A stretch of 36,329 bases of DNA from Acidimicrobiia bacterium (GTDB lineage: Bacteria > Actinomycetota > Acidimicrobiia > IMCC26256 > JAENVU01), in contig JANYJV010000046.1 in the NCBI GenBank assembly GCA_025361725.1, forward strand, positions 1 through 36,329. Reading direction: 5' to 3'. The notes below the pieces were generated by a model. The model saw only the letters and a list, made by a program, of their open reading frames with translations. It did no database searches and was not told the origin of the DNA. A program made the translations under genes and the position numbers. This document shows positions 1-36,329 of this stretch, piece after piece (within the stretch, counting starts at the first letter, position 1; each line of letters starts with the position of its first letter).

Positions 1-805
<805 letters not shown>

Positions 806-811
806 CCCATG

Positions 812-838
812 TTGGCACTCTCGGTGCCTGAGTGCAAG
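812..838. promoter_or_regulatory. CIRCE operator 2, degenerate copy
   Basis: TTGGCACTC, nine bases, GAGTGCAAG. It has the same geometry as the perfect CIRCE and starts exactly 33 bases further on, with three mismatches over 18 conserved positions. It is probably a second HrcA site upstream of groEL. Confidence 0.85.
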
Positions 839-878
839 TTGGTGAACCAGGAGAAGAACCCGACCGGCGAGGGTTATC

Positions 879-1550
879 GTGCCCCTCATGGCGGAGATGC
901 ACGATGCGACCGAGGAGTACCTCGAGACCATCCTCGAGCTCGAGGAAGAAGGGATCATTCCGATCCGGGCCCGCCTGGTCGAACGCCTCGGAGTCTCGGC
1001 TCCGGCCGTGTCCGAGCAGGTCAATCGACTCGTCGACGGCGGATACACCGAGCTCCTCGACGATCGCAGCCTGCGGCTCACATCCAAGGGGCGGATCCTT
1101 GCGACGACCGTCGTCCGTCGCCATCGGCTCGCTGAGCGTCTGCTCGTCGATGTCATCGGACTCGAGTGGGAGAAGGTCCACAAAGAGGCCGCCCTGTGGG
1201 AGCACGTGATCTCGGCGGACGTGGAGCAAAAGCTCATCGAGCTCCTCGGCGACCCGGCAACCTGCCCGCACGGCAATCCCATCCCGGGCTCACAGCGGCG
1301 CGTCGACACCGGTGCCCACGTGGCGCTCACCGATTCACCGCCCGGACCCGTTGTGGTGGCGCGCATCAGCGAGAAGCTCGAGCTCGACAAGGACGCCCTC
1401 GGCCTCATCGCCGGCGCATCACTGATACCGGGAAACGAAGCCGTGGTGCTCGCAGCTGCGCCCGGAGGTGTCCGCGTGAAGACCTCCATGGGTGAGCACA
1501 CGGTGCCCGACGCCGTGGCCCGCTTGATGTGGGTCACTCCGGCGGTCTGA
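879..1550 (+). CDS. DtxR/IdeR-family metal-dependent transcriptional regulator
   Basis: Metal-sensing DNA-binding repressor with an N-terminal winged helix (RARLVERLGVSAPAVSEQVNRL), a dimerisation/metal-binding domain and a C-terminal SH3-like (FeoA) domain. The GTG at 879 has a GAGGG five bases upstream; an ATG at 888 is the alternative. Numbered from that ATG the protein aligns without gaps to DtxR. The ancillary site is kept (H79, E83, H98) and E105 and H106 of the primary site are kept, but DtxR M10 is E10 and C102 is A102. A CPHG motif (C126, H128) resembles the extra ligands of Mn-type SloR/ScaR proteins. The neighbouring iron-box-like site and FTR1 permease suggest iron, but the altered site leaves metal choice open. 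Confidence 0.93.
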   Translation: MPLMAEMHDATEEYLETILELEEEGIIPIRARLVERLGVSAPAVSEQVNRLVDGGYTELLDDRSLRLTSKGRILATTVVRRHRLAERLLVDVIGLEWEKVHKEAALWEHVISADVEQKLIELLGDPATCPHGNPIPGSQRRVDTGAHVALTDSPPGPVVVARISEKLELDKDALGLIAGASLIPGNEAVVLAAAPGGVRVKTSMGEHTVPDAVARLMWVTPAV

Positions 1551-1600
1551 CGAGGCACCGGTGCGCTCCCCCTTGCGGTCAGAGGTTGACGCGGTTCATT

Positions 1601-2287
1601 TCACGTCACGGTGAACGTGCCGTGCATGCCCTTCTTGGAATGGTCCTTGATCCCGCAGTTGATCCGGTAGCTCCCCGAATCGGCGAGGGTGACGACAACG
1701 CGACCGGTCTCGCCCGGCTTCGTCGGGCCTACCTCACCCCGGAGCTTGCCGTCCGGACCGAAGACCTCCATCTCGTGCTTCTCGCCGGGAGCGTCGTTCT
1801 TCATCCGGAACTCGACCGTGTCGCCCTTGGTGAAGCTCATCCCGTCGATCCCTTGGTACTCGTAGTCCATTGCGTTGACCGCAGCCGTGCGATTCGGGAT
1901 CGCCATTGCCTTCCCGCCGGAACCGCTGACGACGATCTTCGTTCTGATGCCGTCGCCCTTCATCCCCGGCTTGCACGCCACCTCGTAGTCGCCTGCGGTC
2001 AGGTCCGCCGAGAAGGTGCGCGACGTGCCCGGACCAACATTCTCGACCTCGCCTTTCACCTGGTCGCCGTCTGCGTAGACGTAGACCTCGGTGACATCGC
2101 CGCCGTCATTGGTCACTTTGAAGTTGGTCGCGCCGGCGTTGAGAACGGCCTTCCCCACCTGGCACGCCTTCTCGCTCGCAGTGATCGCTATCGCGCCGGA
2201 GTCGTCGGTCGAGGAGCACGCTCCGAGCGCGAGCACCGGGAGCGTCAGGACGGCGAACGCAGACGGGACACGAGCGCGAAGCTTCAC
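1601..2287 (-). CDS. Lipoprotein with two cupredoxin-like domains, partner of FTR1 permease
   Basis: Predicted 228-residue exported lipoprotein. The N-terminus is a signal peptide with lipobox LALGAC (lipidated Cys at about 24). Residues 33-120 resemble the cupredoxin (Cup) domain of EfeO: an early Cys (EKACQVGKAVL), the VTNDGGDVTEVYV strand and a VACKPG loop. Residues 125-228 form a second cupredoxin domain with HEMEVF and a late Cys-His-Met cluster (NCGIKDHSKKGMHG) typical of a copper site. The start is GTG, with AGGAGA upstream. It follows the FTR1 gene by 48 bases, so it probably oxidises or hands over iron outside the membrane. Unlike canonical EfeO there is no M75 peptidase-like domain, and no EfeB is nearby. 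Function is inferred from domains and context. Confidence 0.85.
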   Translation of the reverse strand: MKLRARVPSAFAVLTLPVLALGACSSTDDSGAIAITASEKACQVGKAVLNAGATNFKVTNDGGDVTEVYVYADGDQVKGEVENVGPGTSRTFSADLTAGDYEVACKPGMKGDGIRTKIVVSGSGGKAMAIPNRTAAVNAMDYEYQGIDGMSFTKGDTVEFRMKNDAPGEKHEMEVFGPDGKLRGEVGPTKPGETGRVVVTLADSGSYRINCGIKDHSKKGMHGTFTVT

Positions 2288-2335
2288 GACAGGATCTCCT
2301 GGGTTTGGTTGGACAGCTCGATCCGGTGGGTTCGG

Positions 2336-3199
2336 TCAGGCGAGAGACTCGACGCGTGGCGGCTCGACCGGCCGGGGTGAGCCAGCGGCGAAGAGCAGCC
2401 CGCGGGCGAAGAGGAACAGCGTCGGGACGAGGTACGCCCACCAGACAAAAACCTCGAGCACCGTGGGGTTCGGCGAGAAGTTGAAGACACCCTTGAGAAG
2501 CGTGCCGTACCAACTGGAGGCCGTGTACCACGACGTGATGTCCCACGCGCTGGCGCGACCGAAGTTCACGATCCCGGCCTCCCCGAGATCGTGGATTCCG
2601 TACGCCAACACACCCGCAGCCACGACGATCAACGCCAAACCGGTCCAGGTGAAGAACTTGGCGAGGTCGATCGCCACCGCGCGGCGGTAGATCAGGTAAC
2701 CGAGCAACACCGCGGCGCCGAGACCGAGCACCGCACCAATCAACGGTTGCGCGCTGGAGCCGGCGGCCTGCGCATTGGTCCAGAGGAACAACGCCGTCTC
2801 GAGACCTTCGCGGGCTACGGCGACGAAGGCGGTCAGGACCAAGGCGCTGGTGCCCATGGCGAGCGCGGCGTCGACGCGGCTCTGGAGCTCCGACTTCATC
2901 GACTTGGCCGCTCGCCGCATCCAGAAGACCATCCAGGTGACGAAGCCGACTGCGATGATCGACATGAAGCCAGCGAAGGCCTCTTGAGCCTTGAAACTCA
3001 GGCTCTGAGACGTGAACGTGAGCACCGCGCCGAACGCGAGGCTGATCGCGACGGCGGCGACGACGCCGGTCCAAATCGGGACGAGCGAGTCTCGACGCCC
3101 GATCTTGACCAGGTACGCCACCAGGATGCCGACGACGAGCGCCGCTTCAAGTCCCTCACGAAGACCGATCAGGAAGTTTGAGAACACGAAGCACACCAT
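2336..3199 (-). CDS. efeU: FTR1-family high-affinity iron permease (EfeU-like)
   Basis: Integral membrane iron permease of 287 residues with about seven hydrophobic segments. Two REGLE motifs are visible, REGLEAALVVG near residue 15 and REGLETALFLW near residue 130; these glutamates bind ferric iron during transport in FTR1/EfeU. The ATG at 3199 starts just eight bases from an iron-box-like operator. No good ribosome site precedes it, so the N-terminus could also start a few codons in. It appears to form a two-gene operon with the cupredoxin lipoprotein. With the adjacent DtxR-like gene this makes a compact, self-regulated iron uptake module. Confidence 0.94.
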   Translation of the reverse strand: MVCFVFSNFLIGLREGLEAALVVGILVAYLVKIGRRDSLVPIWTGVVAAVAISLAFGAVLTFTSQSLSFKAQEAFAGFMSIIAVGFVTWMVFWMRRAAKSMKSELQSRVDAALAMGTSALVLTAFVAVAREGLETALFLWTNAQAAGSSAQPLIGAVLGLGAAVLLGYLIYRRAVAIDLAKFFTWTGLALIVVAAGVLAYGIHDLGEAGIVNFGRASAWDITSWYTASSWYGTLLKGVFNFSPNPTVLEVFVWWAYLVPTLFLFARGLLFAAGSPRPVEPPRVESLA

Positions 3200-3206
3200 C
3201 CACTAG

Positions 3207-3225
3207 TTAGGTTGCCCTTACCTTA
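3207..3225. promoter_or_regulatory. Iron-box-like operator (DtxR/IdeR type)
   Basis: TTAGGTTGCCCTTACCTTA matches the 19-bp IdeR/DtxR consensus TTAGGTTAGGCTAACCTAA at 14 positions, including both outer arms. It lies immediately upstream of the FTR1 gene and would cover its promoter, so metal-loaded repressor binding should shut uptake down. Binding by the regulator at 879 is inferred. Confidence 0.8.
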
Positions 3226-3262
3226 CCAGCTTCCCGGTTTTCGTGTCAATGCGCCGGTCGAA

Positions 3263-3538
3263 TCAGCCGCCCGCGACCGCAGGAACGATGCTGACGACCT
3301 CGCCGTCGGCCACCGGGGTCCCGAGACCGTCGAGAAAGCGGATGTCTTCGTCGGCCACGAACACATTGACGAAACGGCGGAGTTCACCGTCATCGCCGAA
3401 CAGGCGTCCCCGGAATCCGGGGTGGGTCGCGTCGAGCGCGGCCAAAACCTCGGTGAGCGATCCCGACTCGAGCGCGACTTCGGCGTTGCCGCCGGACAGT
3501 TCACGAAGTTGGGTCGGGATACGAACAGTCACAGTCAT
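3263..3538 (-). CDS. cysO: CysO-like ubiquitin-fold sulfur carrier protein (MoaD/ThiS family)
   Basis: A 91-residue beta-grasp protein ending in Gly-Gly, the C-terminus that is adenylated and converted to a thiocarboxylate in sulfur carriers. The second half, from RFVNVFVADEDIRF to the end VPAVAGG, closely resembles mycobacterial CysO (as I recall, RFVNIYVNDEDVRF and LPAVAGG), more than MoaD or ThiS. The ATG at 3538 has AAGGA six bases upstream. It follows the threonine synthase-like gene by 29 bases, so both probably share the SAM riboswitch leader. CysO normally feeds sulfur to CysM for cysteine synthesis, but neither cysM nor the Mec protease gene is in the window. A carrier role is well supported; the acceptor enzyme is unknown. 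Confidence 0.9.
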   Translation of the reverse strand: MTVTVRIPTQLRELSGGNAEVALESGSLTEVLAALDATHPGFRGRLFGDDGELRRFVNVFVADEDIRFLDGLGTPVADGEVVSIVPAVAGG

Positions 3539-3567
3539 GAATGGTCCTTCTTGGGCGAGGGCCTCGC

Positions 3568-4809
3568 TCATGCGAGCAGGTCCTGCGAGTCGAACGCGGC
3601 GTGGAACGCGTCGAGGGTAGGGGAAATGGATGCCGTCGGACCCACGTGGTCCACCACTGCGTCCAGTGTCTTCAGGCCGTGGCCGGTGATGTACGCCACC
3701 ACCCGCTCGTCCGGGCGGATCGTGCCGTCGGCGGCGAGCCGTTTCAGCGTGGCGATCGTGACCCCACCCGCGGTCTCGGCGAAGATGCCTTCGGTCTCGG
3801 CGAGCAGGCGCATGGCGTCGACGATCTCGTCGTCGGTCACCGCCGCGAACCCGCCGCCAGTCTGGCGCACCGCATCGAGGGCGAAGTATCCGTCGGCCGG
3901 GTTGCCGATCGCGAGTGATTTCGCGATCGTGTCGGGCTTCACGGGTTTGATCGTGTCCGACTCGTTTAGCCACGCGGCGGCGACGGGTGAACACCCCAAG
4001 GCCTGCGAGCCACTGACGCGCACCTGGGGCTCGTCGTCGAGCAGACCCACTTGGTACAACTCGTTGAAGCCCTTCCGGATCTTCGTGAGCAACGAGCCGC
4101 TGGCCACCGGCACCACCACGTGATCGGGCGTCTGCCACCCGAGCTGCTCCGCGGTCTCGTACGCCAAGGTCTTGGAACCCTCGGCGTAGAACGTACGCAG
4201 GTTCACGTTCACGAACGCCCACGGGTACATGCCGGCGAGCTCCGCGCACAGGCGGTTGACGTCGTCGTAGTTGCCGTCGATGGCGACGACGTTGCCGCCG
4301 TACACCGCCGTCGTGACGATCTTGCCCTGCTCGAGGTTGGCGGGGACGAACACGAAGGACCGCAACCCCGCGTGCGCCGCGTGCGCGGCGACGGAGTTCG
4401 CGAGGTTGCCGGTCGACGCGCAGGCCGCAACCTTGAAGCCGAACTCAAGCGCCTTGCTGAGCGCGACCACCGAGACGCGGTCCTTGAAGGAGTTCGTCGG
4501 GTTCATGGTGTCGTTCTTGATCCAGAGCTCACCGAGACCGAGCTGTGCCGCCAGCCGATCCGCACGCACCAACGGCGTGAAGCCGGCACCGAGATCCACC
4601 GCCGGGTTGTGCTCGACCGGCAACAGGTCCTGGTACCGCCAGATGCTCAGCGGCCCGGCAGCGATCTTCTCGCGGCTGACCGAGCTGCGAATGGCGTCGT
4701 AGTCGTAGGTGACCTCGAGTGGGCCGAAGCACCACTCGCAGGTGAAGATCGGGGCGACGTCGTATTCGCGCCCGCACTCTCGACAGCGCAAAGACTGCAC
4801 GTGGGTCAT
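3568..4809 (-). CDS. thrC: Threonine synthase (PLP fold type II), SAM-riboswitch controlled
   Basis: A 413-residue PLP enzyme of the threonine synthase family, which converts O-phosphohomoserine to threonine and phosphate. It starts with a zinc-ribbon-like segment (CRECG, CEWC). The PLP-lysine motif is NPTNSFKDRV near residue 118 and the phosphate-binding region includes ACASTGNLANS. The ATG at 4809 is fixed by an AGGAG eight bases upstream; a longer upstream reading frame would run through the riboswitch and is not real. A CysO-like sulfur carrier gene follows by 29 bases. SAM-riboswitch control is unexpected for plain threonine synthesis and hints at a link with methionine or homocysteine; this is inference. 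The family assignment is firm, the exact reaction less so. Confidence 0.93.
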   Translation of the reverse strand: MTHVQSLRCRECGREYDVAPIFTCEWCFGPLEVTYDYDAIRSSVSREKIAAGPLSIWRYQDLLPVEHNPAVDLGAGFTPLVRADRLAAQLGLGELWIKNDTMNPTNSFKDRVSVVALSKALEFGFKVAACASTGNLANSVAAHAAHAGLRSFVFVPANLEQGKIVTTAVYGGNVVAIDGNYDDVNRLCAELAGMYPWAFVNVNLRTFYAEGSKTLAYETAEQLGWQTPDHVVVPVASGSLLTKIRKGFNELYQVGLLDDEPQVRVSGSQALGCSPVAAAWLNESDTIKPVKPDTIAKSLAIGNPADGYFALDAVRQTGGGFAAVTDDEIVDAMRLLAETEGIFAETAGGVTIATLKRLAADGTIRPDERVVAYITGHGLKTLDAVVDHVGPTASISPTLDAFHAAFDSQDLLA

Positions 4810-4817
4810 GTCTCGTT

Positions 4818-4942
4818 CTCCTGATATCCAGGAGCGCCTCTCGACGCTCGTTGCTCGGCGCGCTCTGGCTCGGACCTTTCGGTCCTCGGTTCGAGCGCCT
4901 TCCGAGCGGGTGATCCAACGTGCGATGCACCCACGCTCCTGG
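4818..4942 (-). promoter_or_regulatory. Riboswitch expression platform with Shine-Dalgarno-sequestering hairpin
   Basis: On the minus strand CTCCTG (4834-4829) can pair with CAGGAG (4823-4818), hiding the thrC ribosome site in a hairpin with a five-base loop. The left arm is part of CGCTCCTGG (4836-4828), which can instead pair with CCAGGAGCG (4942-4934) just after the aptamer, freeing the site. The two pairings exclude each other, as expected of a translational switch. A GGACC-GAAA-GGTCC hairpin lies between them. There is no U-run. Which state SAM favours cannot be read from sequence. Confidence 0.7.
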
Positions 4943-4947
4943 GCTCT

Positions 4948-5052
4948 CTCATCGTTCGGGCATTGGCACCTGGCTCCCCTCGCTTCTCTCGAAGCGGGGT
5001 TCGCTGGTTGCCGCGGCGTCAACGGGCCCGTCCCTCAGCCGCTCTGGATGAG
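4948..5052 (-). ncRNA. SAM-I (S-box) riboswitch aptamer upstream of thrC-cysO
   Basis: The minus strand shows the hallmark SAM-I core: CTCATCCAGAGCGGCTGAG, GGACGGGCCCGTTGACGCC, then GCGGCAACC. P1 pairs CTCATC (5052-5047) with GATGAG (4953-4948). A P3 stem is visible (GCTTC-GAGA-GAAGC flanked by CCCC/GGGG), followed by the P4 element GGTGCCAATGCC. The kink-turn and the SAM-binding core are intact. The layout fits SAM-I rather than the actinobacterial SAM-IV class. Confidence 0.93.
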
Positions 5053-5066
5053 CGCGTGAAGGGACC

Positions 5067-5097
5067 AGTGTAGACCGACCCTCTTCGCTGGTCGCAA
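5067..5097 (-). promoter_or_regulatory. Putative promoter of the riboswitch-thrC-cysO transcript
   Basis: TACACT (5072-5067) as -10 and TTGCGA (5097-5092) as a weak -35, with a 19-base spacer. Transcription would start a few bases before the riboswitch P1 stem at 5052, which fits well. Confidence 0.5.
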
Positions 5098-5141
5098 GGC
5101 AAAACTGGATCTGCGGTGCGGGCGCTCTACGCTTCCCGGCC

Positions 5142-6092
5142 GTGGCGACGCCCCCCGCCCTCGCGCCGGTTCCGATCTGCTCCGAGGATTTCGATGTGCT
5201 CGATCTCCTCCGCCTGAAAGAAGAGCGCGGGCTCACGGTCTCGGTGTGCCTGCCGGCACGGGACGAAGAGGCCACTGTCGGCCAGATCGTGGCCATGGTG
5301 CGGCGCACCCTGGTGGAGGCCGTGCCACTCGTCGACGAAGTCGTGGTCATGGACGACGGCTCACTGGACTCGACCGCGGAGGTCGCGGCCTGGGAGGGCG
5401 CGCGCGTGGTCGCCGTCGACGATATCCTGCCCGAAACCGGAGCCGGGAGTGGCAAGGGCAACGCGATGTGGAAGTCCCTGCACGCGACGACCGGCGACCT
5501 CGTGTGCTGGGTCGATGCGGACATCCGCAACTTCGGTCATCACTTCATCAGCGGGCTGCTCGGACCGCTGATCACCGACCCTGACATCGCGTTCGTCAAG
5601 GGCTACTACCGCCGTCCGCTCCACGGTGAACCGACTGGAGGCGGACGGGTCACCGAACTCGTTGCCCGCCCGCTGCTCTCCGTGCTGTTCCCGGAACTCG
5701 CCGGCTTCATCCAACCGTTGAGTGGAGAGTATGCCGGCCGCCGCTCGTTGCTTGAGCAGGTGCCGTTCGTCGAAGGGTGGGGCGTCGAGATCGGATTGCT
5801 GGTGGACATCGTGCGCAGCGTCGGACTCGGCGGCACCGCGCAGGTGGACCTGGGCGTCCGGGAACATCGCAACCGTCCGCTCGACGACCTCGGCCCGCAG
5901 GCGACGGCGATCCTCGTCACCGCGCTCCGGCGGGCCGGTCTCATCAGCGGTGACGCAGCGGCCGGTGACCACGCGACACTGACGCGTTTCACCGAGGCGT
6001 TCGAGCCGACGGCGGTATCCGTCGAGGTTCGAGAACGTCCGCCGATCGCCACCGTGCGCGCGTATCGCGCCGCGTTCGGACTCGACACCTGA
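5142..6092 (+). CDS. gpgS: Glucosyl-3-phosphoglycerate synthase (GT81 family)
   Basis: GT-A glycosyltransferase of 316 residues that transfers glucose from a nucleotide sugar to 3-phosphoglycerate. This is the first step of glucosylglycerate, and in mycobacteria of methylglucose lipopolysaccharide, synthesis. Visible motifs are VCLPARDEEATVG, the donor-site MDDGSLDSTAE, the metal-binding VDADIRN (near residue 127), and the acceptor-loop PLSGEYAGRR. Its length is close to mycobacterial GpgS. It starts with GTG and has no ribosome site. A TACGCT hexamer ends eight bases before the start, so a leaderless transcript is possible. It is divergent from the riboswitch-thrC unit. No GPG phosphatase or hydrolase is obvious in the window. 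Confidence 0.95.
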   Translation: MATPPALAPVPICSEDFDVLDLLRLKEERGLTVSVCLPARDEEATVGQIVAMVRRTLVEAVPLVDEVVVMDDGSLDSTAEVAAWEGARVVAVDDILPETGAGSGKGNAMWKSLHATTGDLVCWVDADIRNFGHHFISGLLGPLITDPDIAFVKGYYRRPLHGEPTGGGRVTELVARPLLSVLFPELAGFIQPLSGEYAGRRSLLEQVPFVEGWGVEIGLLVDIVRSVGLGGTAQVDLGVREHRNRPLDDLGPQATAILVTALRRAGLISGDAAAGDHATLTRFTEAFEPTAVSVEVRERPPIATVRAYRAAFGLDT

Positions 6093-6182
6093 GCGGAGGC
6101 ACCGGGTCCGGACTCCCAGTGGATCTCCACGACGTCGCGACTTCGCACCGCAGGTCAGCCTCGGGGTAAAGCGCCGGACGTG

Positions 6183-7190
6183 CTACTCGTTGTACAGAAC
6201 CTGATCGACGAGTGACTCGGTGACGAACCCGCCATCCGGCTCGAACCGGTAGTTGGCCAAGTCCTTGCGGAACTCGAGGTTCATATCCGGCGCCCCTTCT
6301 CGGTTCTTCTCCACGCTGAAGACGACCCACCGCTTGAACTGCTCGGCTCGCACCGGATCGAATGCCAGGTGCGACTTCGACACCGACACCGCCTTCTCGT
6401 TGAGCAGGATCGCAATATCGGATTCGTGGGCGAGCGCCGTGGAACCCCGGAGATGATGGAGTCGGAGGCGACGACTCACCAGCCCTTCCCGGTCGGCCGC
6501 GGCCATCGCAATGACCGGCACCTCCGCGGCCATTGCCAGTTCCTTGAGTCGTTCAGCAAGATGGGTGGTTCGTTCCTCGTTCCCAGTGGAGTTCTCGACC
6601 ATGGGGATCTTCTGGAGGTAGTCGACGAACAGCGCGGTCGATCCGGCGCGGTGCTGCGCCACGATGCGCCCCAACTCCGCAATCCCGGTCCGAATCCCTG
6701 AGCCTTGAATGAGGACCAATCGCGGTCCGTAGGACTGGAGGCGTCGGTACGCCTCCCCGCCGAGCGGGTCCGCCGTCAAGGCCTCAGCCGGAAGCGCTCC
6801 AAGGGCCACCTCTTGCGCAATCGTGCGGAGTCGGGCGAGTTCGACGAACTCATCCGGTCGAGCCAAGCTGCCGAGCTCCATGGCGAGCAGTCGACCGAGC
6901 AACGCATGCGGCGAATGCTCGTAACACACGAAGATCGCGGTGCGATCGTGCATGGCCATCCACCGCGCCCACTGGAGGGAGGCGACCGTCTTCCCTACCC
7001 CGGGACGACCGCCGACGAGGACGAGGTCCTGGGCGCGAATTCCGCCGTTGAGGACATCGTCGAGCGGCTGGAAGCCCGTGGGGAACTGCACCGACCGAGC
7101 TTGGGGAGCCGAGGGTCCGATACCGGCCAGGAGGTCCGCCGCCGTGGCCATCGAAACCAAGCCCTGGGTGGAACTCAGCGTGTCGGTCAT
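6183..7190 (-). CDS. DnaB-like RecA-fold ATPase at the end of the tad operon
   Basis: A 335-residue protein resembling the C-terminal ATPase domain of the replicative helicase DnaB. It begins with a short N-terminus, then FPTGFQPLDDVLNGGI, Walker A GGRPGVGKT (about 60-68) and Walker B ALFVDYLQKIP. A DnaB-type LRGSTALAHESDIAILL segment follows, and an EKNREG tail like the DnaB K-N-R-x-G region. The DnaB N-terminal primase-binding domain is absent, so it is unlikely to be the replicative helicase. Its ATG follows the tadC stop after one base, with GGAGG five bases before the ATG inside tadC, so it is translationally coupled to the pilus genes. A role in pilus function, regulation or DNA handling is conceivable but unknown. 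Confidence 0.85.
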   Translation of the reverse strand: MTDTLSSTQGLVSMATAADLLAGIGPSAPQARSVQFPTGFQPLDDVLNGGIRAQDLVLVGGRPGVGKTVASLQWARWMAMHDRTAIFVCYEHSPHALLGRLLAMELGSLARPDEFVELARLRTIAQEVALGALPAEALTADPLGGEAYRRLQSYGPRLVLIQGSGIRTGIAELGRIVAQHRAGSTALFVDYLQKIPMVENSTGNEERTTHLAERLKELAMAAEVPVIAMAAADREGLVSRRLRLHHLRGSTALAHESDIAILLNEKAVSVSKSHLAFDPVRAEQFKRWVVFSVEKNREGAPDMNLEFRKDLANYRFEPDGGFVTESLVDQVLYNE

Positions 7191-7191
7191 C

Positions 7192-8109
7192 TCAGCCTCC
7201 GAAGTTGATCTTGGAGATTCGGATGGCGGCCGGGCCGGCTACCACCACGAACAGCGCCGGCAGGATGCACATCACCACCGGGAAGACGATCTTGACCGGC
7301 ATCTTCATCGCCCGTTCCTCGGCCCGAACTCGGCGCTTTTCGCGCATCTCGTCGGCCTGCACCCGCAAGACCTGCGCCACGGGGATCCCGTAGCGCTCGG
7401 CCTGGACGAACGCGTGGACGAACGTGCGGAGATCGGTGACATCGGTCCGTTCGAGCAGCCCTGCGAGCGCTCGATCCCGGGTGATCCCGATCTGGATGTC
7501 CTGGAGCGTCCGGCCGATCTCCGCCGGGAGCGGTCCGTCGTTCTCCGCCACCTTGGCCATCGCCGCCTCGAATCCGAGGCCGGCCTCCACACAGACGGTG
7601 ATCTGATCCAACACGTCGGGCAATTCGCGCTCGATCGTGCTCTGGCGTTCCCGCGCCCGCAGGTCCATCAGGTAGTCGACTCCGAAGTAACCGCCGAAAA
7701 AGAGTGCGACAGCGAGGAGCGTCGTGCCGACCGACGGGTTGGCGAGAAATGCGAGCCCACCTGCGCCTCCCAGCACCAGCGCGAGGACGACCTTGGTTGC
7801 GAGCAGTCGCTCGGTCGGCCAGGACTCGGACAGTCCCGCCAGGAACGCCCGCCGCTCGAGGCTCTCGATCACGCCGGCCGGGGTCAACCGACGGGCGCGA
7901 CGCACCAGCGCGTCCATGAATGGTGCGACCACGCGGTCGCTCGCCGACCGTTGCAGGGTGGCGTGGCGAAGGTTCGAGGTCACCGAGACTCCCTGCGAGA
8001 GGTTGGCCCGGGCGACGCGGCCCTCGAGTTTCACGCCGCTGAGGGCCCACCACGCCATGGGGAGAGCCGCGGCGAGTGCGGCGGCAGCCAGCCAGATTCC
8101 GATGGGCAT
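7192..8109 (-). CDS. tadC: TadC, type II secretion F-domain membrane protein
   Basis: A 305-residue inner-membrane platform protein of the Tad/Flp pilus, the second of the TadB/TadC pair on which the TadA ATPase acts. It has an N-terminal membrane segment (WLAAAALAAALPMAWWAL), two more around residues 105-145 and one at the C-terminus (FPVVMCILPALFVVVAG). Between them is the T2SF domain with ELPDVLDQITVCVEAGLGFEAAM and ERYGIPVAQVLRVQADEMREKRR. The ATG is preceded by AGGAGA at good spacing and lies nine bases after the tadB stop. It is followed at once by the DnaB-like gene. Confidence 0.94.
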   Translation of the reverse strand: MPIGIWLAAAALAAALPMAWWALSGVKLEGRVARANLSQGVSVTSNLRHATLQRSASDRVVAPFMDALVRRARRLTPAGVIESLERRAFLAGLSESWPTERLLATKVVLALVLGGAGGLAFLANPSVGTTLLAVALFFGGYFGVDYLMDLRARERQSTIERELPDVLDQITVCVEAGLGFEAAMAKVAENDGPLPAEIGRTLQDIQIGITRDRALAGLLERTDVTDLRTFVHAFVQAERYGIPVAQVLRVQADEMREKRRVRAEERAMKMPVKIVFPVVMCILPALFVVVAGPAAIRISKINFGG

Positions 8110-8118
8110 CCGATTCTC

Positions 8119-9189
8119 CTAAAAGATGAGGCGCGTGATGCGCTTGAGCCAGAGGGCGCCGGCGACCATGAGGCCGGCCGCCGCGATGAGCATTCCGATC
8201 CCCAGTGAGTTTCCGGTCAGTTCGCCGACGTACTCGGGATTCAGCACGGTGACCACACCGAACATCGCGATTGGTAGGAGGATCAGGATCAGGGCGGAGA
8301 AGCGACCTTCCGCGCTCAGAGCCTGGATCTGACGCCGGATCCGGTTGCGGTCCCGAATCGTCGAGTACACGTTGTCGAGTACTTCGGCGAGGTCCCCGCC
8401 GACCTCGCGGTGGATCTCGATCGCCTGCACGACCCAACGAAAGTCTTCGCTGTCGACCCGATCGGCCAGCGCAGCCATCGCGTCGGTGAGATCGCGGCCG
8501 AGCCGCGTTTCCACCACGAGTCGATGGAACTCTTCCGAGGTCGGCGACTCGCTCTCGCGCGCGACTGCATCGAGAGCCTGCATGATGCCGAAACCGGCCC
8601 GCAGGCTCCCACCCATGAGGGGCAGCGTCTGCTCGAGTTGGTCGGCAAACTTCGCCGACCGTCGTTGGGCGAGCATCGTCAACCCCATCCGGCAGAAGAC
8701 CGGCACGAGTGCAGCCGCCACGATGGCGACGATCAGGTTCGTGAGCAAGAGCGCGCCGACGAACACCGAAAACAGCGCAGTGGTGGCGACCACGACGAAC
8801 TCGCTCGGCCGGATCGCGATGCCCGCGCGTTCGAGGGCTGCATTGAGCTTGGTCCCCCGCTCGTTCCGCACGAGGGAGCGCTCGGCCAAGCCCGTCGCCT
8901 GCTTACTCAAGGACGTCAGCGTGGTTCCGCTGCGCACCCCCTTGAATGACGCCCCCGCGAGCTGGCTCGCGGCTCGGCGCGGCGCCAATGCCATCGCGAT
9001 ACCGGCAACCAGACCCAAGAAGAGCAGGGTGATTCCGATCCACAGTGCAGTTTCGCTCTGAATCCAGCCCGGTTTCGCCGCAACGCGGAGCGATTGCGTG
9101 GTATTCGAGGTCGCGCCCGCCGGCCCACCGGCCACGAAGACCATCGCGAGACCTACCACCGCTGCCGAAACCAGCCGTCGCGCGTTCAT
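8119..9189 (-). CDS. tadB: TadB, type II secretion F-domain membrane protein
   Basis: A 356-residue platform protein of the Tad pilus. It starts with a signal-like hydrophobic stretch (VVGLAMVFVAGGPAGA) and a second membrane segment (ALWIGITLLFLGLVAGIAMAL). Central membrane segments and the T2SF domain follow, with QLEQTLPLMGGSLRAGFGIMQAL and EIHREVGGDLAEVLDNV, and then two C-terminal membrane helices. The start overlaps the tadA stop by the ATGA four-base arrangement, showing translational coupling. The extra N-terminal export-like segment makes it somewhat longer than many TadB proteins. Confidence 0.94.
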   Translation of the reverse strand: MNARRLVSAAVVGLAMVFVAGGPAGATSNTTQSLRVAAKPGWIQSETALWIGITLLFLGLVAGIAMALAPRRAASQLAGASFKGVRSGTTLTSLSKQATGLAERSLVRNERGTKLNAALERAGIAIRPSEFVVVATTALFSVFVGALLLTNLIVAIVAAALVPVFCRMGLTMLAQRRSAKFADQLEQTLPLMGGSLRAGFGIMQALDAVARESESPTSEEFHRLVVETRLGRDLTDAMAALADRVDSEDFRWVVQAIEIHREVGGDLAEVLDNVYSTIRDRNRIRRQIQALSAEGRFSALILILLPIAMFGVVTVLNPEYVGELTGNSLGIGMLIAAAGLMVAGALWLKRITRLIF

Positions 9190-10607
9190 CGCCGGACCTT
9201 GCCGCTACCCACGACGATCGCCATGTCCGGTGCGCCGAAGAGGTGGCCAGGAACCGCGATGCCGTTTTGCTCCAACGTGTCGGAGAACTGTGGGCGGAGG
9301 CCGGTCGGCTGGGGAGACCCGACGAAGAAGCCGTCGGCGTCGATGCCGGCCGAATAGTCGAACTTATAGAGGTCCGCCAGGGTCACAACCTCACCTTCCA
9401 TCCCGCAGACCTCGGTGACCTGGGTGACCCGGCGGGTGCCGTCCCGCATCCGGGTGAGGTGGATGATCACATCGACCGCGGACGCAACCTGCTCGCGGAT
9501 CGCGCGCACAGGAAGATCCATGCCCGCCATGAGCACCATCGTCTCGATACGAGCAAGCGCGTCACGTGGGGAGTTGCAGTGCAACGTGGTGAGCGAGCCG
9601 TCGTGGCCGGTGTTCATGGCCTGGAGCATGTCGAGGGCCTCGCCGCCACGCACCTCGCCCACGACGATCCGGTCCGGGCGCATGCGCAGCGCGTTCCGTA
9701 CCAGGTCACGGGTCGTGATCTCACCCTTGCCCTCGATGTTGGCCGGACGACTCTCCAGCCGCACGACGTGGCGTTGGGTCAACTTGAGCTCGACTGCATC
9801 CTCAATCGTCACCACCCGTTCGGTTTCGGGGATGAAACTGGAGACGACGTTGAGGAGTGAGGTCTTGCCGGTGCCGGTTCCCCCGGTGATGAGGATGTTG
9901 AGCTTGCCTCGCACGCACGCGTCGATCAGCTCGATCATCTCGGGGGTCAGCGTGCGGAACTCGACGAGATCGTCGGGCGTGAACGCGTAGTGCGAGAACT
10001 TGCGGATGGTGAGGATCGGGCCGTCCACTGCGAGCGGCGGGATGATCGCGTTGACTCGGGATCCGTCGGCCAGACGAGCGTCGACCATCGGGGAGGACTC
10101 ATCGATACGGCGGCCCACCTTGGAGACGATGCGTTCGATGACCTGCCGCAGGTGGTCCTCGGACAAGTACCGCGAGTCCGTGAGCGTGAGTTGGCCGGCC
10201 CGCTCGATGTAGATCCCGTCGCACGCGTTGACCATCACCTCGGTGACGGTCGGGTCGGCCAGGTACCGCTCGATCGCACCGAGACCGAGGACGTCGTCGG
10301 TGACTTCCGAGACCACTCTCGCCCGCTCGGCGGCCGAGAGTGGAATCTGCTCCGCTTCGATGACCCGGCTGATCTCCTGTACCACCAGTGCGTCGAGCTG
10401 CTGCTCCGACAACGACGAGTCGTAGAGGCGTTGGCCCATGCGCGCGTACAGGGCGTCCTGCGCGCGCCGCTTCAGGGCTGCAAACGGGTCGACCACCAGC
10501 GGTGCGGATTCATGGTGCTCGAACTCTTGGCGCGAGTGCGGAATCGCCATCTCGTCGTCAGTGAGTGCATGGTCCTGCGCGGCCTTGAGCCGGTCCGAGA
10601 GCTTCAT
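9186..10607 (-). CDS. tadA: TadA/CpaF pilus assembly ATPase
   Basis: A 473-residue cytosolic secretion ATPase that powers Flp pilus assembly. Motifs: a CpaF-type N-terminal domain (DDVLGLGAIERYLADPTVTE), Walker A TGGTGTGKTS near residue 265, an Asp box (TIEDAVELKL), Walker B (MRPDRIVVGEVRGGEA) and a His box (GHDGSLTTLHCNSP). The ATG at 10607 overlaps the tadZ stop in an ATGA and has GGAAGG seven bases upstream, so it is preferred over an in-frame ATG five codons earlier. It is overlapped in the same way by tadB downstream. Confidence 0.96.
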   Translation of the reverse strand: MKLSDRLKAAQDHALTDDEMAIPHSRQEFEHHESAPLVVDPFAALKRRAQDALYARMGQRLYDSSLSEQQLDALVVQEISRVIEAEQIPLSAAERARVVSEVTDDVLGLGAIERYLADPTVTEVMVNACDGIYIERAGQLTLTDSRYLSEDHLRQVIERIVSKVGRRIDESSPMVDARLADGSRVNAIIPPLAVDGPILTIRKFSHYAFTPDDLVEFRTLTPEMIELIDACVRGKLNILITGGTGTGKTSLLNVVSSFIPETERVVTIEDAVELKLTQRHVVRLESRPANIEGKGEITTRDLVRNALRMRPDRIVVGEVRGGEALDMLQAMNTGHDGSLTTLHCNSPRDALARIETMVLMAGMDLPVRAIREQVASAVDVIIHLTRMRDGTRRVTQVTEVCGMEGEVVTLADLYKFDYSAGIDADGFFVGSPQPTGLRPQFSDTLEQNGIAVPGHLFGAPDMAIVVGSGKVRR

Positions 10608-11809
10608 CGGGTTTCCTTCCATCGGCGGAGCCGGCTCGCGGCCGGGCCATCGGAGTTGATCGGGGCTTCGCCGGCGAGCCGATTGACCAGCTCGCCGAGG
10701 GAACGACTCACGGGCGACTTCTGGGCTCCCTCGAGGAGGGGGATGCCCTGGTTCATGGAGAGCGGGACCGCGCGAGAACTCGGGATCGACACGCTGATGG
10801 CGAGTCCGACGGTGCCCTCGATGTCGTCAGCCGACAGGCCGACCCGCGCGTCCGCCCGGTTCAGCACCAGATGCCGGCGCTGGGTGGTCAGCCCGAGCAG
10901 GTCGAAGGCATCGACCTCTTTGCGGACCGCTCGCGCGCTGGCGACATCCGTGCCGGCGACGAGCACGATGTCCGAGGCGTACTCCATCGCTGCCAGCGTG
11001 TGCTCGTCGAGACCGGCTCCGGTGTCGACGATGACGAACCGGAACAAACCCTGGAGGAGTTCCAGGATCCGTGAGACGTCGTCCGTGCCGATGAGATCCG
11101 CGTCCGCCGGGGACTCCGGTGCACACAGCACGTACACGCCGCTCGGATGCCCGGTCAGGAACGCCTTGAGCGTCGTCGCGTCGAGGGCATCGCCGGCGCG
11201 CACGGCATCGGCAATCGTGTGTTCCGGCGCGAGCCGCAGCGCATTGCCCACGTCCCCGAACTGCACGTCGAGATCGATGATCACCGTCTCTCCCGGGGCC
11301 GCGGTCGCGAGACCGACGGCAAGGTTCGACGAAATTGCGGTCTTGCCCGCGCCGCCCTTCGGCGAGACCACTGCGATCGTACGGCGGGTCTCGGTCTTCA
11401 CCGATGCCGAGGAACGCACCTGACGACGAGCTGCGGTATCAATGGCGGCGTCGAACGCGGCGCGCACGTCCGCGAGTTCAGCCGCCGGGTCGACGATGTC
11501 CCGCACCCCAACCCGCAATGCCATCCGGTAGAGCTCCGGAGTGGGCTCGGCAACCAGCAGTACGCAGAGCTCGGGGGACACCCGATCCAGAGCGGCCGCA
11601 GCATGGAGGGCCGCCTCCGAGTCGAGGCCGGGGCCGATGGCAACGACTCGAGCACCGTGGTCCTCGATTGCTCGCAGCATTGCCGAGTTCCCGGCGGCGA
11701 GATCCGCCGGTCCCCAGGACTTCAGCTCGCCATTGAGGGTGTGCTCGAACGATTCCCGAACGCGGTCCTCCCACGAGGAGTCGTTCGTGGCCAGGAGGAG
11801 TCGGCTCAT
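10604..11809 (-). CDS. tadZ: TadZ/CpaE pilus localisation ATPase (MinD/ParA-like)
   Basis: A 401-residue protein with an N-terminal atypical receiver-like domain (residues about 1-125) and a C-terminal ParA/MinD ATPase domain. The deviant Walker A is SPKGGAGKTAISSN near residue 150, followed by VIIDLDVQFGDVGNAL and FVIVDTGAGLDEHTL. TadZ/CpaE proteins place the Tad apparatus at the correct cell site. The ATG overlaps the rcpC stop by four bases (ATGA), and its own stop overlaps tadA the same way. Confidence 0.93.
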   Translation of the reverse strand: MSRLLLATNDSSWEDRVRESFEHTLNGELKSWGPADLAAGNSAMLRAIEDHGARVVAIGPGLDSEAALHAAAALDRVSPELCVLLVAEPTPELYRMALRVGVRDIVDPAAELADVRAAFDAAIDTAARRQVRSSASVKTETRRTIAVVSPKGGAGKTAISSNLAVGLATAAPGETVIIDLDVQFGDVGNALRLAPEHTIADAVRAGDALDATTLKAFLTGHPSGVYVLCAPESPADADLIGTDDVSRILELLQGLFRFVIVDTGAGLDEHTLAAMEYASDIVLVAGTDVASARAVRKEVDAFDLLGLTTQRRHLVLNRADARVGLSADDIEGTVGLAISVSIPSSRAVPLSMNQGIPLLEGAQKSPVSRSLGELVNRLAGEAPINSDGPAASRLRRWKETR

Positions 11810-12618
11810 CGGTTGACCGTGCCGCGAGTCTCGACTGCCGTCGGAGCGTCGCTCGCGTCGGACGGCTCGATGGAGAGCCAGACCTTGCCGAACTCCTGGG
11901 TGAAGACGAGTCGCTCGGTGGACGGACCGTCGAGAGCGAGCGTGACCAGCAACTGACTCGTCGGGGCCTGCCCGGGCTTGGCCGTGTCCGCAGTCTTGGC
12001 GGCGCTGGTGTTCTCGGTGTTGTTGACGTTGCCCGTCAACTGCACGTTGATCACCAATGCCTTGTGCAAGATGATGTGCGTCGCGCTCGGCGTCTTACCG
12101 TTGGGCTGGATCTGGAGTCCGTCGACCGTGATCGGCGCTTGGTTGTTCATGTCGAACGCGTCGAAGGACGCGATCACCGCGACGCGCGCGCCGGGCGTGA
12201 GGACACCGCCGATGACCCGCTGCGGGTCCAGTGCCACCGTGGTACGGAGGAGTCCGGGTGGCACCTGAACATCGGCACCGGTGGCCGAGAAGTTGCTCTT
12301 GTCGACGAAGCGGCTGGCGATGACCTGCTCACCGGCCACGAGGGTGGTGCCCGCGACCTTCTTGCCCAAGCTCTTGACGTTCGTCACCGCACCATCGGCC
12401 ATCACCTTGCGGCTGATGGATTCGAGGGCGACGCTGGCGCCGAGGTCCTTCGCCGCAGTGCCGGCCGGCACGGTGGTCTTGACCGTGAGCACCTTGACGA
12501 TCTTCTCGCCCGCCTGTGCGCGATCATCCGCGCCCCTGACGTACGTGACGATCGCGAGGGTGCCGACCAGTGCCAGGGCCACCGATGTGATGAGTCCTGT
12601 GATCCTTCGAGTGTCCAC
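11806..12618 (-). CDS. cpaB: RcpC/CpaB-type pilus assembly protein (SAF domain)
   Basis: A 270-residue protein with one N-terminal membrane anchor (ITGLITSVALALVGTLAIVTYV). A SAF-like domain follows, with KTTVPAGTAAKDLGA, VAGEQVIASRFVDKS and the conserved VALDPQRVIGGVLTPGARVAVIAS stretch typical of CpaB/RcpC. It starts with GTG at 12618, with AAAGG eight bases upstream. In diderms RcpC works with the secretin; no secretin gene is present here, which fits a single-membrane organism where CpaB may act in the cell wall. It overlaps tadZ by four bases. Confidence 0.92.
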   Translation of the reverse strand: MDTRRITGLITSVALALVGTLAIVTYVRGADDRAQAGEKIVKVLTVKTTVPAGTAAKDLGASVALESISRKVMADGAVTNVKSLGKKVAGTTLVAGEQVIASRFVDKSNFSATGADVQVPPGLLRTTVALDPQRVIGGVLTPGARVAVIASFDAFDMNNQAPITVDGLQIQPNGKTPSATHIILHKALVINVQLTGNVNNTENTSAAKTADTAKPGQAPTSQLLVTLALDGPSTERLVFTQEFGKVWLSIEPSDASDAPTAVETRGTVNR

Positions 12619-12644
12619 AGTTGCAACCTTTCATGCGTCCGGCC

Positions 12645-13631
12645 CTAACAGGCGCGGGAATCGGTGGTGTTGGGTGTGAGGGTGTTGACGTCGCAGATGC
12701 GAATCGCGTGCACACCGGTGTTGATGCCGGTCGTTACGCAACAGGTGCCGGAGATGACACCCCGGGTGAAGACGAGGTCCAGGTATCGAGCCGCCTGCGC
12801 GCCAGTCGTGTTGGAGTCGACCAACTTCACGAGAACGAACGCCACGATGTGGAACTGAGCGTTCGAGCCGTTGCCGACGGCGGTGTCGAAGACCGGCAAC
12901 GCGAACGCCTGGCCGCTGCTTTGGAGATAGGCGAGTTCGCTGTCGAGACTGTTCGAGAATGCACCGGTGTCACCGGGCACGTTCTGCCCGACCTCGACCA
13001 CCCCCGGGTAGCCGTTGCGCGTCCAGTTCTTGGTGTCGGTGTTCGAATTCGATCCGCCGTCGAAGTCCATGATTCCCCAGTTGCCCGGGACGCTCGCGCC
13101 ACACGCGCTCGGCTGCGACTTGCCGTAGGTGATACGGATTGTTCCCGAATCACCGACCGGACCCGAAGGGAGGTTGAGCCACTGCGCCAACTGGAGGTTC
13201 GCTGCGAGGCACAGACCGAAGGGCCGGAGGTTGGCGGCGCTGGTTGGAACGCCCCACTCGGCGGTGGTGATCGCGTGGATTTGCTTGGCGGAGGCGCCGA
13301 AGATTCCGGCGAAGCTGAAGTCAACCGAGCGTTCGGCGGCAACGGTGACATGGCCGGCGCTCGTCTCGACGCTCGGTACGCAGCTACTGACACTCGCGAG
13401 TGAGTCGTTCGCCGCTACGAACGATCCTGCCGCCGTCGAGCATCCGGCCTTTCCGAGCGCGTAGTCCTTGGCCGAGGCCAGTGCTGCACCGTCTGCGGCA
13501 GTCACGAGGCCCCGGCGCGCCTGCCACAGGTGCCCGCTGTCGATTGCGTAGGCGGCGAACCCGAAGATCACCACAGCACAGATCGCAACAAGGACCGCGA
13601 TCGCGCCCCGTTCGTCACGAGTTACTCGCAC
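12645..13631 (-). CDS. TadG-like pseudopilin/pilus-assembly protein
   Basis: A 328-residue secreted or anchored protein. Its N-terminus matches TadE/TadG-like proteins: RDERGAIAVLVAICAVVIFGFAAYAIDSGHLWQARRG followed by TAADGAALASA. The rest is a Cys-containing extracytoplasmic region rich in Ser, Asn and Gly. It contains seven or so cysteines, including a CC pair, suggesting disulfides. The GTG at 13631 is chosen because the conserved N-terminus begins there and it overlaps the tadE 3' end by ten bases. An upstream in-frame start would add an implausible His/Arg-rich leader. The large C-terminal region is not recognised, so it may be a minor, lineage-specific pilus tip or adhesion component. 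Confidence 0.85.
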   Translation of the reverse strand: MRVTRDERGAIAVLVAICAVVIFGFAAYAIDSGHLWQARRGLVTAADGAALASAKDYALGKAGCSTAAGSFVAANDSLASVSSCVPSVETSAGHVTVAAERSVDFSFAGIFGASAKQIHAITTAEWGVPTSAANLRPFGLCLAANLQLAQWLNLPSGPVGDSGTIRITYGKSQPSACGASVPGNWGIMDFDGGSNSNTDTKNWTRNGYPGVVEVGQNVPGDTGAFSNSLDSELAYLQSSGQAFALPVFDTAVGNGSNAQFHIVAFVLVKLVDSNTTGAQAARYLDLVFTRGVISGTCCVTTGINTGVHAIRICDVNTLTPNTTDSRAC

Positions 13632-14035
13632 TTGAACTCGCCCTTGCCCGTGAGGGTCACGGTCTGGTTGCCCCAGAGCGGGATGTCGAGATTGGTGTTG
13701 GCCGCCACGGTCACCGTGACGCGCGCGTCGGCCACCTTGAGATCGCACGGGTTCCCGCTACTGGGCGACACCGTGATGACGGGCGACTGCGTCGTGGGCA
13801 ACACACCGGACAGGGAAGAGATGACCGTGTCTTTGATGTCGGATTGGCTCGACTGCGGGAGCGCGGCGACACGTGCACCTTCGCGCGCGGCCGCCTGGAG
13901 ACCCTGGAGCCGGTTGAAGTAGATCGAGAATTGGATGATCCCGAAGACGAGCAGGATCAGGATCGGGAGGACGATGGCCATCTCGATGGCCGCGGCGCCG
14001 CGTTGGTCGCGGTGGCGGTGGAGGATCCGGTGCAT
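13622..14035 (-). CDS. tadE: TadE-like minor pseudopilin
   Basis: A 137-residue protein with the TadE signature DQRGAAAIEMAIVLPILILLVFGIIQF followed by GLQAAAREGARVAA. This is a prepilin-like leader and membrane helix with the conserved Glu. The C-terminal half is a small beta-rich domain with two cysteines. The ATG at 14035 has AGGAG nearby. It lies downstream of the pilin gene, separated by a strong hairpin, and overlaps the tadG-like gene. It is expected to be processed by a TadV-type peptidase, which is not encoded in the window. Confidence 0.93.
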   Translation of the reverse strand: MHRILHRHRDQRGAAAIEMAIVLPILILLVFGIIQFSIYFNRLQGLQAAAREGARVAALPQSSQSDIKDTVISSLSGVLPTTQSPVITVSPSSGNPCDLKVADARVTVTVAANTNLDIPLWGNQTVTLTGKGEFKCE

Positions 14036-14072
14036 CGTCGACTCCTGGATGGAAGGGGAGGAAGTGGGTGTC

Positions 14073-14107
14073 GATTCCGGCGCGCCGCGTCGCGGCGCGC
14101 CGGAATC
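14073..14107. repeat. Perfect 16-bp hairpin between flp and tadE
   Basis: GATTCCGGCGCGCCGC and its exact reverse complement with a three-base loop. It starts 13 bases after the pilin gene stop in transcript direction. There is no U-run on either side, so it is not a classical intrinsic terminator. It could attenuate read-through or protect the pilin mRNA from 3' decay, giving far more pilin than assembly proteins. Confidence 0.85.
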
Positions 14108-14119
14108 CCTCAGCTGTGG

Positions 14120-14308
14120 CTAGAACTTGCCGACGAGTTTTGTGAAAGCGCCTTGGACCTGGGTGCCGACGGTGCCGACAACGGCGAAGATGATGGCCGC
14201 GATGAGCGCGACCATGAGCCCGTACTCGACTGCGGTCGCACCGCGCTCGTCCGCCTCGATGTGCAGGTTCTGGATGCGGGTCCAGAGTGCGAGGATCGTG
14301 TCGCTCAT
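14120..14308 (-). CDS. flp: Flp/Fap major pilin
   Basis: A 62-residue type IVb (Flp) prepilin. The mature pilin start is marked by ERGATAVEYGLMVALIAAIIF: a Gly-(Ala/Thr) cleavage context followed by the Flp-specific Glu-Tyr pair and the hydrophobic assembly helix. The leader MSDTILALWTRIQNLHIEADERG would be cut by a TadV-type peptidase absent from the window. It has AAGGAGA about nine bases upstream. It is the first gene of the tad cluster and probably its most strongly expressed, with a 5' region of up to 300 bases upstream. Confidence 0.96.
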   Translation of the reverse strand: MSDTILALWTRIQNLHIEADERGATAVEYGLMVALIAAIIFAVVGTVGTQVQGAFTKLVGKF

Positions 14309-14459
14309 ATTTGTGTGTCTCCTTGTCGTGCGAGCGAGTGCCCGCGCTGGTTCGATGGGGACACACTGAACGAATTCATCGCGGTTGCCATCCTCAACTT
14401 TTGGGAACTGCCATCAGATGGGTCGGACGAATCAGCGACGGACTTGAGCCTCGCGTCGT

Positions 14460-14499
14460 TTCCGCTCATGCGACTGCGTCGCAGGCCGCTCAGGCCCCG
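14460..14499 (+). repeat. REP-like intergenic repeat, copy 1
   Basis: Starts TTCCGCTCATGCGACTGCG and includes the GCGAC-TGC-GTCGC mini-palindrome followed by AGGCCGCTCAGGCCCCG. The same element recurs at 22268-22315, 26111-26157 and 26202-26248, always outside genes and in the same orientation. Confidence 0.75.
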
Positions 14500-14555
14500 C
14501 TGGGCGGTCTCTCGGCTGGAACGCGCGGAGCCGTCGCCTCGCTTCGGTTTTCACT

Positions 14556-14609
14556 CCGACTTTCGCGCGCTTTGGGGGTCTCCTGACTCCCAAAGTGCAC
14601 TGAAGTCGG
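14556..14609 (-). terminator. Possible non-canonical terminator of glycerate kinase
   Basis: Outer stem CCGACTT/AAGTCGG, a seven-by-seven internal loop, then an 11-bp inner stem (CTTTGGGGGTC with GACTCCCAAAG, one G-T pair) with a TCCT loop. It begins two bases after the glycerate kinase stop. No U-run follows, so intrinsic termination is uncertain. Confidence 0.5.
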
Positions 14610-14611
14610 TC

Positions 14612-15640
14612 TTAGCGAGTGGCGCGGGCGATTTCGACGGCGGACTCCTCCACGAGCAGTGCAGCGCGGGCGAACGCCTCGCCGGCCTGCCAGACGCGGT
14701 CGGTGAGCGCGAGCGCGGTTACGGCACCCAACGCCGCGATCTCGTCACGCGCGTCGTCGGCGATCTGACCCGCGATCACGCCGCGATGCGCGACGCCGAT
14801 CGCGTCGGCGAGTTCGAGAACGCCGCCGACCACTTTTCCGTGGAAGCTCGTTCGATCCAACTTGCCTTCGCCGGTGATGACGAGGTCCACGGACTCGAGC
14901 ACGGCCTCGAGACCGACGACCTCGGCCACCGCGTCGAAGCCCGGCTCGATGGTGGCGCCGATCGCAAGCAACCCGCCCGCGAGTCCGCCGGCCGCGCCGG
15001 CGCCTTCGACGCCGGTGACGTCCACCCCGAGCCGGTCGCGGTACGCACCCGCCACCTGTTCGAGCCGCCGCGTCAGCAACCCCACCTGCGCCGGCGACGC
15101 GCCCTTCTGCGGACCAAACACCGTGGCGGCATCGAGGAACGCGGTGCGCACGTCACACGCCACGGTGACCGGGACCTGACCGAGTGACCAGTCGAGCGCT
15201 TGCACCGCGGCAAGACCACCGTCGGTGGTGGCACTCCCGCCCACACCCACGATCACGCGCTGCGCGCCGGCGCGGATCGCAATCGCAATCAGCTCACCGG
15301 TGCCACGGGTGCTCGCCACCAAGGGATCACGCCGCTCCGGCAAGACGAGCGTGCGCCCACTCGCCTTCGCCATCTCGATGATGGCGGTGCCGTCGCCGAG
15401 CATCGCCCAATCGGCGAGCACGGGATCACCGAGGGGCCCGGTGACCGTCGCGGTTCGCAGCGCCCCGCCACGCACCGCGCGGATGACGTCGAGGGTGCCT
15501 TCGCCGCCGTCGGCCAGCGGGAGCTCGACGACCGACTCGATCCCTGCGGACCGCAACCCGCGTGCCATCGCCGCGGCCGCCTCGGCCGCGGACAATGTGC
15601 CGCGAAACTTGTCAGGACAAGCGACTGCCGTGCCGATCAT
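14612..15640 (-). CDS. Glycerate kinase (GlxK/GarK family)
   Basis: A 342-residue kinase that phosphorylates D-glycerate with ATP. Landmarks are ACPDKFRGTLSAAEAAAAM at the N-terminus, PLADGGEGTLDVI, VGVGGSATTDGGLAAVQAL near residue 135, FGPQKGASPAQV, and ITGEGKLDRTSFHGKV. Members of this family usually make 2-phosphoglycerate; the position phosphorylated cannot be told here. Its product enters lower glycolysis, and via 3-phosphoglycerate could supply GpgS. It is divergent from the trehalose synthase gene with about 31 bases between starts, so the two promoters must be compact. A hairpin follows the stop. Confidence 0.95.
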   Translation of the reverse strand: MIGTAVACPDKFRGTLSAAEAAAAMARGLRSAGIESVVELPLADGGEGTLDVIRAVRGGALRTATVTGPLGDPVLADWAMLGDGTAIIEMAKASGRTLVLPERRDPLVASTRGTGELIAIAIRAGAQRVIVGVGGSATTDGGLAAVQALDWSLGQVPVTVACDVRTAFLDAATVFGPQKGASPAQVGLLTRRLEQVAGAYRDRLGVDVTGVEGAGAAGGLAGGLLAIGATIEPGFDAVAEVVGLEAVLESVDLVITGEGKLDRTSFHGKVVGGVLELADAIGVAHRGVIAGQIADDARDEIAALGAVTALALTDRVWQAGEAFARAALLVEESAVEIARATR

Positions 15641-15671
15641 GCCCAGTAGATTGGCTCAGCCCCCGTCCCCC

Positions 15672-16934
15672 GTGAGGATTCTCGTGCTCGAACGCGTCCC
15701 CCTGCTGGAAAAATGTCTTGCCGACTACGCCGACGTCGCCGGCGCAGACACCATCGGGCGCATTCGCGCGGCCGCCGAGCCGCTACGCGGCGCGCGCATC
15801 CTCCACGTGAACGCCACGGCGTACGGAGGCGGCGTCGCCGAACTGCTCGCCACCCACGTGCCGCTGTTGCGGGACCTCGGGATCGAAGCCGAGTGGCAGG
15901 TCATTCACGGCAGCGATGAGTTCTTCGCCATCACGAAGAACGTTCACAACGCCCTCCAGGGCGCGGCAATCGAGTGGACCGCAGACATGCAGCGCATCTA
16001 CCTCGAGAAGGTCTTGGACAACGCGCTCCTGATGGAAGGCGAGTTCGACTACGTCGTCATCCACGACCCGCAACCGGCAGCCATTCTGGCGCTGGCGGGC
16101 GCCTCGAGCGTGAACGGTCCGAACACGAAATGGATCTGGCGCTGTCACATCGACCTCACCGCGGCGAACCCCGAGGTGTGGGAGTTCTTCCGCCCGTACG
16201 TGGAGCAACACGACGCGTCGGTCTGGACGATGCCCGAGTTCGTGCCGTCGTCGCTGTCGATGGATCGCATCGTGCAGGCGCCGCCGTGCATCGATCCGCT
16301 CTCGGTGAAGAACCTCGATCTGCCCGAGCCGTTCATGCGCGAGATCGTGAAGCAGTACGGCATCGACCCGGAACGTCCGCTGCTGTGCCAGGTGAGTCGG
16401 TACGACCCGTGGAAGGACCCGATCGGTGTGATCGAGGCCTACCGATTGGTGAAGCAGGACATCCCCGACGTCCAGCTGGTGCTCGCAGGTTCGATGGCCA
16501 CGGACGACCCCGAAGGATTCCAGGTCTGGGAAGAGGTCGACGCGGCACGCGAGGGTGATCGAGACATTCACCTCCTCTCCAACATCCAGCAGGTCGGGAA
16601 CGTCCAGATCAACGCGTTCCAACGCGCTGCGGACGTCGTGATCCAGAAATCCCTGCGCGAAGGCTTCGGCCTCACGGTGAGTGAAGGTCTCTGGAAGGGA
16701 CGGCCGGTCATCGGCGGCCGCGCCGGTGGGATCACCCTTCAGATCCACGACGGCGAGAACGGCTACCTCGTCGACACGGTCGAGCAGTGCGCGCAGCATT
16801 CGGTCGAGTTGTTGAAGAACCCCGAACGCGCCAGCGCAATGGGTGAGTCGGGCAAGGAGCACGTGCGCAAGAACTTCCTCTCGACCCGCGAGCTCGAGGA
16901 CTGGATCACTCTGTTCAACCAGCTCGCGGGCTGA
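15672..16934 (+). CDS. treT: Trehalose glycosyltransferring synthase (TreT-like, GT4)
   Basis: GT-B glycosyltransferase of 420 residues related to TreT/trehalose phosphorylase, which joins NDP-glucose and glucose to trehalose, often reversibly. Motifs: LHVNATAYGGGVAELLATHVPLLRDLGI (acceptor loop with GGG), VIHDPQPAAIL, WRCHIDLT, a Rossmann segment LLCQVSRYDPWKDPIGVIEAY, QKSLREGFGLTVSEGLWKGRPVIGG with the retaining-GT E-x7-E motif. The GTG at 15672 is preferred because family similarity begins there. Earlier in-frame starts fall in the glycerate kinase gene. A TAGATT hexamer at 15647-15652 could be its -10. The T6P synthase gene follows by 13 bases. Confidence 0.93.
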   Translation: MRILVLERVPLLEKCLADYADVAGADTIGRIRAAAEPLRGARILHVNATAYGGGVAELLATHVPLLRDLGIEAEWQVIHGSDEFFAITKNVHNALQGAAIEWTADMQRIYLEKVLDNALLMEGEFDYVVIHDPQPAAILALAGASSVNGPNTKWIWRCHIDLTAANPEVWEFFRPYVEQHDASVWTMPEFVPSSLSMDRIVQAPPCIDPLSVKNLDLPEPFMREIVKQYGIDPERPLLCQVSRYDPWKDPIGVIEAYRLVKQDIPDVQLVLAGSMATDDPEGFQVWEEVDAAREGDRDIHLLSNIQQVGNVQINAFQRAADVVIQKSLREGFGLTVSEGLWKGRPVIGGRAGGITLQIHDGENGYLVDTVEQCAQHSVELLKNPERASAMGESGKEHVRKNFLSTRELEDWITLFNQLAG

Positions 16935-16947
16935 CACCAATCACCCG

Positions 16948-18309
16948 ATGATCGTCGTTTCCCACCGGGGTCCCGTCAGTTTCCGACGCGAACCCGACGG
17001 CCAGTTCACGGCTCGTCGAGGCGCGGGCGGAGTCGTCAGCGCGCTGGCACCACTGCTCACCGACCGCGCCGACGCGCACTGGATCGCGGCGGCCATCGGC
17101 GACGATGACCGCGCCGCGGTGGCGGCCGGCGCCGTTTCCACCCCCGGGCTGAACGTCGAACTGGTGTCGTTCGATCCTGAACTCCATCGATTGCACTACG
17201 ACGTGATGTCCAACCGGATTCTCTGGTTCTGCTTTCACGGACTGTTCAACCTGCCGAGCGCGCCGAACTTCGATCGCGCCATGCACGCGGCCTGGGATGC
17301 GTATCGGGCCGTCAACCAGGCCTTCGCCGAAGCAATCGCAACGCGTGCGAGCGCGGGCGAGGTGGTACTCGTCCAGGATCTGCAGCTCATGCTCGTCCCG
17401 GCCTTCTTGCGCGAACTCCGGCCCGACCTCGCGATCTCCCACTTCACCCACACGCCGTTCTGCGGTCCGATGGAGCTGCGCGTCCTTCCCGACCCGATCG
17501 CGGACGAACTGTGCTCGTCGCTCGCGGACACCCCCTCCGGATTTCACACGGAACGTTGGGCCGAAGCGTTCCGCCGCTGTGCCCGGGACGTCCTGGGACG
17601 GGACGCGTCGAGCACCTTCGCCGCGTCGTTCGGACCCGATCCCGAAGACCTCGCCGCCGCGTCAGCCACGCCGGAGGCGGCCGAATCGCTGCACGCTCTG
17701 GAATCGCAGATCGGCGATCGTCGCTGCATCGTGCGCGCCGATCGCGTCGAGCTCTCGAAGAACATCGGTCGCGGGTTCCTCGCGTTCGACGAACTCCTCG
17801 AGACCCACCCTGAGTGGCGTGATCGCGTCACGTTCGTTGCGATGTTGAATCCGTCACGCGAATCCATCGTCGAATACCGCAACTACCGGACCGACGTCGA
17901 AGCCATCGCGGCTCGCGTCAACGCGCGCTGGGGTACTGCGGAGTGGCAGCCCATCGTCCTCGACACGCGGGACAACTTCCCGCGCTCCGTTGCTGCTCTC
18001 GAACGCGCCGACGTGATCCTCGTCAACCCGGTGCGCGACGGCCTCAACCTGGTCGCCATGGAAGGTCCCCTCCTCAACGAACGCGATGCAGTGCTCTGTC
18101 TGTCGCGCGAGGCGGGTGCCTTCGAACTCCTCCGTGAGCATTGCCTCGAAGTTCACCCGTTCGACGTCAGCCAGACGGCCGAGGCATTGCACGCCGCACT
18201 CGCGATGGCACCTGCGGAACGAGCGGTCAAGAGTGTGGGGCTTCAGGCGGCGGCGCGATCGCGCCCGGCCGACAACTGGCTGATAGAACTCGTCAACCGC
18301 GCGCGCTGA
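16948..18309 (+). CDS. otsA: Trehalose-6-phosphate synthase-like glycosyltransferase (GT20)
   Basis: A 453-residue GT20 enzyme expected to make trehalose-6-phosphate from NDP-glucose and glucose-6-phosphate. Conserved features: VVSHRGPVSF, GAGGVVSALAPLL, the LWFCFHGL region, HFTHTPFC, the donor Arg/Lys in DRVELSKNIG, YRNYRTDVE, and NPVRDGLNLVAMEG. The usual HDYHLM acceptor motif reads QDLQLML, keeping the Asp but losing both His and Tyr, so this is a divergent branch. Other GT20 acceptors, such as glycerol-3-phosphate, cannot be excluded. There is no ribosome site, so translation probably couples to TreT 13 bases upstream. The 3' end overlaps the convergent phosphatase gene by 17 bases. Confidence 0.9.
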   Translation: MIVVSHRGPVSFRREPDGQFTARRGAGGVVSALAPLLTDRADAHWIAAAIGDDDRAAVAAGAVSTPGLNVELVSFDPELHRLHYDVMSNRILWFCFHGLFNLPSAPNFDRAMHAAWDAYRAVNQAFAEAIATRASAGEVVLVQDLQLMLVPAFLRELRPDLAISHFTHTPFCGPMELRVLPDPIADELCSSLADTPSGFHTERWAEAFRRCARDVLGRDASSTFAASFGPDPEDLAAASATPEAAESLHALESQIGDRRCIVRADRVELSKNIGRGFLAFDELLETHPEWRDRVTFVAMLNPSRESIVEYRNYRTDVEAIAARVNARWGTAEWQPIVLDTRDNFPRSVAALERADVILVNPVRDGLNLVAMEGPLLNERDAVLCLSREAGAFELLREHCLEVHPFDVSQTAEALHAALAMAPAERAVKSVGLQAAARSRPADNWLIELVNRAR

Positions 18310-19075
18310 CTGCGTGGGCCAAGCCAGTCAAGAGTTCGAGCAGCCCGGCCGGACCGTCCACCACGACGTCGGCCGCTGCGAGAAGTTCGGCGGGAGCCTC
18401 CGCAGACGTGACCCCGACCCGGACCGCATGACGCAGCGCTCCGGCTGACTGCAGGCGCGCCAGCGCTGCGAACGCGCTGAGGTCACCGTGGTCGTCACCG
18501 GCGAAGAGCGCTGCGTTCATCCCCCCACACAACTGCTCGACGGCGCTCCCCTTGTCCACCGTCACCGGCGGCCGCAGTTCCACCGCCATTTTCGTGGGGT
18601 ACTCCGTGAGCCCGTGCGTCAGCGCCGCCTCGTGTGCCCAGCGCTCGGCGGTCGGACCGAGTTCGGCGCAGGTCCGCCAGTGCAGCGTGACCGCCACCGA
18701 TCCCTTTCGTTCCACGAACACGTCGCCGAGCTCGGCCTCGGCGGCGTCCGCAACCGCCGAGATGGCGTCGGCGTAGGGACGCGCGCGTTCGTCCACCACG
18801 ATCTCGTCGCCGACCACGTGCTCGAGTCCGTACTGACCAACCAGACCGAGGCCGTCGACAGGAAGCGCGGCCCGCAAGAAGGCCAGCGGTCGGCCACTCA
18901 CGATTGCGCAGCGTCCGAACCGAGCAACCAACGCGTGCAGCATGCCGACGACACCATCGAGCGGCTGCGCGTCATCAGGGTGGTCGACGATCTCGGCGAG
19001 CGAACCGTCGAAGTCCATCACGATCGCGGCGTGCGCGGGATCGGCGACGAACGACCGGAACGGTTCGAGGTCCAT
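18293..19075 (-). CDS. otsB: Trehalose-6-phosphate phosphatase (HAD family)
   Basis: A 260-residue HAD phosphatase of the OtsB type, releasing phosphate from trehalose-6-phosphate. The nucleophile motif is VMDFDGSLAEI (residues about 19-29), with Ser where Thr is usual. Motif II is IVSGRP. ELRPPVTVDKGSAVEQL carries the conserved Lys and FAGDDHGDLSAF the acidic metal site. The ATG is preceded by GGAG eight bases upstream. It is convergent with otsA, overlapping by 17 bases, and lies 22 bases after the LytR_C gene, with which it may be co-transcribed. Confidence 0.93.
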   Translation of the reverse strand: MDLEPFRSFVADPAHAAIVMDFDGSLAEIVDHPDDAQPLDGVVGMLHALVARFGRCAIVSGRPLAFLRAALPVDGLGLVGQYGLEHVVGDEIVVDERARPYADAISAVADAAEAELGDVFVERKGSVAVTLHWRTCAELGPTAERWAHEAALTHGLTEYPTKMAVELRPPVTVDKGSAVEQLCGGMNAALFAGDDHGDLSAFAALARLQSAGALRHAVRVGVTSAEAPAELLAAADVVVDGPAGLLELLTGLAHAVSARG

Positions 19076-19097
19076 GTGCGCCGCTCCGGGCGAGTAA

Positions 19098-19667
19098 TCA
19101 GGAACCGATGACCACGATGCAGTCGGCGTCGGTGACGAACGGCTGCGGTGTCGGCATTGGTTGCACCTTCGCGCCGGGAACGAGCGCCGCCATCGTGGTG
19201 CACGGAGCGGTCTTGCCCGCCTTCACGTCGACGACCGTACCGGCGCGCACCGGGGATACGTTGTTCGCTGGCAAGGTCTTGTAGCCCTTCGCCTTGAGCG
19301 TGTCCGTCAAGGTGGAGGCGACGCCCGAGCGGCCGGACGCATTGAGGACGAGCACCGTGACCTGCGCCGGGGAGATCGCGGCGGGCGTGGTCGTCGGAGC
19401 GGTGGACGCGGTCCCGGCGGCGACCGTCGTCGTGGTGGTGGGGTTCGAGTTGGCACTGCTCGTGGTGGAACTCGTTCCGCCATCGCCGACCGGCCCACTG
19501 TTGCCATCGTCGATGGCGTTCAACAGCACGACGCCGAGGATGACCGCGCCCGCGATCAATGCCGCGCCGCGCGCGGCCGAGAAACCGGGCCCGCCTCCGC
19601 CGCGCGATGATCGGCGCTGGCTGCGTCCGGGTTCGGGCTGATCGTTCGGATCCTGCGGATCGTTCAT
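19098..19667 (-). CDS. Membrane-anchored LytR_C-domain protein
   Basis: A 189-residue protein with a charged, Gly-rich cytoplasmic N-terminus, one membrane helix (GAALIAGAVILGVVLLNAI), a Ser/Thr-rich wall-spanning linker (residues about 60-100) and a C-terminal LytR_C domain (VTVLVLNASGRSGVASTLTDTLKAKGY to DCIVVIGS). Such domains occur at the end of LytR-CpsA-Psr enzymes and as stand-alone proteins in actinobacteria; the stand-alone form has no assigned activity. The ATG at 19667 is chosen, with GAGG nine bases upstream; a TTG directly before it is an alternative. Its location suggests extracytoplasmic function at the cell wall. Confidence 0.88.
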   Translation of the reverse strand: MNDPQDPNDQPEPGRSQRRSSRGGGGPGFSAARGAALIAGAVILGVVLLNAIDDGNSGPVGDGGTSSTTSSANSNPTTTTTVAAGTASTAPTTTPAAISPAQVTVLVLNASGRSGVASTLTDTLKAKGYKTLPANNVSPVRAGTVVDVKAGKTAPCTTMAALVPGAKVQPMPTPQPFVTDADCIVVIGS

Positions 19668-19791
19668 CAATTGCTGCCTCGAAATACCAGCCCAATCGGC
19701 GCGATCGTGCTCTCGATCGGCGCGTCCCGGGGAGTTCGATCCTGACGTCTCGACCCTACCGGGTGGAAGGGGACAACTCGGGGAATCAGGG

Positions 19792-19864
19792 AGCCGGAGG
19801 TCGGGATCGAACCGACGACCTGCGGTTTACAAGACCGCTGCTCTACCAACTGAGCTACCCCGGC
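19792..19864 (-). tRNA. tRNA-Thr, anticodon UGU
   Basis: A 73-base cloverleaf on the minus strand. The acceptor GCCGGGG pairs with CTCCGGC, the D-arm begins GCTCAGTTGGTAGAGC, the anticodon arm is GCGGT-CTTGTAA-ACCGC giving UGU, and the T-arm reads GTCGG-TTCGATC-CCGAC. CCA is not encoded. It lies just downstream of rlmB. Confidence 0.97.
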
Positions 19865-19877
19865 AGGGCGGCTGAGA

Positions 19878-20765
19878 TTACCGGAACGGGTCCACGTCCC
19901 CGTGTCCGCCTTCACGCCGAAGCGCCACTGCGTGCAGGGCAATCGCGGCCGCCGCCGAAACGTTGAGGCTCTCCAATCGACCGTGCAACGGGATGGACGC
20001 CACGACGTCGCAACGATCCCGAGTGAGCCGGGCCAATCCGGAGCCCTCGGAGCCCAGCACGAGCACCACCGGATCATCGGCCACCGCGACCTCGCTGACC
20101 GCGGTGGTGCCATCCGCATCAAGGCCGACGGTCCACACGCCAGCCCGGCGGGCCTGGTCGAGGAAGGCTGGGATACCGGCCACGAACGCGATCGGGAGGT
20201 ATTCGACCGCACCCGCCGCCGCCTTCAGGACCGTCGGTCCGAGACCGGCGGCTCGATGCTTCGGGATCACGACGCCGGTCACGCCCGCGGTCTCCGCAGT
20301 CCGCAGGACTGCGCCGAGGTTGCCCGGATCCGTGACCCCGTCCAACGCCACGATGAACGCCGCCGGATCCCGGAGCAGTTCGTCGACGTTCGCGGGCGTG
20401 ATCCCTTGCGCGCGAGCGATCACACCTTGGGGTGCTTCGGTGCGCGCGAGTTCTTCCAGCCGAGCGGGACCGATGCGCCGGACTCGAATACCGATGCTCT
20501 GCGCGAGTTCCTCGATCTCCGCAGCACCCGCGGCGCGCTCGATGACCCAGACCTCGCGCACGTTCCGCCGCCGCGCCCGCAACAGTTCCCGAACCGCGTG
20601 AAACCCCTCAACCTGCTCACCGGCCGCTTGCTCATACGACCGATTTCTCGGACCCCGTTCCGGTTCACCGGGATCAGCGCTGGTGCGGCTCGGGTTACTG
20701 CGCTTCGCGCCTTCGCGATCTCCGCCACTGCGATCTGCGCCGCGTCGGTCCGGGCGCTTGCTCAT
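19878..20765 (-). CDS. rlmB: 23S rRNA (guanosine-2'-O-)-methyltransferase RlmB-like (SpoU/TrmH family)
   Basis: A 295-residue SPOUT-fold methyltransferase. A basic N-terminal extension of about 50 residues precedes the RNA-binding domain (EQVEGFHAVRELLRARRRNVREVWV). The catalytic domain has motif 1 ALDGVTDPGNLGAVLRTAETAGV, motif 2 VVLVLGSEGSGL and motif 3 IPLHGRLESLNVSAAAAIALH. These match enzymes methylating the 23S rRNA P-loop guanosine or a related site. The start overlaps the cysS stop in ATGA, so the two are coupled, a common order in Gram-positive bacteria. The exact rRNA target is inferred. Confidence 0.93.
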   Translation of the reverse strand: MSKRPDRRGADRSGGDREGAKRSNPSRTSADPGEPERGPRNRSYEQAAGEQVEGFHAVRELLRARRRNVREVWVIERAAGAAEIEELAQSIGIRVRRIGPARLEELARTEAPQGVIARAQGITPANVDELLRDPAAFIVALDGVTDPGNLGAVLRTAETAGVTGVVIPKHRAAGLGPTVLKAAAGAVEYLPIAFVAGIPAFLDQARRAGVWTVGLDADGTTAVSEVAVADDPVVLVLGSEGSGLARLTRDRCDVVASIPLHGRLESLNVSAAAAIALHAVALRREGGHGDVDPFR

Positions 20766-22129
20766 CGGTGCCAGAGGGTGCCGGTGGCGGAATCCTGGAT
20801 GGTGATGCCGCGCGCGGAGAGTTCGTCGCGGATGGAGTCGGCGCGTGCAAAGTTCTTCGCCGCGCGGGCATCGTTGCGAGCTTGTACCAGCGCGTCGATC
20901 TCGGCGCGTTCATCGTCGGCGATCGCTTCGGCCTCGGGGAATCCCAAGACATCGAGGAGCGCAGGTACCGCGGCGGCGAGCGCCGACCCGCGTGCTCCGT
21001 CTCCGGCGTCGAAGGCGGAGTTGGCTTGCTTGACGGCATCGAAGATCGATGCAACCGCGCCGGCGGTCCCGAAGTCCTGTTCCATCGCGGCCTCGAACGC
21101 CGCGACGACCTCAGGGGCCGGGACGGCCGACGGGTCACCCTCACGTTCGGTGCGCCGCGCCAAGTTGTCGACCCGTTGGATCCCCTCGGCGGCCGCGCCC
21201 AGCTCGTTCGCCGTGAGTTCCATCTGCGAGCGGTAGTGCACCTGCAGCACCGCGAGCCTGAACGCGCGCGGGCCGTGCGCGTCGAGCGCGTCGCCGAGCG
21301 TCGTGAAGTTGCCGAGCGACTTGCCCATCTTTTCGCCGCCCACCATCACCATGCCCGAGTGGATCCAATGCCGCGCGAACGGATGGCCCGCCGCCTCGGC
21401 CTGTGCCCGTTCGTTCTCGTGGTGTGGAAACACGAGGTCGTCGCCCCCACCGTGGAGATCGAAGTTCTCACCGAGGATCGCGAGGGACATCGCCGAGCAC
21501 TCGATGTGCCACCCCGGCCGCCCCGCACCCCACGGCGAATCCCAATCGGGCTCGTCCGGCTTCGCAGCCTTCCAGAGCGCGAAGTCGACCGGACTCTGCT
21601 TGCGTTCATCCACCTCGACGCGCGAACCCGCGCCTTCGATGAGGTCTTCCACGCGCCGTCCCGACAACTGGCCGTACCCCTCGTACGCGCCAACGGAGAA
21701 ATAGACCCCTTCACCCTCGATCACGTACGCCCGGCCGGCGTCGACGAGTTCACGGATCAGATCGATCATCGGCTCAACGAACTCGGTGGCGCGAGGCACG
21801 TCGTCCGGTCGGCGCACGTTGAGCCGATCCAGCTCGTCCCAGTACGCGGCTTCGTACCGATCGGCCAGCTCGCGTTCGGTGGTCCCTTCCGCGGCGGCCC
21901 GAGCGATGATCTTGTCCTCGACGTTGGTCACGTTCCCCACGAACCGGACCGTGTTGCCGCGCCATTCGAGGTACCGCCGGATCACGTCGTACACGAGCGC
22001 GGTGCGGCCGTGACCGACGTGCGGAACGTCATAGACCGTTGGCCCACACACGTAGATCGACACCTGACCGGGCACGCGGGTCGTCAACTCGACGTCGCGT
22101 TTCGCCAAGGTGTCAAAGATCCGGACCAT
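20762..22129 (-). CDS. cysS: Cysteinyl-tRNA synthetase
   Basis: A 455-residue class I aminoacyl-tRNA synthetase. Signatures: the zinc ligand Cys in YVCGPTVYD, the HIGH equivalent PHVGHGRT, further zinc ligands in WHIECSAM and FPHHENERAQ, and the KMSKS loop reading KMGKS (EKMGKSLGN). Length is typical. It is not the MshC mycothiol ligase: the full anticodon-binding C-terminal region is present. The ATG at 22129 has no ribosome site, but TAGCCT ends seven bases upstream, suggesting a leaderless mRNA. It overlaps rlmB by four bases. Confidence 0.97.
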   Translation of the reverse strand: MVRIFDTLAKRDVELTTRVPGQVSIYVCGPTVYDVPHVGHGRTALVYDVIRRYLEWRGNTVRFVGNVTNVEDKIIARAAAEGTTERELADRYEAAYWDELDRLNVRRPDDVPRATEFVEPMIDLIRELVDAGRAYVIEGEGVYFSVGAYEGYGQLSGRRVEDLIEGAGSRVEVDERKQSPVDFALWKAAKPDEPDWDSPWGAGRPGWHIECSAMSLAILGENFDLHGGGDDLVFPHHENERAQAEAAGHPFARHWIHSGMVMVGGEKMGKSLGNFTTLGDALDAHGPRAFRLAVLQVHYRSQMELTANELGAAAEGIQRVDNLARRTEREGDPSAVPAPEVVAAFEAAMEQDFGTAGAVASIFDAVKQANSAFDAGDGARGSALAAAVPALLDVLGFPEAEAIADDERAEIDALVQARNDARAAKNFARADSIRDELSARGITIQDSATGTLWHR

Positions 22130-22136
22130 GACGGCG

Positions 22137-22142
22137 AGGCTA
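22137..22142 (-). promoter_or_regulatory. Putative -10 box of a leaderless cysS transcript
   Basis: TAGCCT on the minus strand, seven bases before the cysS ATG, with no ribosome site. The spacing would place the transcript start at or next to the A of the ATG. Confidence 0.5.
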
Positions 22143-22185
22143 GGCGACCGCCCTCACACCCTCCCCCACCGTTCCCGCACCAGTT

Positions 22186-22374
22186 CCGCTCGGCCCCGGC
22201 TCGGAATCCAAGTCAGGCGCGTTCCAACAATGCAACCGCCCACACGGCAACCCCCTCGCCTCTCCATCCCCGCTCTCGGCGACTGCGTCGCCGGGCCGCT
22301 CGGGCCCCGGCTCGGAATCCAAGTCAGGCGCGTTCCAACAACGCAACCGCCCACACGGCAATCCCCTCGCCTCT
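22186..22374. repeat. Duplicated ispF 3' end: two 78/79-bp direct repeats around a REP-like element
   Basis: Copy A (22186-22263) and copy B (22296-22374) differ by only three changes (one indel, two transitions). Copy B includes the last 16 codons and stop of ispF; copy A is a non-coding remnant between ispF and cysS. The spacer between them contains most of REP-like copy 2. Confidence 0.9.
22268..22315 (+). repeat. REP-like intergenic repeat, copy 2
   Basis: Contains GGCGACTGCGTCGCCGGGCC and GCTCGGGCCCCGGCTCGG, related to the copies at 14460, 26111 and 26202. It lies next to the ispF 3' end and inside the duplicated stretch. Confidence 0.7.
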
Positions 22375-22818
22375 ACCCACGAAGCCGAGGGTTTCGCCGC
22401 GCTTGGGGCGGACGGCGACGTAGACAGGAGGGCCGCCCGGTTGCCGGGCCGCATCGAGCGCGCCGGACACGTTCGCCGCCATTGCGTTCACGTACGGTCC
22501 GAGGCGCGGTCGCTCCGCCGCGATCACGACGTCGACGTTGCCGACCCACCAACCCGCAGCCGCAACCCGAGCCGCCACGTCGGCAAGCAAGCCGATGGAC
22601 GACACGCCCGCGTACGCCGGGTCCGAGGCAGGAAAGAGTTCACCCAGATCCGGCAGGCCCGACGGTCCGAGCAACGAGTCTGCAACCGCGTGCGCAACCG
22701 CATCCGCGTCCGAGTGCCCGACCAGGCTCGGCGCGTCCGTGACCGTGACGCCGCCGATGACCAACGAGCCGTCGGTCCCGAACGGGTGGACGTCGTACCC
22801 CATCCCGACGCGCATCAT
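22324..22818 (-). CDS. ispF: 2-C-methyl-D-erythritol 2,4-cyclodiphosphate synthase
   Basis: A 164-residue enzyme of the MEP isoprenoid pathway that cyclises CDP-ME-2-phosphate to MEcPP with loss of CMP. The zinc motif GYDVHPF (Asp and His ligands), the LVGHSDADAVAHAVADSLLG stretch and GLPDLGELFP are clear, as is DVVIAAERPRLGPY. The C-terminus GRGEGIAVWAVALLERA is family-typical. The start overlaps the ispD stop in ATGA. The last 16 codons lie within a repeat whose second copy sits downstream, so the gene's 3' end has been locally duplicated without breaking it. Confidence 0.96.
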   Translation of the reverse strand: MMRVGMGYDVHPFGTDGSLVIGGVTVTDAPSLVGHSDADAVAHAVADSLLGPSGLPDLGELFPASDPAYAGVSSIGLLADVAARVAAAGWWVGNVDVVIAAERPRLGPYVNAMAANVSGALDAARQPGGPPVYVAVRPKRGETLGFVGRGEGIAVWAVALLERA

Positions 22819-23477
22819 CGAACCCCCTCCCGCGTTGCGACCACGGCCTTGGCGCGTTCCAAGTCTCCCGGCTCGGTGATCTTGAAGTTGTCTCGTTCAC
22901 CCGCGACGACGACGACCGTGCCACCGAAGGCTTCGACCACGGACGCGTCGTCGGTTCCTTCGGCGCCTCGGGCGTAGGCCGCACGCAAGACCGACGTGCG
23001 GAATCCCTGCGGGGTCTGCACACTCACCAGTGCCTCGCGTGGAACGGTTTCGACCACGACATCACGCTCCACGCGCTTGACCGTATCGCTCATTGCCAGA
23101 CCGGGAACGGCTCCGTCCGCGCCGTCGTCGCGCACGGCCGCCACCACGCGTTCGAACAACGCCGCGGTCGCGAGCGGCCTCGCCGCGTCGTGGACGAGCA
23201 CGATGTCGACCGCTCCTGGCACCGCTTCAAGACCCGCCCGAACCGAGTCCGAACGCGTCGTACCACCCGTCACTATCACCGCGCCGTCCACCGTCCAGGA
23301 CGAGTCCGGCGGCACCACGACGACGACGCCTTCGCTCACCGTCGCCGCGACACCAACCGCGTGGTCGACGACGCGCGCGTCGCCCAAGGGCAGCAACTGT
23401 TTCGGCGCGCCGAAACGCTCCCCGCTTCCGGCGGCAACCACAATGGTCCAGACTGACACCACGCCATGATGCCGCAT
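22815..23477 (-). CDS. ispD: 2-C-methyl-D-erythritol 4-phosphate cytidylyltransferase
   Basis: A 220-residue nucleotidyltransferase of the MEP pathway joining CTP and MEP. Motifs: VVAAGSGERFGAPKQLLPLGDARVVDHAV (CTP-binding loop), VLVHDAARPLAT, VKRV with the substrate Lys, VQTPQGFRTSVL and GTDDASVVEAFGG. The ATG at 23477 has no clear ribosome site; a GTG six codons in is a possible alternative. It is coupled to ispF by a four-base overlap and follows the PIN-TRAM gene by 18 bases. Confidence 0.96.
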   Translation of the reverse strand: MRHHGVVSVWTIVVAAGSGERFGAPKQLLPLGDARVVDHAVGVAATVSEGVVVVVPPDSSWTVDGAVIVTGGTTRSDSVRAGLEAVPGAVDIVLVHDAARPLATAALFERVVAAVRDDGADGAVPGLAMSDTVKRVERDVVVETVPREALVSVQTPQGFRTSVLRAAYARGAEGTDDASVVEAFGGTVVVVAGERDNFKITEPGDLERAKAVVATREGVR

Positions 23478-23495
23478 AGGGGCCGCGTTCAGCGG

Positions 23496-24575
23496 TTAGC
23501 TGCGCACTCCGCTCTCCAGCGGCTCTGACGCTGCGCGCGCATCGGCCAGGCGCGCGAACACAATGCGACCCGCACTGGTCGGCACCACGGATGACACGGT
23601 GAATGGCATACGCCCAGCGTCCACCAAGTCGACGCCGCCGTTGACCACCACCATCGAGCCGTCTTCCAAGAACCCGACGCCTTGTCCCTCGTGACGACCA
23701 CCTTTGGTCAAGGCCACCTGAATCGTCTCGCCGGCGAGCACCGCCGGCGCCAGGTCAGCGGCCAGGCGGCGCGGAATGACCGTCGGAACACCCTGCACCT
23801 CAGCCACCCGCGCCAGGTTCACGTCGTTGGTCAGGAGTCGCAGCTTGGATCGTCGAGCCAGCATCACCAGCTTGGCGTCCACCTCCGCAACCTCCGGCAC
23901 TTGGTCGTCCAGCACGTACACGCGGTTGTGCGCCTCCCGTTTCAACACTTCGAGAGTTTCGAGTCCGCGCAACGCTCGACGGCCGCGCTCGTCACCGGCG
24001 TCGGCCATGCCCTGGAGTTCATCGAGTACGAAGCGCGGCACCATCAGATCGTCGCGGAACAACCCGGACCGGCACAGCGGGAGCAGTTGGGTGTCCATCA
24101 CCGCGGACGAATCGACGAGGAATCCGTTCGTGGCGTCGTACGCCTGCGCGTGGACCATCGGCCGGGTCGAGAGGCCGGCGGCTGCGAAGAGATCTTCGGC
24201 ACGATGGGCCGCGATGCGATAGCCGAGGGACATGCAGACCCACAGCGAGATCGCCGCAGTCGGGAGCCCAACCTCCGGCTTGACGAAGACAACGAGCGGC
24301 ACGGCCGCGGCGAGACCCAACATGCCCCCGACCGTCGCGCCGAGGACGCCACAAAGGAGCTGGGGAATCGGTATGCGATCGGCCGAGCGTTCGGCGACTT
24401 CGACCGCGCGGTCCAGGAGGCGCCCGAGCAGACCGCCGATCAAGTACCCCGCGAGGCAACCGACCATCCCGAAGGATCCGGCGACCGTTTGGGACGCGCT
24501 GAAGTCACGTCCCAACATGAAGCCAACCGCAGTCGCGAGGACAACGGTGAACAAGCGCACGATCTCGACGAACAC
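23496..24575 (-). CDS. PIN-TRAM domain membrane protein (YacL-like)
   Basis: A 359-residue protein with four hydrophobic segments in the first 130 residues (for example VRLFTVVLATAVGFMLG and MVGCLAGYLIGGLLG). A PIN ribonuclease-like domain follows, with catalytic acids in VDSSAVMD, VLDELQGMAD, DAKLVMLA and LTNDVNLAR. A C-terminal TRAM domain (GGRHEGQGVGFLEDGSMVVVNG) probably binds RNA. The start is set at GTG 24575 because GGAGGA lies six bases upstream; an earlier GTG at 24626 lacks one. YacL-type proteins are conserved next to disA/ispD, but their target is unknown. Confidence 0.9.
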   Translation of the reverse strand: MFVEIVRLFTVVLATAVGFMLGRDFSASQTVAGSFGMVGCLAGYLIGGLLGRLLDRAVEVAERSADRIPIPQLLCGVLGATVGGMLGLAAAVPLVVFVKPEVGLPTAAISLWVCMSLGYRIAAHRAEDLFAAAGLSTRPMVHAQAYDATNGFLVDSSAVMDTQLLPLCRSGLFRDDLMVPRFVLDELQGMADAGDERGRRALRGLETLEVLKREAHNRVYVLDDQVPEVAEVDAKLVMLARRSKLRLLTNDVNLARVAEVQGVPTVIPRRLAADLAPAVLAGETIQVALTKGGRHEGQGVGFLEDGSMVVVNGGVDLVDAGRMPFTVSSVVPTSAGRIVFARLADARAASEPLESGVRS

Positions 24576-24654
24576 GGCGATCCTCCGACCCTTGGATCGG
24601 CGGCCCTGCAGTGCACCTTGACCCACTTGGTCGGATCGACCCAGTGGAGCGGAG

Positions 24655-25350
24655 CTATTTCGCCTTCGTCGCCTTCGCTGCCTTCTTGACCGGCGCCTTC
24701 GCGGCTTTCGTCGCCTTCACCGGCTCCGCCTTGGCGGCCTTCGCAGCCGGTTTCGCAGCCGGTTTCGCAGCCGCCTTGCGTGGTTTCGGCGGCGTGTACG
24801 GCGGCGGCGGCTTCGTCAAGGCACCGTCGTCGTCGAAGTCGATGGAGCTGCGCCGACCGACGTTGGGTTCCTTACCGAGGACCTCATCGAGTTTGTCTTC
24901 CGCGGTTTCCTCATCGACGTTCAACGCGAACGTCAACTCCGACACCAAGATCTGGCGAGCCCGAGCCAACATGCGCTTCTCACCCGCGGAAAGACCCTTG
25001 TCTTTTTCCCGGATGGTGAGGTTCCGCACGACTTCGGCGACTTGGTAGATGTCGCCGCTCTTCAGCTTCTCGACGTGGTTCTTGAACCGCCGAGACCAGT
25101 TCGTCGGCATGCGCGCCTCGCGCTTGCGCAACACCGCGAAAACCTCTTCGACTTCCTCGTCATTGATGACGTCTCGAAGTCCGATCTCGTCCGCACCTTC
25201 GGCCGGGACCATCAACGTGAGGTCGCCATAGGCCAACCGCAGGATCAGGTAGTCCTGCTTCTTGCCGAAGGCTTCCCGCCGTTCCCGCTTCTCGATCGTC
25301 GCCGCACCGTGGTGGGGGTAGACGACTTTGTCACCGACTTTGAACGGCAT
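24655..25350 (-). CDS. carD: CarD/CdnL-family RNA polymerase-binding regulator with basic tail
   Basis: A 231-residue protein. Residues 1-60 form the Tudor-like RNA polymerase beta-subunit-binding domain (MPFKVGDKVVYPHHGAATIEKRE). The helical DNA-binding domain follows, with the conserved Trp in RMPTNWSRRFKNHVEKLKSGDIYQVAEVVRNL. CarD stabilises open promoter complexes, especially at rRNA promoters. The ATG at 25350 has GAGGAG 11 bases upstream. Unlike the roughly 160-residue mycobacterial protein, this one has a tail of about 60 residues rich in Lys, Ala and Pro, with KPAAKPAAKAAK-type repeats like histone H1 tails. It is divergent from the Crp-like gene. Confidence 0.95.
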   Translation of the reverse strand: MPFKVGDKVVYPHHGAATIEKRERREAFGKKQDYLILRLAYGDLTLMVPAEGADEIGLRDVINDEEVEEVFAVLRKREARMPTNWSRRFKNHVEKLKSGDIYQVAEVVRNLTIREKDKGLSAGEKRMLARARQILVSELTFALNVDEETAEDKLDEVLGKEPNVGRRSSIDFDDDGALTKPPPPYTPPKPRKAAAKPAAKPAAKAAKAEPVKATKAAKAPVKKAAKATKAK

Positions 25351-25431
25351 GGGGGGAAGAGCTCCTCGACCGGGGCACACGCAGAAGCACGTCATGCTAC
25401 CGGAGTCGGCACCGACGCCAGGATCCGTGGT

Positions 25432-25437
25432 TAGTGT
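25432..25437 (+). promoter_or_regulatory. Putative -10 box of a leaderless crp-like transcript
   Basis: TAGTGT six bases before the GTG start at 25444; no ribosome site is visible. Confidence 0.4.
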
Positions 25438-25443
25438 GAGCGC

Positions 25444-26109
25444 GTGTCCGACCGCCGTTTGCTCAACTCAACCGAGCTCTTCGCGTCGCTCCCGGAGGCC
25501 ATGGTCGAGCATCTGCGCACGCAGGCGCGTGACCGAACTCTCGCCAAAGGTGAGCTGCTCTTCTCCCAGGGTGACGAGTCATCGGACCTCTACGTGGTCA
25601 CGGACGGCCGGATCGCGATCTCGACTCGCTCCACCGACGGTCGCGAGTCCATGGTGGCTGTCCTCGAGAACGGCGGACTCTTCGGTGAGATGGGACTCTT
25701 CGACGGTGGCCCACGGTCCGCCGAGGCTCGCGCCCTCATCGACACGACCCTGCTCGAAATCGCATTCGACGATGTTCGCGCCGCCATCGAGGTACGGCCC
25801 GAGGTCCTCTGGGCGATCGTACGACTGCTCGCCCAACGCATCCGGGCGACCGATGAAGCCTTAGCCGACGCCGTGTTCCTCGACGTCCCGGCGCGCACGG
25901 CGAAGCGGCTCCTCGAACTCGCCGAAGACGCAGCTGAGTTTCAGCTGCCGATGACCCAAGAAGATCTCGCGGGGCTCGTGGGAGCATCCCGCGAACGGGT
26001 CAACAAAGCCATTGCGATGTTCGTGCGCCTCGGATGGATCCAATCGACGGGCCGCAGCCGCTACCGCATCCTCGACCGCGAGCAGTTAGAACTCCGCGCC
26101 AACCCGTAA
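25444..26109 (+). CDS. Crp/Fnr-family transcriptional regulator
   Basis: A 221-residue regulator. The N-terminal cyclic-nucleotide-binding-like domain runs from LLNSTELFASLP through KGELLFSQGDESSDLYVV to LFGEMGLFDGGPRSAEARA. That last motif keeps the Glu and Arg that bind the cAMP ribose-phosphate, so nucleotide binding is plausible. A dimerisation helix and a winged helix (MTQEDLAGLVGASRERVNKAIAMFVRLGWI) follow. No Cys cluster of Fnr type is seen. It starts with GTG and is divergent from carD. A tandem repeat follows the stop. It may be a GlxR-like or other Crp paralogue; its targets are unknown. Confidence 0.92.
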   Translation: MSDRRLLNSTELFASLPEAMVEHLRTQARDRTLAKGELLFSQGDESSDLYVVTDGRIAISTRSTDGRESMVAVLENGGLFGEMGLFDGGPRSAEARALIDTTLLEIAFDDVRAAIEVRPEVLWAIVRLLAQRIRATDEALADAVFLDVPARTAKRLLELAEDAAEFQLPMTQEDLAGLVGASRERVNKAIAMFVRLGWIQSTGRSRYRILDREQLELRANP

Positions 26110-26110
26110 T

Positions 26111-26293
26111 TTCCGCTCTTGCGACTACGTCGCAGGCCGTTCGGGCCCCGGTTCGGGTCGCGGACTATTGAACCCGCGTGCCCGCATCCCTCACCTTCGG
26201 ATTCCACTCTTGCGACTACGTTGCAGGCCGCTCGGGCCCCGGTTCGGGAGCGCGGACTGTTGAACCCGCGTGCCCCGCGTCCCTCACCTTCGG
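26111..26293. repeat. 91-bp tandem duplication carrying REP-like copies 3 and 4
   Basis: Unit 1 (26111-26201) and unit 2 (26202-26293) are nearly identical over their full length. Each begins with the REP-like element (26111-26157 and 26202-26248) and ends TCCCTCACCTTCGG. Together they fill the convergent gap between the Crp-like gene and the hydrolase gene. The GCGAC-TAC-GTCGC and GGCC-GGCC stems might serve as a two-way terminator; this is inference. Confidence 0.9.
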
Positions 26294-26298
26294 TTCGG

Positions 26299-27039
26299 TC
26301 AATCCAGGCCGAGGAAAGCGAGGGTGCGAGTCCACGCGTCGGCGGCGTCGGCCGCTCGGTGCGCGGGACGATCCGGGTCGTGGATGAAGCCGTGTTCGGC
26401 GTCCTCGTAGACCACCACTTCGCAATCGGCCCGCTCACTCCATGCCCCGCGCAGCGCGTCGATGTCAGCCGCCGGCGTATAGGGATCGGCTGAACCGAAG
26501 ATGGCCAGTGTCGGGCACATCGTTGCAGCACGCTCGAGCGGCTCTGCAAGTTCGGCGTGGCGCCACCCCTCGGGCACCGTGATCATCCCGTAGAACGAAA
26601 CCGCGCGATCGAAACGGTCTGTGGTCGCAGCCTTGAGCGCGTACATGCCGCCCATGCAGAAGCCGAGCACGGCGACATCGCTGACGTCGTCATTGACCAC
26701 GACGTAGTCGGCGGCCCGTTCGAGGTCACCGAGCTGTTGGGCGTCATCGAGTCTGGCGACGTAGGCCATTCGCCGGTCGAGGTCGCTCAGATCGACACCC
26801 GAAGACTGCGCCCGGGCAAACGGTTCCGGACAGATCACCGCAGCGCCGTGCGTAGCCAGCCGCCGACACAGATCATCGAACAGCGGCCGATTCCCACCGA
26901 TGTCAGGGTGCACGACGAGTCCGCGCCGCGGCATCCCGTCGGGCCGGGCGTGAAATGCCGGTACGAGGTCACCGTCTTCACCGCGAATAACGATGGATTC
27001 CGTCTCGACGTCGTGTCGACCTTCGGTCACTGGAGCCAT
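26299..27039 (-). CDS. Dienelactone hydrolase-family alpha/beta hydrolase
   Basis: A 246-residue alpha/beta hydrolase. The catalytic triad is visible: Cys in LGFCMGGMYAL, Asp in IFGSADPYTP and His in EDAEHGFIHD. HPDIGGNRPLFDDLCRRLATHGAAV resembles the oxyanion-loop region of dienelactone hydrolases. The substrate is unknown; many members are not aromatic-degradation enzymes. The ATG at 27039 has no strong ribosome site; a longer in-frame extension upstream lacks similarity. It ends five bases from a tandem repeat. It appears to be an accessory gene placed between disA and carD. Confidence 0.88.
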   Translation of the reverse strand: MAPVTEGRHDVETESIVIRGEDGDLVPAFHARPDGMPRRGLVVHPDIGGNRPLFDDLCRRLATHGAAVICPEPFARAQSSGVDLSDLDRRMAYVARLDDAQQLGDLERAADYVVVNDDVSDVAVLGFCMGGMYALKAATTDRFDRAVSFYGMITVPEGWRHAELAEPLERAATMCPTLAIFGSADPYTPAADIDALRGAWSERADCEVVVYEDAEHGFIHDPDRPAHRAADAADAWTRTLAFLGLD

Positions 27040-27118
27040 CGGCGCACCGTAGCGCCACCGACACCGCGGTCTCGGTGAGTGCACGGCTCCATGGTCCCGA
27101 GCCAGGTAGGACGAACGG

Positions 27119-28192
27119 TCAGACGTACCGCTCGAGGATCGAGGATTCGGCCAGGCGCGCCAGACCGTCCTTGATCGAACGGGCCCGAGCTTCGCCGACA
27201 CCCTCGACTTCGACGAGATCCGGAACACTCGCCCTCAGGACCTTGTGCAACAACCCGAACCGATCGACCACATTGTCCGCAACGATCTCGGGCAAGCGGG
27301 GAATGCGGTGCAGGAGACGGTATCCACGCGCCTGGACTGCGGTGTCGAGGCCGGTGTCGCGCGGGAGTCCGAGGACCTCGGCTACCTCGCGCACGTCCAG
27401 CAAGGTCTCGGTGTCGAGCTGGGCGAGAACTCCGAGCACCAGGTGCACATCGGCGCCATCGGACTCGACGAAGTAGTCCTTCGCGAACAGCCGGCGATCG
27501 TCCTCGACACCGCCCATCAACTCTTCGAGTTGGAGCAAAATCAGACGGCCTTCGGCGCCGAGTTCAATGACGTATTCCTCGATCTCCTCGGCGATGCGCC
27601 GCACCATCTCGGCGCGTTGGAGCGCAGTGGCGACATCGCGCACGGTGACGAGGTCTTCGATCTCGAGGGCGGAAAGCGCACCGCTCACGGAATCCAGGCG
27701 CGCCTTGTAGCGCTCGAGGATTTGGAGGGCTTGGTCGGCCCGGGTGAGTACCCGCCCGACCGGTTCCAGGGTGCGCTTCTGGCCACGACGATGCACCGCG
27801 ACGAGCGAAAGTTCCTCCGAGATCGAGATGACCGGCGCTTCGATCTGCTTGGCGACCCGTTCGGCAGTTCGGTGACGAGTTCCGGTCTCGCTGGTCTGGA
27901 TGTTGGGGTCCGGCACGAGATGCACGTTGGCTCGCGCGATGCGCGTGCAGTCCGACGACAGGATCATCGCCCCGTCCATCTTGGCCAGCTCCGAGAGTCG
28001 TTGTGGGGTGAACTCAGCATCGAGCAAGAAGCCACCCGAGCACAGCGAGAGCACTTCCGGCCCGTCGCCGACGACAATGAGGGCGCCCATCTTCGCTTGC
28101 AGAATTCGGTCGAGCCCCTCCCGCAGTGGCCGACCGGGCGCGACGAGCCGCAATGCGGAAAGCATTGCTTCCGAGCGAGACGCTGAGGGCAC
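27119..28192 (-). CDS. disA: DisA diadenylate cyclase (DNA integrity scanning protein)
   Basis: A 357-residue protein that makes cyclic di-AMP from two ATP and scans DNA for branched lesions. The catalytic DGA (residues 73-75, KMDGAMILSS) and RHR (106-108, TGTRHRTAER) motifs are intact. A helical spine follows, and a C-terminal helix-hairpin-helix DNA-binding region (VPDLVEVEGVGEARARSIKDGLARLAE). The GTG at 28192 is chosen: AAGGA is seven bases upstream and the length then matches mycobacterial DisA (about 358). radA lies upstream in the same direction, as in many Gram-positives; RadA is known to restrain DisA in some species. Confidence 0.97.
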   Translation of the reverse strand: MPSASRSEAMLSALRLVAPGRPLREGLDRILQAKMGALIVVGDGPEVLSLCSGGFLLDAEFTPQRLSELAKMDGAMILSSDCTRIARANVHLVPDPNIQTSETGTRHRTAERVAKQIEAPVISISEELSLVAVHRRGQKRTLEPVGRVLTRADQALQILERYKARLDSVSGALSALEIEDLVTVRDVATALQRAEMVRRIAEEIEEYVIELGAEGRLILLQLEELMGGVEDDRRLFAKDYFVESDGADVHLVLGVLAQLDTETLLDVREVAEVLGLPRDTGLDTAVQARGYRLLHRIPRLPEIVADNVVDRFGLLHKVLRASVPDLVEVEGVGEARARSIKDGLARLAESSILERYV

Positions 28193-28404
28193 GTGGTGAT
28201 CCTTTGGTTCTGAGAGTGCACGCCGGGGTTCGGTCCCGGCCCGCCCAGGTTTCCGAGGAATCGGTCCGCAGGATACCAGCGGGCGCGCGCGCAACGACAG
28301 GGCTGGAGCCTCGGTATCGGCCGCCCGAACCGCAGACTGGAGCTGCGAATGCGGCAGGGCGAACCGCCGGATCGGACCGTACAAATCCGACGAACGGACC
28401 AACG
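28193..28404. other. disA-radA intergenic stretch
   Basis: 212 bases between the two minus-strand genes. Apart from the disA ribosome site I see no gene, terminator with U-run or convincing promoter. Confidence 0.5.
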
Positions 28405-29760
28405 TCATCCGAGGCGCAGCGCGTCGAGAACCGTGCCGATGTGTTCCGCCCGCTGGAGCCTGATGCCGTCGACGTGCGGTGTGGACGCCGGCACGATCGC
28501 GGTACGAAATCCGAGGCGTGCTGCTTCTTCGAGGCGACGGACGGTCTGGGCCGCCTGACGGAGTTCGCCACCGAGTCCGAGCTCGCCGATCGCCACCAGA
28601 CCTTCGGGGAGCGACTCTCCCGTGAGCGCGCTCGTGACTGCAAGCGCGATCGCAACGTCGGCACCGGGATCGTGCACCTTCAGACCGCCCGCGACACTTG
28701 CGTAGACATCGGATCCTCCGAGCGGCCGTCCCGCTCGCGATTGGAGCACGGCGAGGATCAAGTCCAGACGTGCACTGTCCAGGCCGCGGGCCGATCGGCG
28801 GGCCGCCGGCGCCGACGTGGACGCCACCAGCGCCTGCACCTCGACCAGCAAGGGTCGAACTCCCTCCATCGTCGCGGTGACGACCGACCCCGGGAGGCCC
28901 GGCCGACGGTCCGCAAGAAACAACGACGACGGGTCTTCGACCTCGCTCATCCCGGTTTCGTGCATCTCGAACACACCGAGTTCGTTGGTGGTCCCGAACC
29001 GATGTTTCAGGGCGTGCAACATGCGCAACGAATGGTGCCGATCGCCCTCGAACGCAAGCACGGTGTCCACCACGTGCTCGAGTGCGCGAGGGCCGGCGAG
29101 CGACCCGTCCTTGGTCACGTGACCCACGAGCACCGTGGCCATCGACCGTTCTTTCGCCGCCCGCACGAGGCGATGCGCGCACTCCCGCACCTGCCCGACC
29201 GAGCCGGGCGCGCCACCGACTTCCGGATCGAACATGGTCTGGATCGAGTCGATCGCCACGACATCGGGACGCGTCTCGATGATGCGATCGAGCACGGCCG
29301 GCAAAGACGTCTCGGTGACTATCAACAGATTCCGGTCCAACGTCTGCAAGCGCTCGGCGCGCAACCGCACCTGTTCCTTGGACTCCTCACCACACACCAG
29401 TAGACAGCTGGCACCGGCGGCCGCCATCCGACCGAGTGCCTGGAGCAACAGCGTGCTCTTGCCGATACCGGGCTCCCCGCCGAGCAGCGTGGCCGACCCC
29501 TGGACGAGTCCCCCGCCCAGGACGCGGTCGAGTTCAGGTACACCCGTCGAGCGGCCGACAGCGGTGATCGGATCGACGTCCACCAGCGGCATCACGACCG
29601 CGCTTTGTCCCGACTCGGAACCGGCAACCGACCTCGGTCGCTCCTCGACCAAACTGGACCACGCCCCGCAGTCCTGGCACCGCCCCAGCCACTTCGGCGC
29701 CTGCGCACCGCATTCGGTGCAGCTGTAGACCGTCTTTGTACGAACGCTTGTTCGACTCAT
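28405..29760 (-). CDS. radA: DNA repair protein RadA (Sms)
   Basis: A 451-residue ATPase promoting recombination branch migration. The N-terminal zinc finger has C14, C17, C28 and C31. Walker A is GEPGIGKST (95-103) in the RecA-like core, Walker B VVAIDSIQT, and a C-terminal Lon-protease-like domain starts near 285 (SARLDLILAVLQ, GGSDVYASVAGGLKV). The RadA-specific KNRFG motif reads KHRFG at residues 252-256. The ATG at 29760 has no ribosome site, but TAGGGT ends six bases upstream, so a leaderless start is likely. A LexA-box-like sequence covers codons 2-7. Confidence 0.97.
   Translation of the reverse strand: MSRTSVRTKTVYSCTECGAQAPKWLGRCQDCGAWSSLVEERPRSVAGSESGQSAVVMPLVDVDPITAVGRSTGVPELDRVLGGGLVQGSATLLGGEPGIGKSTLLLQALGRMAAAGASCLLVCGEESKEQVRLRAERLQTLDRNLLIVTETSLPAVLDRIIETRPDVVAIDSIQTMFDPEVGGAPGSVGQVRECAHRLVRAAKERSMATVLVGHVTKDGSLAGPRALEHVVDTVLAFEGDRHHSLRMLHALKHRFGTTNELGVFEMHETGMSEVEDPSSLFLADRRPGLPGSVVTATMEGVRPLLVEVQALVASTSAPAARRSARGLDSARLDLILAVLQSRAGRPLGGSDVYASVAGGLKVHDPGADVAIALAVTSALTGESLPEGLVAIGELGLGGELRQAAQTVRRLEEAARLGFRTAIVPASTPHVDGIRLQRAEHIGTVLDALRLG
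29740..29755. promoter_or_regulatory. SOS/LexA-box-like site inside the radA 5' end
   Basis: On the minus strand TCGAACAAGCGTTCGT matches the actinobacterial SOS box TCGAAC-N4-GTTCGA with one mismatch. It lies over radA codons 2-7, about 12 bases downstream of the likely -10 box, a position where LexA could block RNA polymerase. Confidence 0.6.
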
Positions 29761-29778
29761 CCGGATACCCTATCCGGA
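29760..29778 (-). promoter_or_regulatory. radA promoter core within a perfect palindrome
   Basis: TCCGGATA-CCC-TATCCGGA, a perfect 8-bp inverted repeat. Read on the minus strand it contains TAGGGT (29772-29767), a fair -10 box six bases before the radA ATG, whose A is the last base of the palindrome. Confidence 0.55.
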
Positions 29779-29838
29779 GGGTGCGACCACCGGATCGATG
29801 CCGCCGGCCCGATATACCGAGCACCGCGAGACGGTCGA

Positions 29839-29844
29839 TAGGGT
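29839..29844 (+). promoter_or_regulatory. Putative -10 box of leaderless HAD hydrolase transcript
   Basis: TAGGGT exactly seven bases before the ATG at 29852, the same hexamer as before radA; no ribosome site is seen. Confidence 0.45.
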
Positions 29845-29851
29845 CCGATCG

Positions 29852-30463
29852 ATGACTCCGCTGGTTGTCGGCTTCGATCTCGACATGACCCTGATCGATT
29901 CACGCCCTGGTGTGATCGCGAGTTTCGACGCGCTGAATCGAGCGCTCGGCACCACCATCGACGGCGAAGCCATCGCGGCGCATCTCGGCCCGACGCTCGA
30001 ATCTGAGATGGCGGCGTACTTTCCGGCCGACGAGATCGACGCAGTGTGTGACCGGTACCGCGAGATCTACGCAGAGCTGGGACCATCCGGATCCTCGTTG
30101 CTCCCCGGGGCGGCCGCAGCCGTCGCTTCGGTGCGCGAGCACAGTGGCATGACGCTCGTGATCACCGCCAAGTTCGAGCCCAACGCGCACCTGTGCCTCG
30201 CGCACGTGGGCATCGAGGTCGACCACGTCATCGGTTGGCGTCATGGTCCGCAAAAGGGCGAGACGTTGCTGGAACATGCGGCACATGTCTACGTCGGTGA
30301 CACACTCCCCGACATCGAGGCCGCGCACCTTGCGGGCGCGCACGCCATCGGCGTCGCCACCGGTCCGGTTTCCGCCGACGATCTGCGCACCGCCGGTGCG
30401 AACACGGTGATGGACACGCTCGACGAGTTCCCGGCGTGGTTGAGCACGTTCACTGCGAGCTGA
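29852..30463 (+). CDS. HAD-superfamily hydrolase (phosphoglycolate phosphatase-like)
   Basis: A 203-residue HAD phosphatase. Motif I is FDLDMTLIDS (D-x-D-x-T) near residue 8, motif II VITAKFE with Thr, motif III the Lys in GPQKGETLLEH, motif IV VGDTLPDIEAAHLAGAHAIGV. A helical cap domain fits between residues 17 and 85. Substrate is not predictable. The ATG at 29852 follows a TAGGGT box by seven bases, so the mRNA may be leaderless. It is divergent from radA and convergent with the acyl-CoA dehydrogenase-like gene (12 bases between stops). Confidence 0.88.
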   Translation: MTPLVVGFDLDMTLIDSRPGVIASFDALNRALGTTIDGEAIAAHLGPTLESEMAAYFPADEIDAVCDRYREIYAELGPSGSSLLPGAAAAVASVREHSGMTLVITAKFEPNAHLCLAHVGIEVDHVIGWRHGPQKGETLLEHAAHVYVGDTLPDIEAAHLAGAHAIGVATGPVSADDLRTAGANTVMDTLDEFPAWLSTFTAS

Positions 30464-30475
30464 CGCGGCGACCAC

Positions 30476-31645
30476 TCAGCCCGTTGCGGCCGCCGCGTCG
30501 CTCAGGAGCGCCTGTGCGTATCCGGTGATGGTGTTGTTGTCGACGTAGATGTGTTGGCTCGCCGCCAACATGTCCCGAAGACACCGCTGGATGATTCCCG
30601 GACGCAAGCCGGCCGAGCCCGCCCACGAGAATGCGAAGTGCGCAGCGTCGGTCGCCACTCGAGTTGCGTAGGTGGCCGACGCCCGCAATCGCGCCTGGGT
30701 CACGTTGTCCGCCATGCCCGTGGCGCGCGCTTGGGCATCCGCAGCTGCGACCGCCTCGTAGACGAGCGCGCGTGCCGCGCGCATCGCGCAGTCGTGCTGA
30801 CCAAGTTCGGCTTGGAAGAGTTGTTCCGTGCCGATGGTCGCGAACCCGGCCATGCGCACACGCGTGTTCGCCAGCTTCGTGATCTCATCGATCGCGCGTC
30901 GCCCGACTCCGAGCGCGATGCCGGCGTGACCGGCACCGGTGATCGCGAACAGTCCGATGCTCAGCCCCGGCCCGCCCCGCAGTTGGGTGTGTTCGAGGAG
31001 CGAGTACGTGTAGTCCTCGGGCACGAAGACGTCGTCGACCACGTAGTCGTACGAGCCGGTGGCGGTGAGCCCGATCACATCCCAGTTGCCGCGAAAGTCG
31101 ATCTGCTCACGGGGGATCAGCACCACGCGCATCGCTGGCAGTCCGTTCTCGGTCGTCAGGGCGTTGCCGTCGTCGTCGGTTTCGACCGTGCCCGCGCCGA
31201 TGTAGTTCGCGTGCGCGCAGCCCGACCCGAACGAGTACCGGCCGGTCACCCGGTACCCGCCGTCGACGCGACGCGCTTGGCCCACTGGTCCGAGCATGCC
31301 GGCATGGATACCCAGTGCGCCTTCGGGGAACATCTGATTCGCGGCCGTCTCACCGGTATAGATCGCGGCGAAGCACGACGAGGTCGTGTTGGCCATCACT
31401 GACCAACCCACGGATCCGTCGGCGTACGCGAGTTCCTCGAACACGCCGAGCGCGGTGGACACGTCGGCACCGAGGCCACCGAACTCCTTGGGGACGAGGA
31501 TCCCAAAGAGTTCTGAGTCCGTGACCGCGTCAACCACCGGCTGCGTCGTGGTCGTGTCCGCCTCGGCTCGATCAGCCTCCGCCTCGATGAGTGGCGCGAG
31601 TGCCCGCGCGCGATCCACTACGGCTTCGTCAACAACGACGGTCAT
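30476..31645 (-). CDS. Acyl-CoA dehydrogenase-fold flavoprotein (type 2, possibly hydroxylase-like)
   Basis: A 389-residue flavin enzyme of the acyl-CoA dehydrogenase fold. The N-terminal helical domain contains LVPKEFGGLGADVSTALGVFEELAYADGSVGW, the middle beta domain GGYRVTGRYSFGSGCAHANYI and WDVIGLTATGSYDYVVDDVFVPEDY. The C-terminal domain, with RCLRDMLAASQHIYVDNNTITGYAQALL, is of the Acyl-CoA_dh_2 type shared with two-component flavin monooxygenases such as HsaA. It may therefore oxygenate rather than dehydrogenate; no flavin reductase is nearby. The ATG at 31645 has GAGGAG upstream. Confidence 0.88.
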   Translation of the reverse strand: MTVVVDEAVVDRARALAPLIEAEADRAEADTTTTQPVVDAVTDSELFGILVPKEFGGLGADVSTALGVFEELAYADGSVGWSVMANTTSSCFAAIYTGETAANQMFPEGALGIHAGMLGPVGQARRVDGGYRVTGRYSFGSGCAHANYIGAGTVETDDDGNALTTENGLPAMRVVLIPREQIDFRGNWDVIGLTATGSYDYVVDDVFVPEDYTYSLLEHTQLRGGPGLSIGLFAITGAGHAGIALGVGRRAIDEITKLANTRVRMAGFATIGTEQLFQAELGQHDCAMRAARALVYEAVAAADAQARATGMADNVTQARLRASATYATRVATDAAHFAFSWAGSAGLRPGIIQRCLRDMLAASQHIYVDNNTITGYAQALLSDAAAATG

Positions 31646-31678
31646 GAGTCTCCTCAAGGTACGACGGGGTCGGTCACG

Positions 31679-31812
31679 TTACCGGTGCCGCTCGCCGGCG
31701 GCGTCGACGGGCGACGACGCCGCTCTTGGTACGAGAATCCACCGTTTCGGTGGAATCCGGTACCAGCTGTGTCTCAACTTACCGGTGCCGCGCGCCGGCG
31801 GCGTCGACGGGC
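31679..31812. repeat. 34-bp direct repeat, copies exactly 100 bp apart
   Basis: TTACCGGTGCCGCTCGCC... at 31679-31712 and the same with one changed base at 31779-31812. The second copy encodes the Arg-rich C-terminus of the LppM-like protein; the first lies in the leader region of the flavoprotein gene. Between them (31728-31764) is a hairpin: outer GGTAC/GTACC, a five-by-five internal loop, inner TCCACCG/CGGTGGA with a TTT loop. Confidence 0.85.
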
Positions 31813-32514
31813 TCGGAGTTCACCGACCACCAACAAGCAGACGGCGAGCGCGGCGACCGCCAGGCCGCCCACCAGCATCACGAGCCGGTTCATGTCGGTG
31901 CGCTCGGCGGTCGCGCGCAACACCGAACGCCGACCCACCGGCACCGACACGTCCCGGCGAGCATCGGGGAGTTCGGCGACGAGATCGACTCGAAGCTGAC
32001 TCAGGCCGGACGAGAGCCGGGTCTCGACTTTGGGGATGTCGACCCGCTCCGCAGTGAGTTTCGCGACGAGTTCCGGGTCCGCCCCCACGCCGAGCTTGAT
32101 TGCTCGCAGGTCGACCACACCCCCGACCTCCCATCGCGTGGAGAACGTTGACGTGTGACGGGTTGCGGTCACGCCGCGCACCGGTCCGTCCCGGCCACTG
32201 ATCTCGCGCACGATCCCTGCGACCTCTCGCGGCGCGGAGAACGGCTTGCGGATCGTCAGCGTGGCGCCACCACGCGCATCCCGACGCCACGGCATGACCG
32301 ACCATCCCGCACCCGGGAGATCGGCGAGCCGAACCCGTTGTTCGAGCTTCCCGTTCCCGACTTCGGCGGCGCGCACCGCGGCCGGGTCAAGGACCACGCG
32401 CACGGCGACCGTGCCACTGCCGTTCTCGTGCATCCGCACCGTGACGGTCGCGTCCACCCGACACGCTGCGAGCGCGACCATGCAGAGAACCGCCACCAAA
32501 ACCTGTCGTCGCAT
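31774..32514 (-). CDS. LppM-like lipoprotein with C-terminal membrane anchor
   Basis: A 246-residue lipoprotein. The signal peptide ends in lipobox ALAAC (Cys at about 18). The start of the mature part, RVDATVTVRMHENGSGTVAVRVVLD, resembles the LppM/DUF3153 domain of mycobacteria. A membrane helix (LVMLVGGLAVAALAVCLLVVG) near the C-terminus is followed by an Arg run (RARRRRRRAAPVS). The ATG at 32514 is four bases after the vapC stop and has no ribosome site, so its translation probably depends on vapC. LppM is linked to surface properties in mycobacteria; here function is unknown. The 3' end is one copy of a direct repeat. Confidence 0.82.
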   Translation of the reverse strand: MRRQVLVAVLCMVALAACRVDATVTVRMHENGSGTVAVRVVLDPAAVRAAEVGNGKLEQRVRLADLPGAGWSVMPWRRDARGGATLTIRKPFSAPREVAGIVREISGRDGPVRGVTATRHTSTFSTRWEVGGVVDLRAIKLGVGADPELVAKLTAERVDIPKVETRLSSGLSQLRVDLVAELPDARRDVSVPVGRRSVLRATAERTDMNRLVMLVGGLAVAALAVCLLVVGELRARRRRRRAAPVS

Positions 32515-32518
32515 CGCG

Positions 32519-32866
32519 TTAGCGCGGATTCCGCAACCGGAGTCCGCGCACATTCGCGAAATCGCGGTGATTGCGAGTCACCAACCCGAGGCGATACTCG
32601 AGCGCGGTCGCGGCGATCACGGCGTCGGCGAACGGAGTGCCGAACTCGCGTCGGATTCGCCCGGCGCGCTCCGCAACATCTCGATCAACATCGACTTCGC
32701 GAAACGGTCCGAGCAACGTCGATACCGCGTCCGTCGCGGTCGAACCAGCGAAGAGTTCGGCGCGCGTCACCACCGAGTAGTGGATGCGATCCCGGTCGAA
32801 CTTCAACTCCGCGTGACCGCGAAGGTGATCGACGAAGATGTCGGTGTCCAGCAGAACGTCAGCCAC
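32519..32866 (-). CDS. vapC: VapC toxin, PIN-domain ribonuclease
   Basis: A 115-residue PIN-domain endoribonuclease toxin. Catalytic acids are visible in LLDTDIFVDHL (first Asp), RAELFAG (Glu), FADAVIAATAL (Asp) and TRNHRDFANV (last Asp region). The GTG at 32866 overlaps the vapB stop by eight bases (GTGGCTGA), the usual antitoxin-first arrangement, so the longer upstream frame is rejected. Targets are probably tRNA or rRNA, as for other VapCs; the sequence cannot say which. Confidence 0.92.
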   Translation of the reverse strand: MADVLLDTDIFVDHLRGHAELKFDRDRIHYSVVTRAELFAGSTATDAVSTLLGPFREVDVDRDVAERAGRIRREFGTPFADAVIAATALEYRLGLVTRNHRDFANVRGLRLRNPR

Positions 32867-33080
32867 GATCCCACTCAGATCGAGGGGGTACCTCAACCCC
32901 CGGGTCGGCACCGAAGGTGGCCGCGAGCGCAGCGGCGGCGTCCGGCACCTGGGTCTCCAGGTACTCATCCAGCGCGGCTCTCACCACCTCGGCGAGCGTT
33001 CCCCCGGTCTCAGCGACAACTACGTCAATCCGGGCGCGCTGTTCCTCAGTGAGATACACCTGCGTGCGAACCGCCGACAT
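32859..33080 (-). CDS. vapB: VapB antitoxin, ribbon-helix-helix type
   Basis: A 73-residue antitoxin with an N-terminal ribbon-helix-helix DNA-binding domain (RTQVYLTEEQRARIDVVVAETGGTLAEVVRAALDEYLE). A flexible, acidic C-terminus (GADPGVEVPPRSEWDRG) would wrap the toxin. The ATG at 33080 has no ribosome site; TATACT ends seven bases upstream. It should autoregulate the operon with VapC by binding the palindromic GTATAC region. The overlap with vapC couples the pair. Confidence 0.9.
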   Translation of the reverse strand: MSAVRTQVYLTEEQRARIDVVVAETGGTLAEVVRAALDEYLETQVPDAAAALAATFGADPGVEVPPRSEWDRG

Positions 33081-33087
33081 ACATCAC

Positions 33088-33093
33088 AGTATA
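33088..33093 (-). promoter_or_regulatory. Putative -10 box and operator of vapBC
   Basis: TATACT on the minus strand, seven bases before the vapB ATG, fits a leaderless mRNA. It overlaps the small palindrome GTATAC, a possible VapB operator. Confidence 0.55.
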
Positions 33094-33158
33094 CAGCACA
33101 TCCATCACGGCACCACCGGCACGCTCAACGGCGCCGATCAACCACGCCCACCACACCC

Positions 33159-33206
33159 GAAAACGAAAAAGACCCACCGCAACGACCGAAGTCGTTGCGG
33201 TGGGTC
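33159..33206 (-). terminator. Intrinsic terminator of clpC
   Basis: A perfect 15-bp stem (33171-33185 with 33192-33206), a six-base loop and, on the minus strand, a following TTTTTCGTTTTC. It starts 17 bases after the clpC stop. This is the best classical terminator in the window. Confidence 0.95.
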
Positions 33207-33222
33207 CCTCTTCGTTCCTCGA

Positions 33223-35724
33223 TCAGGCTTCGGTGGGACCGCTCGCGGTGAGTTCTTCGACGGGCGGAGGCTCGATACGTTCGATGGTGCGGAAGACGAA
33301 CTCGTCGGCTTCGGCATCGACGATGATCGTCTCGCCCGCGTGGAACTCTTTCCAGAGGATCTTCTCGGACAGCGCATCTTCCACGTACCGCTGGATCGCC
33401 CGACGCAACGGTCGTGCACCGAGCGCAGGGTCATACCCCTTGACGGACAGCAGATCGCGTGCGGCATCCGTGAGTTCGAGCGTGAGGCCCTGGCTCAGCA
33501 GCTGGGTCTGTACCCGCTTGATCAGCAGGTCGACAATGCTGTGGATGTTCTCGCGAGTCAGCTCCGAGAAGACGATGACGTCGTCGATCCGGTTCAGGAA
33601 CTCGGGCCGGAAGTGGCGCTTGAGCTCCTCGGTGACCTTGTCCTTCATGTGCTCGTACGTCACTGCGTCATTGGTCTTGCCGAATCCGACCGCGGTCTTG
33701 CGCATGTTCTGCGTGCCGAGGTTGGACGTCATGATGATGACGGTGTTCTTGAAGTCCACCGTGCGACCCTGCGCGTCGGTCAGGCGACCGTCCTCCAGGA
33801 TCTGGAGCAGCGCGTTGAACACGTCGGGGTGGGCCTTCTCGATCTCGTCGAATAACACAACGGAGAACGGCTTGCGGCGAACCGCCTCCGTGAGCTGGCC
33901 ACCCTCGTCGTATCCGACGTAGCCCGGAGGCGATCCGACGAGACGGGAGACGGTGTGCTTCTCCATGTACTCGGACATGTCGAGTGCGATGAGTGAGGAC
34001 TCGTCACCGAACAGGAACTCACTCAGTGTGCGCGCCAACTCGGTCTTGCCGACGCCCGACGGGCCCAGGAAGATGAACGAACCGCTCGGACGCTTCGGGT
34101 CCTTCAGTCCGGCACGGGTCCGACGGATCGCCTGGCTGACCGCCTTGACTGCGAGGTCTTGACCGACGATGCGCTTGTGGAGTTCGTCCTCCATGCGCAG
34201 GAGCTTGGCCGTCTCTTCCTCGGTGAGCTTGTAGACCGGGATGCCAGTCCACATCGCGAGCACTTCCGCGATGGACTCCTCGTTGACCTCGTTGAAGAGG
34301 TCCACGCCCTCGGCCTTCCACTCGGTCTCTTTGAGCGCGCGCTGCTCGAGCAGTTCCTTCTCCCGGTCGCGCAAACTCGCGGCTCGCTCGAACTGCTGTC
34401 CCTCGATGGCCGCTTCCTTGTCCTTGCGGACCGAGGAGATCTCGTCTTCGAGCTCGCGGTAGTCCGGCGGTGCCTGCATGCGGCGGATGCGCAGGCGCGA
34501 GCCCGCTTCGTCGATGAGATCGATCGCCTTGTCCGGCAGGTGGCGGTCCGAGATGTAGCGGTCCGCGAGGTTGGCTGCGGCCACGACGGCTTGGTCGGTG
34601 ATCGTGACCCGGTGATGCTGCTCGTACCGATCACGCAGACCCTTCAAGATCTCGATCGTGTGCGCAACGGTCGGCTCTTCCACCTTGATGGGCTGGAACC
34701 GACGCTCGAGCGCCGCGTCCTTCTCGAGGTGCTTGCGGTACTCGTCGAGCGTGGTGGCACCGATCGTCTGGAGCTCACCGCGCGCGAGCATCGGCTTCAG
34801 GATGCTCGCGGCGTCGATCGCACCTTCGGCCGCACCGGCGCCGACGAGGGTGTGCAACTCGTCGATGAACAGGATGATGTCGCCGCGGGTCTTGATCTCC
34901 TTCAGCACCTTCTTCAGGCGCTCTTCGAAGTCACCGCGGTACCGGGACCCGGCGACCAACGCGCCAAGGTCCAAGGTGTAGAGCTGCTTGTCCGTCAGCG
35001 TCTCGGGCACGATGCCCTCGACGATGTCCGCCGCGAGGCCTTCGACGATCGCGGTCTTGCCGACGCCCGGCTCACCGATGAGCACCGGGTTGTTCTTCGT
35101 ACGGCGCGACAGCACCTGCATCACGCGCTCGATTTCCTTCTCGCGCCCGATGACCGGGTCGAGCTTCTTCTCGCGCGCGAGCTGGGTGAGGTTCCGACCG
35201 AACTGGTCGAGCACCAACGAACCCGAGGGCCCGCCACCCGCTTCGACGGGCGCGCCTGCGCCGGCCGGTGCGCCTTCTTTACCGCCGGAGTAGCCGGACA
35301 GCAACTGGATGACCTGCTGACGCACACGAGAAAGATCGGCGCCGAGCTTGACGAGCACTTGCGCGGCGACGCCTTCGCCTTCGCGAATCAGTCCGAGCAG
35401 GATGTGCTCGGTGCCGATGTAGTTGTGACCGAGCTGGAGTGCTTCCCGGAGTGAGAGTTCGAGGACCTTCTTCGCGCGGGGCGTGAACGGGATGTGACCC
35501 GACGGCGCGGAACCGCCGTGGCCGATGATCTCTTCTACCTGTGCACGCACGGCTTCGAGCGAGATGCCCAAAGACTCGAGCGCCTTCGCCGCTACACCCT
35601 CACCCTCGTGGATGAGCCCGAGCAGGATGTGCTCGGTCCCGATGTAGTTGTGGTTCAGCAGGCGCGCTTCCTCTTGGGCCAGCACGACGACCCGTCGGGC
35701 CCGGTCTGTGAAGCGTTCGAACAC
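33223..35724 (-). CDS. clpC: ClpC AAA+ unfoldase of the Clp protease
   Basis: An 833-residue Hsp100 unfoldase that feeds proteins to ClpP. Two Clp-N repeats ([21 protein letters not shown] and [20 protein letters not shown]), AAA1 with Walker [10 protein letters not shown] (about 212) and Walker [10 protein letters not shown], the ClpC middle domain with a UVR-like [18 protein letters not shown], then AAA2 with [11 protein letters not shown] and [13 protein letters not shown]. The ClpP-docking loop VGFGKTND is present. It begins with GTG at 35724; GAGG lies ten bases upstream. It has a strong terminator and no ctsR or mcsAB upstream, as usual in actinobacteria. Confidence 0.98.
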
Positions 35725-35787
35725 TTGGCATCCGCCTCTCGTCGGTGGGTTCGGGTACGCAGTGCGCGCAGCCGAAACTCATCCGAC

Positions 35788-35817
35788 ACTCTATCGGCCG
35801 GGCCTTTTTTGGCCCGG
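35788..35817 (-). promoter_or_regulatory. clpC -10 box with adjacent palindrome (possible operator)
   Basis: TAGAGT on the minus strand (35793-35788) as -10. Upstream, at 35798-35817, CCGGGCC-TTTTTT-GGCCCGG forms a perfect 7-bp palindrome across the -35 and spacer region. The A/T run is inside the loop, so it is not a terminator; an operator is more likely. Confidence 0.45.
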
Positions 35818-35975
35818 ACGGGTATTGGGTGGTCATCGACGCACCGACCGAGCCGCTGTAGCGCCGGAACGGACACGGAGCGCGTTCGCACGTGGGCATG
35901 GCGTGCGACCGTTTCCACTCCCGCTCGGGCCTCGCAACGGCCTGTCGGCGTTGTGTTCAGCTCAGCACTTCCAGC

Positions 35976-36005
35976 TTGGTCTTTGTTCCCGACAGGTTCT
36001 ACCCT
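35976..36005 (+). promoter_or_regulatory. Promoter of polyprenyl synthase, leaderless
   Basis: TTGGTC (35976-35981), an 18-base spacer and TACCCT (36000-36005), ending seven bases before the ATG at 36013. No ribosome site is present. Confidence 0.6.
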
Positions 36006-36012
36006 GCGCCGG

Positions 36013-36329
36013 ATGTCACCTCTCGACGCGCTCGGCTTCGCACCGATGTCGACCGATATGGAGCGGGTCGAGACGGCGTTACGAGGGTCGGTCCTCTCCT
36101 CGGACCCGTTCCTCTCGGACGTGGCCGGCCATCTCGTGTCCGCCGGCGGCAAACGGCTGCGGCCGGCACTGGCCCTCTGCTCGGCCTACGCCGCAAAGGG
36201 CATCGGGCCGGTCGCCGATGACGCCATCACCGGCGGCATCTCCGTCGAACTCGTCCACCTCGGCTCCCTGTATCACGACGACGTGATCGACGAAGCGGAG
36301 ACCCGGCGCGGTGTTCCCTCGGTCAATGC
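36013..36329 (+). CDS. Polyprenyl diphosphate synthase, N-terminal part, cut by window edge
   Basis: The first 105 residues of a trans-isoprenyl diphosphate synthase. SAGGKRLRPALALCSAYAA contains the conserved GGKRLRP substrate-binding motif. The first aspartate-rich motif is in LVHLGSLYHDDVIDEAETRRGVPSVN (DDxxD). Such enzymes elongate IPP to all-trans polyprenyl diphosphates for quinones or related lipids; chain length cannot be judged because the gene runs off the window. It uses the product of the MEP pathway, whose ispD and ispF genes lie 13 kb away. Confidence 0.95.
   Translation, partial: MSPLDALGFAPMSTDMERVETALRGSVLSSDPFLSDVAGHLVSAGGKRLRPALALCSAYAAKGIGPVADDAITGGISVELVHLGSLYHDDVIDEAETRRGVPSVN

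Follow-up and report, generated by a model that had tools for sequence, protein, structure and literature searches.

The window (the whole stretch of 36,329 nucleotides that was analysed) contains a short reverse-strand unit in which a riboswitch precedes two genes. An earlier note on this DNA had described a SAM-I aptamer, a ThrC-family PLP enzyme and a GlyGly carrier in a row, and all three were confirmed inside positions 3263-5097. The features are as follows.

4946..5054, (-) strand: SAM-I riboswitch aptamer (Rfam RF00162, 66.9 bits, model positions 1-108 of 108)
4810..4945, (-) strand: leader from the aptamer to metM, predicted to be the expression platform; AGGAG precedes the start codon, and a CTCCTG further upstream could pair with this AGGAG
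3568..4809, (-) strand: metM-like gene (ATG at 4809) for a 413-aa PLP enzyme from the threonine synthase superfamily
3263..3538, (-) strand: metO-like gene (ATG at 3538) for a ThiS/MoaD-fold sulfur carrier, 91 aa, ending Ala-Gly-Gly

The aptamer matches RF00162 over its full length (E 1.2e-13; the Rfam gathering score is 44.4), and no other SAM-I match was found in the assembly to which the window belongs (3.53 Mb, 83.5% complete). The gap from the aptamer to the metM start is 136 nt and that between metM and metO is 29 nt. The window MetM matches Pfam PALP (248 bits) and the NCBIfam thrC model TIGR00260 (291.7 bits, cut-off 167.1), and it carries four N-terminal cysteines (9, 12, 24 and 27) ahead of the PLP domain. 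The window MetO matches Pfam ThiS (52.6 bits), and its last residues are PAVAGG.

The gene beside metM-metO encodes an EfeU/FTR1 iron permease (window 2336-3199, (-) strand), and genes for a cupredoxin-domain protein (1601-2287, (-) strand) and a DtxR-type iron-dependent repressor (879-1550, (+) strand) lie nearby. The divergent neighbour of the SAM-I leader encodes glucosyl-3-phosphoglycerate synthase (5142-6092; 374 bits, cut-off 262).

Known counterparts and conservation of the unit

The earlier note had suggested that homocysteine is made here from phosphohomoserine with carrier-bound sulfur, and had taken this for an undescribed route. The undescribed status was ruled out, as Streptomyces is already reported to use it, under the name MetM-MetO (Hasebe et al. 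2024, as cited in the available part of PMC12172450). Thus the bold idea of that note is published chemistry, and the window is a new example of it. In the work of Hasebe and colleagues, MetM is said to convert O-phosphohomoserine to homocysteine with thiocarboxylated MetO, and the emphasis is reportedly on strains lacking the canonical homocysteine genes, whereas the genome of the window has metY-metX. The available part of PMC12172450 describes MetM, after Hasebe et al. 2024, as a Streptomyces homocysteine synthase that has cyanobacterial homologues, places a SAM riboswitch upstream of metM in S. albulus and relates metO of that species to the carrier gene adjoining thrC in Microcystis. The ThrC-homologous enzyme, the adjacent carrier and the upstream SAM riboswitch are all common to S. 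albulus and the window, whose host belongs to another class of Actinomycetota. The S. albulus MetM is likened here by its description in that part of the source; a Nonomuraea relative is 57% identical to the window MetM. The Microcystis homologue, as described there, is 51.6% identical to S. albulus MetM. In vitro it made threonine and also deaminated it, and a peak close to that of methionine was left unassigned; methionine did not rise when the protein was induced, and the sulfur source in that study was sodium sulfide rather than a loaded carrier (available part of PMC12172450).

Carriers also feed other PLP enzymes. The genome of the window has a separate CysM-CysO-type cluster on contig C144 (L136:1414-3160), which comprises a CysM-like protein, a second GlyGly carrier and a JAB-like protein that matches a desampylase model below its cut-off. 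The CysO-like carrier of this cluster is 48% identical to the window MetO. CysM-CysO of Mycobacterium tuberculosis resembles the window pair in that a PLP enzyme is fed by a GlyGly carrier, but its product is cysteine, and the neighbour of the window carrier scores as ThrC. Another carrier-dependent homocysteine system reportedly has a MetY-type synthase, whereas the window enzyme is ThrC-like. In this same system, cited in PMC6225789, as far as the available part of that paper describes it, a carrier thiocarboxylate is the sulfur source for homocysteine, as is proposed for the window pair.

The conservation of the unit was followed in a sample of 100 genomes, that of the window included, in which metM was counted at 63% identity or more and was present in 62. 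In 60 of these 62 genomes a same-strand SAM-I precedes metM at a distance of less than 1 kb. In the remaining two, the gene starts at contig base 6 (G008) or the match is without the first 113 residues (G050). A ThiS-family gene lies less than 400 nt downstream of metM in at least 53 of the 62 genomes. A second set consisted of 80 named loci, the best 80 of 597, which were chosen by two peptide patterns outside the five signature positions described below. These come from Acidimicrobiia, other Actinomycetota, Chloroflexi, Nitrospirota, Nitrospinota, Omnitrophota, Acidobacteria, planctomycetes, Hydrogenobacter and a few archaea. Within these best 80 of 597, SAM-I was found upstream in 45 loci (within 500 nt in 44 of them) and a metO-type gene no more than 2.5 kb downstream in 60. 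The 20 loci of this set that lack a metO-type gene in that range include Micromonospora and Actinoplanes; two of the 20 stop no more than 2 bases past the match.

Six loci (L191, L192, L195, L196, L197 and L200) consist of SAM-I and metM with no metO-type gene within 2.5 kb; they come from Actinoplanes, Pseudonocardiales, Micromonospora, Nucisporomicrobium and Asanoa.

Comparison of MetM with canonical threonine synthase

The genome of the window has a canonical thrC (354 aa) immediately 3' of hom on contig C92, and its product is 40% identical to the window MetM. A second ThrC-like gene is also present in at least 57 of the 62 metM genomes. A tree was built from 97 proteins: 74 metM-like proteins, 11 canonical ThrC and 12 other relatives. 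The 74 comprise 63 of the 80 named loci (17 redundant or partial ones were omitted), 10 other metM and the window; S. albulus MetM and Microcystis ThrC are not part of the tree. All 74 metM-like proteins form one clade (support 0.997), and all 11 canonical ThrC stand apart from it (support 0.995).

Five positions separate the two groups in this sample. L136, N203, R205, Y208 and G349 are found in 74 of 74 metM-like proteins, and T, S, N, R and A are found there in 11 of 11 ThrC. The first four align to T88, S155, N157 and R160 of Thermus thermophilus ThrC (1uim), some of which presumably hold the substrate phosphate in ThrC; the literature search returned no paper on the role of these residues in T. 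thermophilus ThrC. The catalytic lysine, K109, is retained in all 74. The window MetM shares the fold family and the catalytic lysine with canonical ThrC (TIGR00260; T. thermophilus 1uim) but differs from it in the extra N-terminal four-cysteine segment, the changed signature residues and the separate clade. The window enzyme passes TIGR00260, yet this model does not split the MetM and ThrC clades. The residues and tree position of the window enzyme set it apart from the housekeeping threonine synthase, whose gene is the one next to hom (homoserine dehydrogenase).

A further ThrC-like clade was seen in loci L112, L113, L114, L115 and L116 (5 of 5 together, support 0.999). Its members are about 40% identical to MetM, and the signature positions hold residues particular to this clade. 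In two of the genomes concerned, G072 and G099, no metM, metX, metY or metA was seen.

Homocysteine routes and SAM-I across the genomes

The possibility that the genome of the window lacks other homocysteine genes was ruled out by a metY followed by metX, without SAM-I, on contigs C81 and C11 (C81:6791-8524 and C11:8155-8982; L008, L137). The metX gene is split, with its start at the end of C81 and the remainder on C11, and the two contigs share an overlapping stretch. The earlier note had counted against its own reading a complete separate homocysteine pathway in the genome together with an enzyme that forms only threonine; of the two, such a pathway is present. Because this genome also has metY-metX, metM-metO here is probably a second, SAM-gated homocysteine route. 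The note had further expected SAM-I, this enzyme and the carrier to occur together where metX and metY are absent. The first part of this expectation held, with SAM-I in 60 of 62 metM genomes and the carrier in at least 53; the absence of metX and metY was borne out in 27 of the 62 and contradicted in 35, among the matches listed.

By strong matches among those listed, 29 of the 62 metM genomes have both metX and metY, 6 have one only and 27 have neither. Completeness is at least 90% in 15 of these 27 (among the matches listed). The search of the 100 genomes found metA in four, none of them among the 62 with metM, and HcyBio in none. The MetY model, which matched in 14 of 14 control genomes, gave no match in 9 of the 27, weak matches only in 6 and moderate matches in 12. 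Since the moderate matches belong to the MetY/MetB superfamily, a trans-sulfuration enzyme may be present in those 12 genomes. Judged by sequence matches, metM is thus the sole strongly matched homocysteine route, of those searched, in 27 of the 62 metM genomes. SAM-I and metX were found on one contig in 3 of the 32 metM genomes with metX, more than 100 kb apart, among the matches listed. With SAM-I off the metX contigs or that far from the gene, none was seen at the metX route of the dual-route genomes. A member of the same genus as the host (G001) has metX and metY, and metM was not found in it. In addition, six genomes that are at least 90% complete (G058, G068, G072, G075, G078 and G099) show none of metM, metX, metY and metA, which indicates further unexplained cases in the class.

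SAM-I was also found at 44 places that are not at metM, of which 24 were examined. In genomes without metM, 8 of the 12 examined places precede methionine genes:

L121, L122, L124: SAM-I, then metY-metX
L123 (489-1034), L128 (2031-2552): SAM-I, then an OsmC-family gene, then metY, in relatives without metM
L125: SAM-I, then metX with a Cys/Met PLP gene
L129: SAM-I, then metH (a partial read, below the model cut-off)
L130: SAM-I, then cystathionine gamma-synthase

No recognised methionine gene was found 3' of SAM-I at the remaining 4 of these 12 places, and the other 12 places examined, which are extra SAM-I sites in metM genomes, likewise precede no recognised methionine gene. In genomes that lack metM, SAM-I therefore tends to lie at homocysteine or methionine genes, and from gene context this is the strongest argument for the role of metM. 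SAM-I also has targets beyond methionine genes in the sampled genomes.

At six places, SAM-I above the gathering score precedes an open reading frame that has no Pfam match (L111:40-682, L132:1910-2558, L139:145-848, L117:187-997, L118:332-1282 and L120:1819-3068). The spacing is 6 to 12 nt, and 73 nt in L117. Cys pairs occur in the frames of L111, L132, L139 and L117, and all six frames count as SAM-I targets of this class.

Predicted role of MetM-MetO and its control

Several lines of evidence favour the MetM role, namely the separate thrC, the distinct clade and residues, the adjacency of SAM-I and the carrier, the 27 of 62 metM genomes with neither metX nor metY among the matches listed, and the published MetM-MetO counterpart. 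The reading of the earlier note in which homocysteine would be made from phosphohomoserine with carrier sulfur is the best supported of those considered and is probably right. Points that weigh against it are the metY-metX of the genome itself, metX or metY in 35 of the 62 metM genomes among the matches listed, the moderate MetY/MetB-superfamily matches in 12 of the other 27, the same-genus G001 with metX and metY but no metM found, the threonine made by the Microcystis homologue, the 20 of 80 named loci (best 80 of 597) with no metO-type gene in the 2.5 kb range, and the 12 extra SAM-I places at which no methionine gene was recognised. We are confident, if not certain, that the window contains a SAM-I-family leader before a MetM-MetO pair that likely makes homocysteine.

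It is unlikely that the window enzyme is a second threonine synthase, lowered by SAM so as to shift phosphohomoserine between threonine and methionine, with the carrier as a bystander. Such a role would agree with a score above the NCBIfam thrC cut-off and with the threonine made by the Microcystis homologue (available part of PMC12172450), but a canonical thrC already adjoins hom in the same genome, the five signature residues of all 11 ThrC are replaced in all 74 members of the clade, and the carrier gene is next to metM in at least 53 of 62 genomes. The tamer view in the earlier note, that SAM only tunes the flux between threonine and methionine, is likewise weakened by the separate hom-thrC and the changed active-site positions. 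The enzyme might also act as a bifunctional threonine synthase and deaminase that forms homocysteine in minor amounts or not at all, as the activities reported for the Microcystis homologue would suggest. We consider this very improbable for the window: a SAM-I before the gene fits methionine and not threonine breakdown, the Microcystis assay used sodium sulfide and not a loaded carrier (available part of PMC12172450), and the Microcystis protein is outside the tree sample.

The two other alternatives concern the carrier. MetM could make homocysteine from phosphohomoserine and free sulfide while MetO serves another pathway, and the 20 of 80 named loci (best 80 of 597) without a nearby metO, among which those of Micromonospora and Actinoplanes keep SAM-I, would fit this. 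The metO adjacency in 60 of the same 80 loci and in at least 53 of 62 relatives, together with the reported dependence of MetM on its carrier, makes a free-sulfide enzyme an even more improbable account. Least credible is a cysteine synthase pair like CysM-CysO. The 48% identity of MetO to the CysO-like protein of its own genome is the point in its favour, but that genome keeps a separate CysM-like/carrier/JAB-like cluster on C144, and the window enzyme scores as ThrC and not as CysM.

The homocysteine reading bears on organisms in which this step was missing. Price et al. 2018, in the available part of PMC5764234, list Aquifex aeolicus, Pyrolobus fumarii and Acidimicrobium ferrooxidans as having none of the homocysteine routes then known and call the missing methionine step undiscovered. 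Genome G069 of our sample is likely A. ferrooxidans DSM 10331, a species that grows autotrophically (available part of PMC3035218). SAM-I, metM and metO follow one another in this genome, which also has a separate ThrC-like gene; the searches for metX (best E 1.3e-5), metA and HcyBio gave no strong match. The best match of G069 to the MetY model (E 9.9e-26) falls well short of the metY rows and thus may be another Cys/Met-type PLP enzyme. A protein named as A. aeolicus (P0276) has all five clade residues and lies inside the clade in a tree with 79 of 79 members together (support 0.99). A clade member is therefore found in two of the three organisms named by Price et al. 2018, A. aeolicus and the likely A. 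ferrooxidans. The SAM-I-metM-metO unit of the latter likely fills the methionine step called undiscovered in 2018, and since its metM lies under SAM-I with an adjoining carrier, this gap is open to testing. More broadly, and with moderate confidence, we propose that MetM-MetO is the route missing in 2018 in A. ferrooxidans, Aquifex, Hydrogenobacter, Acidimicrobiia, Chloroflexi, Nitrospirota, Acidobacteria, planctomycetes and some archaea, and that in dual-route genomes SAM-I would gate the carrier-fed route, with none at MetX-MetY.

The chemistry of MetM-MetO is known from Streptomyces; the link to the organisms of 2018 and the dual-route arrangement raise the present case above a routine one. 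Among the literature matches listed, no paper ties MetM to A. ferrooxidans or Aquifex, and we make no claim that this link is new to the literature. Because annotation models name these genes threonine synthase, their owners can look like methionine auxotrophs or show an unexplained step; the five residues that distinguish the clade from ThrC in our sample could correct this annotation. With only one route under SAM-I, dual-route genomes also pose the question under which conditions a cell draws on carrier-bound sulfur rather than on sulfide.

In the proposed mechanism, the C-terminus of MetO could be loaded as a thiocarboxylate by the sole ThiF-family protein of the genome, a rhodanese-ThiF fusion (NCBIfam MoeB, 567.6 bits, cut-off 449). 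The ThrC-like MetM would then exchange the phosphate of O-phosphohomoserine for sulfur from thiocarboxylated MetO, and the homocysteine would be used by MetH, which is present as a partial read (1023.8 bits, cut-off 1010.9). The genome also encodes a betaine-homocysteine methyltransferase-like protein. When SAM is plentiful, the SAM-I leader would repress metM-metO. This repression is probably translational, since no intrinsic terminator-like site was found in the window leader; a run of five T was found in none of 30 leaders. In the A. ferrooxidans locus the Rfam SAM-I match reaches the likely start codon, and among the 45 named loci that have SAM-I (from the best 80 of 597) there are 5 with a gap of 6-8 nt from the end of the aptamer match to the coding match. 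An aptamer that abuts the coding start leaves no space for a terminator, so translation control is likelier in these cases. Folding of the window leader, whether free or with P1 forced, left most of the ribosome-binding motif paired, and no switch was apparent. The 30 leaders were also compared for a common hairpin that would hide the ribosome-binding site: a recognisable motif is present in 26 of them, with pairing of at least 0.7 in 12 and below 0.3 in one; the set of 30 includes three leaders (G025, G042 and G032) whose presumed start is not a start codon.

The C-termini of the carriers vary. In L143, L154, L158, L159, L164 and L193 the frame of the MetO-type carrier extends a few residues beyond GlyGly, so trimming would be needed before loading. 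Unlike these extended carriers, the window MetO ends at GlyGly.
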